NCBI GenBank assembly: GCA_903837605.1
Contig: CAILVF010000087.1
Span: forward strand, 1 to 64,000
Direction: 5' to 3'
DNA from: an uncultured Bacteroidales bacterium
Lineage (GTDB): Bacteria > Bacteroidota > Bacteroidia > Bacteroidales > FEN-979
Length of the DNA: 64,000 bases
Each line of letters starts with the position of its first letter. The stretch's first letter is position 1. The notes beneath the pieces are model-generated. The model was given only the letters and a program-made list of their open reading frames with translations. It searched no databases and was not told the DNA's origin. Both the position numbers and the translations under genes were made by a program. Shown here piece after piece: positions 1 through 64,000 of the stretch.

Positions 1-142
1 ATCCAGTCATCCAGTTATCCAGCTATCCAGTCATCCAGCTATCCAGTCATCCAGTTATCCAGTCATCCAGCTATCCAGTCATCCAGTCATCCAGTCATCC
101 AGTCATCCAGCTATCCAGTCATCCAGCTATCCAGCTATCCCG
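1..142. repeat. 8-bp tandem array (ATCCAGYY)n
   Basis: About seventeen direct copies of an 8-bp unit, ATCCAGTC, ATCCAGTT or ATCCAGCT, run from the window edge to the stop codon of glyQS with no spacer. Only the two Y positions vary. The array probably continues beyond the window. The same unit (mostly ATCCAGTT/ATCCAGTA) fills the nuoE-nuoD gap at 27356-27484. There is no spacer/repeat alternation, so it is not CRISPR. It lies in the 3' untranslated region of glyQS. Confidence 0.95.
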
Positions 143-1663
143 TTATCCCCTGATCTTCTTCGTCACAACAGCCGACACCTCATCCATGGTGATCCTCTCC
201 TGCAGCATGGTATCCCTGTCGCGTATGGTCACGGTATTATCCTGCAGCGTCTGGTGGTCTATGGTAATACAATACGGTGTCCCAAGGGCATCCATGCGGC
301 GGTAGCGGCGACCGATGGTATCTTTTTCTTCGTAAAAGCAGCGGTGGTCGTACATGAGTTTGTCCATGATCTCCCGGGCCTTTTCGGGCAGCCCGTCTTT
401 CTTGACCAGCGGAAGTACAGCCACCCTGATGGGAGCCAGTTTTGCCGGGATCCCTAAAACAACGCGATCGGAACCATCCTCCAGTTTTTCTTCACGGTAG
501 GCATGGCTCAGAACAGCCAGGAATGTACGGTCAAGGCCTATGGAAGTCTCCACCACATACGGCACATACCCTTCATTCTGTTCAGTGTCGAAATACTGTA
601 TCTTTCGTCCCGAAAATTTCTGGTGGGCCGAAAGGTCAAAATCGGTGCGGCTGTGAATGCCTTCAATCTCCTTGAATCCGATCGGGAATTCAAATTCAAT
701 ATCGGCTGCGGCATTGGCATAATGGGCCAGCTTGTCATGGTCATGGAAGCGGTATTTGCTTGCCGGGATCCCCAGTGAAAGGTGCCATTTCATCCGCTCT
801 TCCTTCCAGTATTCATACCATTTCATTTCTTCTCCCGGCCTCACGAAGAACTGCATCTCCATCTGTTCGAATTCACGCATGCGGAAAAGGAACTGTCGGG
901 CCACGATCTCGTTTCGGAAGGCCTTGCCTGTTTGGGCGATCCCGAATGGGATCTTCATGCGGGCAGTCTTCTGGACATTCAGGAAATTCACAAAAATACC
1001 CTGGGCTGTCTCAGGCCTGAGGTAGATCTCGTTGGCGTCTTCATTGACCGAGCCCATCTGGGTTGAGAACATGAGGTTGAATTGCCTTACTTCGGTCCAG
1101 TTTTTGGTTCCTGAAACCGGACAAACGATTCCCAATTCTTCGATCAGCAGTTTCACATCGGCCAGGTCGTTTCGCTCAAGCGCAGGATAGAAGCGGTTCT
1201 TGACCGCATTGATCTTGTCCTGGTATTCCTTTACCCTGGGATTGGTTTCGCGGTACATTTTCTCATCGAAGGTCTCACCGAAACGGCCCCTGGCCTTTTC
1301 TACTTCCTTTGAGATCTTGTCTTCTGTCTTCTGGATATGATCCTCGATAAGCACATCGGCACGGTAACGTTTTTTCGAATCCCTGTTATCTATCATGGGG
1401 TCGCTGAAGGCATCCACATGTCCTGATGCCTTCCAAACCGTGGGATGCATGAAAATCGCAGCATCGAGGCCAACGATATTCTCGTGGTACTGTACCATCG
1501 ATTTCCACCAGTATTCGCGGATATTATTCTTGAGTTCGACCCCGAATGGGCCGTAATCATAAACCGCGCTTAATCCGTCGTACAATTCGCTCGAAGGAAA
1601 TACAAAACCATACTCCTTGGCGTGTGAAATGATCTTTTTGAATAATTCTTCGTTATTGGCCAT
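143..1663 (-). CDS. glyQS: Glycyl-tRNA synthetase, alpha2 (eukaryote/archaeal-like) type
   Basis: This cytoplasmic class II aminoacyl-tRNA synthetase charges tRNA-Gly with glycine. At 506 residues it is the single-chain homodimer form, not the bacterial GlyQ/GlyS heterotetramer. The N-terminus carries the family block around GFVFPSSELYDGLSAVYDYG. Motif 2 is around FRNEIVARQFLFRMREF and motif 3 around GLDRTFLAVLSHAY. The C-terminal anticodon-binding domain begins near APIRVAVLPL. The ATG start is preceded by a TAnnTTTG-type element at 1684-1691. The stop TAA touches the 8-bp repeat array. It stands alone, with its 5' end divergent from the Fic gene. Confidence 0.97.
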   Translation of the reverse strand: MANNEELFKKIISHAKEYGFVFPSSELYDGLSAVYDYGPFGVELKNNIREYWWKSMVQYHENIVGLDAAIFMHPTVWKASGHVDAFSDPMIDNRDSKKRYRADVLIEDHIQKTEDKISKEVEKARGRFGETFDEKMYRETNPRVKEYQDKINAVKNRFYPALERNDLADVKLLIEELGIVCPVSGTKNWTEVRQFNLMFSTQMGSVNEDANEIYLRPETAQGIFVNFLNVQKTARMKIPFGIAQTGKAFRNEIVARQFLFRMREFEQMEMQFFVRPGEEMKWYEYWKEERMKWHLSLGIPASKYRFHDHDKLAHYANAAADIEFEFPIGFKEIEGIHSRTDFDLSAHQKFSGRKIQYFDTEQNEGYVPYVVETSIGLDRTFLAVLSHAYREEKLEDGSDRVVLGIPAKLAPIRVAVLPLVKKDGLPEKAREIMDKLMYDHRCFYEEKDTIGRRYRRMDALGTPYCITIDHQTLQDNTVTIRDRDTMLQERITMDEVSAVVTKKIRG

Positions 1664-1683
1664 TTTGCCTCGAAATTAGGTTA

Positions 1684-1691
1684 CAAAGGTA
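1684..1691 (-). promoter_or_regulatory. -7 element of the glyQS promoter
   Basis: On the minus strand this reads TACCTTTG, an exact match to the Bacteroidota -7 consensus TAnnTTTG, 20 bases upstream of the glyQS ATG. No TTG or TTTG is found at the usual 19-20 bases upstream, so only half of the promoter is recognisable. Confidence 0.5.
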
Positions 1692-1889
1692 AAAAAAATC
1701 ATGATCCGGCTCGCATCTTCACACCGCCGCTTTCGCTCGCAATCTTGCATCACGGCTGGGGTTAGGTTATTCGCACTAATTGGGAATTTTTTTTGCGCGC
1801 TCATTTCGGCTTCGCCGAACGCCATACCCGGGGCCGCTTAGGCAAATTGCTTCGCTCCTGTATCAGCAGTATCGATCTTTTTTGGAATT
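1692..1889. other. Intergenic stretch without a recognised gene
   Basis: This is most of the 339-base gap between glyQS and the Fic gene. No open frame with family resemblance was seen. It holds a 6-bp-arm hairpin (TTCGGC-TTC-GCCGAA, 1805-1819) without a following T run, and GC-rich fragments such as TTGCTTCGCT that resemble part of the nuoL-nuoK hairpin. It could be a decayed gene or repeat. I assign no function. Confidence 0.4.
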
Positions 1890-1980
1890 ATATGTATAGA
1901 TAATTTGTTTTTCTATACATATTGGATTATATTTGTAAAGATTTTTCAATTTTCTATACAAATGAATGTTGATTTGTATA
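1890..1980 (+). promoter_or_regulatory. Fic promoter overlapped by two palindromic operators
   Basis: A promoter is visible as TTTG (1904-1907), a 20-base spacer and TATATTTG (1928-1935). One palindrome has perfect 11-bp arms, ATATGTATAGA (1890-1900) and TCTATACATAT (1912-1922), with the -33 element in its loop. A second has perfect 9-bp arms, TATACAAAT (1955-1963) and ATTTGTATA (1972-1980), in the expected early transcribed region. Both share the core CTATACA. The placement fits a repressor that blocks RNA polymerase. The downstream Fic protein ends in a winged-helix domain, so autorepression is inferred. Confidence 0.7.
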
Positions 1981-2002
1981 AAAAATATTAAAAACATGAC
2001 GA

Positions 2003-3088
2003 ATGGAAAAATTCTCTTCAAACATACCATGGAAGGTGTCGTTACTACCTCCTGCTGCCGAGCTTGAGACCAGGACAGTTCTTAAGAAGCTGCCCGGCGT
2101 CCACCGTGCCCTGGCAGAAATGAAAGGAATTGCAGGTACAATTCCGAACCAGGCCATACTTCTGAACACCCTAGGATTACAGGAGGCAAAAGACAGTTCT
2201 GCGGTTGAGAATATCATTACAACCCATGACGAATTGTTCAAAGCTGAACTGAACCTTTCAGGATCTCTCCCGGGTGCGGCAAAGGAAGTACAACGTTATG
2301 TCGCTGCACTTAAAAAGGGTTTTGCACTGGTATCGAAAAACGGTCTGTTAACCGCAAATCATATCCTGCAGATCCAGGTAACCCTGGAAGAGAACCAGGC
2401 AGGATTCAGGAAGGTTCCGGGAACCGTCCTGAAAAATGCAAGGACCGGGAAGGTTGTTTTTACGCCCCCCCAGAATCATTCAGAAATCGTGAAAGCCATG
2501 TCCAATCTGGTGAATTATATTAATGATGATTCCCTCAGCGATGCCGATCCCTTGGTAAAGATGGCCGTGATCCATTTTCAGTTTGAGAGCATTCATCCTT
2601 TCTTTGATGGCAACGGGCGCACGGGAAGAATAATCAACATCCTTTACCTTGTACAGAAGTCCCTCCTGAACATCCCCATCCTCTATCTGAGCCGTTACAT
2701 TATTCAACACAAGGCCGAATATTACCGTTTGCTTCAGAATGTGCGGCAGAAGTCCGAATGGGAACCCTGGCTTCTGTTCATGCTTGAAGGCATTCAGAAA
2801 ACCTCTGTCGAAACAACCGGGCTCATTCTTGAAATCAGGAAGCTTATGATGGATTACAAGCTTCGCATCAGGGAGAATTACAAGTTTTACAGCCAGGAAT
2901 TGATAAACAACCTGTTCAGGCATCCGTATACTAAAATTGAGTTCCTTAAAAACGACCTGAACGTATCAAGGCTGACTGCTTCCAGTTATCTTACAAGGCT
3001 TTCGGAGGATGGCTTTTTAACCAAAAAGAAATTAGGTGTTGGCAATTATTATATCAATACACCGCTTTTTGCATTGTTTGACCGTTAA
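2003..3088 (+). CDS. Fic family protein (AMPylase) with C-terminal winged helix
   Basis: Fic domains usually transfer AMP from ATP to a hydroxyl side chain of a target protein. The 361-residue protein has a Fic N-terminal domain, an inhibitory helix motif S65-x3-E69-N70 of the (S/T)xxxE(G/N) class that blocks ATP until relieved, the catalytic motif HPFFDGNGRTGR at 198-209 with the complete HPFxxGNGR signature, and a C-terminal helix-turn-helix (about residues 290-350). The overlapping ATG at 1996 is in another frame. The architecture resembles stand-alone regulatory Fic proteins such as SoFic. No antitoxin gene lies alongside, consistent with the built-in inhibitory motif. The target protein is unknown. 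Confidence 0.9.
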   Translation: MEKFSSNIPWKVSLLPPAAELETRTVLKKLPGVHRALAEMKGIAGTIPNQAILLNTLGLQEAKDSSAVENIITTHDELFKAELNLSGSLPGAAKEVQRYVAALKKGFALVSKNGLLTANHILQIQVTLEENQAGFRKVPGTVLKNARTGKVVFTPPQNHSEIVKAMSNLVNYINDDSLSDADPLVKMAVIHFQFESIHPFFDGNGRTGRIINILYLVQKSLLNIPILYLSRYIIQHKAEYYRLLQNVRQKSEWEPWLLFMLEGIQKTSVETTGLILEIRKLMMDYKLRIRENYKFYSQELINNLFRHPYTKIEFLKNDLNVSRLTASSYLTRLSEDGFLTKKKLGVGNYYINTPLFALFDR

Positions 3089-3184
3089 ACAATCATGTTT
3101 TTGTAAGTTTGCATTAACAGTTTCCCGACAGGTTTTAATCATACGTACCGATCCTTTCCAACATATCTCAAGTAAACGTAGTTT

Positions 3185-4570
3185 ATGAAAACCAACCGAC
3201 GAAATTTCCTCCGGACTGCAGCTGCGGGTATTGCCGCTGTTTCCCTTGCCGATTTCAGCGCTTTTGCTTCCACTGCAAATCCCATCCGCCCTCCTGAACC
3301 TGAAAGGAAAGGAAAAAGCGTGATGGGGCTGGCCTGCGAACCTCTGAAAACCGTCAGGATCGGGCTGGTCGGACTGGGCATGCGCGGGCTGGATACCCTG
3401 GAAAGGCTGATGTTCGTTGAAGGCGTTGAAGTCACCGCCATATGTGATGTGATCCCTGAACGTGTTACGGCAGGAAAGAAGGCCGTCACGAAAGCAAAGA
3501 GAAAAGAGCCTGTTGGTTATTCCAATGGGGAGGAAGACTGGAAGAATCTCTGCGAAAGGGATGATGTGGACCTGGTTTACAGCTGCACTCCCTGGCTCTG
3601 GCATACCCCGGTATCGGTCTATGCCATGAAACATGGCAAGCATGCGGCTACTGAAGTCCCGGCTGCAATGACCATCGGGGATTGCTGGGAGCTTGTGAAT
3701 ACGGCCGAGGAAACCCGGAGACATTGCATGATGCTCGAGAACTGCTGTTATGATTTCTTCGAGCTGAATACCCTGAACATGGCCCGCAAAGGTGTTTTCG
3801 GCGAGATCATGTACGGCGAAGGCGCGTACATCCACGACCTGAGATGGTTGAAATTTGACCGGGTGAACGGCTATGCCGGCATGTGGAGGCTGAAATACAA
3901 TATGACCCATAACGGGAACCCTTATCCCACCCACGGGCTTGGCCCGGTTGCCCAGATCATGTGCATCAACCGCGGCGACCGCATGGATTACCTTAATTCC
4001 ATTTCGACCAACCAGGTCGGTATGACGCGGTATGCCGAAGAAAAATTCGGCAGCCTGAGTCCGGATGCGATCCAGACTTATGCTCTGGGTGATATGAACA
4101 CCACGGTCATCCATACGGTGAACGGCAAGACCATTATGATACAGCATGATACCACAAGCCCGAGGCCATACAGCCGCATCCACATGATCAGCGGGACCAA
4201 AGGCATGGCCAGGAAATGGCCTGTTGAGCAGATCGCGCTGGAACCCAAAGCTCATCAATGGCTTAAGAAAAAAGATTACAGTAAGCTGATGAAGGAATAC
4301 GAGCACCCCCTCGCCGCTAAGATCGGCAAGACTGCGAAGAAAGTCGGGGGTCACGGGGGGATGGACTATATCATGGATTCCCGCCTCAGCTACTGCCTGC
4401 GTAAAGGCCTGCCCCTCGACCAGGATGTATATGATGCGGCAGCATGGTCATCGGTGATCGAGCTGAGCAGTATTTCAGTCAATAAGCGCGGAAATTCAGT
4501 GGACATGCCCGATTTTACCCGGGGTGAATGGAAGGATGCGAAACCTCTGGGGATTGTGACGATAGATTAA
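3185..4570 (+). CDS. Tat-exported Gfo/Idh/MocA oxidoreductase, GH109 (alpha-N-acetylgalactosaminidase) type
   Basis: Glycoside hydrolase family 109 enzymes cleave terminal alpha-GalNAc using a tightly bound NAD that is reduced and reoxidised within each cycle. The N-terminus has a twin-arginine signal (RRNFLRT at residues 5-11, then an alanine-rich stretch), as in Bacteroides members. A Rossmann motif GLVGLGMRG follows near residue 60. The block around HTPVSVYAMKHGKHA and the stretch RRHCMMLENCCYDFFELNTL, followed by GEGAYIHDLR, are characteristic of GH109. Length (461 residues) fits the family. Export places it in the periplasm or outer envelope, where it could trim host or mucin-type glycans. 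Substrate is inferred from family resemblance only. Confidence 0.85.
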   Translation: MKTNRRNFLRTAAAGIAAVSLADFSAFASTANPIRPPEPERKGKSVMGLACEPLKTVRIGLVGLGMRGLDTLERLMFVEGVEVTAICDVIPERVTAGKKAVTKAKRKEPVGYSNGEEDWKNLCERDDVDLVYSCTPWLWHTPVSVYAMKHGKHAATEVPAAMTIGDCWELVNTAEETRRHCMMLENCCYDFFELNTLNMARKGVFGEIMYGEGAYIHDLRWLKFDRVNGYAGMWRLKYNMTHNGNPYPTHGLGPVAQIMCINRGDRMDYLNSISTNQVGMTRYAEEKFGSLSPDAIQTYALGDMNTTVIHTVNGKTIMIQHDTTSPRPYSRIHMISGTKGMARKWPVEQIALEPKAHQWLKKKDYSKLMKEYEHPLAAKIGKTAKKVGGHGGMDYIMDSRLSYCLRKGLPLDQDVYDAAAWSSVIELSSISVNKRGNSVDMPDFTRGEWKDAKPLGIVTID

Positions 4571-4684
4571 AACTGCAAGGTTCTGAAAAGTTAATTATTG
4601 CTAATTTTAAACGGCCGAAGTTCGGCGTGGCTTACAAACTTTTAAAAGATCAAGGAACATTATATAACCGCGATTGACCGATTC

Positions 4685-5257
4685 ATGCAAAAACAGGTAT
4701 TGTTTCTGATTTTAATTTCATGGGTTGTTGGTGTTGGGGAGTTATACGCCCAGTCAGCCGGGTACAATTATATCAGGGTGGATTCGATTCTTGTGGCTGG
4801 TCTTCACAACGATGGCCAGGTGGGCCAGCAAACCGGCCCCGGCATTCAAACCACCATTACCTACCTCGATGGGATCGGTCGCCCCGTTCAATCCATCCTC
4901 GTTGGGAAAAGCCCATCGTTGAAAGATATCGTTTCCATTCATGTGTATGATCCCCGCGGCAATGAATCCATTCACTATTTACCCTTCACCAAAGCCGCTA
5001 ACAATGGGTTATGTATCGCAAACCCCGTGGAACTGATCAATGCCTTTTATCAGAACCCGCCCCAGAACAGCGCTTCCACCTCATTTCCCTATTCGCAATC
5101 CGTTTTTGAACCCAGTCCCCTGAACAGGATCATCAGGCAAAGCGCCCCGGGTGAATCCTGGAACCTGGCCTCCGATCATACCCGTAACACTGATTACCGC
5201 CTGGATAACCTCGAAGGGCTGCAAGCTGAGCTGGATAAATACCACCCGCTGGGATAA
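4685..5257 (+). pseudogene. N-terminal remnant of an RHS-repeat protein (DUF6443-like)
   Basis: The 190-residue frame begins with a signal peptide (ending ...GELYAQS) and then shows the start of Bacteroidota RHS/YD-repeat proteins: TTITYLDGIGRPVQS, a YDPRGNES segment and a YLPF motif. Complete relatives usually exceed 1,000 residues and end in a variable toxin or effector domain. Here the frame stops before any YD repeats, a terminator follows directly, and an unrelated ORF6N gene comes next. I read it as a truncated gene. A short functional secreted protein cannot be excluded. Confidence 0.6.
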
Positions 5258-5290
5258 ATTGGAGGTCGCAAATTGCGTCCTCCAATTTTT
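5256..5290 (+). terminator. Intrinsic terminator after the RHS remnant
   Basis: Arms AAATTGGAGG (5256-5265) and CCTCCAATTT (5279-5288) pair perfectly. The stem continues with CGCA/TGCG after one mismatch and ends in a T run. It overlaps the stop codon of the RHS remnant and insulates it from the ORF6N gene. Confidence 0.8.
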
Positions 5291-5324
5291 AAAAACATAT
5301 CTTTACACACGAAACCCTGCATCT

Positions 5325-5879
5325 ATGAATAAACAGAACTCCCTGATGATCCCCGAGGAAGTGATCATGAGTAAAATCTACCTGATCCGGGGCCGCAAAG
5401 TCATGCTTGACAGGGACTTGGCCGTCTTATACGACGTTGAAACCAAGCGACTGAAAGAAGCTGTCCGGAGAAATATCAGCCGGTTCCCGGAAGACTTTAT
5501 GTTCGAGCTTACCCAGGAGGAGTTCCAACAATGGAGGACACAGTTCTTGCAGTCAGATGCCGATAAAATGGGACTTCGTCATCCCCCGTTTGCCTTTACC
5601 GAACATGGCGTATTGATGCTGGCCAGCGTTCTCAACAGTGAACGAGCCGTTCAGGTTAACATACAAATCGTACGAATCTTTACCCGGATGCGTGAAATGC
5701 TGTTGACCCACCGGGATATCCTTGAGAAACTCTCGCGGATCGAACAAAAAATGGCAGATCATGACGATAAGATCCTTTTGATCTTCGAATACCTCAAGCA
5801 GCTCGAGCAGGTTAAACAGCAGGAACTTGAGTTTAAAGAGCGCAAGCGCATCGGCTTTAAACGTGGGGATGAATCATAA
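5325..5879 (+). CDS. ORF6N domain-containing protein
   Basis: ORF6N is a small DNA-binding domain related to KilA-N and found in phages and mobile regions of many Bacteroidota. The 184-residue protein shows the domain pattern: EEVIMSKIYLIRGRKVMLDRDLAVLYDVETKRLKE is recognisable in parts (IYLIRG, VMLDRDLA, LYDVETKRLKEAV), then RNISRFPEDFMFELTQEE and FAFTEHGVLMLASVLNSERA. The C-terminus is charged and predicted helical. The ATG was chosen because it follows a terminator and a TATCTTTA element (5298-5305) and begins the conserved region; the frame is open further upstream. Its role is unknown; such genes often mark phage-derived or mobile DNA. Confidence 0.85.
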   Translation: MNKQNSLMIPEEVIMSKIYLIRGRKVMLDRDLAVLYDVETKRLKEAVRRNISRFPEDFMFELTQEEFQQWRTQFLQSDADKMGLRHPPFAFTEHGVLMLASVLNSERAVQVNIQIVRIFTRMREMLLTHRDILEKLSRIEQKMADHDDKILLIFEYLKQLEQVKQQELEFKERKRIGFKRGDES

Positions 5880-5890
5880 GCCCTGATAGT

Positions 5891-5985
5891 TTGAGAGCCA
5901 CCAAGCGCATAAGTTACGTTAAACGCCATGCCGTAGAAACCGGCACGGCGTTTAGCTATCGAACCTTATGCGAAATGGCTCTCAA
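5891..5985. other. 95-nt imperfect hairpin/cruciform element
   Basis: Nested complementary arms close on one another: TTGAGAGCCA with TGGCTCTCAA, CGCATAAG with CTTATGCG, AAACGCC with GGCGTTT and ATGCCG with CGGCAC (one mismatch), around the loop TAGAAAC. There is no T run, so it is not an ordinary terminator. It could be a structured RNA, a recombination site folded as single-stranded DNA, or a REP-like element. It sits just after the ORF6N gene, next to an RHS remnant. Confidence 0.75.
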
Positions 5986-6097
5986 TGCCGGTCATCCCCA
6001 GAGAAAACCCCTCAAAAAAGAAAAGCAAAGGTAAGCGGGAGTACTTTAATGTGCCGCTTGGGTTTGTTTGAATATTAATGCATTTCGGCGATTATTG

Positions 6098-6128
6098 TTG
6101 GATTTATTCTTCCTTCTTGATATTTTTA
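6098..6128 (+). promoter_or_regulatory. Promoter of the prolyl oligopeptidase gene
   Basis: TTG (6098-6100), a 20-base spacer and TATTTTTA (6121-6128, seven of eight matches to TAnnTTTG). Transcription would start near 6133, which rules out the upstream in-frame ATG at 6068 and supports the ATG at 6149. Confidence 0.5.
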
Positions 6129-6148
6129 CATTCTATAACCCTGGTATT

Positions 6149-8218
6149 ATGAAAAATTTGATCGCCCTGTTAATTCTGGTACTGCCTTTCCAGGCAATGT
6201 GCCAGCTCCGTTTTCACCCCCCAGCCACCGAAAGAAAACCCGTGGTTGATTCCCTACATGGGTATTACCTTACCGATGATTATCGCTGGCTGGAAGATAA
6301 AACTGATCAGAAAGTGATCGATTGGACCCAGGCCCAGCACGACTATACCCAGCTTTATATGAAAGCCACCCAAAAGGAACACCAGGGACTGAGGGAAGAG
6401 ATCACCGCCTATATTGACCGTGATTACGAAAGCCCACTCGACAAGGAAGGAAAACGGAAGTTCCAGACCATTAAAAAGAAAGGCGATAAACAGTCCACCC
6501 TGTATACAATACTCGACACAACCAAAGTCCTTATATGGGACCCTGTCAAACTTGACAGTACAGGTAAAACATCCACATCGGGCGTGGACTATACCTACGA
6601 CGGGGAAAGGGCAGCCGTAAGCGTACAGGCATCAGGATCGGAGATCACCACGACTTATATTATCGACACCAGGACGGGGAAGCCTCTTTATCCGCCGCTT
6701 GCAAATACTTTTGGAGTGCAGTGGACCAAAGACCAGCAGCATCTTTATATCTCTATGCGCAGCCAGGAAGACGTGAAACTCCAGCGCCCCCTGAAAACAT
6801 GGCTCTGGAAAGTGGGAGATCCCCCCGAAAGCATGAAATTCCTGGGGACTACCAACGATGCTAAGAATTCCTGGTTCATTTATGATAACCGTTACAGTGA
6901 TGTCACATTTTATGGAACAAGTAATTTTTATGCCGACTCATGCTGGATGAAAAAGACCGGGACCGAAGAGAAAGGGATCCTTGTCTATTCAAGTACGAAG
7001 TTCCAGGCTTACCCTTGGGCTATTGGCAATAAACTGTATATCCTCACCAATGATAATGCCCCGAACAAACGTTTCATGATTGCCGATAAGGAAAAACCTG
7101 AATACAAGGACTGGAAAGTCCTGATCCCCGAAAGCAAAACGGTAATTGAGAATGTTGAAGTTCTCAAGGACGGACGACTGGTTGTCCAGGATAAAAAAGA
7201 TATACAGAGCCGTGTAACAATGTATGACTCTCTGGGTAAACTTATCGGCCCTGTCGAGCTTCCCGAGATCGGGGATATCTCTTCCTTCGGATATGACCGG
7301 GAAGAAGATTCAGTGTATGTCAGCATGAGCACCTTTACGTCGCCCGGAAAAGTATATATCGCTTCTCCCAAGGACTTCAAATGGCGCTTGTTCTACCAGC
7401 AGAAAATACCCATCGATATGTCGAACATCACCGGGGAGATTAAATTCTATTATTCCAAGGACAGCACCCGGGTCCCGGTCATTATAGTCCATCGCAAAGA
7501 CATGAAGCTCGACGGAACAAACCCCTTGCTGATTACAGCCTACGGCGGATTTAATTACGGGATAAAGCCGGGATATTACGGAGGATATGCAGCCCTGATC
7601 AACCGGGGTGTGGTGGTTGCCGAACCGGGGATACGAGGGGGAGATGAATACGGAGAATCCTGGCACGAAAACGGTATGCTTCTGAAGAAACAAAACTGTT
7701 TTGACGATTTCAATGCTTGCGCCGAATGGCTGGTCCGTGAAAAATATACTACTTCAAACAGTACCGTCGCATGGGGCGGAAGTAATGGCGGCTTATTGAT
7801 GGGAGCCGTGGCAACCCAGCGTCCCGACCTGTATAAGGCGATTCTCTGCGCTGTTCCCCTGATCGATATGATCCGTTACCACAAATTCCTGATCGCGAGG
7901 TACTGGATCCCCGAATACGGAAGTTCCGAGAATGAAGCCGATTTCAGGAATCTGCTGCAGTATTCTCCTTATCAGCATATCCGCCTCGGGTTGAACGTCC
8001 CTACAATGCTGGTTCGTACTGGAGCCAACGACAGCCGGGTCGATCCCCTGCATGCCAAGAAATTTACGGCAGCTTTACAGAATAATCCCGGGCAGATCAA
8101 TCCGGTAATGCTTTATATAGATTATAATGTCGGGCATGGTTCAGGGCAGGCTACCAAACAAAGGATAGAAAATACGGTTGTTGATTTTGAATTCCTGCTG
8201 AACCAGCTGGGATTATAG
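6149..8218 (+). CDS. Prolyl oligopeptidase (peptidase family S9A), secreted
   Basis: This serine peptidase cleaves short peptides after proline. From the chosen ATG it is 689 residues with a signal peptide (MKNLIALLILVLPFQAMC). An N-terminal segment (PVVDSLHG, DDYRWLED) leads into a seven-bladed propeller region. The C-terminal alpha/beta-hydrolase domain carries Ser545 in GGSNGGLL, Asp628 in NDSRV and His663 in VGHGSG. The RGGDEYGESWH stretch is typical of S9A. A cysteine follows the hydrophobic signal core (AMCQ), so it may be a lipoprotein. It probably acts in the periplasm on peptides entering the cell. The start is supported by the promoter at 6098-6128. Confidence 0.93.
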   Translation: MKNLIALLILVLPFQAMCQLRFHPPATERKPVVDSLHGYYLTDDYRWLEDKTDQKVIDWTQAQHDYTQLYMKATQKEHQGLREEITAYIDRDYESPLDKEGKRKFQTIKKKGDKQSTLYTILDTTKVLIWDPVKLDSTGKTSTSGVDYTYDGERAAVSVQASGSEITTTYIIDTRTGKPLYPPLANTFGVQWTKDQQHLYISMRSQEDVKLQRPLKTWLWKVGDPPESMKFLGTTNDAKNSWFIYDNRYSDVTFYGTSNFYADSCWMKKTGTEEKGILVYSSTKFQAYPWAIGNKLYILTNDNAPNKRFMIADKEKPEYKDWKVLIPESKTVIENVEVLKDGRLVVQDKKDIQSRVTMYDSLGKLIGPVELPEIGDISSFGYDREEDSVYVSMSTFTSPGKVYIASPKDFKWRLFYQQKIPIDMSNITGEIKFYYSKDSTRVPVIIVHRKDMKLDGTNPLLITAYGGFNYGIKPGYYGGYAALINRGVVVAEPGIRGGDEYGESWHENGMLLKKQNCFDDFNACAEWLVREKYTTSNSTVAWGGSNGGLLMGAVATQRPDLYKAILCAVPLIDMIRYHKFLIARYWIPEYGSSENEADFRNLLQYSPYQHIRLGLNVPTMLVRTGANDSRVDPLHAKKFTAALQNNPGQINPVMLYIDYNVGHGSGQATKQRIENTVVDFEFLLNQLGL

Positions 8219-8239
8219 TTTGCTTAGTGAACCTGCCGG

Positions 8240-9934
8240 TTAAAGGGTAATTTCAAACTGTTTCGCAGAAGGGAATTCGAAGGAAAATCCCTGTCCTTTG
8301 ACCCTTGCAATATGGTCATGACAATTCAGATGGGAATCCTGGTGTTTTAACTTTAAAATATTCAGGAGTGTGATCGCTTTCTCCAAACCATCCCCCCTCT
8401 TGAAATTCACAACCTCGTCGGGCAGGGCAAGCCTGTTGCCTTCATAGATGGATTCATAGGGCCAGGAACGGAGCTCTGCGAAAACCTCATCCGCAGTCTT
8501 ATCATGAAAATAAGCAACCGATACAGGGTTGCGTTCGAATACCGCTTTCAAAAAGGGTTTCCAGTCGCAGGAATCCATGAACCTCCCGGCGTAAAAAGCA
8601 AGGTCGGCGGATGGATTTGTCGAACGCATAGAGCCGACTTTCGTAATGATTTCTTCTCGCGAATCGGATGTTAAAATTGTAATATGATGGGCGGATGAGA
8701 ACGTCCTGTTCTCCGAAGGAATGCGCGGTACAAGGTGTACAAACTTTTTCAGGTCGGTAATGAACTCATGGTTCTCCCTGAGGACAGGATATTTTTCAAG
8801 GAATAAATTGATGAATTCCTGGTAAGGCCTTGTGATAAAGATATCATCGTCGAATGTAAAAATCAGCCGGTTGGGATAGGCGGTGAGGTTCATTTCCTCT
8901 TCATCCATCTCGCAAAGCAGCTTCCTGCCGGTCTTGTCGCCCAGCCTGTTTTTGCTTCCATGCTCGTACCCGTATGCCCTCTCGAGCTTGATAAATTTAT
9001 TTGTCCCCTGGCAGAAGAATGCAATCTGGAACAGCTTCTGGTAACGGCTGTAATCCCTGAGGAAATTAATGAAGATCTCACAATTCACCTGGGTTTCCAA
9101 ATACTTCGATAGTTTCTCCCTGAACCTTTTATATGAAGCCTTGTCGATGCTTGCTTCGGGATATACCGAGTGAATGTAGCCGCTGGGATGGGCCACAATC
9201 GTAACCTGTTCATGCTCCATGGCGCGGCGGGCAAGAGCCGAAAGCTCGGTTCCGTTGTACCACATGCTTTTCGTCACGATCCTGCGGTTGTTGGTGATCA
9301 CCCCCTCGTCGATCAGCACAAAATTCTGTGAATGAAGCGGGGTCCCCATCATGTAAATATCTTCAAGTGGAACCCTTGCAACGATGAACAAGGCTGCAAC
9401 ATACAAACAGGCAAGGGAAACGCATTCCCCTGCCCCGTTCTGGTGAGCCGGCTTGAACCTGAAGGCATTCATGGCCTCAATGGTTTCAGTCTTCCAGTAT
9501 GGGATTATCTCGGTGTCGAATTTGTCCAGCCCGAAATGTTTGCGGATGTCGAGATCAAAATAATACTTATCGCCTTCATAGCCAAACAGGGCATTGGACC
9601 TGGCAAGGGTGTCCATGTCGATGAAATCCCTGAAGCGGTTGATCTCGGTCTGCTTGTCGGTAAGCCCCCAGGTTTCAAGGTCGAGGTTGAAATCATAGTG
9701 CTCCATTACATACTGCTTCACACGGTGAAGCTTTTTGAGGGGGCCCATTTTTTCGATGCCTGCAAACCATGGGTCATCCCTCCACTTCCAGATCTCGGGT
9801 GACATTATGTTTGAATATACCAAAGCGTAGAGAAGTTCAGGAAATATGAAGATCTCCATATCGGATAAAGTAAACGCCGAACTGTATTTTTCAAGATCCC
9901 TTGAGCTGAATTCCCTGGTTTTGAGTTTTTCCAT
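8240..9934 (-). CDS. Conserved hypothetical protein with possible transglutaminase-like core
   Basis: I do not recognise a named family for this 564-residue protein. It has no signal peptide or membrane segment. The stretch NGAGECVSLACLYVAALFIV followed about 30 residues later by GTPLHSQNFVLIDEGVITNN resembles the Cys and His/Asp parts of transglutaminase-like folds (a helix-borne Cys, then His in a strand before Asp). The N-terminal half is rich in aromatic and charged residues. It is monocistronic, facing the prolyl oligopeptidase tail to tail. A catalytic role is inference only. Confidence 0.6.
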   Translation of the reverse strand: MEKLKTREFSSRDLEKYSSAFTLSDMEIFIFPELLYALVYSNIMSPEIWKWRDDPWFAGIEKMGPLKKLHRVKQYVMEHYDFNLDLETWGLTDKQTEINRFRDFIDMDTLARSNALFGYEGDKYYFDLDIRKHFGLDKFDTEIIPYWKTETIEAMNAFRFKPAHQNGAGECVSLACLYVAALFIVARVPLEDIYMMGTPLHSQNFVLIDEGVITNNRRIVTKSMWYNGTELSALARRAMEHEQVTIVAHPSGYIHSVYPEASIDKASYKRFREKLSKYLETQVNCEIFINFLRDYSRYQKLFQIAFFCQGTNKFIKLERAYGYEHGSKNRLGDKTGRKLLCEMDEEEMNLTAYPNRLIFTFDDDIFITRPYQEFINLFLEKYPVLRENHEFITDLKKFVHLVPRIPSENRTFSSAHHITILTSDSREEIITKVGSMRSTNPSADLAFYAGRFMDSCDWKPFLKAVFERNPVSVAYFHDKTADEVFAELRSWPYESIYEGNRLALPDEVVNFKRGDGLEKAITLLNILKLKHQDSHLNCHDHIARVKGQGFSFEFPSAKQFEITL

Positions 9935-10012
9935 TTTCTTCTGATAAAAATATTCCTGCCTTTTCCCTTCGCCCCAACCCTTGCCTTTAAAATGCCCGCA
10001 AATTTACCAAAT

Positions 10013-10041
10013 AAAAAAACCCGGAGGTCCCGGGTTTTTTT
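10013..10041 (-). terminator. Terminator after the Omp28/PKD protein gene
   Basis: Stem CCCGG (10020-10024) with CCGGG (10030-10034), loop of five, flanked by an A run on the left and a T run on the right. It is therefore an efficient-looking intrinsic terminator on either strand. Its position just beyond the stop at 10063 fits termination of the minus-strand gene there. The 8240-9934 gene starts downstream of it. Confidence 0.85.
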
Positions 10042-10062
10042 ATTATTCAATATGATCCTGTT

Positions 10063-12405
10063 TTATTCAAGTATAAGTTTGAGGACCTGGGTGTTCCCGT
10101 TTTCATTGATACTTATGAAATACAAGCCGGCATGTAATCCGGTAAGATCCAGCTTATACTCCCCATCCAGGCTGACTCCATCGAGGTTCATGACGGTAAG
10201 CCCGATTGAATTAGTAACTTTCACACTTGCTTTCATCGCATGGAAAGGAATGATCTTCACATTCCCTTTCGCGGGATTAGGATATATAGCTACAAGCCTG
10301 GCCTGGTCCTTTTCATGGATACCAACCGTTTGCTGAACTGTTACCTGGAACTGGTTTGAGAATGAGCCCAGCCCGCAGGTATTTATACCCTGGACAGCTA
10401 CGCTGGCCGTGCCTATAAAGTTCTGGTTCCAGCTCACTGTCGATGTAGTGCCGCTGCCTGAAATATTACCAGCGGCTGCAGGTGTAAGCTGCCAGGTATA
10501 GGTAGTGGCATAATTCCCTCCGTTGGTGCTGTAGTTGCTCGAGGGGGTAATACTTGTATACACATTGTCGGGGCCGTTGGGATCTTCAGGAGCCAAAGGA
10601 GGCTCCGGGTCAACCATAACGGCAACAGTCCCGTTCATTAACGAACTGCAGGTTGTGCTGGTTATCGTTGCGGATGCATCATAAAAACCGGCTGACAGCA
10701 GATTTCCAAAGCTTACCGGACCGCCTGTGCCAACAACAGTGTTCGATGTTGCATTCCCTCCAAGGAAAAGCGTATATGTGGTTCCGGCCTCAGATCCTGA
10801 AAGTCCTATAGGCACCCCTGTGCCGCCTTGTCCGCAGTAAGTCCCGCCTCCTGTGATATTGAAAGTAGCCGGGGCAGGGTTAACCGTTATGTTAAGTACG
10901 GCCGACCATGGGCCCTGGCAACTATAGGTGACTGCAGCAACTTTTAATGTGACAGCTCCATCCCAACCGGTAGCCCAGTTGATCACTGCACTGGTTCCAT
11001 TATTGGTCAAAATCCCTGCATTGTTTGGTGTAAGCTCCCAGGCGTAAGCGGTTGCATTGGGAACCGCTGTGACAGTATAAGTCGTATTGAACGTATTTTC
11101 GCAGAAAGATGTCAAGCCTGCCGGCGCTGCAGGCTGGGCAGGCGGATTGGATATATGGATACTCAGGTCGGGAGACCACGCTCCCCCTCCGCAACTATTG
11201 CTGCCCTGGGCTTTAAGTGTTGCAGTACCGGTGTATGAAGGCGAATAAGCCACTGCGCAGCTGGTGCCCGAAGGAGTAAGCGTCCCGGCCGATTGGGGTG
11301 TAATCACCCAGTTATAAGTGACGGCATCTGGGACCGGACTGATAGTGTATGTCTGGGTCCCGGGATTTATGCACATCGCAGTATTACCCTGGGGAGCCAC
11401 CGGAGCGACAGGAGCTGCAGTGAGAACAACGTAGCCGGTTTTAGTATGCGATTCCCTGCACACTCCGTTGCTTATTTCCAAACTTACATTATTAGTCCCC
11501 GCAGATGTATATGAAATTACCGGGCTTGCAAGTGTGGATGTTGCAGGATTACCTCCGGGGAAAGTCCAGTTGTATGCTGTAACTCCTGTAGCCGTTGCCG
11601 AAAAGGTAGTATTTACAGGCGCACAACCACTCAGGGGCGAACCTGAAAAATCTGTATATGTGAGCATGGCAGCAGGCAAATTGGCCAGGCTGCTTTTAAT
11701 GCCGTTGTATACTGCCTTGGTCGGATTATCCTGTACAAAAGCAACCAGTTCGCAATTTGCCGCATTCCAGGATGCGTCCATGTTGAAATTAAGGGTGAAA
11801 TTCTGGACATCCCCACCTGAAAAACTGAACGACGTTCCTGCATTACCCGGAACCATCAGCCTGTTTACAAAATTCACTTCCGTCATGCAGCCCTGCCAGG
11901 TCTGGGAAATATGCGACTCGGTAAGTACCAGGTGGAGCCTGAGATCCGCTCCGCTTACTGCATCCAGTTTTATCAGTTTTACGTTAACCGTATATGCCAG
12001 CCCGGTATGGGAACCCGATATGCACATACTGATCGGTGAAGGTGTACCGATCGCGGTATTATACAAGGGAAGATAAGTTGTGTAAATATTCCCCGACGGG
12101 CAGGCTGCCCCACCGACCGAACTTGTTACCCCGTCAAAAACACCAGTTGGATATCCGCTGATCGTATAATATGTGTTCCTGTTGTTGGAATAATCATTGG
12201 CATAAGTGTCTCCGTTGTGATTTTCAATCACGGCAATGGATTTCCCTTCCGTAATAAGCTGGTCTGCAGCTTTTGCCGCACCCGGACAATACTGGCACCA
12301 GGTTCCTGTGCCAATTTCAAGCACAACAACGTTTCTTGTTGTAGACTGAGCAAATAAAGCGACGGATGCAATAAATGCAAGCATCGTAAAATAAAATTTC
12401 TTCAT
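10063..12405 (-). CDS. Secreted Omp28-like thioredoxin-fold protein with PKD-type domains and T9SS sorting tail
   Basis: The 780-residue product starts with a signal peptide (MKKFYFTMLAFIASVALFAQ). Residues about 25-130 form an Omp28-like thioredoxin fold with the CxxC motif GTWCQYCPG. Several PKD/Ig-like domains follow (YNWTFPGGNPATSTLASPVI is PKD-like; later units repeat the pattern YxWxLTPxxAG). The last 75 residues are a Por secretion C-terminal domain: IYPNPAKGNVKI, then LDLTGLHAGLYFISI and a basic end. The type IX system should therefore export it and anchor it on the surface. Adhesion or a redox role at the surface is inferred; the substrate is unknown. Confidence 0.88.
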   Translation of the reverse strand: MKKFYFTMLAFIASVALFAQSTTRNVVVLEIGTGTWCQYCPGAAKAADQLITEGKSIAVIENHNGDTYANDYSNNRNTYYTISGYPTGVFDGVTSSVGGAACPSGNIYTTYLPLYNTAIGTPSPISMCISGSHTGLAYTVNVKLIKLDAVSGADLRLHLVLTESHISQTWQGCMTEVNFVNRLMVPGNAGTSFSFSGGDVQNFTLNFNMDASWNAANCELVAFVQDNPTKAVYNGIKSSLANLPAAMLTYTDFSGSPLSGCAPVNTTFSATATGVTAYNWTFPGGNPATSTLASPVISYTSAGTNNVSLEISNGVCRESHTKTGYVVLTAAPVAPVAPQGNTAMCINPGTQTYTISPVPDAVTYNWVITPQSAGTLTPSGTSCAVAYSPSYTGTATLKAQGSNSCGGGAWSPDLSIHISNPPAQPAAPAGLTSFCENTFNTTYTVTAVPNATAYAWELTPNNAGILTNNGTSAVINWATGWDGAVTLKVAAVTYSCQGPWSAVLNITVNPAPATFNITGGGTYCGQGGTGVPIGLSGSEAGTTYTLFLGGNATSNTVVGTGGPVSFGNLLSAGFYDASATITSTTCSSLMNGTVAVMVDPEPPLAPEDPNGPDNVYTSITPSSNYSTNGGNYATTYTWQLTPAAAGNISGSGTTSTVSWNQNFIGTASVAVQGINTCGLGSFSNQFQVTVQQTVGIHEKDQARLVAIYPNPAKGNVKIIPFHAMKASVKVTNSIGLTVMNLDGVSLDGEYKLDLTGLHAGLYFISINENGNTQVLKLILE

Positions 12406-12452
12406 AGGAGGTAATTTTGTGTTAGGGGGAATGAATAGTTTATTGCATATTG

Positions 12453-12460
12453 CAAAGATA
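12453..12460 (-). promoter_or_regulatory. -7 element of the Omp28/PKD gene promoter
   Basis: The minus strand reads TATCTTTG, an exact TAnnTTTG match, about 48 bases upstream of the ATG. No clear TTG occurs 19-20 bases further upstream. Confidence 0.45.
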
Positions 12461-12560
12461 TAACAAACATAATAATTATGCCTTATTGGGACGAATTTTG
12501 TTAGGTTATTTATTTATTGTGCATTAATTAACAGCAGATTCCGGGATGAGATTATTTTCA

Positions 12561-12568
12561 TACTTTTG
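12561..12568 (+). promoter_or_regulatory. -7 element of the ferritin-like gene promoter
   Basis: TACTTTTG matches TAnnTTTG exactly. Transcription should begin around 12573, after the in-frame ATG codons at 12546 and 12570. This supports ATG 12588 as the start. No good -33 element is visible. Confidence 0.5.
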
Positions 12569-12587
12569 CATGATAAAAACAAACACT

Positions 12588-13049
12588 ATGTATTACTCGG
12601 GAAAAGAAATCGTCGACATTGCCGTCCGTATAGAAGAGAACGGCTATGCTTTTTACATTGCCGCTGCCGAAATGATCAGGGAGCCAAACGACATTAAAAA
12701 CCTCTTCCTCGACCTGGCTGAACAGGAAACCATGCATACCGCATCTTTTCAGAAGATGTTTGAAAAATTCGAACCCGAAGATTACGAACAGGGCGATGAA
12801 AATTTTTCGTCCTATATCCAGAACCTTGCCGATAAACATATTTTCGGCAAGCCCGAAGTCGGAGCCTCCATGGCCAAAACCCTGAAAACCCCAAGGGAAA
12901 CGCTTGAAATGGCCTTCAAATTCGAGAATGACAGCGTGGCTTTTTACAAAGAGCTTTACACCAAAGCCAAAAGCGATTCAAAAACCCTCATAAAACACAT
13001 CATCGCCGAGGAAGAAGCCCATGCTGCCAGGATTAAAAAGTTCCTGTAA
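12588..13049 (+). CDS. Ferritin-like / rubrerythrin-type diiron protein
   Basis: The 153-residue cytoplasmic protein is a four-helix bundle with the spaced Glu and ExxH pattern of rubrerythrin-like diiron proteins: RIEENGYAFY, LAEQETMHTASF, FENDSVAFY and IIAEEEAHAARI. Such proteins reduce peroxide or handle iron in anaerobes. It lacks the C-terminal rubredoxin domain of classical rubrerythrin, so another electron donor would be required. Two earlier in-frame ATGs lie in or before the promoter and were not used. Confidence 0.85.
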   Translation: MYYSGKEIVDIAVRIEENGYAFYIAAAEMIREPNDIKNLFLDLAEQETMHTASFQKMFEKFEPEDYEQGDENFSSYIQNLADKHIFGKPEVGASMAKTLKTPRETLEMAFKFENDSVAFYKELYTKAKSDSKTLIKHIIAEEEAHAARIKKFL

Positions 13050-13137
13050 GTTAATTTGCTGATTCCAAAATCTCCATTCTTCATACGTTTGTCAATACGC
13101 TGCAGCCGGGTTGAGTATATTCAGGCGCGGTTTCACT

Positions 13138-13145
13138 TACCTTTG
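13138..13145 (+). promoter_or_regulatory. -7 element of the MBL/C45 fusion gene promoter
   Basis: TACCTTTG matches TAnnTTTG exactly and lies 18 bases before the ATG at 13164. A TTG at 13111-13113 is 24 bases upstream, longer than usual. The position argues against starting at 13056. Confidence 0.45.
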
Positions 13146-13163
13146 CACAAGAAATTATTTTCT

Positions 13164-16713
<3,550 letters not shown>

Positions 16714-16730
16714 GGAGTACGTTAAACCGT

Positions 16731-18110
16731 TCATATCAACCCGCTGACCAGGAAAGGCAGGACTCCCAGCAACAGGATAAGAATGGTCAGTACCATTATA
16801 TGGACTTTGTAAGTGCGGCTTGACCGCAGGATTGTGCCCTGGTCTTCCCTGAAGTACATGGCGATGATGGGTTTGAAGTAATAGCCCACGCTGATGGCCG
16901 AACCTGCAATGGCTATGATGACAAGCCACAACCATCCCTGTTCGATTGCAGCTGCAAAAAGAAAATATTTACCTATAAAGCCTGCCAGCGGCGGAATCCC
17001 GGTGAGGGACAGCATGGCAACAGCAAGCGTAAAGGCCTCAATGCGGTTGTTCCTGCTTAGTCCGTTAAACGAGCCAAAGTAATCGTTGCCCCTGGCTTCT
17101 CTTACAAGTATGAGGATCGCAAAAGCTGCGATGGTTGCAATGGAATAGGAAACTGAATAAAACAGCAGGGCATTGGCAGTGCCTCCCGAGAATGCTACCA
17201 TTGCCAGCATCATATAACCCGAATGGGAAATGCTGGAATAAGCCAGCATCCGTTTAAGGTTTGGCTGGTATAACCCGGTCACATTACCGATAACAATGGT
17301 AATGCCTGCAAGAATTGCAATCGTCATCTCCCATACCCCGTGGATCCCGAAGAACGTTATGCTGAAAAAGCGGTACATTGCGAAAACGCTGGCTGTTTTT
17401 ACCACTGTGGCCATGAAAGCCGTAAGCAGGGTCGGTGTGCCTTCATACACATCGGGGGCCCAGAAATGGAAGGGTGCAATGGCGATCTTGAACGAAAGCC
17501 CGATGATCAGCAGGAAAAGACCAGCCTTGAACATGGGAGGCAGGCCCTCATGCATATGCTGCGCAACATATGCATGGATTGTATACAGGTCGAAGGAACC
17601 GCTGGAGCCGTATAGCAAGGCAATCCCGAATAAAAGGAATCCTGAAAGAAATGAACCGAGAAGGAAATATTTAAGCGTTGCTTCGTTGGACGTTATAGCT
17701 TCTTTATGACTTCCGGCTAATACATACAAGGCGATGGAGAGGGTTTCAATGCCAATGAACAACATGATGAGATTGCCGAAATAGCTCATGAGCACCGCAC
17801 CCACCAGGGCAAAGATCATGACGGCATAAATATCGTCGAGGGGCCTGGTAACCTTGCGGTAGTATTGTGCAGCGAACATGAAGATCAGGAAGGTCGAAAA
17901 GATCATCACCGCGCTGAAGGCTACTCCCGGATTGTCAATGATGAGCATGTTGTGGAACAGGCTGCGGTTCATGTTCCAATGAAGAATGGTCATCACCAGT
18001 GAAACTACCAGGCCCAGCAGGATCAAAGGCAGCAGCCAGGTCTTTTTCTTCAGGATACCGAGAAAAAGCACTAAAACACCAAGGACCGATAAGGATATTA
18101 TACTATTCAT
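16731..18110 (-). CDS. nuoN: NADH-quinone oxidoreductase subunit N
   Basis: This is an antiporter-like proton-pumping subunit in the complex I membrane arm. The 459-residue product has about 14 hydrophobic helices and the family core around FHFWAPDVYEGTPTLLTAF, with functional lysines and glutamates inside helices (FKIAIAPFHFW; LLYGSSG). It is the last gene of the operon. The gap before it carries two 7-bp repeat families. Confidence 0.96.
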   Translation of the reverse strand: MNSIISLSVLGVLVLFLGILKKKTWLLPLILLGLVVSLVMTILHWNMNRSLFHNMLIIDNPGVAFSAVMIFSTFLIFMFAAQYYRKVTRPLDDIYAVMIFALVGAVLMSYFGNLIMLFIGIETLSIALYVLAGSHKEAITSNEATLKYFLLGSFLSGFLLFGIALLYGSSGSFDLYTIHAYVAQHMHEGLPPMFKAGLFLLIIGLSFKIAIAPFHFWAPDVYEGTPTLLTAFMATVVKTASVFAMYRFFSITFFGIHGVWEMTIAILAGITIVIGNVTGLYQPNLKRMLAYSSISHSGYMMLAMVAFSGGTANALLFYSVSYSIATIAAFAILILVREARGNDYFGSFNGLSRNNRIEAFTLAVAMLSLTGIPPLAGFIGKYFLFAAAIEQGWLWLVIIAIAGSAISVGYYFKPIIAMYFREDQGTILRSSRTYKVHIMVLTILILLLGVLPFLVSGLI

Positions 18111-18124
18111 ATTTTAAGCCATGA

Positions 18125-18187
18125 GTGACTGGTGACTGGTGACAAGTGAACAGGTTCTAAATCGTAAATCGTCATTCGTAAATCGTA
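18125..18187. repeat. Two 7-bp tandem arrays in the nuoM-nuoN gap
   Basis: Units GTGACTG, GTGACTG, GTGACAA and GTGAACA run from 18125. After one transitional unit come AATCGTA, AATCGTC, ATTCGTA and AATCGTA (18160-18187). The two families are unrelated in sequence but share the exact 7-bp period. Both contain stop codons when read around the 21-base cycle, and both lie in non-coding DNA. Confidence 0.85.
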
Positions 18188-18189
18188 AA

Positions 18190-19638
18190 TTATCTTATAA
18201 CTCCTATTATCTGTCCCACGCCGTTCTCGGCCAGCTTCATAAACATCCCCGGAGCAACACCTATCCAAAGTACCATGATCACGATGCCGATCAAAGGTAT
18301 CATTTCCTTCCAGCTGAGATCGGTGAAATTTTCGGTGACCGCATTTGTATTTCCAAGCATCACCCTCTGGTACATCCACAACATGTATACTGCGCTGAAA
18401 ATTATCGTCAGCCCGGCAACAGCCGCATAAAGCCAGTAATATTTAAACAGGCCAAGCAGGATCAGGAATTCTCCCACAAAGCCATTGGTCAATGGCAAAG
18501 CCACGCTTCCAAGCAATATGATCATGAAAATTACGGCCAGGCGGGGCGCTTTAAGGGCAATGCCTCCAAGCTCTCCGATGCTGGTGGTTTTTGTCCTTAC
18601 TTCGATATACTGAATAATGATAAAAAGCCCGACAATATTGATCCCGTGCGATACCATCTGTATTATGGCTCCCTGCATGGCCTGGGAATTCAATGCCATG
18701 GCGCCTGCTGCAACCAGTCCGAGATGGGCAATGGAAGTATAAGCGACAAACCGCTTCAGGTCATCCTGCCGGATGGCAATCAGGGAAGCATAAACAATTC
18801 CGACCAGGGGGAAGATAATAAAAAGCCCGTCGGTCCTGTTCAACACCGAATATGTTATCGGTATCATCCAGCGGATCATCCCGAACAATCCCATTTTCGA
18901 CATCAGTCCGCCAAGCAGCATACTGCCTGAATATGGCGCCGTTACATACGTATCGGGCTGCCAGGTATGGAAAGGAAAAACGGGAACCTTGATGGCAAAC
19001 GCGATAAAAAAAGCGAGGAAGACCCAAACCTGTTCCGCCGGGTTAAGGTTGTTGGCATAAAGCCAGATATGATCGAAAGAATGGGGAAGCGGGGTGCGGA
19101 AATACAGGAAAATAATGGCTACCAGCATTAAAAGGCTGCCGGTGAAGGTGTATGCGAAAAATTTTAATGTTATGCGGATGCGGTTTTCCCCTCCCCAGTA
19201 TGCTGCTATGAAATAGGCTGGTATCAGGGTGAGCTCCCAGAAAATGTAAAATACCATGCCGTCGAAAGCAGTGAAAACACCCACCAGCCCGGCCTGCATC
19301 AGGATGATCAGGCTGTAAAACGTTGAAGACCTGGCAACTTTCTGGGTGAAAGAAGAATAAATAATAATGGGTATCAGGAAGGTTGTCAGTAAGGTCATCA
19401 GCATGCTTAGTCCGTCCATCCCGAATTTCAGGCTGATGCCATAACCGGACAGCCATTCAAAACGGAAGAGCAGCTGGCAATGGCAGTACAGGAAATATTG
19501 CACAAGAGCTGCAATGGAAATGCCGAACTCGACCAATGCCGCCGCCAGCGCAAGGTTCCGGGCCCATCTTTCGTTCCTGACGAAGAAGAGGGAGATCGAG
19601 ACCAGCAATGGCAATACTATCAGTATCAGGGTCAGCAT
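18190..19638 (-). CDS. nuoM: NADH-quinone oxidoreductase subunit M
   Basis: This is a proton-translocating antiporter-like subunit of the complex I membrane arm, 482 residues with about 14 transmembrane helices. Conserved features include FFIFWELTLIPAYFI-type helix 5 with its Glu (YIFWELTLIP), the loop PVFPFHTWQPDTYVTAP, and the lysine-bearing broken helices around RFVAYTSIAHLGLV. Its ATG overlaps the nuoL stop by one base, implying coupled translation. Confidence 0.96.
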   Translation of the reverse strand: MLTLILIVLPLLVSISLFFVRNERWARNLALAAALVEFGISIAALVQYFLYCHCQLLFRFEWLSGYGISLKFGMDGLSMLMTLLTTFLIPIIIYSSFTQKVARSSTFYSLIILMQAGLVGVFTAFDGMVFYIFWELTLIPAYFIAAYWGGENRIRITLKFFAYTFTGSLLMLVAIIFLYFRTPLPHSFDHIWLYANNLNPAEQVWVFLAFFIAFAIKVPVFPFHTWQPDTYVTAPYSGSMLLGGLMSKMGLFGMIRWMIPITYSVLNRTDGLFIIFPLVGIVYASLIAIRQDDLKRFVAYTSIAHLGLVAAGAMALNSQAMQGAIIQMVSHGINIVGLFIIIQYIEVRTKTTSIGELGGIALKAPRLAVIFMIILLGSVALPLTNGFVGEFLILLGLFKYYWLYAAVAGLTIIFSAVYMLWMYQRVMLGNTNAVTENFTDLSWKEMIPLIGIVIMVLWIGVAPGMFMKLAENGVGQIIGVIR

Positions 19639-21563
19639 CAGAGAATAATATTAAAAAACAAAATCAGAATGATTCCGATGATCATGAAAAACAGGTACAC
19701 CCCAACATTCCCGGCCTGGAGGTAACGAATGATGTTGCTGAATTTAATGACCGTGTTACCCGTGCCGTCAACGATGCGGTCAATGAACTTAACCTCGACG
19801 AACCGGTGCAGTGCACCGGAAAGCCATAATGCCGGGCGAACGAAGATGGCATCATATATTTCATCTACATAGAATTTATTTTCAGCCAATCTAATGAACA
19901 CATTCTTTGATCCTGCATCCTGCATCCCGTTTCCCGTTTCCCGTTTCCCGTTTCCCGTTTCCAGCATCCCGAACTTCCGGTAAGCTCTGAATGCCATCAG
20001 CAACACAAGAAAGATTACCAAAACGATATTGAACCATTCCCTTTTTTCCGGGACAAGCAGGTGCTGAACCTGGTTGAGCTTTAAAGCATCCGCGAATACC
20101 GGGGCCAGGAATTCCTTAAGTATCCCTTTCCCTCCCATGAGTTCAGGGATGTTCAGGAAACCGCCTGAAAATGCAAGAACTGCAAGTATGAGCAGGGGAA
20201 GGGTCATTACTGCAGGGGATTCGTGCAGATGTGTTTTCTGATGTTCACTACCGCGGAAACTCCCGAAAAAAGTGAGATATAAAAGGCGGAACATGTAGAA
20301 GGCAGTCATCATGGTTACAGCCACTGCGATAATCCACATCGATTGCCCTGCGCTGAACACCCCGGCAAGGATCTCGTCCTTGGAAAAGAAACCTGAAAGC
20401 GGGGGCAATCCGGCTATAGCCAGTGTGCCGACCAGGAAAGTCCAGAATGTTTTTGGCAATGCATTCTTCAGTCCGCCCATTTTGCGAATGTCCTGTTCCC
20501 CTTCCATGGCGTGGATCACGCTGCCTGCCCCCAGGAAAAGCAGGGCTTTGAAGAAAGCATGTGTCATGAGATGGAACATGGCGCCCGTAAAAGCCCCGAC
20601 GCTGAGGGCAAGGAACATATACCCCAGCTGGCTGATCGTTGAATAAGCCAGCACCTTTTTAATATCGTTCTGGAAGATGGCTATGGCCGCCGCAAGAAAC
20701 ATGGTTGCAAGAGATGTAATTCCTATGATTTCCATTGTCGCAGGTGCAAGAACGTAAAGCACCGATGACCGTGCTACCATGTAAACACCGGCAGTGACCA
20801 TGGTTGCAGCATGGATGAGGGCAGATACCGGGGTAGGACCGGCCATTGCATCAGGGAGCCAGGTATACAGTGGGATCTGGGCGCTCTTGCCAACAGCTCC
20901 TACAAACAGCAGAAGGGTAATGGCAATCATGGTTCCCGAACCGGGAGCCATGGTCTTCGCAATGTCGAAGACGTTTATATAATTGAAACTCTTGAAGTTT
21001 AAAAAGATCAGGAATATCCCCAGGAGGAATCCCAGGTCGCCAATGCGGTTCATGATAAACGCCTTCTTTGCCGCATTGTTGAACTGCTGGTTTTTAAACC
21101 AGAAACCGATCAGCAGGTATGAACAAAGCCCCACCCCTTCCCATCCTATGAACATCACTGCATAATTCGCGCCCATCACGAGGATCAGCATGAAAAAAAT
21201 GAACAGGTTCATATAGGCGAAGAAACGGTTGAAGCCTTCGTCATGCGACATATACCCTGTTGAATATACATGTATGATAAACCCTACACCTGTGATGATC
21301 AGCATCATCAGTATTGAGAGTGGATCGATAAGGAAATCAAACCCCACCATGAAGCCGCTGAAGGAGAGCCAGGGGAATAAATGAATATTGAATATTGAAT
21401 ATCGAATGTTGAACAGGAGGATGATCGACAGAATAAACGAAAGAAATGTTGTGCCAGGGCCGAGGATGGAAGCAACACGCTTTGGAATGCTGCGATAACC
21501 AAGGCCCAGGATGATGAATCCCAGAAGCGGTAAAAGAGGAATTAATGTTATCAATATCTTCAT
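19638..21563 (-). CDS. nuoL: NADH-quinone oxidoreductase subunit L carrying two repeat-derived inserts
   Basis: This is the distal proton-pumping subunit of complex I, with the long lateral helix. The 641-residue product shows the family blocks FIGWEGVGLCSYLLIGFW, PLYTWLPDAMAGPTPVSALI and YSTISQLGYMFLAL. Two segments are encoded by 7-bp arrays. Near the N-terminus, FNIRYSIFNIH lies in the loop before the third helix region. Near the C-terminus, ETGNGKRETGNGMQDAGS lies in the linker before the last conserved segment (FYVDEIYDAIFV). Both are in frame and in loops, so the protein is probably functional. Confidence 0.95.
   Translation of the reverse strand: MKILITLIPLLPLLGFIILGLGYRSIPKRVASILGPGTTFLSFILSIILLFNIRYSIFNIHLFPWLSFSGFMVGFDFLIDPLSILMMLIITGVGFIIHVYSTGYMSHDEGFNRFFAYMNLFIFFMLILVMGANYAVMFIGWEGVGLCSYLLIGFWFKNQQFNNAAKKAFIMNRIGDLGFLLGIFLIFLNFKSFNYINVFDIAKTMAPGSGTMIAITLLLFVGAVGKSAQIPLYTWLPDAMAGPTPVSALIHAATMVTAGVYMVARSSVLYVLAPATMEIIGITSLATMFLAAAIAIFQNDIKKVLAYSTISQLGYMFLALSVGAFTGAMFHLMTHAFFKALLFLGAGSVIHAMEGEQDIRKMGGLKNALPKTFWTFLVGTLAIAGLPPLSGFFSKDEILAGVFSAGQSMWIIAVAVTMMTAFYMFRLLYLTFFGSFRGSEHQKTHLHESPAVMTLPLLILAVLAFSGGFLNIPELMGGKGILKEFLAPVFADALKLNQVQHLLVPEKREWFNIVLVIFLVLLMAFRAYRKFGMLETGNGKRETGNGMQDAGSKNVFIRLAENKFYVDEIYDAIFVRPALWLSGALHRFVEVKFIDRIVDGTGNTVIKFSNIIRYLQAGNVGVYLFFMIIGIILILFFNIIL
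19912..19974. repeat. 7-bp tandem array inside nuoL (CCTGCAT/CCCGTTT)
   Basis: Nine heptads in continuous register: CCTGCAT twice, CCCGTTT five times, CCAGCAT and CCCGAAC. The nuoL strand reads this as a seven-residue cycle (ETGNGKR) followed by MQDAG. Neither CCCGTTT nor CCTGCAT yields a stop in any of six frames. Heptads of the same two families occur in the ROK gene (35796-35886) and one of them in the isomerase gene (35329-35350). Confidence 0.92.
21383..21410. repeat. 7-bp tandem array inside nuoL (GAATATT family)
   Basis: Four heptads: GAATATT, GAATATT, GAATATC and GAATGTT. They are transcribed from the stop-free strand as part of the periplasmic-loop region of NuoL. The same heptads flank the four-helix-bundle gene at 21980-22021 and 22380-22449. 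Confidence 0.9.
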
Positions 21564-21587
21564 TTCCTATTTAATTGTAAGGAGCGA

Positions 21588-21649
21588 GCATTTTAAAAAA
21601 TCGGCCTTGGGTGCAGCGAAGCAAACCCCAGACGATTTTTTAAGAATGC
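21588..21649. other. Large hairpin in the nuoL-nuoK gap
   Basis: Arms GCATTTTAAAAAATCG (21588-21603) and CGATTTTTTAAGAATGC (21633-21649) pair with one bulge. Inside them, GGGTGC and GCAAACCC pair imperfectly around AGCGAA. The A/T-rich outer stem could act as a weak terminator or an mRNA processing or stability element that sets the NuoK:NuoL ratio. Function is unproven. Confidence 0.55.
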
Positions 21650-21656
21650 GAGCGAC

Positions 21657-21974
21657 TCACCATTTCAGTTTATTTAAAATATCAATATCTATCGAATGCG
21701 TCGTTTTGTAAATCAGCACAATGATCGCCAGGCCGATCGCCACTTCCGCAGCTGCGACCACCATGATAAAAAATACGAAGATCTGCCCTGCCGGATCGTT
21801 CGAGTAGGCCGAAAAGGCTGCGAGAAGCAGGTTGATGGAATTTATCATCAGCTCTATCGACATCAGGATCATAAGCGCATTCCTCTTGATCAGCACGCCT
21901 ATCACGCCGATGCAAAACAGCATGGAGCAGAACATCAGGTAGTAGCTTATCGGTATGGAGTTCAGGGCGTTCAT
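21657..21974 (-). CDS. nuoK: NADH-quinone oxidoreductase subunit K
   Basis: This is a small complex I membrane subunit (105 residues, three helices) that links NuoJ and NuoN in the proton path. It carries the two conserved membrane glutamates, in LMSIELMINSINLLL and AAAEVAIGLAI. Its ATG lies six bases from the left repeat array of the four-helix-bundle cassette, so its leader consists largely of repeat DNA. Confidence 0.96.
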   Translation of the reverse strand: MNALNSIPISYYLMFCSMLFCIGVIGVLIKRNALMILMSIELMINSINLLLAAFSAYSNDPAGQIFVFFIMVVAAAEVAIGLAIIVLIYKTTHSIDIDILNKLKW

Positions 21975-21979
21975 TTTTT

Positions 21980-22021
21980 GAATATCGAATGTCGAATATT
22001 GAATGTTGAATTAAGAATTAC
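21980..22021 (+). repeat. Left heptad array of the four-helix-bundle cassette
   Basis: Six 7-bp units in register: GAATATC, GAATGTC, GAATATT, GAATGTT, GAATTAA and GAATTAC. The last two encode, on the opposite strand, the final residues and stop of the four-helix-bundle gene. The array is inverted relative to the one at 22380-22449. Confidence 0.9.
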
Positions 22022-22391
22022 TAGATTTCCTTTTCTGAGCGGTTTGAAGACTTTTTACATATATTGAAATAAGTTCATTACATTCCATCAAACATTTTTC
22101 TAACAGTTCTGTATTTTTAGTAAATGGCTTTGCATTGATTATTTTCAACGCAATATGCGTCTCCCGAAGTTCTTTCAATCCAATTTTCATTTTATGCAGG
22201 AAATCACTGATGGATTCCGCGCCTTTTGCTTCTCCGTAATTCAGGGCAGGAGATAATCCTGACCTGATTATTTGTCCTGCAAGATATTTTCCTGCCTGCG
22301 AAGCAGGCATTGATTCAGCCAATGAAATAATCACAATCGAAAAATTGATCAGCCTTTCTTCCAGATCATATTTCCTCTTCTCATTCACCAT
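22011..22391 (-). CDS. Four-helix bundle protein (23S rRNA intervening-sequence protein family)
   Basis: This 126-residue protein fits the small four-helix-bundle family first seen in intervening sequences of 23S rRNA genes and common in Bacteroidota genomes, related to Avd of diversity-generating retroelements. Recognisable parts are DLEERLINFSIVIISLAESMP, the glycine-marked turn KYLAGQIIRSGLSPALNYGEA, and LKELRETHIALKII. The last part before the end is basic. No rRNA is nearby. The gene lies between nuoJ and nuoK, same strand. Both its ends are embedded in inverted 7-bp arrays: the first four codons and the stop are repeat units. The usual guess is nucleic-acid binding; its function is unknown. 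Confidence 0.85.
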   Translation of the reverse strand: MVNEKRKYDLEERLINFSIVIISLAESMPASQAGKYLAGQIIRSGLSPALNYGEAKGAESISDFLHKMKIGLKELRETHIALKIINAKPFTKNTELLEKCLMECNELISIYVKSLQTAQKRKSSNS

Positions 22392-22449
22392 TCGTCATAC
22401 ATTGTTCAACATTAGCCGTTCAACATTCAATATTCGATATTCAACATTC
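22380..22449 (-). repeat. Right heptad array of the four-helix-bundle cassette
   Basis: Ten consecutive 7-bp units in register, ending on the plus strand with AACATTC, AATATTC, GATATTC and AACATTC (minus sense GAATGTT, GAATATC, GAATATT). The first units overlap the first four codons of the four-helix-bundle gene. The final unit overlaps the nuoJ stop codon. It is the inverted counterpart of 21980-22021. Confidence 0.9.
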
Positions 22450-22948
22450 ATATTTGTTCTTTCTTCCCTAACAACACCGCCCCCACCATCGCTGTCAGGA
22501 ACAATATCGAAGAAACTTCAAACGGCAGCATATAATCTCTGTATAAAATCTTCCCCAGTTCCTTTACAAGGCCAATCTGAGTCTCCATCGGATGCTGCAC
22601 AAGGTGCAGGTCATAACCCCTGAAAACACCGATCAGCACCAGTCCCAGCATGGCCCCTGCCGTGATTGCCAATGCTTTCACCCAGATTGGTTTCGGGGAC
22701 CGCTCTTCCTTGTTCAGGTTCAGCAGCATCACGGTAAACAGGAACAGTACCATGATAGCGCCGGCATATACGATAATGTGCACAATGGCCAAAAACTGGG
22801 CGTTCAGCAGAATGTAATGACCTCCTATGGCGAAAAACGTCAGGGTCAGGTAGAGAACACTGTGAATCGGCTTCTTCGACAGAAGCACCATCACCCCGCT
22901 GTATAAAGCGAGGGCCGACAGGAAATAGAATATGTAGTTAGTGAACAT
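22448..22948 (-). CDS. nuoJ: NADH-quinone oxidoreductase subunit J
   Basis: This is a complex I membrane subunit of five helices, 166 residues. The pi-bulge helix region is HIIVYAGAIMVLFLFTVMLLN. Its start overlaps the nuoI stop by 11 bases. Its stop codon lies in the right heptad array of the inserted cassette (reading ATATGAATG), so the last codons may have been reshaped by the array. Confidence 0.95.
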   Translation of the reverse strand: MFTNYIFYFLSALALYSGVMVLLSKKPIHSVLYLTLTFFAIGGHYILLNAQFLAIVHIIVYAGAIMVLFLFTVMLLNLNKEERSPKPIWVKALAITAGAMLGLVLIGVFRGYDLHLVQHPMETQIGLVKELGKILYRDYMLPFEVSSILFLTAMVGAVLLGKKEQI

Positions 22949-23516
22949 TATGCTTCTGATTCTTATCTTTCTTAAACTCCAGTACTTCCTTTGTCTGACG
23001 CTTTGTTACATCTATCCTCTTTGCAGGATCGGCCGGCTCTACCAGCAGGTCTTTCCCGTAAATGAATTCATCCCTTTCATAACCGGCTTTCACAATTTCT
23101 TTTGTAAGGAATATCGCTTCCTTCGGACAAGCCTCTTCGCATAATCCGCAGAAAATGCACCTCAGCATATTGATCTCGTATGTCGAAGCATACTTCTCCT
23201 CCCTGTACAGGTTTTCCTCACCGGGTTGGCGTTCAGATGCAACCATGGTGATGGCTTCGGCCGGACAGGCCACAGCACATAACCCGCATGCGGTGCAGCG
23301 TTCCCTTCCCTCATCATCTCTTTTGAGAACATGCCTGCCACGGTAGATCTCCGAAAATTCACGTTTTTCCTCGGGATAACGAATGGTGGTCTTCTTTTTG
23401 AAAAGGTGGCCGAATGTGATCCACATGCCGCCCAGGATGGCAGGCAGATAGATCTTCTCCCAAAAAGACATCTTTTTGTTCGAAACAACCATGCTCCTTT
23501 TCGTCAACCCGCTCAT
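22938..23516 (-). CDS. nuoI: NADH-quinone oxidoreductase subunit I
   Basis: This subunit carries clusters N6a and N6b that lead electrons to N2. Two [4Fe-4S] motifs are present: CTACGLCAVACPAEAI and CIFCGLCEEACPKEAI. The start was set at the ATG five bases after the nuoH stop. The open frame extends further upstream, but that part overlaps nuoH and shows no family similarity. The product is then 192 residues. Confidence 0.95.
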   Translation of the reverse strand: MSGLTKRSMVVSNKKMSFWEKIYLPAILGGMWITFGHLFKKKTTIRYPEEKREFSEIYRGRHVLKRDDEGRERCTACGLCAVACPAEAITMVASERQPGEENLYREEKYASTYEINMLRCIFCGLCEEACPKEAIFLTKEIVKAGYERDEFIYGKDLLVEPADPAKRIDVTKRQTKEVLEFKKDKNQKHNVH

Positions 23517-23521
23517 GGCAA

Positions 23522-24544
23522 TTATTGGTTTAATAATATTACAACTCCTGTTATCAGTACATTCAAAATTGCCAGCGGGATCAGGGCTTTCCATCCCAGC
23601 CTCATCAGCTGGTCATAACGGAAACGAGGCAGTGTCCATCGTATCCACATGAATATGAACCCGAAAAAAGTGATCTTGGCAAACAAAATCAGGAAGCTTA
23701 CAAAGGCAAAGACATTGGGGGAAAGACCCAGCCTGTCGATGAAGGGAAAATGATATCCGCCCAGGAACAAAGTGGCCATTACCGCCCCTGAAATGAACAT
23801 ATTGATATATTCGGAAAAAAGGTAGAATCCAAGTTTCATACTGCTGTATTCGGTATGATAGCCGCCAACGAGCTCTGTTTCGCATTCAGGCAGGTCGAAA
23901 GGGGAACGGTTGGTTTCAGCAAAAGCGCAGATGAGGAAAATAAGGAAGCCGAGGGGCTGGTACCAGATGTTCCAGTTGAAGCCCTGCTGCTGGTTTACAA
24001 TATCCCTCATGCTCAGCGAGCCGGTCATCATTACAATTGTGATAATTGACAAACTCATGGCCAGCTCATAACTGATCATTTGCGAAGATGCACGAACGGC
24101 GCCAAGCAATGCGTATTTGTTGTTCGAGGCCCATCCTCCTATCATGATACCGTAGACACCAATGGAAACGATCGCAAAAATATAAAGTATGCCAATGTTC
24201 ACATCGGCCATCTGGAGGCTGAAAACCTGTCCGTTGATAACGATGTCGGGCCCCCAGGGGATGACGGCGCTGGTAAGGCATGCGATGAGCATGGTCAGCG
24301 AAGGCCCGAGTATATAAAGGAATTTATCGGCTGTGTTGGGCATGAACTCTTCCTTGAAGAACAGTTTGATGCCGTCGGCCAGCGGCTGAAACAATCCCCA
24401 TGGGCCTGCCCTGTCGGGGCCAAGCCGGTCCTGGAAAAAGCCGGCGACCTTGCGCTCGATCAATGTTGAATACATTGCAACCACGAGGCTCAGCAGCAAA
24501 ACGGCCGAGGCGAGCAGGATCTTAAATATTAGCATTGTGCCCAT
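23522..24544 (-). CDS. nuoH: NADH-quinone oxidoreductase subunit H
   Basis: This membrane subunit forms much of the quinone chamber where the peripheral and membrane arms meet. It has 340 residues and eight to nine helices. Family blocks include ERKVAGFFQDRLGPDRAG, the charged loop with FAETNRSPFDLPECETELVGGYHTEY and the terminal RFRYDQLMRLGWK. Its ATG overlaps the nuoG stop (TAATG). A second ATG three codons in is also possible. Confidence 0.96.
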   Translation of the reverse strand: MGTMLIFKILLASAVLLLSLVVAMYSTLIERKVAGFFQDRLGPDRAGPWGLFQPLADGIKLFFKEEFMPNTADKFLYILGPSLTMLIACLTSAVIPWGPDIVINGQVFSLQMADVNIGILYIFAIVSIGVYGIMIGGWASNNKYALLGAVRASSQMISYELAMSLSIITIVMMTGSLSMRDIVNQQQGFNWNIWYQPLGFLIFLICAFAETNRSPFDLPECETELVGGYHTEYSSMKLGFYLFSEYINMFISGAVMATLFLGGYHFPFIDRLGLSPNVFAFVSFLILFAKITFFGFIFMWIRWTLPRFRYDQLMRLGWKALIPLAILNVLITGVVILLNQ

Positions 24545-25512
24545 TATTCCTGTGGTTCTGTTGTACCTTCAATGGGATGGATGATAGATCCCTTTTTCAG
24601 GTGTTCGTAATGATTACCGCTGATTACCGATTGCCGTTTGATCTTGCGCTCACCTTCGATAACCCAGTCATTAATATCTTTTTTTTCAAACCTGCATTCG
24701 TTGCAGATAAATTCTTCCACTTCCCCGAACTGGTCTTTACGTCCTGTGATCCGGTAGATCTCGTTTCCGAACATCCATGCCGTGACCCTGCCTCCGCATT
24801 TGCTGCATTCACGATGGGCATTCATGGGATTTAAGAACCATACCCTGCTTTTAAAGCGGAAAGTACGGTCAGTAAGAGCTCCCACGGGACAAACATCTAT
24901 CATATTTCCCGAAAAATCGCTGTCGATGGCAGTCTGGATAAATGTGCTTATCTCCATGGTATCCCCGCGATACAGCATGCCGTGGGCGCGTTTTTTGGTG
25001 AGCTGTTCGGCAGCCAGGACGCAGCGGTAACAATGAATGCAACGGTTCATGTGAAGTTTTATCAGCTTACCGATATCCACAACAGGGTACTCTCTCCTGG
25101 GTTCAACAGTGCTGGTCTCTTCCATTCCGAAACCAAAGCTGAGGTCCTGTAAGTCGCATTCACCGGCCTGGTCGCATACCGGGCAATCGAGCGGATGGTT
25201 GATCAGCAGGAATTCAACCACGCCTTTGCGGGCTTCCTGCACTTCCTCCGAAATAGTGTTTTCAACCACCATCCCGTCCTGGACCGGCGTGCTGCATGAA
25301 GCCACCAGCTTGGGCATGGGCCTGGTGTCTTTGGCGGAACCTTTGACAACCTTCACCAGGCAACTCCTGCACTTCCCCCCGCTTCCTTTAAGCTTGCTGT
25401 AGTAACACATTGCCGGAGGCACGACTTTGCCTCCTATCATGCGCGCAGCCTGGAGGATGGTGGTGCCCTCTTCAACCCGGATCTCGATGTTATCTATGGT
25501 TACTTTTAACAT
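24544..25512 (-). CDS. nuoG: NADH-quinone oxidoreductase subunit G, short form
   Basis: This peripheral-arm subunit carries several FeS clusters. The 322-residue product holds the N-terminal [2Fe-2S] ferredoxin domain (MCYYSKLKGSGGKCRSC with a later Cys), the His/Cys cluster motif HPLDCPVCDQAGECDLQ, and the [4Fe-4S] domain with CIHCYRC and CPVGAL. It lacks the long molybdopterin-oxidoreductase-like C-terminal domain of the approximately 900-residue E. coli protein. I recall this short form as usual for Bacteroidota, and gene order is intact, so it is not called a pseudogene. A late CSKCGG...CNEC set may bind zinc or a further cluster. Confidence 0.94.
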   Translation of the reverse strand: MLKVTIDNIEIRVEEGTTILQAARMIGGKVVPPAMCYYSKLKGSGGKCRSCLVKVVKGSAKDTRPMPKLVASCSTPVQDGMVVENTISEEVQEARKGVVEFLLINHPLDCPVCDQAGECDLQDLSFGFGMEETSTVEPRREYPVVDIGKLIKLHMNRCIHCYRCVLAAEQLTKKRAHGMLYRGDTMEISTFIQTAIDSDFSGNMIDVCPVGALTDRTFRFKSRVWFLNPMNAHRECSKCGGRVTAWMFGNEIYRITGRKDQFGEVEEFICNECRFEKKDINDWVIEGERKIKRQSVISGNHYEHLKKGSIIHPIEGTTEPQE

Positions 25513-25516
25513 TGGG

Positions 25517-26800
25517 TCATTTTATATGCGCCTCAAACTCCCCCCTGAAATGCCTTATCGCGCTGGCGACAGGCCAGGCTGCGGCATCCCCGAGCGGACA
25601 AATAGTATTCCCTTCAATATTTTTTGCAACCCTGACCAGCAGGTCTATATCGCTCATACGGCCTTTCCCGTGCTCGATGCGGTAAAGGATCCTTTCCATC
25701 CACCCTGTTCCTTCCCGGCAGGGCGAACACTGTCCGCATGACTCATGCCTGTAAAACCTTGTCAGGTTCCAGGTATTCCTCACGATACAGGCATCTTCGT
25801 CATATACGATAAAACCCCCGGATCCCAGCATGCTCCCGCTCTCAAACCCGCCTTCGGCAAGGGATTCGTAAGTAAGCAGCCTTGCTTCCCCCCTTGAAGT
25901 GTTAAGGATCAGGTCGGCCGGCAAAATGGGAACGGATGATCCGCCGGGTATTACAGCCTTGAGCATCTTTCCGTTTTTAATTCCACCGCAGTACTCATCC
26001 GAATAAATAAAATCCTCAACCGGCAACCCCATCTCAATCTCGTAAACCCCGGGTTTGTTGATATTTCCGCAGGCCGACATCAGCTTGGTGCCGGTGCTTT
26101 TTCCAAACCCCAGTTTTGAATACGTCTCGCCTCCCATGCCTATGACAGGGGCAACGGCAGCGAGCGTTTCAACATTGTTGACCACGGTCGGACAATCGTA
26201 AAGGCCTTTGTATGCCGGGAATGGCGGCTTGATCCTGGGGTTCCCGCGCTTGCCTTCGAGGGATTCGAGAAGGGCCGTTTCTTCCCCGCAAATATAAGCC
26301 CCGGCACCGGGATGGACATAGATCTCAAGCGAGAAGTCTGTTCCCAGTATCTTCTCACCCAGGTAATTATTTTTCTTTGCTTCGCGGATGGCTGTTTCCA
26401 GTATGCCCACCAGGTATTTGAACTCTCCCCTGATGTAAATGTAACAGGTCCTGACACCAAGCGCATAGCTGGATAAAATAAGGCCTTCGATAAGCAGGTG
26501 GGGCAGCTTCTCCATGAGGTAACGGTCCTTGAAGGTGCCGGGCTCGCTCTCATCGGCATTGCATACGAGGTAACGGGGTCTGGTTGATTTCCTGTCGAGA
26601 AAACTCCATTTGAGCCCTGTGGGGAAGCCTGCGCCCCCCCGGCCGCGAAGCCCCGATTTGATCACCTCCTGCTGTACCTGCGCAGGGGTCATCTCCAGCA
26701 AGCCCTTGCCGGCCGCATTGTAGCCGCCATGAGCCCGGTAGACCCCGAAGGCCCGGATACCCGGTATATTGGCCTTATCTAGGAGAATTGCTCTGCCCAT
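25517..26800 (-). CDS. nuoF: NADH-quinone oxidoreductase subunit F
   Basis: This subunit binds NADH and FMN and passes electrons to cluster N3. The 427-residue product contains the glycine-rich NADH/FMN stretch GRGGAGFPTGLKWSF, the FMN-binding region around CNADESEPGTFKDR, and the N3 ligands ESCGQCSPCREG plus CPLGDAAAWP. Its ATG lies 22 bases inside the nuoE gene, implying coupled translation. Confidence 0.97.
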   Translation of the reverse strand: MGRAILLDKANIPGIRAFGVYRAHGGYNAAGKGLLEMTPAQVQQEVIKSGLRGRGGAGFPTGLKWSFLDRKSTRPRYLVCNADESEPGTFKDRYLMEKLPHLLIEGLILSSYALGVRTCYIYIRGEFKYLVGILETAIREAKKNNYLGEKILGTDFSLEIYVHPGAGAYICGEETALLESLEGKRGNPRIKPPFPAYKGLYDCPTVVNNVETLAAVAPVIGMGGETYSKLGFGKSTGTKLMSACGNINKPGVYEIEMGLPVEDFIYSDEYCGGIKNGKMLKAVIPGGSSVPILPADLILNTSRGEARLLTYESLAEGGFESGSMLGSGGFIVYDEDACIVRNTWNLTRFYRHESCGQCSPCREGTGWMERILYRIEHGKGRMSDIDLLVRVAKNIEGNTICPLGDAAAWPVASAIRHFRGEFEAHIK

Positions 26801-27357
26801 CCTTTTGACGATCCTTCTTCTTCAGTTTTTTGCCTCAGGTCTTCTATCACCTTCTCAACCTGTTTGGCTGTCATATGTTCATAAAATTCAGTGTTGACCT
26901 GCATTGACGGGCCGCTTCCGCATGCGCCGAGACATTCGACTTCTTTCAGGGTGAACATCCCGTCGGGGGTGGTTTCGCCTGTGTCGATGTGAAGATAATC
27001 CTTAATATGCTGCAACACTTCTTCGCCTCCACAGATCGCACACGGACCAGTATGGCAAACCTCAAGTACGTATTTTCCCACTTGCTCAAGATAAAACATT
27101 GAATAAAATGTAGCCACCTCGTAAACCTCCATCGGATTGAGGTTCAGAAGCAAAGCCACATAATCCATAACGTCAACACTCAGATAACCCCCAAGCTCTT
27201 CCTGGGCAATATGCAGTACCGGCAACAAAGCCGATTTCTGCCTGCCTTCAGGATAACGGCTTATAAGGGAGTTGACTTTCTCCAGCGTTTTGCCGGAAAA
27301 TGCAACAGATTTGTTCTCCCTTACGAACAGATGATGTTTTATCTTATTATCCTGCAT
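26779..27357 (-). CDS. nuoE: NADH-quinone oxidoreductase subunit E
   Basis: This thioredoxin-fold subunit carries the [2Fe-2S] cluster N1a, with ligands in CHTGPC and CLGACGSGP. It is 192 residues and includes the conserved ATFYSMFYL segment. Its ATG (within GGATGCAGGAT, like the CCTGCAT heptad family) directly abuts the 8-bp array, so the untranslated leader of nuoE is made entirely of repeats. Confidence 0.95.
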   Translation of the reverse strand: MQDNKIKHHLFVRENKSVAFSGKTLEKVNSLISRYPEGRQKSALLPVLHIAQEELGGYLSVDVMDYVALLLNLNPMEVYEVATFYSMFYLEQVGKYVLEVCHTGPCAICGGEEVLQHIKDYLHIDTGETTPDGMFTLKEVECLGACGSGPSMQVNTEFYEHMTAKQVEKVIEDLRQKTEEEGSSKGWAEQFS

Positions 27358-27484
27358 CCAATTATCCTATTCCAGTTATCCAGTAATCCAGTTATCCAGT
27401 AATCCAGTAATCCAGTTATCCAATTATCCAGCTATCCAGTAATCCAGTAATCCATTAATCCAGTTATCCAGTTATCCAGTTATC
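27356..27484. repeat. 8-bp tandem array filling the nuoE-nuoD gap
   Basis: About fifteen units of ATCCAGTT or ATCCAGTA, with a few variants such as ATCCAATT, occupy the whole gap from the nuoE start codon to five bases before the nuoD stop. The last codons of nuoD contain AACTGGAT, the same unit on the transcript strand. On that strand the cycle includes TAA, so the array cannot be coding there. It is related to the array at 1-142. Confidence 0.95.
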
Positions 27485-27488
27485 TCCT

Positions 27489-28688
27489 TCACGCATCCAG
27501 TTCCCCCGCTATCACATTCATACTGCTCATCGTCAGGATGGCATCCGACAGCACCCCTCCCCTGATCATCTCGGGATAGGCCTGGTAATAAATGAAACCC
27601 GGCCTCCTGAAATGCAGGCGGTAGGCTGCCCTTCCTCCATCACTCACAAGGTAAAATCCCAATTCGCCGTTACCGCCTTCAACTGAATGGTACACCTCGC
27701 CAACAGGGGCATCTATCTCACCCATCACGATCTTGAAATGATAGATCAGGGCTTCCATCTTACTGTAGACATCCTGCTTCTCAGGCAGGTAAACATGTGG
27801 TGCGTCCACATGATAATCCCCCTCAGGGAGGTTCTCCAGTGCATTCCTGATGAGTTTCAGGCTCTGCCAGATCTCTTCCTGTCGCACGCAGAAACGGTCG
27901 TAAGTATCGCCCTGGGTGCCAACAGGTATTGTAAATTCAAAATCATCATAGGAACTGTAAGGTGTCATCACGCGAACATCGTAATCGACACCGGCCGCCC
28001 TCAGGTTCGGACCGGTGAACCCGTAATTCAGGGCCCTTTCGGAACTTATTGGCCCGACGCAGATAGTGCGGTCCATGAAAATACGGTTCCGCATCAGGAG
28101 TTTCTCAAACTGATGCAAAACCTTGGGAAGATGATCCAGGAATTCCTTTATCTTTTTATAAACCGCAGTATTGAAATCGCGTTCGAAACCGCCAACCCTC
28201 CCGAGGTTGGTGGTAAGCCTTGCACCGCTGATCTCTTCATAGATCTCGTAAACTTTTTCCCTTTCCTGGAATACATACACAAAGCCCGTGAGCGCCCCGC
28301 TGTCGACGCCTATCACACTATTGCAAACCAGGTGATCGGTGATCCGCGCAAGCTCCATCACGATGAGCCGCATGTAATCAATGCGTTTGTTGGTTTTAAT
28401 ACCAAGGAGTTTTTCAACTGTCAGGTGCCAGCCGATATTGTTGATAGGCGATGAACAGTAATTCAGGCGGTCGGTCAGGGGAGTGACCTGGTAAAAGGGC
28501 CTGCGTTCGGCAATCTTTTCAAAAGCACGGTGGATATACCCTATCGTTTGTTCCGCATCGAGAATGATTTCCCCGTCCATCTTCAGCACATTCTGGAATA
28601 TCCCGTGCGTGGCCGGATGTGTCGGCCCCAGGTTAAGAGTGGTATATTGCTTCTCTTCTTTCATCACGCCATCACTATCCTTTTTCAC
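27489..28688 (-). CDS. nuoD: NADH-quinone oxidoreductase subunit D
   Basis: This 49-kDa-type subunit forms the quinone site with NuoB. The family N-terminus [14 protein letters not shown] is present, as is the C-terminal GELD ending. The listed start is a GTG that overlaps the nuoC stop (GTGA), implying coupling. An ATG eight codons later (28664) is equally plausible and yields a product starting MKEEKQYTT. NuoC and NuoD are separate here, not fused as in E. coli. Confidence 0.95.
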
Positions 28689-29179
28689 CGTCCAAAATAC
28701 CTGTTATCCTTATCCTCCCTCGTCGGATCCTCCAAAGGATATTCCTTCCGCATCGGGAAATAATCGAGGTATTCAACATTCAGTATTCTCTTCAGATTGG
28801 GATGCCCTTCAAAAATGATCCCGTAGAAATCATAGGTTTCCCTTTCCATCCAGTTGGCTGCCGAAAACAGGTCGCTTACAGTCCTTACATTCGGCGCATC
28901 GCCGCTTACAAAAGTTTTCACCCTCAGCCTTTTGTTTTCATAAAAATTGTGCAGGTGGTAGATCACTCCGAACGCAAGCCCCCTGTCGGGATAATGTATC
29001 CCCGTGAGGTCGGTCAGAAAACGAAACCCCAGACTGGGATTGTCTTTCAAAAATTCAATCACCTGGTAAGAAACCGGAGAGGAAACGGTAATGGTAAGAA
29101 TATCGAGGCTGTCGTCAACATCCAGGATGTCTTCTCCAAACTGTTTGCGGAGCCTGTCGGTGATGAATGAATTTTCCAT
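28685..29179 (-). CDS. nuoC: NADH-quinone oxidoreductase subunit C
   Basis: This is the 30-kDa-type peripheral-arm subunit, 164 residues. The signature runs through [20 protein letters not shown] and ends MRKEYPLED. It has no cofactor. It follows nuoB after a 45-base gap and overlaps the nuoD GTG start. Confidence 0.95.
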
Positions 29180-29224
29180 ATAGTTTCACGGCGGATGAGA
29201 TCCCGGGAAATCTCTATCCGCAGT

Positions 29225-29788
29225 TTATTTCTCTTTCAATATCCCGTATTTGATCAGGAGTTCCCTGTATTCCTCCGAATACCGTCTTCTCAATGGTTCA
29301 CTGGCTACAAGATCCTGGATCCTCATGAAGCCGTCGATGATCTGTTCCGGCCGGGGCGGACAGCCAGGCACATACACATCCACCGGTACTATCCTGTCGA
29401 TCCCCTGCAGCACGCTGTAAGTGTCGAATATGCCTCCGCTGGAAGCACAGGCACCAACGGCAATAACCCAGCGGGGCTCGGCCATCTGCTCATACACCTG
29501 CTGGACCACGGGCCCCATCTTCTTGGCAATGGTGCCCATAACCATCAACAGGTCGGCCTGGCGGGGACTGAAACTCAGCCTCTCTGAGCCAAACCTCCCC
29601 AGGTCGTAATGCGCCCCCATAGTCGCCATGAACTCAATGCCGCAGCAAGAGGTGGCAAAAGGCAACGGCCATATGGAATTGCTCCGGGCCAGCCCGATCA
29701 CCTTGTCGAAGGTGGTGGCAAATACCCCCGGCGCTGAATATCCTTCAGGCGGATCTGCTTTCGTATATATCGGTTTTGAAGTTTCCAT
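29225..29788 (-). CDS. nuoB: NADH-quinone oxidoreductase subunit B
   Basis: This subunit carries cluster N2, the last electron carrier before quinone. Ligands are the tandem cysteines of TSCCGIEF, the Cys of VGACASSGG and that of VPGCPPRPE. It is 187 residues. Between it and nuoA lies a 7-bp repeat array. Confidence 0.96.
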
Positions 29789-29817
29789 TTACACAGATGA
29801 AAAATCTGTCATTATTC

Positions 29818-29852
29818 ATTCGTTATTCGATATTCATCATTCGATATTCGTA
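29818..29852. repeat. 7-bp tandem array in the nuoA-nuoB gap
   Basis: Five heptads in register: ATTCGTT, ATTCGAT, ATTCATC, ATTCGAT and ATTCGTA. The array ends one base before the nuoA stop codon. It resembles the minus-sense GAATATT family but is a distinct variant. Confidence 0.85.
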
Positions 29853-29853
29853 A

Positions 29854-30237
29854 TCAGTCCTCCCAATTCAAAGCCCCCTTCTTGTAAATGTAATAAAACC
29901 CGAAGAGCAAAAAGAAAAGGAACAACAACATCTCGAAAAAGCCATCCCACCCAAATTCCTTGAAATTTATAGCCCAGGGATAAAAGAAAATAATTTCAAC
30001 ATCAAACAATACAAACAATATGGCTATTAGGAAATATTTCACCGAAAACGGGAAGCGGGCATTGCCCTTTACTTCTATGCCGCATTCAAAATTTTCATCC
30101 TTCCTCAGGGTTCGGATCCTTTTGCGCTTACCGCCGATAATATGGGTAAGCACCATGGTGACCACCACAAACCCAAGGGCGACAACCGATTGAATGACAA
30201 TGGGAATATAATCGGATGGGATGAATGTTCTTTCCAA
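29854..30237 (-). CDS. nuoA: NADH-quinone oxidoreductase subunit A
   Basis: This is a three-helix membrane subunit next to NuoH and NuoD, 127 residues. The conserved loop is FECGIEVKGNARFPFSVKYFLIAI with the cysteine that marks the active/resting state in relatives, followed by FDVEIIFFYPWA. It is the first gene of the nuo operon. Confidence 0.96.
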   Translation of the reverse strand: MERTFIPSDYIPIVIQSVVALGFVVVTMVLTHIIGGKRKRIRTLRKDENFECGIEVKGNARFPFSVKYFLIAILFVLFDVEIIFFYPWAINFKEFGWDGFFEMLLFLFFLLFGFYYIYKKGALNWED

Positions 30238-30259
30238 GTTTATTTAGATTAATTCTTTA

Positions 30260-30293
30260 CAAAGATACGATTTCCCGAAATTATTGTTACAAA
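30260..30293 (-). promoter_or_regulatory. nuo operon promoter
   Basis: On the minus strand TATCTTTG (plus 30260-30267) matches the -7 consensus exactly, and TTTG (plus 30290-30293) lies upstream with a 22-base spacer, two longer than usual. Expected transcription start is about 17 bases before the nuoA ATG. No operator palindrome is obvious. Confidence 0.6.
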
Positions 30294-30365
30294 TTAAACA
30301 ATTTTCTCCCAATAGCCGGAAAGAAAAATTCAGGGTGTCTTTTCCCGCCGCGGTTTTTCAGGCTT

Positions 30366-30785
30366 TCAGAGACAATGGAAGAAGATCAGCAGTTTAACGA
30401 TCCAAAGCAGGGAGATAACCGATAAAACAGATGCAAGCACCCATTGTCGCTTCAGCAGGCGGTCAGTCAGGAGAAAAAATTTATAAAAACTTTCTTTCCC
30501 GAAAGCCAGGTCGGCAAGAATCCAGTAAGGAATGATTAAAACGATGAGGATCCCTATAAATCCAAGGGGGTTGTCGGCCAGGGCCTGTCGGAAATTTCCA
30601 TGGACGATGGAAACAATGGAATGTATCGTTCCGCAGGAAGGGCACGGCAGGCCGGTAAGCCTGTTAAAAATGCAGGTATTGAACGCCTCTTCCTGCTTTT
30701 CCAGTTTGATATAGCTGTATGCAATCCACAGCTGACCGGCCAGGCCGAGAAAAAGAGCCAGGAAGTATAAATTCTTTCGGGTCAT
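30366..30785 (-). CDS. DUF2752 membrane protein
   Basis: The 139-residue protein has three predicted membrane segments and the DUF2752 signature: CIFNRLTGLPCPSCGTIHS, with a CPxCG motif in the loop, then GNFRQALADNPLGF. Function of the family is unknown. Its start directly follows the stop of the TM2 gene, and the two families commonly occur together in Bacteroidota, so they are probably cotranscribed. Confidence 0.85.
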   Translation of the reverse strand: MTRKNLYFLALFLGLAGQLWIAYSYIKLEKQEEAFNTCIFNRLTGLPCPSCGTIHSIVSIVHGNFRQALADNPLGFIGILIVLIIPYWILADLAFGKESFYKFFLLTDRLLKRQWVLASVLSVISLLWIVKLLIFFHCL

Positions 30786-31124
30786 CTAGCCAAGAAGCAT
30801 CCTCAGCTTCTCGAAATTCACTTCTTTGGTGCGTTCCATGATAAGGAACCAGTCAACGATAGTCCAGATCCCAAGCCCTCCGCAGGTCAGAAGTTTTGCA
30901 ACTCCAAGTCCCATATCTCCTATAATGAACCTGTCGATCCCGAAATGGCCCCCGAGAATGGAAATGATGAGCATTAGCACCGGTTCCCTGTATGTCAGGG
31001 ATTGTATTGACATCCATTTTGACTCGTCGGTCTGCAATAATTTTTCCCGTATGGCGGGAATCAGGTGAGGTTCAAAAAACTTTGCATGGGTCATGATGAA
31101 CATGTCGGCTTTCTGTGCATCCAT
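30786..31124 (-). CDS. TM2 domain-containing protein
   Basis: The 112-residue protein has an N-terminal soluble part and then the TM2 double-helix domain: LLIISILGGHFGIDRFIIGD is recognisable, with the conserved GxxGxDRFxxG pattern, followed by GVAKLLTCGGLGIWTIVDW. It is first in a two-gene unit with the DUF2752 gene. No function is established. Confidence 0.88.
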   Translation of the reverse strand: MDAQKADMFIMTHAKFFEPHLIPAIREKLLQTDESKWMSIQSLTYREPVLMLIISILGGHFGIDRFIIGDMGLGVAKLLTCGGLGIWTIVDWFLIMERTKEVNFEKLRMLLG

Positions 31125-31241
31125 AAGTGTTGATTTTTGGTTTATACCACAATTTGATACTGTTTCAGGTTTTAAGTTACAGCATCAGCAAGTAAATATA
31201 CAAATTTTATACTTTTACAAACTCAAACTAATTTACTCCCG

Positions 31242-33065
31242 ATGAATGCGATGCCCCTGGTGCTTGGCGCACTGGCGATTTTTGCCCTGGCTTACCGTTT
31301 CTATTTCAGCTTCATTACAGCAAAAGTCTTGACCCTCGATGATACCCGGGCCACTCCGGCTACTGAATTTTATGACAAGCAGAATTATGTGCCGATGAAC
31401 AAATGGGTGCTGTTCGGGCATCATTTTGCAGCCATCGCAGGCGCCGGCCCCCTGGTCGGACCGGTCCTGGCATGCCAGTTCGGGTATTTCCCCGGCTTTT
31501 TATGGATGGTGCTGGGAGCCGTGTTTGCCGGCGCAGTGCATGATGTGGTCATCCTTTCAGCATCTGTAAGGCATGAAGGCAAATCGCTTGCCCTGATAGC
31601 AAGGGAAGAGATCGGCAAGGCCACCAGCGGAATCACGGCATCTTTCGCCACGTTTATAATTATCATCATTTCCCTTGCCGGACTGGGCCTGGTCGTTGTA
31701 AATGCCCTCACCCGTTCCCCTTGGGGCACTTTCACCATCGCCTCAACAATTCCTATTGCTCTCCTGATGGGCTTCTGGATGTTCGTCTTCCGTAAACATA
31801 AAACAGCCGAAGCAACAGTGATAGGCGTTATCCTGCTGACCCTTGCCGTCATTTTCGGGAAATATGTCCCGGGCTCTCCTATCTCCTCATGGTTCAATTT
31901 TGATGCCAAAACCATGACCCTGCTGCTGGCCGGCTACGGTTTTTTTGCTTCGGTCCTCCCCGTATGGCTACTTCTCTCGCCCCGCGATTACCTGAGTTCT
32001 ATTATGAAACTGGGCGTTGTAGCCATGCTGGCCGTCGGGATCATCATCGTTGCCCCGGTGCTCAGGATGCCGGCATTCACGCCTTTCGTATATGGCGGCG
32101 GACCGGTCATCCCGGGAACCCTCTTTCCCTATCTTTTTATCACCATTGCTTGCGGGGCCATCTCGGGCTTCCACTCCCTCATCAGCTCGGGTACGACTCC
32201 AAAGATGATCATGACCGAATCCCATATCAAACCTATCGCCGTTGGTGCCATGCTTTCCGAAGGACTGGTCAGCATCATGGCCCTCATCGCCGCAGCAAGC
32301 CTGTTCCCAATGGACTATTTCATGATCAATGTGCCGGCCGAAAAACTGGCCCACTACCTGCCCATGCTGAAATCCATGGGATTCACGGCCTCAGACCTCC
32401 CCCGCCTGCAGGCTGAAGTCGGGGAAACCGTGACAGGCCGAACCGGGGGCGCAGTCTCACTGGCCGTGGGGATGGCACAGATATTTTCTTCCATCCCGGG
32501 CTTCAAATCACTCATGAGCTACTGGTACCATTTCGCCATCATGTTCGAAGCACTTTTCATTCTTACGACTATCGATGCCGGCACCCGTGTTGCCAGGTTC
32601 ATCCTCCAGGAAATGCTGGGGAAAATTTATAAACCCCTGGGACGGAACGAATGGCTGCCGGCAAACCTTCTTGCCAGCGGAATCGTGGTTTTCTTCTGGG
32701 GGTATTTTATCTATACCGGAAGCATCTCGACTATCTGGCCTATGTTCGGCACGGCCAACCAGCTGCTCGCAACTATTGCACTTACGGTAGGCACTTCCTA
32801 CCTCATCAATAACGGGAAAGTCCGCTATGCCTGGGTTACAATAATACCTCTTGTTTTTGTCGGGGTCACTACCCTCACTGCCGGTATCATGAATATCATC
32901 GGAATTTATATCCCCCAGCTCAGCATGGATAAATCGTATGTCAAGGGATTGATAAACCTGGTCATGACCGCTGTGATCATGGTATCGGTACTGATCATCC
33001 TTAAAGATGCTGTACCCAACTGGATCAGGGCTTACCGGAAATACCGCATGACGCCCGCAGTTTAA
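31242..33065 (+). CDS. cstA: Carbon starvation protein A family transporter
   Basis: CstA-family proteins import peptides and pyruvate. The 607-residue product has about 16 membrane helices and the family N-terminal block [24 protein letters not shown], then [20 protein letters not shown] and, later, FTILDAGTR-like [17 protein letters not shown]. It stands alone between divergent (left) and convergent (right) neighbours. Substrate is inferred from the family; pyruvate or peptides would suit a fermentative protein user. Confidence 0.93.
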
Positions 33066-33074
33066 CGACAACTT

Positions 33075-33773
33075 CTACTTCAGGCCTGCCTCTGTAAGCC
33101 TCAGGTCAAGTTCCCCGGGGGTTCCGTGGTGGCTGTAACGGTATCTTACAAGGCCAATCCCGGGAACGATATCCATAGTTATTTCGTCGGCAATTGTTTG
33201 ATATATCAGGGTGAAGCGGTCGAACGGACCATGGATCTTCAATCCCCTTATGGATGAGGGCTCGAATGCATGTTTTTCAGTCACCTTCCAGAAATAATTT
33301 CCGTCGGCCCTGGTAATTTGTGCCGCTTCTCCGAAAATCTGCGAGGTATCATACAAAGCCTCAATGAAAAGATCCTTATCGCTTACAAGCGATGCCTTTA
33401 TACCTTCAGTGTCCGACAAGGAATTCTTAACTGAATCAATCCTTGCCCCGGTAAGCTTATAATAGTATTGCCCGTCGCCGACAACCAGCAAACCCCAGTC
33501 GGAAGCCTCCCAATCCTGGCCGGCCAGTATGTCGGAAGGGAAACCTTTCAATACAGCGAAAAGCATGCCGCCTTGTTTCACTACATAATCCACAGTGATC
33601 CTGAACACAACCGGTTTCCCGTTATAGCTGCCACTGTATTTCCAGAAATTCCCCTTCTGAAGGGGGATCAATGCCTGGTCGTGTTTAGAACCGGTATTGC
33701 ATGATGATGTGACAATCACTCCCAGCAATAACAATAGCTTGATAATATGGTTTATTAATCCCTGTCTTTTCAT
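33075..33773 (-). CDS. Hypothetical lipoprotein
   Basis: The 232-residue product has a hydrophobic signal and a lipobox (VIVTSSC), so it should be a lipid-anchored envelope protein. The mature part begins after a flexible stretch with LIPLQKGNFWKYSGSY and ends with GIGLVRYRYSHHGTPGELDLRL; the pattern of a beta-rich domain with a GxGxVxxxY repeat end occurs in several unnamed Bacteroidota lipoproteins. I assign no function. Confidence 0.65.
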   Translation of the reverse strand: MKRQGLINHIIKLLLLLGVIVTSSCNTGSKHDQALIPLQKGNFWKYSGSYNGKPVVFRITVDYVVKQGGMLFAVLKGFPSDILAGQDWEASDWGLLVVGDGQYYYKLTGARIDSVKNSLSDTEGIKASLVSDKDLFIEALYDTSQIFGEAAQITRADGNYFWKVTEKHAFEPSSIRGLKIHGPFDRFTLIYQTIADEITMDIVPGIGLVRYRYSHHGTPGELDLRLTEAGLK

Positions 33774-33827
33774 CGTATTAAAAGAATTATAAGCTAAAAT
33801 AAGAGTTTTTGCATTAGGCTGCAGATT

Positions 33828-35525
33828 TCATTTGATGAATGCTATCACCAGCATGATCTCTTCTTCACCCTGGGTTTTTACAGTGTAACTCCCCGCTGCA
33901 GCAGGAATGGCAAATGTTTCTGCATAACTGAACTGCATACTCATCCCGTTCTGTGTTTCAACAAGTATGCTTTCCCCTTCAACCAGGCTTAGCACATGGC
34001 ACTTATTCTTTGTTTCTATGCGGGCGGATGATGTTATATGGTATCTCCATACATCATAATAATGCAAGGCATGTGCAGGCAGGTGGAATTTTTTCCAGCC
34101 GGGCCCTTCTTCAAGCAGGTATGGCTTTGAAATGAAATCACGCTGTATGATAACCCCTTTCCTGCTGAAATCAAGGTTTTCAAATGCCCTTGCAATATTC
34201 AGGTCCCTGGGTTTCCCTTCCAGGTCCATCCTCAGCCAGTCATACATTTTAAATGTAAAAATATACGGAGTCGTGCTGATCTCGAGAACCAGGTTGTTCG
34301 AACCCGAGCCGTGAACAGTCCCTTCGGGGATGAGGAAAAAATCGTGCTTGGAGGCGGGATGTTGCTGCACGAATTTCGGGATGTCGACAGGGGTTTTTTC
34401 TATTGCGCTTTTTTCCAGATTTTTTTTAAATAGTTCAGGGTCTAAATTTTCATTAAAACCGAGATTTACCAAGGCTTTATCATTAGTGTCAAGAATATAA
34501 TAAGCTTCCTGCTGGGTGAAGTTTTCTCCGAATTTTTTTTGAATATATTCTTCCTGCGGATGACATTGTATTGACAAATTTCCCCCGTCAAAAGTGTCGA
34601 GAAAATCGAAACGGATCGGGAATTCTTTTCCAAAGCGTTCATGGCAGTCGCCCAGCACCGAAGATGCTTCAGTGAACATCAGCCAGTCGAAGCTCACTTC
34701 AAGCCTGTTGCCGCTGCTTTCCAGTGTAAGCCCGTTCTCCGGCACAATCATTTCAAAAGACCAGGCATAATTGGGGACGTCTTTTTTTAAGCCGGGGATA
34801 TGGTCCTTTATCCAGGTGCCGCCCCAGGCGCCGGGTTCAAACCAGGGTTTCACACGGAATATATTCCGGCTCATAGCGTATAAAGCCATCCGCAGGTCAT
34901 CGCCTTCCATCCACCTGATCTGGTCTGAATCTTTTCCGTCAACCACGATATCCACCCGGCCCGAAATTTCATCCTTATGCTTATTCAGCAAGATCCAGTC
35001 GGTGAAATAAAATCGTTTGTACATCGACTTCTGATCCCCGGGCCGCACTGCTCCCAGGTTGGTGATGAGGCCTCTTCGGGCCCTGTATTGCATTTCGTTT
35101 TTGGGAAGGTCAACATACAGAAGGCATCCGTTCCAGCCTGCAAGCGACGCCCCCGCACCGTATATAATATTCAACTCTGCATGCATATCCGGTTGCAGGC
35201 TGCCCAGTTTTTCCTTATCAAAAAGATCCTGCAAACCCAGGGTGCATCGTGTTCCGAACAAGGGATCGTCTCCGCCGAGGAAAGGTTCTATCAGCTTATC
35301 AATTTTGGCGGATGGAAGCATGGCAGATCCTGCATCCTGCCATCTTGCATCTATCCCGGCATTCTCCAACTGCTGCCCCAGTTCCTTCCTTAAAGTATCA
35401 AAGAATACACCCTGGTAACCGTCGATGATCACTGTCTTCTCGCCGGATACGCGCTTTGCAAGGCTTTCAAACCCGGGATGGATCTTGCCATCCCCTATTG
35501 GAAAAACAGGATTGGTATTGTACAT
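33828..35525 (-). CDS. Class I mannose-6-phosphate isomerase, long form
   Basis: This zinc enzyme interconverts mannose-6-P and fructose-6-P. The 565-residue product has a family core starting at FRVKPWFEPGAWGGTWIKD. Metal and substrate motifs are LSIQCHPQEEY and IPEGTVHGSGSNN. The N-terminal 200 residues are an extension that resembles a P-loop or kinase-like half (IIDGYQGVFFDTLRKEL); a short repeat-derived segment RWQDAGS lies inside it. Its ATG overlaps the stop of the ROK gene (TAATG), so the two proteins are made together and likely act on the same sugar. Confidence 0.85.
   Translation of the reverse strand: MYNTNPVFPIGDGKIHPGFESLAKRVSGEKTVIIDGYQGVFFDTLRKELGQQLENAGIDARWQDAGSAMLPSAKIDKLIEPFLGGDDPLFGTRCTLGLQDLFDKEKLGSLQPDMHAELNIIYGAGASLAGWNGCLLYVDLPKNEMQYRARRGLITNLGAVRPGDQKSMYKRFYFTDWILLNKHKDEISGRVDIVVDGKDSDQIRWMEGDDLRMALYAMSRNIFRVKPWFEPGAWGGTWIKDHIPGLKKDVPNYAWSFEMIVPENGLTLESSGNRLEVSFDWLMFTEASSVLGDCHERFGKEFPIRFDFLDTFDGGNLSIQCHPQEEYIQKKFGENFTQQEAYYILDTNDKALVNLGFNENLDPELFKKNLEKSAIEKTPVDIPKFVQQHPASKHDFFLIPEGTVHGSGSNNLVLEISTTPYIFTFKMYDWLRMDLEGKPRDLNIARAFENLDFSRKGVIIQRDFISKPYLLEEGPGWKKFHLPAHALHYYDVWRYHITSSARIETKNKCHVLSLVEGESILVETQNGMSMQFSYAETFAIPAAAGSYTVKTQGEEEIMLVIAFIK
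35329..35350. repeat. Short heptad array inside the mannose-6-phosphate isomerase gene
   Basis: CCTGCAT, CCTGCCAT (one extra base) and CTTGCAT. The coding strand reads it as DARWQDAG. The QDAGS block also ends the arrays in nuoL and the ROK kinase, which share CCTGCAT-type heptads. Confidence 0.7.
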
Positions 35526-36526
35526 TATTTCCCCGAAATAAATGGCAGCCGTGAATAAAATGCATCGTCACAAAGCCTTGCAGCTCCTGCAATGCCGGCC
35601 AATTCGCCCAGTTCTGAAAGAAAAACAGGGATGATGCAGCCGTGCTGTTGAAGAGCCAGCCTGAACGGTTTCTCAAAAAGCGAATATGTATTTGCAATAT
35701 TCCCTCCAATGACAAGGCATTCCGCCCCGAATTTCAGCAGCCAGGGAGCAAGAAAATTTCCCATATTGCTCCCAAACTCAGAGAAGATACGTGATCCCGC
35801 ATCCTGTTCCCCGTTTCCCGTTCCCCGTTCCCCGTTTCCCGTTTCCCGTTTCCCGCTTCCCGTTCCCCGTTCCCCGTTCCCCGCCTCCATCTCCACTATA
35901 TCCTTCACTCCTGTAACATCTTTCCCGGTCACAGCCTTATACCTGCCGACAAACCATCTTGTCGAAAAATGATCATCGGCAATGCTGCCCCCATATGGCA
36001 GGTGGTATACGCATCCCGATTCAGGAACCTCAGGGCCTGACTCCACGGGGATGCCATCCGCAATAAAGGCAGAACCGAATCCTGTACCTAATGTAATGGC
36101 CATGCTTTTTCTGAAACCCGACGACCTGCCAGTCCATGCTTCCCCGATGGCAAAACTGGTAGCATCGTTTAAAAACCTCACCGGCACGGAAGCATCAAGC
36201 GCCAGCCTGTCACGGATTTCCTTGCGCACATTGATCCCGTAAAGGCTGTCATATTTCTGCACCCCTTTAAACCAGGCGATGCCCCCGGGATAATCGAAAG
36301 GCCCGGGCATCGCAAAGCCGATCCCGCCGAGATTCTCCTTTCCGATCAGGCTGATGAGTCGGGAAAGGGCTTCAGCCCAGCCCGCCAGGATGAAATCAGC
36401 CGAAGCCCCGCTGTCGACTTCCTCCCTCACCTTAAACACATCTGAAATACTGTGTCCGTCAAGATCCACGGCTACACAGGTAATATGACTACCGCCGATA
36501 TCAGAGCCGATCAGAATTTTTGTCAT
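35525..36526 (-). CDS. ROK family sugar kinase with repeat-derived insert
   Basis: ROK proteins phosphorylate sugars such as glucose, fructose or N-acetylmannosamine, or act as repressors. There is no DNA-binding domain here, so it is a kinase. Motifs are the ATP-phosphate loop DIGGSHITC, sugar-site FLNDATSFAIGEAW and GTGFGSAF. The usual ROK zinc cysteine cluster is absent. Residues roughly 209-245, between VKDIVE and IFSEFGSNMG, consist of about 30 residues rich in G, N, E and R encoded by a 13-heptad array. The insert is in frame. Cotranslated with the isomerase. Confidence 0.87.
   Translation of the reverse strand: MTKILIGSDIGGSHITCVAVDLDGHSISDVFKVREEVDSGASADFILAGWAEALSRLISLIGKENLGGIGFAMPGPFDYPGGIAWFKGVQKYDSLYGINVRKEIRDRLALDASVPVRFLNDATSFAIGEAWTGRSSGFRKSMAITLGTGFGSAFIADGIPVESGPEVPESGCVYHLPYGGSIADDHFSTRWFVGRYKAVTGKDVTGVKDIVEMEAGNGERGTGSGKRETGNGERGTGNGEQDAGSRIFSEFGSNMGNFLAPWLLKFGAECLVIGGNIANTYSLFEKPFRLALQQHGCIIPVFLSELGELAGIAGAARLCDDAFYSRLPFISGK
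35796..35886. repeat. 7-bp tandem array inside the ROK kinase gene (CCCGTTT/CCCGTTC)
   Basis: Thirteen heptads in strict register: CCCGCAT, CCTGTTC, then CCCGTTT and CCCGTTC variants, with CCCGCTT and CCCGCCT. The coding strand reads a GNGERGT/GNGKRET heptapeptide cycle ending in QDAGS. It is the largest coding array in the window and is of the same family as 19912-19974. Confidence 0.93.
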
Positions 36527-36613
36527 GTAAGATTGATTTTAAATAAAGGCATAATTTTTGACGCTTAAAATTAGCAAGTATCTGCTTACCTTTATTTCAC
36601 TAAATCTAAGAAA

Positions 36614-37588
36614 ATGGAAAAATTGAACATGCTGCGTCCCCTGGGAAAGACCAATATGATGGTAACCCCAATAGGATTGGGCTGCTGGCAATTCAGCAAG
36701 CAAAAAAACATGGCCGGGAAATTCTGGCCCACGCTCGAAGATGACCTCATAACCAAAGTGGTGGCCCTTACCCTTGAAGGGGGTGTCAACTGGTTCGACA
36801 CGGCCGAGATATACGGCAACGGGGCTTCCGAAAAAGCCCTTTCAAAAGCCTTGCAGGCAGCAGGGAAAAAACCGGGAGATGTACTTATCGCAACAAAATG
36901 GTGGCCCATGTTCCGCTTCGCTTCAAACATCGCCAAAACCATTGATGAGCGCATAGCAGCCCTGTCTCCATTTCCTATCGACCTTTACCAGGTTCACCAG
37001 CCCTGGGGATTTTCGAGCGAAAAAAGCGAAGTGGCGGCCATGGCCGAACTCTATAAGCAGAAAAAGATAAAATATATAGGTGTGAGCAACTTCTCAGCCG
37101 AAAAAATGAAAAGCGCCTGGGAAGTCCTTGATAAAAAAGGGATCCCGCTTGCATCGAACCAGGTTCCTTACAGTCTGCTCAACCGCAAGATTGAAACAAA
37201 CGGCACCCTGGCCATGGCAAAGCAGCTGGGAGTTTCCATCATCGCCTATTCCCCCCTGGCACAGGGACTTGTCACGGGCAAGTTCCACGATAATCCCGAA
37301 TTGCTTAAAAATATCGGCTTTAGAAAGCACACCTCCCTGTTCAAACCTGCCGGTCTCGAAAAAAGCCGTAAACTCATCACGTTGGTGAAAGAGCTTGCTG
37401 CCAAATATAACGTAAGCCCTTCACAGGTTGGATTAAACTGGCTGATAAACTATAACGGGAACACAGTGGTGGCAATCCCGGGCGCAACAAAGGAATCCCA
37501 TGTAAAGGAAAACACCGGTGCGCTTTCATTCAGGCTGTCGGATGAGGATATGCTGAAGCTGGATAAGGGAAGTGAAATGTTTAAATAA
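36614..37588 (+). CDS. Aldo/keto reductase
   Basis: This NADPH-dependent carbonyl reductase has a TIM-barrel fold and 324 residues. The catalytic tetrad is visible as Asp and Tyr in FDTAEIYGNG, Lys in VLIATKWW and His in LYQVHQPW. Later motifs GVSNFSAEKM and the NADP-binding VAIPGATKESHV match the family. No signal peptide. Substrate is unknown. It is divergent from the ROK/isomerase operon. Confidence 0.92.
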   Translation: MEKLNMLRPLGKTNMMVTPIGLGCWQFSKQKNMAGKFWPTLEDDLITKVVALTLEGGVNWFDTAEIYGNGASEKALSKALQAAGKKPGDVLIATKWWPMFRFASNIAKTIDERIAALSPFPIDLYQVHQPWGFSSEKSEVAAMAELYKQKKIKYIGVSNFSAEKMKSAWEVLDKKGIPLASNQVPYSLLNRKIETNGTLAMAKQLGVSIIAYSPLAQGLVTGKFHDNPELLKNIGFRKHTSLFKPAGLEKSRKLITLVKELAAKYNVSPSQVGLNWLINYNGNTVVAIPGATKESHVKENTGALSFRLSDEDMLKLDKGSEMFK

Positions 37589-37617
37589 CTTCAAGAATTT
37601 AAGTTGAGATCCTGATC

Positions 37618-38634
37618 CTATAAAGATTTCAGCGCCTCTTCAACTTTAATCAGCATGCTGTCGGTAAAATCGAGGTGGGTGACAAAACGTACCACCTGCT
37701 TACCGAGGGGCATGGCATGGATATCCTGTTCTTTAAGCCTGGCAAGGAAGTCTTTTTCGGAATATTTGCCGCCCAGCCTGAAAATAAGGATGTTCGTTTC
37801 ACAGGGCATGACGTTCTCAACGTATGGCAGGCTTTCAAGCACTTTGCCGATATGCCGGGCTTTATCGTGGTCTTCCTTAAGGCGGATGATGTTGTGATCG
37901 AGTGCATAGATCCCTGCGGCGGCAAGATAACCCACCTGCCTCATGGCCCCGCCGAAAGCCTTCCTGACCCTCCTCGCCCTCCTGATAAAGGTCTTGTCGC
38001 CAATGATGAGCGACCCAATGGGCGCACCCAGGCCTTTGGAAAGGCATATTGAAACCGAATCAAAGAGTTTCCCGTATTTCTCAGCTGTTTCACCGGTTTC
38101 GGCCAATGCATTGAACAGCCTGGCGCCATCGAGATGGTATTTCAGTTTGTTTTCCCTGCACACCCCGGCGATCTCTTCAAGGGTATCAAACTTATAGACC
38201 GATCCCCCTCCTTTGTTCATGGTATTCTCAACCTCCACCAGGCTGGTGACAGGGCGGTGGATGTCGGCTTCGGGATTAATATGGGCTTTGACATCCTCTG
38301 CATTGATCTGTCCGTGCTCCCCTTCAAGCAGGCAGACCGATACGCCTGAATTGCGCATCATCGCCCCTCCTTCATAATAATACACATGGGAATGCTTATG
38401 GCAGATCACCTCGTCGCCCGGACGGGTATGCACATTCACGGCTATCTGGTTGGTCATTGTTCCTGAGGGACAGAACAGGGCTGCTTCTTTTCCCAGCAAG
38501 GCTGCTGCTTTTTCCTCGAGCATGATGACGGTGGGATCATCATGAAAAACATCGTCGCCTACCCTGGCCGAGACCATGGCCTCGAGCATTTCCTTTGACG
38601 GGCGGGTAACGGTATCGCTTCTTAAATCAATCAT
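37618..38634 (-). CDS. Low-specificity L-threonine aldolase
   Basis: This PLP enzyme splits L-threonine or allo-threonine into glycine and acetaldehyde. The start [16 protein letters not shown] is the conserved family N-terminus; the open frame runs 10 codons further up but that segment is unrelated. PLP lysine is in [22 protein letters not shown] element (minus; plus 38638-38645) sits only three bases before this ATG, so, if used, the transcript would be leaderless. Product is 338 residues. Confidence 0.92.
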
Positions 38635-38682
38635 ACCCAAAATTACGAATTTCCCGAATTGCACATCCGCCTGAACAGAAAA

Positions 38683-38711
38683 GAAAAAGGGCGGACCTTT
38701 TGGATCCGCCC
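38683..38711 (-). terminator. Terminator after the LAP-repeat gene
   Basis: Stem GGGCGGA (38689-38695) with TCCGCCC (38705-38711), extended by CC/GG around a TTTT loop and one mismatch. On the minus strand the stem is followed by a T run. It ends the gene at 38748-39215 just before the threonine aldolase start. Confidence 0.85.
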
Positions 38712-38747
38712 TGGAGATATGAAGAGCAACATTACCATGTAAAGAGT

Positions 38748-39215
38748 TTAGTCATTAAAATCGGCAGAGAAAATAGTAACAGGAGCAAGGGAGGTAATGT
38801 CGGTATGTACGAGTTCGGCATCGCTAAAGTCAGCTTCAGAAGGAGTAAGCGGAGCAAGACCTGCAACGTTTGCATCAGTATCAGGAGTATTGTTAAAATC
38901 GGCTTCGGAAGGAACTGCCGGAGCAAGATTTGAAAAATTCATGAAGTTCAGTTCGGCATCATTGAAATCGCAGGTTTCAGGGCTTACCGGTGCCAGGCTG
39001 GCAAAATCGGTTGCGCTCAGTTCTGAATCGCTGAAGTCGGTTGAAGAAGGGGCAGTGGGGGCAAGTATGGTTATCAGGTTATTCATGTTAAAAGAAGGTG
39101 AAGGAACAATATTATTTCTTTCTGCTTTTGCTGAAAGAATCTGGAAGAAAAAGATGGCTGCAATTAAGATCAGGCTTTTCAGAATGTTGTTGGTGATGGT
39201 ATTTGTTGCTTTCAT
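38748..39215 (-). CDS. Secreted protein of tandem LAPxxPxxADF repeats
   Basis: The 155-residue product has a signal peptide (ending ILSAKA) and then five copies of a 23-24-residue unit: [61 protein letters not shown] and [13 protein letters not shown]. The repeats are acidic and cover almost the whole mature protein. I know no named family with this unit. The mature protein could be an extended spacer, an adhesion ligand or a metal-binding peptide; none is supported directly. It has its own promoter element (39245-39252) and terminator, which argues it is a real gene. A long open frame on the other strand is a by-product of the repeat. Confidence 0.72.
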
Positions 39216-39244
39216 GGCTTTTGGTTTTGTTGTTGTTGATGAAG

Positions 39245-39252
39245 CAAAATTA
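39245..39252 (-). promoter_or_regulatory. -7 element for the LAP-repeat gene
   Basis: On the minus strand this reads TAATTTTG, an exact TAnnTTTG match 29 bases before the ATG. No TTG is found at the right spacing upstream. Confidence 0.45.
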
Positions 39253-39435
39253 ATGCGCCACGAAGGCCGGGGAAAGCTGTTTTCGGCCTGGAACCTTCAC
39301 TGCCCGTTAAACTGATGGATTTTCCCGATGAACAAACCAGGAAATTGTTTCACCGGATTCGTCGGGAGAACCCTGGATTCTTTAATCGACAAGATTTAAA
39401 ATGCTGGAATACAATATCTTCGGTGTCTACCGAAC

Positions 39436-39468
39436 AAAAAAAAGGCAGGCATTGATGAAATGCCTGCC
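39436..39468 (-). terminator. Terminator after aqpZ
   Basis: Perfect 10-bp arms GGCAGGCATT (39444-39453) and AATGCCTGCC (39459-39468), loop of five. On the minus strand a run of eight T follows. It lies 22 bases beyond the aqpZ stop. Confidence 0.92.
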
Positions 39469-39490
39469 CGGGAAAATGATAAAAATTATC

Positions 39491-40189
39491 TTACTTTTCG
39501 TTGTCGAACCCGAACTTCCAGACCAGGGCTGCAATTACCGCACCTAAAAATGGAGCCACAAAAAAGAGCCAGAGCTGTGAAAGGGCTTTGCCTCCTGCGA
39601 ACAATGCAGGCCCGAGGCTGCGTGCAGGGTTTACAGAAGTACCTGTTACGGGGATAGTAACAAGGTGGATAAGCATCAAAGTAACGCCGATAGCCAGTCC
39701 GGCCATGGCTCCGTTCCCAAATTTAGAGGTTGTCGCAAGGATCACGAAAACAAACAGGGCGGTCATCACTGTTTCTATGAGAAAGGCACTGCCTGTTCCG
39801 AATGCGCCAAGGTAACCTTCCCCCCAGCCGTTGGAACCAAGGCCCCACTCTCCCATCTGCCAGCCTGGTTTCCCGCTCATGATGACATACAGTACAAAGG
39901 CCCCGAGGATTGCACCCACGCATTGTGAAATAATATAGCCGGCTGCATCCTTAACACTCATTTTACCTGCAGTTAAAACCCCGATGGTAACTGCTGGATT
40001 TATATGGCAACCCGAAATTCCGCCTATGGCATACGCCATGGCGACAACTGCAAATCCAAAAGCTATGGCAATCCCCAATAGCCCGATCCCGCTGGGCCCG
40101 GTCTGGGAAATGCCGGCAATCACTGCTGAGCCGCATCCGAAAAGGACCAGGCTGAATGTTCCGATCAATTCTGCAATGTACTTTTTCAT
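39491..40189 (-). CDS. aqpZ: Aquaporin Z-type water channel
   Basis: This six-helix channel passes water through the inner membrane. Both NPA boxes are present: GCHINPAVTIG and TSVNPARSLGPALF. The Arg after the second NPA (selectivity filter) is in place. The conserved N-terminus MKKYIAELIGTF sets the start 12 codons inside the open frame, giving 232 residues. It stands alone with a strong terminator. Confidence 0.94.
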   Translation of the reverse strand: MKKYIAELIGTFSLVLFGCGSAVIAGISQTGPSGIGLLGIAIAFGFAVVAMAYAIGGISGCHINPAVTIGVLTAGKMSVKDAAGYIISQCVGAILGAFVLYVIMSGKPGWQMGEWGLGSNGWGEGYLGAFGTGSAFLIETVMTALFVFVILATTSKFGNGAMAGLAIGVTLMLIHLVTIPVTGTSVNPARSLGPALFAGGKALSQLWLFFVAPFLGAVIAALVWKFGFDNEK

Positions 40190-40233
40190 GTTTTTTGGTT
40201 TTTGGTTAATACTGTTAAATATCACTAAGTTAT

Positions 40234-41019
40234 TTATTTCTTTTGTATTGCCGGATTTCCTTCGATAAGACGTATTGTCCAGAAATCGTCTGAAAGGTTC
40301 TCATTGAGAAGGTAATCATATGGCATGGTAAAATGCCCCTTCATTCCCCATTGATCGCTCCAGCTGTTGCGCACCAGGAAACGGCGGCTTGTATCGTCGT
40401 AGCCCACCGCAAGCACTGCATGCCCGCCAACAACATGCTCCCCTGGCGCCGGCAGTTCAACAATCCCTGTACCTGCCACCTCTGCACTTTCAAAACTCTC
40501 ATACACCGTAAAACCGAATACCATGGGAAAGCCTTCGGCCAGGCAGCCTTTGATCTGGCTGAGCACCCGAGGTACGCGATGATACGACAGTACCTGGTGT
40601 TCCAGGGCCTTTGAATAGCAGTCAGGCCCCGGCTTCCGGGCGAACATGGAAATGATATAAGGCCAGTCTTTCTCAGGGCAAACCCCTTCATGGTTCACGG
40701 TCTTGATGCCGTCGCGTATCATTGCCCCGCTGTCGTTACCGACCGAGTGCTCGATCACCCTCTCATTATAATAAATGAACAAACGTGAAGGCATGAAAGC
40801 AGGTGCATCCTGTTTTATCAGTCCGAATTCAAAGGCAGCGCCAATGGCATTGGCAGTGCAGCTTCCGAGTTCACCCTGGTCGTAAACCGGCGGACAGCCG
40901 GGCCTGAGGTCGGTCTTTTCGGGTAATTCTGATAATACTTTAAGAGATGCGGCATAGCGGTAATCCCTTTGATCGGGGAGGTCGGGCTGCCAGCCATAAC
41001 GGGATACTTTGAAGCTCAT
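40234..41019 (-). CDS. Papain-like cysteine peptidase (C1 family)
   Basis: The 261-residue protein has a complete papain triad: Cys in DQGELGSCTANA, His in VGGHAVLAVGYD and Asn in VRNSWSDQWGMKG. No signal peptide is visible, so it may be cytoplasmic or exported by another route. It lacks a long propeptide, which is unusual for eukaryotic papains but common in bacterial relatives. Substrate is unknown. It ends close to aqpZ but may be transcribed alone. Confidence 0.88.
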   Translation of the reverse strand: MSFKVSRYGWQPDLPDQRDYRYAASLKVLSELPEKTDLRPGCPPVYDQGELGSCTANAIGAAFEFGLIKQDAPAFMPSRLFIYYNERVIEHSVGNDSGAMIRDGIKTVNHEGVCPEKDWPYIISMFARKPGPDCYSKALEHQVLSYHRVPRVLSQIKGCLAEGFPMVFGFTVYESFESAEVAGTGIVELPAPGEHVVGGHAVLAVGYDDTSRRFLVRNSWSDQWGMKGHFTMPYDYLLNENLSDDFWTIRLIEGNPAIQKK

Positions 41020-41094
41020 ATTCCCTGTAATTTGGTTTTATACTGGTTTGCGGATGGCATAAGGGAAAAACTCATCCGCAGTCAAAAAATTCAA

Positions 41095-42495
41095 TTATAC
41101 CGCGGCCGCTTTATCCTGTGACCTGCTGGAAAAGCGGGTGAATATAAGAGCAAGGACCAGGAATAATACTCCTATGATAAAAGCATTTCTCACGCCCCCG
41201 ATGTTCTGCTGAATTGTCGGGTTGGCATTGTCACCTCCTGTTGTAATCGAAAAAGCCATCTGGAAGACCGAAACGCCGATCACTGCTGCAACCGAGGTAA
41301 AGGTGTTCGAGGTGGCTGAAACGATGCCGTGCTTGCCTTCGGTGGCCATGTTCATGATCATGGTGTTATTGGGAGAGAGGAACAGTCCAAGAAAGGTGCC
41401 CGACAATAACAGGAAAACGATAGGGACCCATACCTGCAGGGTCCCGAGGGCCGTGGAAAAGAATGAATAGTCAATTATGCCTACGACCAGGGCTATGGAA
41501 CAGATCTTTACCGGATGAATTTTATCTGACATTTTACCGGCCATGGGGGCAAGCACCATGACGACCAGGGAGGAGATCAGCAGAAGCATCCCTACGATGT
41601 TCGATGTAAGCCCCATGTCCTTTTCAAGGTAGAACGGCATGATGTAGGCATACCCGAAGTTGGCGCTGCTGGCAAGCAGGCTGGCGATAAGGGCAAAAGT
41701 CAGGGGTTTGATGCTGAACAGGCTCAGATCGAGGATTGGATGCAGGGCTTTCTTTTCCCTCATGATAAAGAAGTAAAACAAAAGTGCTGATATAAGCAGA
41801 GCTCCGTAAGGCATTGCAACCTCAAGCCCCCTGTTGTCGAAGGAATTGAAGGCAAGTATGAGAAAGGTAAAGGCGAACAGCGCCAGCAGGGCACCGCTGA
41901 GATCAAACCCGCTGAATAAAAATTTTTCCTTTTTCTCTCCCGGGATATATTTTGCCGAAAGCCAGATGGCTGCAATCCCGATCGGTACGTTGATAAGGAA
42001 GATCCAGTGCCAGCTTGCATAATAGGTGATGAAGCCGCCAAGCGGGGCGCCAAGGCTGACTCCTATCGACGAAATGGTTGTAAGTATGCCATAGGAAGTA
42101 CCCACCTTGTCGTGGGGCATGAACCTGCCAATGATGGCCAGGCAATTGGCAACAAGCATGGAGCCGCCAAGTCCCTGTATGAAGCGGGAAATAATAAGTG
42201 TGACTATCCCGGGAGAGAGTCCGCAAAGCAGGGATCCCAAGGTAAACAGTATGAAACCTGAGATATAGATCTTTTTCAGGCCGATGCGGTCGCCCAGCAT
42301 GCCGAACAACAGGAGTGTGGCTGTGCTGGCTACCAGGTAGGCCAAAAGGACCAGGGCGACGATATCGCGGGAGCAGCCGAAATTCTGGGCTATAGTAGGG
42401 AGGGAAATATTTACAATAAAGGCATCCAGCTTGACCATCAGCATGGCAAGGGAGGCGCTGATGAGGATGAGGGTGTAGGATCTTTTTTCAGTCAT
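41095..42495 (-). CDS. MFS drug transporter, DHA2 (14-helix) type
   Basis: This proton-driven exporter resembles EmrB/QacA. The chosen ATG (MTEKRSYTLILIS) starts just before helix 1; the open frame extends upstream across the TfoX stop and is not used. Motif A-like loop GMLGDRIGLKKIYI follows helix 2, and motif C-like GAPLGGFITYYASWHWIFLINVPIG lies near helices 5-6. It has 466 residues and 12-14 helices. No membrane-fusion partner gene is nearby. Confidence 0.88.
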   Translation of the reverse strand: MTEKRSYTLILISASLAMLMVKLDAFIVNISLPTIAQNFGCSRDIVALVLLAYLVASTATLLLFGMLGDRIGLKKIYISGFILFTLGSLLCGLSPGIVTLIISRFIQGLGGSMLVANCLAIIGRFMPHDKVGTSYGILTTISSIGVSLGAPLGGFITYYASWHWIFLINVPIGIAAIWLSAKYIPGEKKEKFLFSGFDLSGALLALFAFTFLILAFNSFDNRGLEVAMPYGALLISALLFYFFIMREKKALHPILDLSLFSIKPLTFALIASLLASSANFGYAYIMPFYLEKDMGLTSNIVGMLLLISSLVVMVLAPMAGKMSDKIHPVKICSIALVVGIIDYSFFSTALGTLQVWVPIVFLLLSGTFLGLFLSPNNTMIMNMATEGKHGIVSATSNTFTSVAAVIGVSVFQMAFSITTGGDNANPTIQQNIGGVRNAFIIGVLFLVLALIFTRFSSRSQDKAAAV

Positions 42496-42502
42496 GCCTG
42501 TT

Positions 42503-42847
42503 TCACTTTTTCTTCTTGCTTGATTTCGCCCTGGGGTTGTATTCGAAGGCAAGCCTGATCCAGTACTCCAGGTCATTCTCCATATCGGTGCCTTCAGGAT
42601 CGACAAATAAAAAACCTTTCATCGTCCTTCCGGTAAAATCCATCAGCCTGCAGCCATTTTTCTTAAGGGCTTCTGTTGTGCCTTCGGGATCAATGCGTAC
42701 CATAAGTTCATTCTTCACAACCCCTGTGCACATTTTATCGTTCACCAAATGGCATACACCGCCCATCATGAACTTTTCCTCAAGAGATATTCCGAGAGAT
42801 TTGTAGATCCTGCTTACTCTTTCAGCGAGATATTTGTCGAAAGCCAT
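42503..42847 (-). CDS. TfoX N-terminal domain protein
   Basis: This 114-residue protein is the TfoX/Sxy N-terminal domain alone: MMGGVCHLVNDKMCTGVV, then VRIDPEG and MDFTGRTMKGFLFVDPEG. The name comes from a competence regulator in gammaproteobacteria, but stand-alone versions have no proven role. It ends eight bases before the DHA2 transporter start and is probably cotranscribed with it. Confidence 0.87.
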   Translation of the reverse strand: MAFDKYLAERVSRIYKSLGISLEEKFMMGGVCHLVNDKMCTGVVKNELMVRIDPEGTTEALKKNGCRLMDFTGRTMKGFLFVDPEGTDMENDLEYWIRLAFEYNPRAKSSKKKK

Positions 42848-42862
42848 TGTCTTAAGATTTAA

Positions 42863-44254
42863 TTATACTTCCGTTTCAAGGTCCAGGTTTTTTGCTTTCT
42901 CCAGGTTGAACTCTCCTTCCCAGCGGGCGATCACTACCGTGGCAAGGCAGTTGCCGATTACGTTTGTCGCAGTTCTCGCCATATCCATCAGCTCATCAAT
43001 TCCGAGAATAATGAAAATCGGCCAGGTTGGCAACCCGAAACTGGCTGCCGTCCCAAGCAAAATCACAAGCGATGCACGCGGCACTCCTGCCACGCCTTTG
43101 CTTGTAAGCATAAGTGTGACCATCATGATGATCTGGGTTTCAAAACTCAGGTGGATGCCGGCCATATTCGCCACGAAAATGGAGGCCATCGCCAGGTACA
43201 GCGTGGTGCCGTCGAGGTTGAAGCTGTAACCGGTCGGGATCACAAAGGCGACAATCTTCCCGGGTACCCCGAATTTTTCCATATTCTCTATTGCACGGGG
43301 AAGAGCCGATTCACTGCTGGTTGTGGCAAAGGCTATTGTTGCAGGTTCCGAAACGGCCCTGATGAAATTCCTTATCGGTATTTTCAGGAAAACCAGGATA
43401 GGAAGAAACACCAGGATCATTAACGCGATAAGCGACACATACAAAGTTGCAAGCAGCTGAAAAAGGTTTAAAAGCACCTCAAGCCCCATATGCCCTACGC
43501 TGTATGCGATGGCTGAAAACACTGCGAAAGGTGCAAACAGCATGATCATGTTGGTGAACTTGAACATGACGGCTGTAAGGGAACCTGTGAAACGGAGCAT
43601 GGGTGCACGGTACTGCTCCTTGACCATGGCCACCGCGATGCCGAAGAGTATGCTGAAGACCACGATCTGAAGCACCTGTCCCTCGGCAATTGATTTGGCT
43701 ATGTTTTCGGGGAATACATGCAGGATGATATCCCGCCAGCTCTGGCTGTGGACTTCAGGCAGGGTTCCCTGGGTCATCGCTGCAGGGACAACCACACCAT
43801 GACCGGCCCCGCTGATATTGATTGCCAGGAGACCAATGAAAAGTGCTATAGTTGAAACGATTTCAAAATAAAGAAGCGACTTCCATCCCATCCTGCCAAC
43901 CTGTTTGAGATCGGCATGCCCGGCAATGCCGGTGACTAGTGTCCCGAACAGGAGGGGGGCGATGATGGTCTTCACAAGGTGTATGAAGATCTGGCTTACC
44001 AGGTTCATTTCTTTGGCGACAACCGGAAGGTCGTATCCGAATTCAACACCGGCAAGCATGGAAAAGAATATCCAGGTGGTAAGGCTTTTCTTCTTCGCGG
44101 CATACAGCATGAAGATAGCGATCGGCAGCCAGCGAAGGGGTATGAGAAGGGCTTCAGGTGCATTTAATCCGGTGTAATGGTTTATCAGGAGGAAAACAAT
44201 AACGAGTGTGAAACTAATAAGGAATCCCAGTAACAGTCGTCTTTGCGAGGGCAT
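42863..44254 (-). CDS. Dicarboxylate/amino acid:cation symporter (DAACS family)
   Basis: GltP/DctA-like transporters take up glutamate, aspartate or C4-dicarboxylates with protons or sodium. The 463-residue product has eight helices and two re-entrant hairpins. Substrate-site motifs are TTSSESALPRAIENM (serine-rich hairpin) and VIPTGYSFNLDGTTLY, followed by the helix with ANMAGIHLS. It is the first gene upstream of tfoX, on the same strand. Confidence 0.92.
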   Translation of the reverse strand: MPSQRRLLLGFLISFTLVIVFLLINHYTGLNAPEALLIPLRWLPIAIFMLYAAKKKSLTTWIFFSMLAGVEFGYDLPVVAKEMNLVSQIFIHLVKTIIAPLLFGTLVTGIAGHADLKQVGRMGWKSLLYFEIVSTIALFIGLLAINISGAGHGVVVPAAMTQGTLPEVHSQSWRDIILHVFPENIAKSIAEGQVLQIVVFSILFGIAVAMVKEQYRAPMLRFTGSLTAVMFKFTNMIMLFAPFAVFSAIAYSVGHMGLEVLLNLFQLLATLYVSLIALMILVFLPILVFLKIPIRNFIRAVSEPATIAFATTSSESALPRAIENMEKFGVPGKIVAFVIPTGYSFNLDGTTLYLAMASIFVANMAGIHLSFETQIIMMVTLMLTSKGVAGVPRASLVILLGTAASFGLPTWPIFIILGIDELMDMARTATNVIGNCLATVVIARWEGEFNLEKAKNLDLETEV

Positions 44255-44291
44255 AGGATAGGGGTTGGACAGGTAAATTTAATAAATAAAT

Positions 44292-44299
44292 TAACTTTG
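44292..44299 (+). promoter_or_regulatory. -7 element of the YciI-like gene promoter
   Basis: TAACTTTG matches TAnnTTTG exactly, 12 bases before the ATG at 44312. The nearest TTG (44265-44267) is 24 bases upstream, longer than usual. It argues against starting at 44243. Confidence 0.45.
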
Positions 44300-44311
44300 C
44301 TCCATAAAGCC

Positions 44312-44605
44312 ATGATTATGTTCGCATTTCATTCAAAATATCTCGCCCCTCTCGAAGAGGTTGACAAACACCTCGAAGCACACAGGGCATTTATAAAAAC
44401 ACTGATCGCTAAAAACATCCTCGTTTGTTCCGGCCCCAAGGTACCCCGCAACGGTGGCTTTCTCCTGCTTAATGCCGCAAACAGGGCTGAAGCTGAACTC
44501 ATCATGGCCGGTGACCCATACGTGATCAACGGCATTGCGAAATATGAAATCATAGAGTTTGAACTGAAAAGCTGTGCTGAAGGCTTAAGGGACATTCTGA
44601 AATAA
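44312..44605 (+). CDS. YciI family protein
   Basis: This is a 97-residue alpha/beta-barrel protein of the YciI group: FHSKYLAPLEEVDKHLEAHRAFI with the paired His residues and GDPYVINGIAKYEIIEF, where the GDP[FY] motif is characteristic. Family enzymes act on small cyclic or chlorinated compounds, but most members are uncharacterised. It starts the rightward pair with the acyltransferase. Start at the first of two close ATGs. Confidence 0.87.
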   Translation: MIMFAFHSKYLAPLEEVDKHLEAHRAFIKTLIAKNILVCSGPKVPRNGGFLLLNAANRAEAELIMAGDPYVINGIAKYEIIEFELKSCAEGLRDILK

Positions 44606-44630
44606 TCTTATCACAACCTTACCCAAACCC

Positions 44631-45497
44631 ATGGACCTTCTTCTGACAGGTATATTTATTTTTTTCGTTTTCCTGATAGGGCTGCTACCTTTCCCCCTGC
44701 TCTACCTTCTTTCTGATTTCGGGCAGTTCTTCCTCCGAAGGGTAATGGGTTACCGTAAAAAAGTGATACTCTCAAACCTTAAAGGAAGCTTTCCCCTGCT
44801 GACCGACAAAGAACTGGATGTCGTGGTTGGAAACGTATATAAGAACCTGGCGGATATCCTGGCGGAAGGGATCAAGGGTTTTACCATGCTTCCGGCAACC
44901 GTAAGGAAGCGCCATTTTATTACAAACCCTGAGATCATAGAACCATGGCTGGCAAAGGGAAGGAGCGTTATCGCCCTGCCGGCCCATTACAACAACTTTG
45001 AATGGGGGAGCATGTCGCCGGGATTATTCACAAAACACCCCATCATTGCCTTTTACAAACCCCTCAGCAATAAATATATCAACCGCTTCATGAAATGGAG
45101 CCGGGTTAAATTCGGAACAACCCTTGCCTCGATTTATGAGACATTCCTGGTATTCGAAAGGAATGCACAAACCCCTTCGGTCTACATCATGGCTGCCGAC
45201 CAGAGTCCCAGCAATGCTGAAAAATCGTATTGGGTCGAATTCCTGGGCCGGCAAACTGCCTTTCTTCATGGTCCGGAGAAATATGCCCGAATGTATAATT
45301 ACCCTGTAGTCTATGTAGATGTGCAGCGCGTAAAAAGAGGGTATTATACAGTTGAAGTTACACTGCTTGCCGATGAACCTGCAGCCCTCCCCGAAGGCGA
45401 GGTCACAAGAAGGTATGCCAAAAAACTGGAGGAAGCCATACTGAAAAGCCCGGGAAACTGGCTTTGGTCACATAAACGCTGGAAACTGGCACTATAG
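44631..45497 (+). CDS. Lipid A biosynthesis acyltransferase, LpxL/HtrB family
   Basis: This inner-membrane enzyme adds a secondary acyl chain to lipid A or a similar lipid. It has 288 residues with an N-terminal membrane anchor. The catalytic HX4E motif is in PAHYNNFEWGS. The substrate-site stretch ADQSPSNAEKSYWVEFLG and the end GNWLWSHKRWK are typical. It converges with the acyl-CoA ligase gene, the two stops overlapping by six bases. Confidence 0.92.
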   Translation: MDLLLTGIFIFFVFLIGLLPFPLLYLLSDFGQFFLRRVMGYRKKVILSNLKGSFPLLTDKELDVVVGNVYKNLADILAEGIKGFTMLPATVRKRHFITNPEIIEPWLAKGRSVIALPAHYNNFEWGSMSPGLFTKHPIIAFYKPLSNKYINRFMKWSRVKFGTTLASIYETFLVFERNAQTPSVYIMAADQSPSNAEKSYWVEFLGRQTAFLHGPEKYARMYNYPVVYVDVQRVKRGYYTVEVTLLADEPAALPEGEVTRRYAKKLEEAILKSPGNWLWSHKRWKLAL

Positions 45498-47282
45498 GTA
45501 CATCACCTCGATCTGCTCTTCATACAGGGCTGAGATCACTTTACGCTTTAGCTTCAGGGTACTTGTCAATGCCTCATTCTCAATGCTGAACTGTTCGTGC
45601 AGTAAGGTGAATTTTACAACCCTTTCATACGGAACGAGATCTTCCTGGATAAGTTCAAGGCGTTTTCTGAAGAAATCAACGACAGAGCCATCTGATATCA
45701 ACAAGGCATCCTCATTGTGTTTCCTGCTGATCTCAGGAAACTGTGACCTGAGAGCGGCAAAGGAGGGCACAATGAGCGCCGAGATGAATTTACGGTTGTC
45801 GCCCAGGACAACTACCTGTTCGATGAAGTGATCATCGCCCAGCAGCAGTTCGACTTTCTGGGGAGAGACGAATTTTCCGCCCGAGGTTTTAAAAATATCA
45901 TTGATCCTGTCGAGCATGATCAGGTTACCGGCTTCGCTGAATGTTCCCTGGTCGCCGCTGTAATACCATCCCTCTTTCAACACCTTGGCGGTTTCTCCGG
46001 GCTTTTTGTAATAGCCTTTGAAAACAGTCGGTCCTGAAATAAGGATCTCCCCTTCATTGCTTATTTTAACTGTAGTGCCCGGCATCACCGTTCCGCAGGA
46101 TTCAAACTCATATATATCATCCCTGAAGCATGAAACTGTAGCGGTTGCCTCGGTTGAACCGTAGCCGTAATTCACAAAAAGTCCGGCGGCATGGAAAAAC
46201 TTAAGCAGTTCCGGCCTGATGGCCGCGCCTGCACAAGGCATGAAGCGGATATTGCCTCCGAAAATCGACCTGAGTTTTTTCAGTACCAGTATGTCGGCTA
46301 TCCCTCTCCTCAGCCTGACGCCTAAGGGAGGTCTTTTATTGTTTTTAAGGTAGGCCGAATATTCATGACCGGTTAACACCGCCCATTCGAATATTTTTCT
46401 TTTTCCCGGGGCCCACCTGGCTTCCTCGCTCCTGATCCCTTCGTAGGTCTTTTCAAAAAACCTGGGGACTGTGCACATCACGCTGGGCCTGACTTTTGGG
46501 AGCTCCTCTATAACAGTTTTCGGATTCTCCAGGTAAACATTTACTGCACCTTTGTATAGCATGTAATAGGTCCATCCCCGTTCAAAGATATGACTGAGGG
46601 GTAAAAAGCAGAATGATACATCCTCTTCGGTAACGATGAGACGCTCGTCATGGTTTTTAAAACAGCTGAAGAAATTATCATGGTCCAGCATGACACCCTT
46701 GGGCTCTCCTGTTGTGCCGGAAGTATAAATGATAGTTGCCAGATCTCCAGGTTCTGCCGATTTCAATATCTGTTCCAGGCCTGGTCCTGACGTATAAGTT
46801 TCACCTGTTTTGAGAAAAGCATTCCAGCTTAAACAACGGGGATCCTCATCCGCAGTCAGTTCATTATTAAAACAAACCACCATTTTCATGGAAGCAGAAT
46901 GGCTGAAAAGCCACAACGCCTTGTCCATCTGTTCCCGGTTACCGACAAAGATCAGTTCCATCAGGGTCTCATCTGCAATGTATTTCAGCTGCAGCTTTGA
47001 AGCAGTCGCGAAAAAGGGGACTGTAACGCCCCTGACAGCGAGGATCCCCAGATCGGCAAAGGTCCACTGCGGCTTGTTATCGCTGAAAATTCCAATGTTT
47101 GATCCGGGCCCGAAACCCAGGGCCAGCAATGATTTTGCAACCCGGTCGGTGATGGAAACAAGTTCCTGCCAGTTATAGCTCTTATATTCTTCCGCGCCAG
47201 GTTCCTTATACCGGAATACCTCGCGTGCGCCATAACGAGCTGCTCTGTTACGCATCATCTCTACCAGGTGTTTTTCCATCAA
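45492..47282 (-). CDS. Long-chain acyl-CoA synthetase (AMP-binding)
   Basis: This enzyme activates fatty acids through acyl-adenylates to acyl-CoA. The 596-residue product holds the AMP-binding motif IIYTSGTTGEPKGVML, the aromatic-rich YGYGSTEATATVS, and the adenylate-site YSGDQGTFSEAGNLIMLDRIND, then KTSGGKFVSPQKVE. It is of the bacterial ACSBG-like, long type. It may supply acyl donors to membrane lipid metabolism; the neighbouring acyltransferase is on the other strand. Confidence 0.93.
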   Translation of the reverse strand: MMEKHLVEMMRNRAARYGAREVFRYKEPGAEEYKSYNWQELVSITDRVAKSLLALGFGPGSNIGIFSDNKPQWTFADLGILAVRGVTVPFFATASKLQLKYIADETLMELIFVGNREQMDKALWLFSHSASMKMVVCFNNELTADEDPRCLSWNAFLKTGETYTSGPGLEQILKSAEPGDLATIIYTSGTTGEPKGVMLDHDNFFSCFKNHDERLIVTEEDVSFCFLPLSHIFERGWTYYMLYKGAVNVYLENPKTVIEELPKVRPSVMCTVPRFFEKTYEGIRSEEARWAPGKRKIFEWAVLTGHEYSAYLKNNKRPPLGVRLRRGIADILVLKKLRSIFGGNIRFMPCAGAAIRPELLKFFHAAGLFVNYGYGSTEATATVSCFRDDIYEFESCGTVMPGTTVKISNEGEILISGPTVFKGYYKKPGETAKVLKEGWYYSGDQGTFSEAGNLIMLDRINDIFKTSGGKFVSPQKVELLLGDDHFIEQVVVLGDNRKFISALIVPSFAALRSQFPEISRKHNEDALLISDGSVVDFFRKRLELIQEDLVPYERVVKFTLLHEQFSIENEALTSTLKLKRKVISALYEEQIEVMYL

Positions 47283-47391
47283 ATGTTATGTTTTGTTCTG
47301 CAAAGCTGCGACATTTCACCGGAGTTACAAAATGACATATGTTAAATATGTTTAATTACGGCATTGGATTCCCGGGATTAGTCATAATTGA

Positions 47392-47423
47392 TTTGGTTTC
47401 AGTCTCTAAATAAATTATTTTTG
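47392..47423 (+). promoter_or_regulatory. Promoter of the ABC exporter operon
   Basis: TTTG (47392-47395), a 20-base spacer and TATTTTTG (47416-47423) match the Bacteroidota consensus completely. It overlaps the TTG codon that opens the long reading frame (47388), so that codon cannot be in the mRNA. The start must lie downstream. Confidence 0.75.
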
Positions 47424-47456
47424 AATTTCTGTTTGGTTTGCCCTGAAACAACTCCT

Positions 47457-48344
47457 GTGCCGGAAAATATAATTGAAATCAGGAATCTTTCAAAGTACTA
47501 CGGTCATTCCCGGGGTATAGAGGATGTGAGCCTTGAGGTCAAACAGGGAGAATTTTTCGGGTTTATCGGTCCTAATGGTGCCGGGAAGTCCACTACCATC
47601 CGCATTCTGTTAAACCTTATATTCCCGAGCTCGGGAAGCGCAAAGATTTTCGGCATGGATGTGGTCAGGAGTTCAAAACAGATACGCAGCCGTCTCGGTT
47701 ATGTGCCGTCCGATGCCAGCCTTTACGATAAAATGAAGGTTCATGAATTCCTGAGGTTCGGAGCTGCATTCTATGGAGGGACCAGGAGCGAAGACAGGAT
47801 ACGGGAACTGGCAGGCATCCTCGACCTGAACCTGGAGCGCAGGGTCACTGAGCTGTCAACAGGCAATAAAAAGAAAGTGAACATCATCCAGGCCCTGGCC
47901 CACCGGCCCGACCTGCTGATCCTTGATGAACCCACCACCGGGCTGGATCCGTTAATTCAGTCAAAGTTGTTCGGCCTGCTGACCGAAGAAAACAAAAGGG
48001 GCGCCACGGTTTTTTTCTCTTCCCATATCCTGAGCGATGTTCAAGTACTCTGCCGGAGGGTTGCAATTGTAAAGGATGGCAGGATAATCAGATCGGATGA
48101 GATTGCAGTTCTAAGGGAGAAACAGCTGAAAAAAGTCAGGATCCTGTTTACGGAAAACGGAATTCTGGATAATATTGAGATCACAGGTATGGAATCATTC
48201 CACAGGGAAAGTCCGAGAAGTATCGTCTTTATGTTTTCGGGCGATATCAATGAACTGATAAATCGTTTATCGGTCTGCTCTGTGGAAAGCCTGAGCATTG
48301 AAGAACCACCGCTGGAGGAGATCTTCCTGCATTATTACCAGTAA
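47457..48344 (+). CDS. ABC exporter ATPase subunit
   Basis: This ATP-binding subunit of an ABC-2 type exporter carries Walker A GPNGAGKST, signature LSTGNKKKV (LSxGxxxxx variant), Walker B LLILDEPTTGLDP and the switch His in FFSSHIL. The reading frame is open from a TTG at 47388, but the promoter at 47392-47423 excludes it. The GTG at 47457 (product beginning with PENIIEIRNLSKYYG after the start) places the ATPase domain at the N-terminus. TTG 47433 is a less likely alternative. 295 residues. The permease follows. Confidence 0.9.
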   Translation: MPENIIEIRNLSKYYGHSRGIEDVSLEVKQGEFFGFIGPNGAGKSTTIRILLNLIFPSSGSAKIFGMDVVRSSKQIRSRLGYVPSDASLYDKMKVHEFLRFGAAFYGGTRSEDRIRELAGILDLNLERRVTELSTGNKKKVNIIQALAHRPDLLILDEPTTGLDPLIQSKLFGLLTEENKRGATVFFSSHILSDVQVLCRRVAIVKDGRIIRSDEIAVLREKQLKKVRILFTENGILDNIEITGMESFHRESPRSIVFMFSGDINELINRLSVCSVESLSIEEPPLEEIFLHYYQ

Positions 48345-48355
48345 CCCGGGGCAGT

Positions 48356-49168
48356 ATGATAAACACCATCTTGTTTCGTATGGAATTCCGCAGGAACTTA
48401 AGGAGCCTGGTCCTCTGGTCGGCGGTCATCTGCGCCCTTATCTTTTTTACCATGTCGTTATTCCGCAGCGTACTCGAGTACCAGCAGCAGATTATGGGAA
48501 TGGTGAAGATAGTTCCTATGGCAGCTATGAAAGCCCGGGGCTTCGGAAATATCACCGATATCTTTTCAGGGCTTGGTTTTTACGCGGCAAACAACATCGT
48601 GTACATGATGCTCCTGGGCAGCATTTATTCAATGGTGCTTACATCAAACATCCTGTTAAAGGAAGAATACGGGAAGACCGCCGAATACCTGATGTCGAGA
48701 CCGATAAGCCGGGATGAGATCTTCACCACGAAATCTGCTCTTGCATGCCTTAACGTGGTGCTTTTAAATATCATTGCCTGCCTCGTCAGCTATATTTCAC
48801 TGGAGGTTTTTAAATCGGGGGATTTCAGGATACAGCCATTCATGGTACTTACACTGTATACCTTTCTGCTTAACCTGTTATTCGGGGCCCTGGGGCTTTT
48901 GGTTGCATGCCTTATAAGAAGAGCAAGGCCGGTGACATTCTTTTGCGTGGGTCTGGTTCTTGTGCTTTATTTCCTTTTTACCATTTCGCGCCTTAGCGGC
49001 GTTAAGGGATATTTTGGATATATGAGTCCTTTCAAATGGGTGAATGTTGAAGTGCTAAATCCTTCATACGGTGCGGAATTCTGGAGAATTTTTCTTTTCC
49101 TGGGACTCACGGTCCTTCTTGTTATTCTTTCAGGGTTCCTCTACCGTAAAAAAGATATTCTTACCTGA
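48356..49168 (+). CDS. ABC exporter permease subunit
   Basis: This 270-residue membrane protein has six predicted helices and the ABC-2 family layout: a short cytoplasmic N-terminus, helix 1 (LVLWSAVICALIFFTMSLF), then a cytoplasmic coupling segment with EEYGKTAEYLMSRPISRDEI, where the GKTAEYLxSRPIxR motif is typical. It begins 11 bases after the ATPase gene. Cargo is unknown. Confidence 0.88.
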   Translation: MINTILFRMEFRRNLRSLVLWSAVICALIFFTMSLFRSVLEYQQQIMGMVKIVPMAAMKARGFGNITDIFSGLGFYAANNIVYMMLLGSIYSMVLTSNILLKEEYGKTAEYLMSRPISRDEIFTTKSALACLNVVLLNIIACLVSYISLEVFKSGDFRIQPFMVLTLYTFLLNLLFGALGLLVACLIRRARPVTFFCVGLVLVLYFLFTISRLSGVKGYFGYMSPFKWVNVEVLNPSYGAEFWRIFLFLGLTVLLVILSGFLYRKKDILT

Positions 49169-49170
49169 TA

Positions 49171-49209
49171 AAAATTTGGCCGGCAGGGGCAATGCCCCTG
49201 CCGGCCAAA
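49171..49209 (-). terminator. Terminator after the secreted-protein gene
   Basis: A 17-bp perfect inverted repeat, with arms 49175-49191 and 49193-49209 (core GGCCGGCAGGGGC), around a single base. On the minus strand a TTTTT run follows; on the plus strand A residues follow. It lies 30 bases past the stop of the minus-strand gene at 49239 and may also reduce read-through from the ABC operon. Confidence 0.8.
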
Positions 49210-49238
49210 AATAAAACGGTTGAATCAGTTGATACTTC

Positions 49239-49973
49239 TTATTGAATAATTGACCTGATCTCCGAATCGTAACTTTTTATCATATCCATCCATTCGTCCA
49301 TGGCTGCCTGCCATGAGCCCGCACCGTATATTTTTTCATAGGTTCCTTTGAGTCCCGGGTCTTTCTGCCATTCATCGAAGGAATTGAAACTCCAAATCAG
49401 CCCAACATCTGCACCGTCTTTGGAATGAAGGTTGTTCTCGAGGACAATAAATGAAGTTGTTCCAAGAGTTTCATACCCCTTCTTCAGCTTCTCACATAAA
49501 GCCTTGAACCTGTAATACTGCTTTGGTTTCAGTTCAACGCTCCAGATCTCATAATGCTTCGACTTCTTAAAGATATCCCAGCCATATGAAAGCTCTGAAT
49601 TGTAATTCCACAGACCGGTCCCGCCATATTCCTGGACCAGGGGATCAATCGTTGCACTCCAGTCTGCATCATGTCCGCTCTCCTTTGAAGGCCGTGTATC
49701 AAGGGAAGTATAAGCAACCGGACCCATAACCCATACATACCATCCTGCCTGGGGACCGTAATCGATCTTTCTTAACCCGGCAACATAAGGGCCGTCCTGG
49801 TGAAACTTTTTATTATGGGCAAGCACTGCTGCTTCAAACTTATCCTCCATCCCTCTCTTGGGAAGCATCGCCTGGCTTTCAATAACCAAAGGGGTGCTGG
49901 CTGTACTTGTCTGGGCATAGGAACTAATTGCACAGCTTAATGCAACCAGCACCATTATCATATATTTTCTCAT
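49239..49973 (-). CDS. Hypothetical secreted protein
   Basis: The 244-residue product starts MRKYMIMVLVALSCAISSYAQ, a signal peptide; the upstream part of the open frame (16 codons) was not used. The mature protein contains two similar halves with a pattern of KxxMEDKFEAAVLAHNKKFH and QYYRFKALCEKLKKGYETLG, each followed by a strand with a Gly/Trp motif, resembling the duplicated ferredoxin-like barrel seen in NIPSNAP or monooxygenase-like proteins. That fold is a guess; I do not recognise a named family. Confidence 0.65.
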   Translation of the reverse strand: MRKYMIMVLVALSCAISSYAQTSTASTPLVIESQAMLPKRGMEDKFEAAVLAHNKKFHQDGPYVAGLRKIDYGPQAGWYVWVMGPVAYTSLDTRPSKESGHDADWSATIDPLVQEYGGTGLWNYNSELSYGWDIFKKSKHYEIWSVELKPKQYYRFKALCEKLKKGYETLGTTSFIVLENNLHSKDGADVGLIWSFNSFDEWQKDPGLKGTYEKIYGAGSWQAAMDEWMDMIKSYDSEIRSIIQ

Positions 49974-50237
49974 GTTAATGTTGTTAAATTGATACTTGAT
50001 TAATTGCAAATAATGGTGCAATATACAATAATTCTTTTATTTATTTAATCTAAATTAATTTCTAATCAGTTCGCAATCAAGTCGGTTGGGAAGTCCTTCA
50101 TTTTGACCTCCCGATAAAGCTCCCTTCCGTTGAACCCGTAGAGGCGGAACTACCGGGATAAAATTCAGGAATAAACAGGTTTTACTTTAAAAAAGTTTCG
50201 CATTTTTGCTCTTAGTCACTGTGTGTCACATGAATAA

Positions 50238-53200
50238 ATGAAAAGACTGATCATTTTCCTGTTTTTTCTTCCTTTGGTCAGCTCCGGGTTGAAGGCCCAG
50301 GTGCAAAAAACCGGCATTTCGCCCCAGGTTCCACCGATTTATTTCAATCACCTGAATAAGGAAAATGGCTTGCCTTCCAATACTGTGTTCTGCGCAATCC
50401 AGGATTTCCAGGGATACATCTGGATTGGGACAACCAACGGGCTCGCACGGTATGACGGGCATGACGTGAAAATCTTCCGTTCCCTTCCGGGGGACAGCAC
50501 TTCCATTGTTGATAATAGAATATATGGTCTTTACCAGACGTCCGACTCCCTGATATGGATTGGGACAGATAATGGCCTGAGCATCTATGACCCACTTACA
50601 CGGACACTTAAGAATTTTCCTTTCGATGTAACCAAAAAAGGAGGATTTCCCTGCAGGGTTATTATCTCATTTTATGAAGATAAAAACGGGGCTGTGTGGA
50701 TTGCTACGGATCACGGGCTTCTTTATACAGACAGGCGCGGGAATCATTTCGATCAGTTTTTACTCACAAACTGCACCAATCCAAGGGAACATGAGTATTA
50801 TTACAATATTGTACTGAGTATCATACATGATCCAAGGAATCCCGGCGCTTTATTGCTGGGCACCAATGCCGGCCTGGTCAGGTTTAATCTGAAGAAAAAA
50901 ACCATAGACCGGAAGTATGATTGTCCTCCCAAACTTGATATGTACGTCAAGGAAATGCACCTGGACTCGAACATGCAAATCTGGGCCTGTGGATGGGGAG
51001 TCGGTGTTGGTTGTTTTGATCTCAGGACAGAACGATGGAAAATTTATACCCCCTTTGACCGGGTTATCACGAGCCTGAAAATCACTCCGAAAAACGAGAA
51101 TGAATTCTGGGTTGCCACCGATGTCATGGGCCTCGGCGTATTTAACAAACAAACCCATACTTTTTCCTTCTACAGGGCTGATGCCGGAAATCCCAGGTCA
51201 CTTTCGTCCGACCATCTTTTAGGGGTCAGCTATTTCAATAATGGTCAGGATTTGTGGGTATGGGGTGACGGCATCGATATCGAGAATAAGGAATTTTGCT
51301 CTTTTAAACAGCAGAAGGTTCCTTATAAGCTTGCAGGGATCAATGACTTTTTCCTGGACCCTGACTCGGGCAACTTGTTCCTGGGGGGATCCCAGTGCAA
51401 GGGAATTCCGGTATATGAGACCAGGACAAAGACCTGGCGATTGGTCAGGTGTGATCAGCCTTTATCCCAGGATGGGCTGTCAGTAAACCAGTTTTATCTT
51501 GATTCGCAGAAAAGGCTTTGGGTAAGCACAAGGAACAACCTTTGTTATTATGATCCGGTCGCAGACATCCTGAAGATATTCAGGACTCCTGACGGGAATC
51601 CTTTGAAATTATCGGAAACCAAAGTCGTATATGCATTGCAGGAAGACGCTGATAAAAACTTATGGGTAGGTACACGTTATGACGGGGTTATCAGGATTGA
51701 TAAATCCCGTAAAAATGTCACCTATTTCAAGCATATTCCGGATGACAACAATTCCCTGATAGAAGGGTCCCACTTTTTATCCATACAAACAGATCCGCTG
51801 AAAAGGGTTTGGTTTGGATGCAGGTTCGGTGTAAGCATTTATGATCCTGTTAAAAATGTTTTTGACAATACCCTGATCGACACCCTTAGGAAATATGGAA
51901 TAAATAAAAAGTGGGTCAATGGTATGGAAAAGGATTCCCTTGGAAGAATCTGGCTTGCAATTGACGGGACGGGTCTTGTGAGGGTTAATGTCAGCCCGAA
52001 TGGTTCATTCGGGATAAAATTGTTTCATACGGGAAATGGCATGAACGACCAGCTTACCGCAGGTATCTTCAAGGATAATGATGCCAACTTCTGGGTGATC
52101 AATAACGGCCTGCTTTACGTTGACCCTTACCGTGAGCAATTCCGGGTTATCGATAATCAGAACGGCCTGCATGAGATGCCGGGAAATTCTTGCAGGATCT
52201 ATTTTGATAAATCAGGAAATATCTATTCCGGTGATTCTGCAGGGTATGAGACAAAAAACATCAGGGATTTTCGTGAGACAAGGAAAAACCTGATGAACCT
52301 TGTTCTGGAGTCTCTTGAGATCAACAGCAAAGTGAGTAAAGTAAAGATTTCCGGGAAGTGCCCGGGGGAATTAAACCTTTCGGCCGATCAGAATAATCTC
52401 ACATTCCGTTATACGCTTATTTGTTTTAATCATACAGGCCAGACCCATTACCGTTACAGGCTTAAAGGTTACGACAGGGACTGGATCAATGGGGAAACTT
52501 CAAGGGAGGCCCGTTACACAAATCTTCCGCCGGGGAAATATGAATTTATTATCAGTGCCACACTCGGCCAGGGCTGGCTTGACGGTCATGAATCAATACA
52601 ATTCATGATCACCCCGTTTTTCTGGCAAACCTGGTGGTTCATTGCGGTTTGCCTTATCGCATCTGCGGTTGTTATTACCCTTATATACAGGTACAGGCTT
52701 AACCAGCTCCTTAAAGTTGAACGTCTCCGTACCCACATAGCGACAGACCTGCATGATGACGTCAGTTCAACCCTGAGCAGCATCTCCATACTTAGCTCCA
52801 TCCTTTCAGAGCGGGCCAACGACCCCAAATCCACTGAAATGCTCTGGGAAATCGGGACCAATTCCAGGAACATGCTTGAACGTATTGACGATATTATCTG
52901 GGTGGTAAACCCGAAAAACGACAGGTTCCAGGATCTGAACCTTCGTATCCAGGAATATGCCATCCCTCTCTTTGAGTCGAAAGGGATAGTGTTTCAAATC
53001 GATATACCCGAGTCGCTTTCAAAAGTAAAAATATCTATGGAGGTCAGAAGGAACATCTACCTTATAGCAAAAGAAGCCGTCAATAACCTGGTAAAATACG
53101 CCGAATGTACAGAGGCTTCCATTGTATTCAAGGAGGAACAACCCTGGCTTACCTTGGAAATTGCAGATAACGGAAAAGGGTTTGACACAAAAGCCGGGAG

Positions 53201-53318
53201 TTCCAGGAACGGCATCAGGAACATGCACCTGAGGGCAGAAAAGATCAATGCCCTACTTAATGTTTTTTCTGCTGCCGGAAAAGGAACAAGGATAAGCCTT
53301 AAAATAAAAATCATGTAA
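50238..53318 (+). CDS. Two-component sensor histidine kinase with beta-propeller input
   Basis: This 1,026-residue sensor has a signal peptide, then about 14 repeats of the two-component regulator propeller (NGLPSNTVFCAIQDFQGYIWIGTTNGL and similar, with W-I/V-G repeating) to about residue 670. A Y_Y_Y domain (YRYRLKGYDRDWINGE, with LPPGKYEF) sits at about 720-790. One membrane helix (WWFIAVCLIASAVVITLIY) leads to the HisKA_3 domain with phospho-His839 in ATDLHDDVSSTLSSI and an ATPase domain (NNLVKYAECT, DNGKGFD, NGIRNMHLRA). Relatives sense sugars or polymers in the periplasm. The response regulator follows. Confidence 0.93.
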   Translation: MKRLIIFLFFLPLVSSGLKAQVQKTGISPQVPPIYFNHLNKENGLPSNTVFCAIQDFQGYIWIGTTNGLARYDGHDVKIFRSLPGDSTSIVDNRIYGLYQTSDSLIWIGTDNGLSIYDPLTRTLKNFPFDVTKKGGFPCRVIISFYEDKNGAVWIATDHGLLYTDRRGNHFDQFLLTNCTNPREHEYYYNIVLSIIHDPRNPGALLLGTNAGLVRFNLKKKTIDRKYDCPPKLDMYVKEMHLDSNMQIWACGWGVGVGCFDLRTERWKIYTPFDRVITSLKITPKNENEFWVATDVMGLGVFNKQTHTFSFYRADAGNPRSLSSDHLLGVSYFNNGQDLWVWGDGIDIENKEFCSFKQQKVPYKLAGINDFFLDPDSGNLFLGGSQCKGIPVYETRTKTWRLVRCDQPLSQDGLSVNQFYLDSQKRLWVSTRNNLCYYDPVADILKIFRTPDGNPLKLSETKVVYALQEDADKNLWVGTRYDGVIRIDKSRKNVTYFKHIPDDNNSLIEGSHFLSIQTDPLKRVWFGCRFGVSIYDPVKNVFDNTLIDTLRKYGINKKWVNGMEKDSLGRIWLAIDGTGLVRVNVSPNGSFGIKLFHTGNGMNDQLTAGIFKDNDANFWVINNGLLYVDPYREQFRVIDNQNGLHEMPGNSCRIYFDKSGNIYSGDSAGYETKNIRDFRETRKNLMNLVLESLEINSKVSKVKISGKCPGELNLSADQNNLTFRYTLICFNHTGQTHYRYRLKGYDRDWINGETSREARYTNLPPGKYEFIISATLGQGWLDGHESIQFMITPFFWQTWWFIAVCLIASAVVITLIYRYRLNQLLKVERLRTHIATDLHDDVSSTLSSISILSSILSERANDPKSTEMLWEIGTNSRNMLERIDDIIWVVNPKNDRFQDLNLRIQEYAIPLFESKGIVFQIDIPESLSKVKISMEVRRNIYLIAKEAVNNLVKYAECTEASIVFKEEQPWLTLEIADNGKGFDTKAGSSRNGIRNMHLRAEKINALLNVFSAAGKGTRISLKIKIM

Positions 53319-53326
53319 ATATCTGA

Positions 53327-53357
53327 TTGCGGAATGCAGGAATTGCGCCTACTTTTA
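53327..53357 (+). promoter_or_regulatory. Possible internal promoter before the response regulator
   Basis: TTG (53327-53329), a 20-base spacer and TACTTTTA (53350-53357; seven of eight consensus positions) lie between the kinase stop and the regulator ATG. It would allow the regulator to be expressed separately from its kinase. Confidence 0.45.
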
Positions 53358-53379
53358 CATATTCAAGCCAAGGCCAACC

Positions 53380-54015
53380 ATGTCAATTAAAGTTTCAATA
53401 TACGAAGATAACGACCCCCTGCGTAAAAGCCTTTCCCACCTGATCATGGGGACGGAATCCATGGAATTTTACGGAGCCTGGCCCGACTGCAGCTCGATAC
53501 TTGAAAACTGCTCTGATCAAACCCCTGAGGTAATCATAATGGATATTGATATGCCGGGTATCACAGGGATTGAAGCCACAGCCATGGTGAAAGCCAGGTT
53601 CCCGGAAGTTAATGTGCTTATATTTACTGTTTTCGAAGACCGCGATAAAGTTTTCAATGCGCTTTGCGCTGGTGCAACAGGCTACCTCCTGAAAAAGGCA
53701 AATGCTGTCCAGATCATTGAAGCTATTATCGAATTGCAGAAAGGGGGATCGCCAATGACCGGTGAGATCGCCCGGATGGTAATGCAGTTCTTCTCAAAGA
53801 CTTCCGCCCCGCTTGTAAATGATTATGCCCTGTCGGCGAGGGAAATGGATATCCTGAAATGCATCGTAAAGGGAAACAGTTACAAGATGATTGCCGATTC
53901 ATGCTGCATCTCCGAAGGCACTGTACGTACCCATATTAACAATATCTACAAGAAGCTTCATGTCAATTCCAAATCCGAAGCTGTGATCAAAGCGATGAAA
54001 GAACGCCTCGTTTAA
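53380..54015 (+). CDS. NarL/LuxR-type response regulator
   Basis: The receiver domain (1-120) has acidic residues E9-D10-N11, the phosphoacceptor Asp55 in IIMDIDMPG and Lys in GYLLKKA. The C-terminal DNA-binding domain is of LuxR type: LSAREMDILKCIVKGNSYKMIA, then ISEGTVRTHINNIYKKLHVNS. It is the partner of the propeller kinase. Its likely targets include the FISUMP/OmpA operon just downstream, which has its own consensus promoter at 54052-54082. Confidence 0.94.
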   Translation: MSIKVSIYEDNDPLRKSLSHLIMGTESMEFYGAWPDCSSILENCSDQTPEVIIMDIDMPGITGIEATAMVKARFPEVNVLIFTVFEDRDKVFNALCAGATGYLLKKANAVQIIEAIIELQKGGSPMTGEIARMVMQFFSKTSAPLVNDYALSAREMDILKCIVKGNSYKMIADSCCISEGTVRTHINNIYKKLHVNSKSEAVIKAMKERLV

Positions 54016-54051
54016 GAATAAGCCCTTTCCCAAAATCATACTTTTATCTGA

Positions 54052-54082
54052 TTGCATAGCCCCGGCCATGGGAATAACTTTG
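54052..54082 (+). promoter_or_regulatory. Promoter of the FISUMP-OmpA-FISUMP genes
   Basis: TTG (54052-54054), exactly 20 bases, then TAACTTTG (54075-54082), an exact match to TAnnTTTG. Transcription would start near 54087, before the ATGs at 54097 and 54112. This excludes the open-frame start at 54052. Confidence 0.75.
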
Positions 54083-54111
54083 CTTTGATACTTATAATGA
54101 ACATTGAAGCG

Positions 54112-55116
54112 ATGAAAAAAATTCATGCAATTCCCGGTCTGGTTGTCCTGATTGCCTGCCTTTGTTTATTTCAGGCTTGCAAGAAAAAAAATGATGAGAC
54201 CTCAGGTTCCGGAAATATCCCTGTAGTCCAAACTTCCGGTTTTAACAACCCTTTACTCAATACTATCGATTTTAACGGGGTTGTGACTGATGACGGCGGT
54301 TCATTTGTAACCGTCCGCGGTTTTTGCTACAGCAGCACCGCGCAGAATCCAACAATCCAGGATTCAAGGGTTGAAAATGGAGTTGGTGCCGGCACATTTA
54401 CTGCCACGTTAACAGGGATGAAAGGTCAAACCATGTACCATGTCAGGGCCTTCGCAACGAACAGTAACGGAACCGGCTATGGAAGTTCGTTTGCTGTTCA
54501 AACAATTGACAGCATTCTTCTTGATGTGACAGGACGAAGTTACCCGGTCATCCAGATAGGAAGCCAGGTATGGATGGGTTCAAACCTGAAAACCTGGAAA
54601 TTCAATGACGGTACATTGATACCTTCCTGGAGTAACCCTAATATCTGGGATACCCTAGTAATCCCTGCAATGATATGGTATGACAACAATGCCTGGATGG
54701 ATACTACCTTCGGCTGCCTTTACAATTGGTATGCAGCCAATACGGGCAAACTCGCACCGGCTGGCTGGCATGTGCCGACAGATTTTGAGTGGATGACCCT
54801 GGTCAACTACCTGGGAGGCAGCGATGTGGCGGGAGGATTAATGAAATCGACAGGCATTCTGGGAACAGGAAACGGATTATGGACCGCTCCCAACTTGGGG
54901 GCAACAAATTCATGCGGTTTTGCCGGACTGCCGGCAGGCGACCGCGGACATGACGGAAACTACTATGACCTAAATGGGTTCGGATCGTTCTGGACATCAA
55001 CGGAAAATGATGCAAATACTGCCTGGTACAGGCTTCTTAGTTATAACAATACAGCGGCAAGAAGGATAAATGAAAGCAAGAAATTCGGCTTTAGCGTGAG
55101 ATGCATAAAAGATTAA
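54112..55116 (+). CDS. FISUMP-domain lipoprotein (first copy)
   Basis: The 334-residue product has a lipoprotein signal (LIACLCLFQAC), then an Ig/fibronectin-like domain (YHVRAFATNSNGTGYG) and the Fibrobacter succinogenes major paralogous domain: VIQIGSQVWMGSNLKTWKFNDG, CLYNWYAANTGKLAPAGWHVPT, GFAGLPAGDRG and FWTSTE, ending SVRCIKD. The domain belongs to a large family of surface lipoproteins with C-type-lectin-like ends; a ligand-binding role is inferred. It is a paralog of the protein at 57050. Alternative starts are ATG 54097 (MNIEAMKK). Confidence 0.9.
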   Translation: MKKIHAIPGLVVLIACLCLFQACKKKNDETSGSGNIPVVQTSGFNNPLLNTIDFNGVVTDDGGSFVTVRGFCYSSTAQNPTIQDSRVENGVGAGTFTATLTGMKGQTMYHVRAFATNSNGTGYGSSFAVQTIDSILLDVTGRSYPVIQIGSQVWMGSNLKTWKFNDGTLIPSWSNPNIWDTLVIPAMIWYDNNAWMDTTFGCLYNWYAANTGKLAPAGWHVPTDFEWMTLVNYLGGSDVAGGLMKSTGILGTGNGLWTAPNLGATNSCGFAGLPAGDRGHDGNYYDLNGFGSFWTSTENDANTAWYRLLSYNNTAARRINESKKFGFSVRCIKD

Positions 55117-55146
55117 TGTACACCTAACTTTAATAATTCATACGAC

Positions 55147-57009
55147 ATGAAAAAAACTACTTTGTTCATTACGTTGGCTCTGCTGGGATTATGTTCAAGC
55201 ATCAGTGCCCAGGATCCAAAACCGGCCCGGGAACCTGGCAAGAGCTATTTCAAATTTCAGCCCCGTATTAAAATAGGTATAGGCAAGAACTTTACTGCCC
55301 TGCCAATGAAATTTGACGACTTTACAATGACTTACATGGGAAAGGTCACTCAACCCGTGCAGGGTGCAACCAATGATTTCCTCAAAACCAAATGGGGTAT
55401 CTACGGGGGAGCCAATCTTGATTTCTACCTGCATCCGAATTTTGGTTTCGGCCTTGATTTCGATTATTTCAACAATAAAATCAAATTTATCGCTCCCCAG
55501 GCTCTTGTGGATTATACAAATTCACATCCGGTGACACATCTTATAGAAAGTGACCGAAAGAACCAGAGCCTGATCTTTGTTGGTATCGGCCCGAGCTTCA
55601 AAATTCTGACCACTCCAAAGTGGGACCTGGATGCAAACCTCCGCGTAGGGTTAAGCCATCTTGATATGGGATCACTGAGCGTTTCTGTAGATTCCCTGGA
55701 TAATTCGGATATCGTCAGGCCACGGAAGTCAATCCTGGTTTTTGACTACCACAAGGCTGTTAATACAATTGGGATTAAGGTAGGGATTTACGGCAACTAC
55801 TGGTTCAATTCATTTCTCGGCATTACCTTGGGAGTCGAATACATCCATTCATTCGTTTCAGCCAAAAAAGTTAATGATGATGCGACGTATGTGATGAAAT
55901 ATAAAGACCCCCAGTATTATAAGGATGGGAGCGGCAACTTTGACGAGTATGCATATTTCAATTCAGCCACACCACTTGACAACTACCCGGTTAAATCCTT
56001 TAATGTAAATCATATCGCTGTTTCGGCAGGTCTGGTTTTTAAAATAGAAAAAGTAACGGTAAAAAAAGTCAAGGAAGAGTTCAGGGATATCATCGTACTG
56101 GTGAAGGATTCATTAACAAATATCCCTGTTGCAGGGGTCGGAGTCAACCTGATAGATAATCAGGGTAAAACCATTCATACCCGCATTACCGAAGAGAATG
56201 GTAAAGTGACATTTGAGCACGTTCCGCAAGGCGACTATACATTGTTTGGCCGCCAGGGAGAGCTGAAGACCAACCGCGCGGTAATTACAGCCTCGGAGTT
56301 CTCGAAAAAAGGAACAACCATTTACCGGGAGCTGCTGCTGAGCGACCTGAGGTTTATTTTATCGGGCGTTACCGTTGAATGCGACCAGAAAGATAAGACC
56401 ATCGGCAATGTCAACGTAGAACTTACCAATACATCAACCGGGAAGTCAGAAAAAACCATTTCAGGGCCGGAGGGTAAATTCACCTTCAATCTTGAACCAA
56501 ATTCCGATTATACTATTGTTGCCAGTAAGGACGGGTACTATTCAGGTATACAGGAAATCTCGACCAAAGGCCTCGACCGCAGCAAAACCCTTTATGTTAA
56601 ACTGGTCTTGTGTGTGAATGAACTTAAGGTCGGATCAACGTTTGTCCTGAACAACATCTATTACGATTTTGACAAATGCAATATCCGCCAGGATGCCTCT
56701 GTGGATCTTGATCACCTGGTAGAGATCATGAGAAACTATCCAACCATGGAAATTGAACTTTCTTCCCACACCGATCAGCGCGGTACCGATGCATACAATA
56801 ATAAACTCTCACAATGCCGCGCCGAAAGCGCCGTGGATTATATCGTAGGGAAAGGGATAAGTAAAGCCAGAATTACTGCGGTAGGATACGGGAAAACCAA
56901 GCCAATCGAAGATTGTACAAAGATCAATGGCTGTCCCACAACCTCACAGGGCGATTGTCCCTGCCATCAAAAGAACCGCAGGACGGAAATCAAGATCCTG
57001 AAAATGTAA
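55147..57009 (+). CDS. OmpA-family outer-membrane protein with beta-barrel and two regulatory-like domains
   Basis: After a signal peptide (residues 1-21), residues about 30-310 form an outer-membrane barrel (SYFKFQPRIKIGIG; VGIYGNYWFNSFLGITLGVEYIH). Two CarboxypepD_reg/Cna-B-like beta domains follow (IIVLVKDSLTNIPVAGVGVNLI and TIGNVNVELTNTSTGKSEKT). The C-terminal OmpA domain (FVLNNIYYDFDKCNIRQDA, then SSHTDQRGTDAYNNKLSQ and the Arg-containing GYGKTKPIEDC) should bind peptidoglycan. It therefore bridges the outer membrane and cell wall and may present or anchor the flanking lipoproteins. 620 residues. Confidence 0.9.
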   Translation: MKKTTLFITLALLGLCSSISAQDPKPAREPGKSYFKFQPRIKIGIGKNFTALPMKFDDFTMTYMGKVTQPVQGATNDFLKTKWGIYGGANLDFYLHPNFGFGLDFDYFNNKIKFIAPQALVDYTNSHPVTHLIESDRKNQSLIFVGIGPSFKILTTPKWDLDANLRVGLSHLDMGSLSVSVDSLDNSDIVRPRKSILVFDYHKAVNTIGIKVGIYGNYWFNSFLGITLGVEYIHSFVSAKKVNDDATYVMKYKDPQYYKDGSGNFDEYAYFNSATPLDNYPVKSFNVNHIAVSAGLVFKIEKVTVKKVKEEFRDIIVLVKDSLTNIPVAGVGVNLIDNQGKTIHTRITEENGKVTFEHVPQGDYTLFGRQGELKTNRAVITASEFSKKGTTIYRELLLSDLRFILSGVTVECDQKDKTIGNVNVELTNTSTGKSEKTISGPEGKFTFNLEPNSDYTIVASKDGYYSGIQEISTKGLDRSKTLYVKLVLCVNELKVGSTFVLNNIYYDFDKCNIRQDASVDLDHLVEIMRNYPTMEIELSSHTDQRGTDAYNNKLSQCRAESAVDYIVGKGISKARITAVGYGKTKPIEDCTKINGCPTTSQGDCPCHQKNRRTEIKILKM

Positions 57010-57049
57010 GTGATGAAAAACCCATATTCAGAAAGTAAAAACACCTGAT

Positions 57050-58048
57050 ATGAAAACCGTTTCAAAATTTTCTCTGACCGTGATGCTTCTTGCAGCCCTG
57101 AGTTTTTTCTCAGGCTGCAAGAAGAAAAGCGAAGATCCTCCTGCCAACGGACCGGTTCCGGTAGTATCTACAATCAATTACTCCAATGTGCTTCTCAACA
57201 CCGCTGACCTTTCAGGGAATGTCACTGATGACAGGGGTTTATATGTATCCAAACATGGTTTTTGCTGGAGTAATACCAACACGAATCCAACTATCCAGAA
57301 CGACACCATGGTGGCAGGAGACGGGGCGGGATCGTATACAGGGACAATAACAGGCCTGAAAGGCCAGAGGAAGTATTATGTCCGTGCATTTGCCACGAAC
57401 AGTAATGGGACCGGTTATGGCAGTATTCTTACTTTAACCACCATTGATACAACGATAACCGACATCGATAACAACCGTTACCTGATTGTGCAGATCGGGA
57501 CCCAGGTATGGATGGCCGAAAACCTGAAAACAACCAGGTATAACGATGGCGTTGGTATCCCCCTGGTTACAGATGATGTAGAATGGGCCAATGAACAAAT
57601 TGGCGCATATTGTTACTATAACAATGACCCTGCTAATGCAGCCGTCTATGGAGCATTGTATAACTGGTTTGTTGTTCAGAGTGGTAATCTTGCACCAGCC
57701 GGCTGGCATGTGCCCACTGATGGAGAATGGGTTACCCTGTTAAATTTCCTCGGAGGTAAGAATATAGCGGGCGGCAAAATGAAAGAGCAGGGTCTTGCCC
57801 ACTGGTCTGATCCAAATACCGGGGCAGATAACAGCAGCGGTTTTTCAGGGCTCCCTGGTGGCGAGCGTATTTGTATTCTCCAACTTGTATTTTATGATGA
57901 AGTTCAGATTTTTGGAAACTGGTGGTCGGCAAATGGGAATTCCGGCGAAAAAGCCTCGTTTTTTAGCTTATATTATATGAGTCCATTTGTACAAAGCTCT
58001 ATAGTGGGTAAAACCACCGGGTACAGTATCCGTTGCATAAGGAATTAA
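57050..58048 (+). CDS. FISUMP-domain lipoprotein (second copy)
   Basis: The 332-residue product has a lipobox (AALSFFSGC), the same Ig-like segment (YYVRAFATNSNGTGYG) and the same FISUMP domain (LIVQIGTQVWMAENLKTTRYNDG; ALYNWFVVQSGNLAPAGWHVPTDGEW; GFSGLPGGERI; IRCIRN) as the protein at 54112. The two share long identical stretches and were probably made by duplication around the OmpA gene. The central ligand-region sequences diverge. Confidence 0.9.
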   Translation: MKTVSKFSLTVMLLAALSFFSGCKKKSEDPPANGPVPVVSTINYSNVLLNTADLSGNVTDDRGLYVSKHGFCWSNTNTNPTIQNDTMVAGDGAGSYTGTITGLKGQRKYYVRAFATNSNGTGYGSILTLTTIDTTITDIDNNRYLIVQIGTQVWMAENLKTTRYNDGVGIPLVTDDVEWANEQIGAYCYYNNDPANAAVYGALYNWFVVQSGNLAPAGWHVPTDGEWVTLLNFLGGKNIAGGKMKEQGLAHWSDPNTGADNSSGFSGLPGGERICILQLVFYDEVQIFGNWWSANGNSGEKASFFSLYYMSPFVQSSIVGKTTGYSIRCIRN

Positions 58049-58156
58049 AAAATCATTGGGTATGAACTTCCGGGCAAACCCGGGGTCCGGCCTTGCCCAG
58101 GGGAGTGGTGGATGCGGATACGGGAGGCTGAAATTAAACCACCGCCACCCCTTGGT

Positions 58157-58990
58157 TTAGAACTCGTCGGGGAGGGCTTTCAGTTGTTCATAGGTGAAAA
58201 CAGGCCCATCCTTGCATATATAGGTGCTGCCGATATTGCAGCGGCCGCATTTACCCAGCCCGCACTGCATTTTCATTTCCAGTGTCGTGATCACGTCCTT
58301 TGGCGCAAAACCAAGACGGTCGAGCGACTGAAGAGTGTACTTGATCATGATCGGTGGTCCGCAGGTGATGACTTTGGTATTTGCAATCTCCGGTTTCACC
58401 ACTTCTTCAAGGATCTTGGGAACCACGCCTACATTATCTTTCCAGGTTTCTTCAGGCTTGTCGATGGTAAGCACAACCTTGATGCTTGTATTTTTCTTCC
58501 ACTCCTCTATTTCTTCCTTGTAACAAAGGTCTGCGGATGTGCGGGCACCGTATAGTATCGTGAAGTCCTTGTAATCTCCCCGGTTGTCGATACAATACTG
58601 TATCAGTGAACGCAGGGGCGCCAAACCGATACCTCCGCCCACGAAAAGCAGGTTTTTCCCTTTGATGTCATCCAGGGGGAACCAGTTGCCGTAAGGACCA
58701 CGGATCCCGACATCATCTCCTTCCTCAAGATCGGTATGGATATCGGCAGTAACAACTCCCGCCCTTTTTATGGAGCAATCAAAATATCCCTTACGGGTGG
58801 CCGATGATGAAATACAAAAGGTGCATTCCCCCGAACCCAGTAATGAAAATTCAACAAACTGTCCCGGCTGCCAGGAAAATTTCTCGGAAATACTGTCGTC
58901 TTTGAATTTCAGCCTGTAGGTGCGAACATCAGGTGTTTCCTGGATAATCCGGTCAATCTTGGCGAGGGAGGGAACTAATAATGCTTCCAT
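58157..58990 (-). CDS. flxA: FlxA-like NAD(P)H:flavin oxidoreductase subunit
   Basis: This 277-residue FAD/[2Fe-2S] protein oxidises NAD(P)H and passes electrons to the Flx ferredoxin subunits. FAD site: FSWQPGQFVEFSLLGSGE with C/S patterns; NAD site: GGGIGLAPLRSLI and TCGPPIMIKY. The C-terminal cysteines MQCGLGKCGRCNIGSTYICKDGPV hold a [2Fe-2S] cluster. It resembles PyrK and dihydroorotate dehydrogenase electron-transfer subunits, but the operon places it in the Hdr-Flx complex. It is the last gene of the unit. Confidence 0.85.
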   Translation of the reverse strand: MEALLVPSLAKIDRIIQETPDVRTYRLKFKDDSISEKFSWQPGQFVEFSLLGSGECTFCISSSATRKGYFDCSIKRAGVVTADIHTDLEEGDDVGIRGPYGNWFPLDDIKGKNLLFVGGGIGLAPLRSLIQYCIDNRGDYKDFTILYGARTSADLCYKEEIEEWKKNTSIKVVLTIDKPEETWKDNVGVVPKILEEVVKPEIANTKVITCGPPIMIKYTLQSLDRLGFAPKDVITTLEMKMQCGLGKCGRCNIGSTYICKDGPVFTYEQLKALPDEF

Positions 58991-59099
58991 AAATATTTTA
59001 CTTTATATTTTTTAAACCGTGATTCTGCGGGTATTTCACAGGAGCCGCATCAGGTGAACGGAATGGAACCGTTACGGCGGTGTGAAAATACGGGTAGGA

Positions 59100-60155
59100 T
59101 CACACTTCCATCGGTGCTGCTGCAACGTGGTTTACTACCTCAAAGATGGAAATGTTCACCGGGCAGGATATCGCGCAATGGCCGCAGCCCACGCACAGAT
59201 TTACGCCGAACCTTTCCTTGTAATACACGAACTTATGCATAGACCTTTGTCTCCAGCGGCGGTATTTGGCAGGGCGCGGATTATGGCCGCCTGCCTCCAG
59301 GGTGAAGTACACATTGTTACAGGAATCGTAACTTTTGTACCTCACTCCCGTGTCTTTGATTTTCTCGTCACTGATCTTGAAACAGTGGCAGGTCGGACAA
59401 ATAAAGGCACAGGTGTTGCAGCTGACGCAGTTTCTTGTAGCTTCCTCATAAGCTGTTGAGTCAAACCGTTTCGACATCTTTTCATTGACGTCCTTATAAT
59501 CCATTTTAAGGCGGAAAGAAGCGGCAAATGCCTCATATTGCTTCTTCATTTCATCTAACGCCTGCTGACTGCCGGCTGCAGACTCCTTTCCGAGGTTTTC
59601 CTTAAGAAAATTTTCGCCTTTTTCGGTTCGGGCCTGTAAATAAACTTTTCCTCCGGGGCCGCTCACCACGGCTACGTCCAGGGCATCCAGGTTTTCCAGG
59701 TCATAGTCCAGGGAAGTGCAGAAACACTGGGTGTCGGCCTTGTCGCAACGCTTGGAAAAGATCACCGTGTTGGCACGGCGATTCAGGAAGTCGCTGTCAA
59801 TATAATCCCACTTGTTCACTGCTTCTAACACCTGCAATCCGCGTGCATCGCAATGCTTCACGCCAAGGATCACCCGCGGGCCTGAAAGCTGGTCCTGCCC
59901 GGTTTCATGGATGCTTGTGCCTGCGCTGGTCGCTTCATACTTCATGATCTTTGAAGCACGCGGGAAAAACAAGGGCTTCACGCTCATGGTCATGGCAATT
60001 GGCGAATCAGGGTCGCATTCCTTCAAAGATGAAACTTTTTTATAATCATACTTCCCGAATTTCTCAACGGGAGCATAGGTTTCATGTTTGCTGATAATGG
60101 CTTCATAGAGTTTCTGCAAGCCATCTTTATCGGTAACAAAAGTTGAAAAGCTCAT
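59100..60155 (-). CDS. flxB: FlxB-like [4Fe-4S] electron-transfer subunit
   Basis: The 351-residue protein relays electrons. Two C-terminal [4Fe-4S] motifs are visible: NCVSCNTCAFICPTCHC and NLCVGCGHCAISCPVN. The N-terminal part contains VKHCDARGLQVLE, as in anaerobic sulfite reductase subunit A and hydrogenase-associated ferredoxin subunits. Its place between flxA-like and flxC-like genes is the same order as in Desulfovibrio flxABCD-hdrABC loci, read in the other direction of transcription. Naming is by position and resemblance. Confidence 0.75.
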   Translation of the reverse strand: MSFSTFVTDKDGLQKLYEAIISKHETYAPVEKFGKYDYKKVSSLKECDPDSPIAMTMSVKPLFFPRASKIMKYEATSAGTSIHETGQDQLSGPRVILGVKHCDARGLQVLEAVNKWDYIDSDFLNRRANTVIFSKRCDKADTQCFCTSLDYDLENLDALDVAVVSGPGGKVYLQARTEKGENFLKENLGKESAAGSQQALDEMKKQYEAFAASFRLKMDYKDVNEKMSKRFDSTAYEEATRNCVSCNTCAFICPTCHCFKISDEKIKDTGVRYKSYDSCNNVYFTLEAGGHNPRPAKYRRWRQRSMHKFVYYKERFGVNLCVGCGHCAISCPVNISIFEVVNHVAAAPMEV

Positions 60156-60170
60156 AATCTGTCGTTCGGA

Positions 60171-61021
60171 TTACAGTATAAAATCATCGGGATCCTTAAG
60201 GCTGTATTTGTAGAAAGCCCCGCGGTCACCTTCTTCGACACCCGCCAGGTGGTTCTGGAAGTTGTCATAAATCACCTTCTCGTTCTGTTTATGCAGAAGA
60301 TGCGCGGCAGGTGGCTTGGACAGGCTTTTTCGCAGTTGCGGCAGTCGACGCAACGGCCCGCCAGGTGCAGCGACCATGTCATCAGGGCATGGAAGGCGCT
60401 GGATGCCGTGTTTGAACCGTTATAGATCGTTGCCGTTTCCTGGTCTATGCAACATTTGGCGCAGTAACACAGCGGACAGGAATGCCTGCAGGCGTTGCAG
60501 CGGATGCAGTTATCGAAGATCTCTTCGAAATATTCCCGCCGTTCAACGAGGCCTTTTACGGCAAGCCCGGCGATATCTGCATTTACGATATAATCCTTCT
60601 TCCCCCTGGGGCTGCCCAGCATTTCATCATATACTACGGCATCAGGGACGATGCATTCAATGCAATTCTGCATTTTCTGCCCCTTTTCGTCGACAACCCC
60701 TTCGCAGGCGATGCCTATGATGTAAAGATTATCGCGTTTTACCTGGCTCTCGGTAAGAAGGAGGTTGAGTGAACGGCTGTCGCAGCCTTTCACAACCAGC
60801 CCAACCCTCTTATTCCGGGTATGGTCGGCTTTCAGGTAGTTCGACAGGTTGAACACTGATTTTTCGGTAAAAACCAAGGCCGGCACTTCCTTCGGATCGT
60901 TGATCACGACAGGAACCTGGTTGTCGTCAAAGCCGTTCATACGGTAGCCGACAAACACGTCGATCTTACCTTCTGCAAACAGCTTCGCGGCAATGTCCTG
61001 GATCTGTTTTGAATAGTCCAT
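60171..61021 (-). CDS. flxC: FlxC-like [4Fe-4S] electron-transfer subunit, with a frameshift
   Basis: The protein carries FeS motifs CIRCNACRHSCPLCYC and CVDCRNCEKACP. The first frame ends early as ACPSHLPRIF...; the next frame gives the expected continuation AHLLHKQNEKVIYDNFQNHLAG down to the stop at 60171, 15 bases before the flxB start. One base is missing near 60305-60306, in the sequence CTGCCGCGCAT; restoring one base after CC gives SHLPAHLLHKQ. The broken frame loses only the last 60 residues or so, after the cluster motif. A sequencing or assembly error is the simplest explanation, since the tail is otherwise intact; a recent mutation is the alternative. Confidence 0.75.
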
Positions 61022-61503
61022 TATTTGCTGAAATTTTCTTTTTTATACAAATGAAGGGGGCCGAGCTTTACAACATCTTCGGTCACTTTTTTAACGACCT
61101 GGGCGAATTTGGCGCCTTCGGCAGCCGATACCCAGCTGAACTGAACCCTGTGTTCATGGAAGCCCACCATCTTCAACAACTCCTTGGTCACCAGGAAACG
61201 CCTGCGGGCATAATAATTCCCGCTGATGTAATGGCAATCGCCCGGATGACAGCCCGAGATCAGCACGCCATCCGCGGTGGTCTGCAAGGCTTTAATGATA
61301 AACCAGGGATCTACCCGCGAAGAACAGGGTACGCGTATAATGCGGATGTTCGGCGGATACTGCGTACGCGAAGTACCTGTGAGGTCCGACCCTGCGTAGG
61401 AACACCAGTTGCAGAGAATGCCCACGATCACCGGCTTCCATTCGGGAGGGGCAATCAATTCGGGTTTTTCAATGCTTACGATCTTGTCTTTTACTTCTTC
61501 CAT
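61021..61503 (-). CDS. flxD: MvhD/FlxD-type [2Fe-2S] subunit
   Basis: This 160-residue subunit links the Flx module to HdrA, as MvhD links hydrogenase to HdrA in methanogens. Cysteine motifs are LCNWCSYAG, VPCSSRVDP and SGCHPGDCHY. Its ATG overlaps the hdrA stop (TGATG), and its stop overlaps the flxC start (TAATG), implying coupled translation of the whole complex. Confidence 0.92.
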   Translation of the reverse strand: MEEVKDKIVSIEKPELIAPPEWKPVIVGILCNWCSYAGSDLTGTSRTQYPPNIRIIRVPCSSRVDPWFIIKALQTTADGVLISGCHPGDCHYISGNYYARRRFLVTKELLKMVGFHEHRVQFSWVSAAEGAKFAQVVKKVTEDVVKLGPLHLYKKENFSK

Positions 61504-63476
61504 CAGATGGCAACTATCTCGTTAATGATTTGTGGATCTGTAAACCCGGCCAGGTTAATGGCCATGGAACGGCAGATGGCTACGCAGGAACCGCAACCCT
61601 GGCAAACGCCTTCGTTGATCTTGGCCACAGTGCGCATTTCTTTTGCGCCATGCCCGAGGGGGATATCTTCTGTAACGATAGCCTGGTAAGGACAAACCTT
61701 TACACAGTTCTGGCAGCCGCTGCAAAAATCCTTGTTCACTGTTGAGACCATCGGGTCTTTCTTGATGGTATCTCCGGCAAAAAGTCCGCACACCTTGGCT
61801 GCACAGGCCGATGCCTGGGCTACCGTCTCCGGGATGTCCTTCGGAGCCTGGGTACAGCCTGCAAGGAAAATGCCTGCCTTGGCTGTCTCAACCGGGCGTA
61901 ACTTCGGATGGGCTTCGGAAAGGTAACCGTACTTGTCGTATGAAATTCCAAGAAGCCTTGCGAGGGCCGGGTTTTCCTTGTCGGGAATAATGGCCGTGGC
62001 AAGAACCACGAGATCGGCTTCGACTTCGACTTCCTGTCCAAGTTGACCGTCTTCCCCGCGGACCATAAGCTTCTCCCCTTTCTGGTAGATCTTTGAAACA
62101 CGGCCGCGGAGGTATACCGCCCCGGTCTCAACCTGAGCCCTGTTCACGAATTCCTCGTACCCCTTCCCTGCCGCGCGTATATCCATATAGAAAATATAAG
62201 CCCTCGAATCATGCACTTTATGGTGCAGGAGGATGGCATGCTTGGCTGTATACATGCAGCAGATCTTCGAGCAGAATTCAATGCCCTTGGCCTTGTCGCG
62301 CGACCCGACGCATTTGATGAAAACCACGGTCTTGGGGACTTTCCCGTCGGATGGCCTGACAGGCAATCCCCCGGTAGGGCCGTTGGCCGATACCATGCGC
62401 TCGAATTCCAGGGAGTTGATGATGTCCTTGTAACGCCCGACCCCATATTCTTCATAAGGCGTGGCATCCCAAAGGTCATAGCCGGTTGCAACAACAACGG
62501 CGCCTATCTCCCTTTCGATGACCTCATCCGTCATCTTAAAATCAATAGCGCCTTTTTCGCAGAATTTTGCACATATCCCGCATTTCCCTTTCAGCAGCAT
62601 TGTGCAGTGCTTTGCATCTATAACAGGTTTGTTAGGAACCGCCTGGGGGAAAGGAGTGTAAATGGCTTTGCGTGTATCGATCCCCATATTATACTCATTC
62701 GGGACTTTGACCGGGCATTTCTGCCAGCAGGCTCCGCAACCTGTACATGACTTGAAGTTCACGTATGAGGCTTTCTTCCGGATCTTGGCCTTGTAATTGC
62801 CCACGTAACCGTCGAGTTCAATAACTTCCGAATAGGGGATAAGTTCAATAAAAGGATGTGAGGCTACATCCACCATCTTTGGAGTGAGGATGCACTGTGA
62901 ACAGTCCAGCGTTGGGAAGGTTTCATCGAGCTGAGCCATGCGGCCCCCGATTGACGGGCTTCTTTCAACAAGGGTCACCGGGATGCGTGCATCGGCAATG
63001 TCCAGGGCAGCCTGTATGCCGGCAATCCCGCCGCCGATGACAAGTGCTCGTTTGGTAACGGGGACCGAGATCTCGTGCAGCTGTTCGTTGGCGATGGATT
63101 TGGCAACAGCCATTCTCACCAGGTCCCCCGCTTTATCGGTAGCAGCTTTTTTATCTTTCTGGTGGACCCAGGATGAATGTTCGCGGATATTGGCCACTTC
63201 CAGCAGGTACGGGTTCATCCCGGCATCGCTGAGCGCCTTGCGGAAGGTCTTCTCATGCATACGGGGGGAACAGGCCGCCACGACGATCGATGTAAGCCTG
63301 TACTGCACAATGGCGTCCCTGATCATCTGCTGTCCGGGATCGGAACACATGTACTTGTAATCAACGGCAAACTTGACTTCCCTGATCTTTTTGGCTTCCT
63401 CAACAACGGTCGGGACGTCCACAAAGTCGGCAATGTTAGCGCCGCAGAAACAAACGAATACTCCTACTCTTGCCAT
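61503..63476 (-). CDS. hdrA: HdrA, FAD subunit of heterodisulfide reductase-like complex
   Basis: HdrA holds the FAD at which electrons are bifurcated between a low-potential ferredoxin and the HdrB disulfide site. The 657-residue product begins VGVFVCFCGANI, and has CSDPGQQMI, the FAD motif VIGGGIAGIQAALDIA, cysteines in TLDCSQCILTPKM, a ferredoxin motif CTGCGACWQKCP, and two C-terminal [4Fe-4S] sites CSGCQNCVKVCP and CQGCGSCVAICR. All expected parts are present. It overlaps hdrB by one base and flxD by one base. Confidence 0.95.
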   Translation of the reverse strand: MARVGVFVCFCGANIADFVDVPTVVEEAKKIREVKFAVDYKYMCSDPGQQMIRDAIVQYRLTSIVVAACSPRMHEKTFRKALSDAGMNPYLLEVANIREHSSWVHQKDKKAATDKAGDLVRMAVAKSIANEQLHEISVPVTKRALVIGGGIAGIQAALDIADARIPVTLVERSPSIGGRMAQLDETFPTLDCSQCILTPKMVDVASHPFIELIPYSEVIELDGYVGNYKAKIRKKASYVNFKSCTGCGACWQKCPVKVPNEYNMGIDTRKAIYTPFPQAVPNKPVIDAKHCTMLLKGKCGICAKFCEKGAIDFKMTDEVIEREIGAVVVATGYDLWDATPYEEYGVGRYKDIINSLEFERMVSANGPTGGLPVRPSDGKVPKTVVFIKCVGSRDKAKGIEFCSKICCMYTAKHAILLHHKVHDSRAYIFYMDIRAAGKGYEEFVNRAQVETGAVYLRGRVSKIYQKGEKLMVRGEDGQLGQEVEVEADLVVLATAIIPDKENPALARLLGISYDKYGYLSEAHPKLRPVETAKAGIFLAGCTQAPKDIPETVAQASACAAKVCGLFAGDTIKKDPMVSTVNKDFCSGCQNCVKVCPYQAIVTEDIPLGHGAKEMRTVAKINEGVCQGCGSCVAICRSMAINLAGFTDPQIINEIVAI

Positions 63477-64000
63477 TATTCAACCTCACTTTCTGCCTTT
63501 ACGGCTTTTTTGCCTTTGGCGGTTTTTTTTGGTTCTTCTATCACTTCGCCGATATGGGCCAATGCACCGTCGACAGGGACGATATGCTTGGAAAACATCA
63601 TTTTATCTTTCGGATAGCCGAAAGCCATAGCCATCAGCTGGGTGAGATAAAAGATCGGGAGATCATATCTGACTTTAAATTTCTTCTCAATATCAGGCTG
63701 TCTCATATCGAGGTTCGACTGGCAGAGCGGGCAGGCTACAACAATGGCATGGGCCCCGCTTTCTTTTGCCATTTCGAGGATCTTTCCGCTAAGCTGCAGT
63801 ACCACATCGGTATCGGAAATGGAAAAAGAAGCTCCACAGCATTCGGTCTTGAAATCGAAGGGCATTGCTTTTGCGCCTAAAGCCTCCACTATCCGGTCCA
63901 TCGACATGGGGTATTCTGGTGAATCGAACTGGGTGATGGCTTTTGGCCGGGTCAGAAGGCAGCCGTAATAGCAGGCGATCTTCATCCCGCTGATAGGACT
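63476..64000 (-). CDS. hdrB: HdrB, disulfide-reducing subunit (5' end cut by the window)
   Basis: HdrB binds two special [4Fe-4S] clusters in CCG domains and reduces the disulfide. Only the second CCG domain is inside the window: Cys in CYYGCLLTRP, the pair in ECCGASF and CPLCQSN. The frame is open to the window edge (SPISG precedes the first internal Met at 63985), so the full gene starts beyond 64000. A usual HdrB has about 290 residues and is followed or preceded by hdrC, which is probably just outside. The C-terminus has a lysine-rich tail (PKKTAKGKKAVKAE). Confidence 0.9.
   Translation of the reverse strand, partial: SPISGMKIACYYGCLLTRPKAITQFDSPEYPMSMDRIVEALGAKAMPFDFKTECCGASFSISDTDVVLQLSGKILEMAKESGAHAIVVACPLCQSNLDMRQPDIEKKFKVRYDLPIFYLTQLMAMAFGYPKDKMMFSKHIVPVDGALAHIGEVIEEPKKTAKGKKAVKAESEVE

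Follow-up and report, generated by a model that had tools for sequence, protein, structure and literature searches.

The window, which is the whole 64,000-nucleotide stretch of DNA from an uncultured Bacteroidales bacterium that was analysed, carries on its minus strand a gene for a 126-residue four-helix-bundle (4HB) protein (22011-22391). The list of open reading frames and profile matches assigned it to the S23p or 23S rRNA intervening-sequence protein (IVP) family (PF05635, TIGR02436). The left heptad array (21980-22021) is the 3′ arm of the gene, is C-rich on the coding strand and consists of six GAATNNN units (GAATATC, GAATGTC, GAATATT, GAATGTT, GAATTAA and GAATTAC). The right array (22384-22453) is the 5′ arm and is G-rich on the coding strand. 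The original prediction, a gene framed by inverted GAATRTY arrays that contain its start and its stop, was borne out: the stop codon lay inside the left array, the right array overlapped the first codons of the 4HB gene together with the stop codon of nuoJ, and the arms were 91% complementary (21979-22010 against 22419-22450). This inverted pairing was reached in 0 of 1000 shuffles and the period-7 score of each array in 0 of 2000 dinucleotide shuffles. The right array had been described as ten heptads in perfect register; ten units could indeed be read in a 7-nucleotide register, but three of them were degenerate.

The neighbouring genes, both identified by profile matches on the minus strand, were nuoK (PF00420; 21657-21974) on the 3′ side of the 4HB gene and nuoJ (PF00499; 22448-22948), whose locus was compared in relatives, on its 5′ side. 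With the end of nuoJ at 22448 and the start of nuoK at 21974, the cassette fills the nuoJ-nuoK gap exactly, as had been claimed. Rfam gave no match in 21900-22550, and a profile search found no transposase in the cassette. Beyond the two arms, a third, solo GAATRTY array of the GAATATT type was present inside the translated region of nuoL (21382-21413), where it encodes FNIRYSIFNI. Five further arrays of 7 or 8 nucleotides were found in the window, at 1-155, 27371-27484, 19910-19962, 35803-35883 and 18158-18190, with the units ATCCAGTC, TCCAGTTA, TCCCGTT, GTTCCCC and TAAATCG; none of these five had an inverted partner within 4 kb.

Profile and fold both placed the window protein in the family. 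It matched PF05635 (E=7.6e-10, 39.4 bits, cut-off 33.8) and TIGR02436, 'four helix bundle protein' (E=2.8e-19, 69.3 bits, cut-off 24), above the curated cut-offs, and its AlphaFold2 model comprised four helices with a pLDDT of 86.8. The best PDB matches of the model were 2rld and 2gsc, with five chains each; the Avd entry 4dwl matched more weakly (TM by target 0.80), and the model also resembled 8ube_D, an Avd-type match. Structures of the S23p/IVP family have been available since 2006. Ring oligomers are known for this family, and Xcc0516 was reported to be a homopentamer (PMC4990558). The resident protein matched 4HB families only and had no recognisable catalytic domain. Where it could be calculated, dN/dS among the nuoJ-nuoK orthologues was 0.05-0.13, that is, the gene is under purifying selection.

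Inverted arms across the protein family

Genes matching TIGR02436 were present in 83 out of 100 relatives, with up to 22 per genome. A subset of the 4HB copies from the window genome and its relatives was retrieved and oriented (n=124). Within 200 bp, a period 7/8 array was found upstream of 99, downstream of 93 and on both sides of 83 of these 124 copies, whereas the control ORFs from the same loci showed 11, 17 and 3 out of 76, respectively, a rate that is approximate because the controls were not as numerous and lay at distances above 250 bp. We scored inverted matches as the longest word common to the upstream flank and the reverse-complemented downstream flank. Both flanks shared an inverted word of at least 12 nucleotides in 87 out of 124 copies (70%). 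The figure was 2% for shuffled pairings, 14% for words in direct orientation and 0% for the controls. About 30% of the copies presented no clear arms. The second copy of the window genome (L001, G000:C60:7457-7771) likewise had no clear inverted heptad arms.

The polarity of the arms was fixed relative to the gene. On the coding strand, the 5′ arm contained more G than C in 93 out of 103 cassettes with alignable arms, and array detection gave the same picture, with G exceeding C in 100 out of 111 upstream arrays and C exceeding G in 95 out of 103 downstream ones. Most arms had 4-5 units, and just 9 out of 214 had fewer than four. The unit itself varied widely. Among 121 cassettes, drawn from the relatives and also from other phyla, there were 99 distinct units up to rotation (67 7-mers and 32 8-mers), so that GAATRTY did not hold as a general unit. 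The 7-mers had no common motif beyond composition (information content 3.10, versus 2.92 ± 0.11 in shuffles), and a universal heptad motif was dropped; recognition of such different heptads by one fold is therefore harder to explain. The 8-mer units do share a pattern, for which one clade may account. Inverted arms of a class of their own were also observed around GxxExxY genes (TIGR04256; L192-L221), with scores of at least 14 in 20 out of 30 loci versus 4% of shuffled pairings and with irregularly spaced cores such as CACAGAG, CACGAAG and CGCAAAG.

Inspection of the flanks of other family members, which had been proposed as a check, revealed inverted heptad arms in other copies from this order and across phyla. 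A scan of named genomes yielded 80 loci from more than 15 phyla, including Proteobacteria, Acidobacteria, Chloroflexi, Planctomycetes, Verrucomicrobia, Clostridia, Nitrospirae, CPR and other groups, and 52 of the 80 had an arm score of at least 12 compared to 2.5% of shuffled pairings. The 4HB copies of cyanobacterial plasmids were armed with units such as TAGGGAG and AGGGAAC, which are similar to published cyanobacterial heptads (PMC4692102). The named-genome and plasmid sets each derived from one query and are biased toward its close relatives. Some plasmid cassettes (L411, L417, L412 and L404) lay within operons, at cas6/cas4, cas10/cmr3 and nrdB/nrdA. Carriage by phages was set aside, as 50,697 phage records gave no match.

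Arm units co-varied with the protein. When homologous neighbours were excluded, arm similarity correlated with protein identity (Mantel r=0.32; permutation standard deviation 0.023 and maximum 0.093 in 2000). A unit was held in common by 88% of cassette pairs with at least 70% protein identity and by about 5% of those below 40%. In the clade with AAGTKTT arms, the cassettes were located beside different genes, although several of them lay within clusters for polysaccharides, and such clusters may be transferred as blocks. The protein and its heptad ends belong together across many phyla.

Decay at the nuoJ-nuoK site and dispersed arrays

At the nuoJ-nuoK site the 4HB gene was intact in some genera and truncated in others (L045, L052 and L057), and in many relatives just arrays, or nothing, were left, which answers the proposed search for empty sites and documents the decay from gene-bearing to gene-less forms. 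In G031 (L061), a broken GxxExxY gene replaced the 4HB gene within GAATATT arms. The same gap in G009 (L064) contained inverted octads of the CTCTGTGG type nested in GAATATT arms, with no gene. All full-length nuoJ-nuoK copies fell into one clade across genera g1-g3. This single clade together with the repeated losses indicates that the nuoJ-nuoK copy is old, was vertically inherited within the family and has been lost repeatedly, leaving arrays behind. Vertical inheritance applied to most of the specific copies that we followed, those at accB-accC included, which speaks against mobility. Vertical inheritance, which had been named as a possible refutation, thus applies to this copy within its family, but the architecture recurs at unrelated loci. 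The arms of the nuoJ-nuoK copies were homogenised: left and right arms of the same copy paired better with each other than with those of orthologues (p=6e-4), an excess that points to arm-to-arm correction or strong constraint. No insertion event or excision product was seen at the loci examined, and no target-site duplication was found, the flush arrays hiding the junctions.

Arrays without a gene were frequent. Solo arrays were common in the sampled genomes and were often located directly upstream of start codons. Twelve genomes without 4HB genes had 0 arrays in 308 kb, whereas 4HB-bearing genomes of other families had 13 in 288 kb (4.5 per 100 kb), with an uneven density outside the family of the window, several 4HB-bearing genomes having none in the sampled stretch. 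These densities support a tie between the arrays and the 4HB gene.

Dispersed units matched the arms of the resident gene in several genomes. In Xanthomonas vasicola, the Xcc0516 orthologue is located between accB and accC and has GGGAATC arms; GGGAATC has been described as a dispersed Xanthomonas repeat (PMC4692102), many copies of which form inverted pairs at short distance, with 70 such pairs in Xcc and 75 in Xac. In four genomes of Xanthomonadales, each with between one and three 4HB genes, the numbers of exact GGGAATC doublets were 91, 140, 36 and 88. In Luteimonas salinisoli, most stretches selected by the GGGAATC doublet pattern itself were arm-loop-arm hairpins without a gene. An AAAGC subterminal motif was present at 11 out of 35 inner ends of these gene-less elements, compared to 6.5% expected, and was considered too weak to be called conserved. 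The lepA-lepB gap contained a gene-less hairpin element in five out of five Xanthomonadales genomes (L418-L422), with differing units.

The accB-accC gene occupies the same site in five genomes, with arms of GGGAATC, GGGATTC or GTGATTS. We counted the three units, in this order, in 200 kb per genome, sampled by position except for three stretches of FW106 and L. cucumeris picked for listed matches. The counts were 0/11/0 in Rhodanobacter DHB23 (arms GGGATTC), 8/0/0 in FW106 (GGGAATC), 3/1/0 in X. vasicola (GGGAATC) and 13/0/26 in L. cucumeris (GTGATTS). DHB23 was dropped as an example of a GGGAATC-negative genome without matching arrays, its unit being GGGATTC. Unit matching was not exclusive, since L. 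cucumeris carried many GGGAATC arrays despite its GTGATTS accB-accC arms. The arms of its second 4HB gene also differed from these arrays, and L. cucumeris thus retains, in addition, an older or different array family.

Further examples came from other units in the relatives of the window genome. GTGAC triplets reached 754 matches in G016, which has seven 4HB genes. At least 20 GTGAC triplet matches were found in five out of six genomes with a known cognate cassette versus 3 out of 94 others (p=4e-6), and AAGTKTT triplets were present in five out of six versus 14 out of 94, in both cases with an 'others' group that may hide cognates because some 4HB copies were not retrieved. The original suggestion that protein and ends spread together was partly supported: the units matched the 4HB arms of the same genome in several genomes, but the spread is mainly that of gene-less arrays and not of the gene. 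Matching dispersed arrays in several genomes point to a previously unrecognised repeat-spreading system.

A proposed hairpin-ended element and the competing explanations

We favour, as a reasonably probable reading, that the cassette is a hairpin-ended element in which two inverted arms of 7-/8-nucleotide units, usually four or more each, would flank the gene for a ring-forming 4HB protein that reads the arms and aids the spread of gene-less derivatives through host machinery. The protein would recognise the unit of its own arms, probably with one unit per subunit of a pentameric ring in the manner of TRAP, judging solely from arm lengths, and this recognition would keep both arms homogeneous. 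Gene-less derivatives, namely arm-loop-arm hairpins and solo arrays, would spread in trans via intergenic gaps. Copying and joining may be carried out by host replication or repair, which we propose since no catalytic domain can be recognised in the protein and a reverse transcriptase is dispensable. Within this system, the copy at nuoJ-nuoK would count as old and resident. As for the claim that protein and heptad ends form one mobile unit, the arms track the protein at unrelated loci, but mobility is deduced, with neither a duplication nor an enzyme to mark it. An extension of this reading, which we put forward tentatively, is that the resident ring protein sets the wording of arrays in trans throughout the genome, so that arrays change when the master arms change, somewhat like telomere repeats and telomerase. 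If true, the cyanobacterial and Xanthomonas heptanucleotide repeats would be footprints of 4HB proteins.

Part of these observations could also be accommodated at the RNA level, with the arms pairing in the transcript, the cassette acting as an mRNA intervening sequence or a TRAP-like leader regulator and the solo arrays forming its regulon. As an intervening sequence, the stem would isolate or release the 4HB message, as in 23S rRNA, where the same family and the same layout of an ORF inside inverted ends are found (PMC4990558). The cassette RNA folded with its arms paired (z=-5.4), and cassettes between co-directional neighbours were in sense orientation in 46 cases versus 12 (p=8e-6). The position of many arrays just 5′ of start codons, like that reported for the Beggiatoaceae TAACTGA repeat (PMC4679880), and the ring oligomers of the family (PMC4990558 and the PDB entries) also suit such a role. 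Nevertheless, mismatches between arms were of the G-T type 107 times and of the A-C type 101 times, and selection for RNA pairing was set aside for lack of a wobble excess, in a test that the repeat register weakens. Moreover, an RNA role alone explains neither the dozens to hundreds of gene-less arrays nor the shift of dispersed units with the arms of the master. We regard an RNA-level account as possible but rather unlikely.

It is improbable, in our judgement, that the arrays were made passively by slippage and hairpin template switching, with 4HB genes merely landing or persisting in them and the arrays being insertion sites or by-products. The commonness of solo arrays would fit, as would sites of the L031/L061 type, where another gene, the broken GxxExxY, occupies GAATATT arms, and the arms that GxxExxY genes have of their own; arm-to-arm homogenisation requires no protein. 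However, landing in a direct array predicts direct rather than inverted flanks, and the sampled genomes without 4HB genes had no such arrays. In addition, the unit follows the protein even where the loci are unrelated, and the gene determines which arm is G-rich and which is C-rich.

We give very little weight to the possibility that the 4HB protein is an Avd-like accessory of a trans-acting reverse transcriptase, with arms and arrays copied through RNA. Its fold is similar to Avd (4dwl, 8ube_D), but the proposed search for a reverse transcriptase was negative, as RVT_1 (PF00078) was detected neither in the genome of the window (G000) nor in G001-G005 or in G026 with its 22 4HB copies. Reverse transcriptases were present in 49 out of 83 genomes with 4HB genes versus 7 out of 17 without (Fisher p=0.19); these absences and this test largely refute dependence on a reverse transcriptase as a general requirement. 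The idea that the repeats are incidental and the gene is simply an ordinary part of the nuo operon, passed on vertically, is hardly credible as a full account and was refuted. The single g1-g3 clade under purifying selection speaks for such inheritance of this copy only; the same layout is found again in many phyla and at many loci that are unrelated, and the gene is missing from the same site in many relatives.

Comparison with known systems

Heptad repeats and the 4HB family are each known; within the open literature found, their connection appears to be new. A search of the open literature, which reached into subscription journals and preprints to a small extent, returned no paper connecting heptad arrays with 4HB proteins, and the papers found give no function for heptanucleotide arrays or for S23p/IVP proteins. 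Linking the two supplies each with a testable partner. If the hairpin-ended element is the correct reading, the role of the 23S intervening-sequence protein would become directly testable and much of the intergenic repeat DNA of environmental bacteria would be explained. A protein that reads and maintains heptads would represent a repeat-spreading system unlike those driven by transposases or reverse transcriptases. Its repeat code would vary from one subfamily to another and could change across a whole genome.

The 23S rRNA intervening sequence has the same protein family, and its ORF likewise lies between inverted ends that can pair into a stem (PMC4990558). The window cassette has this layout, but it is located between nuoK and nuoJ and not in a 23S rRNA gene. 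While the 23S element lies within rRNA and has a single terminal repeat, the cassettes occupy intergenic or operon gaps and have tandem 7-/8-mer ends, many different units and dispersed gene-less copies. The arrays also resemble the cyanobacterial STRR, Xanthomonas GGGAATC and Beggiatoaceae TAACTGA repeats, which are dispersed, mostly intergenic heptad arrays (PMC4692102, PMC4679880). As far as these papers were searched, they name no cognate protein or element; for TAACTGA, located upstream of start codons, a post-transcriptional binding site was proposed (PMC4679880). The arms of the 4HB gene between accB and accC are, in addition, built from the Xanthomonas GGGAATC unit. The Avd protein of diversity-generating retroelements has a similar fold (4dwl, TM by target 0.80); unlike Avd, the 4HB genes show no association with reverse transcriptases.

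TRAP is an 11-mer RNA-binding ring that reads regularly spaced short G-containing repeats. Binding of repeats by the 4HB ring is proposed by analogy with it, the folds being unrelated and the ring being a pentamer instead of an 11-mer. In REPIN/RAYT (REP-associated tyrosine transposase) systems, one or few genes share their ends with many gene-less hairpins, and the sequence of the dispersed copies follows that of the gene in the genome. The likeness lies in gene-less copies with the same ends being found in the same genome. The resident protein of the cassette is, however, a non-catalytic 4HB protein and not an HUH/Y1 transposase, and its ends are tandem arrays whose unit varies between subfamilies. 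By this analogy, our reading of the cassette is a system of the REPIN/RAYT kind in which a ring protein without catalytic activity would take the place of the transposase.
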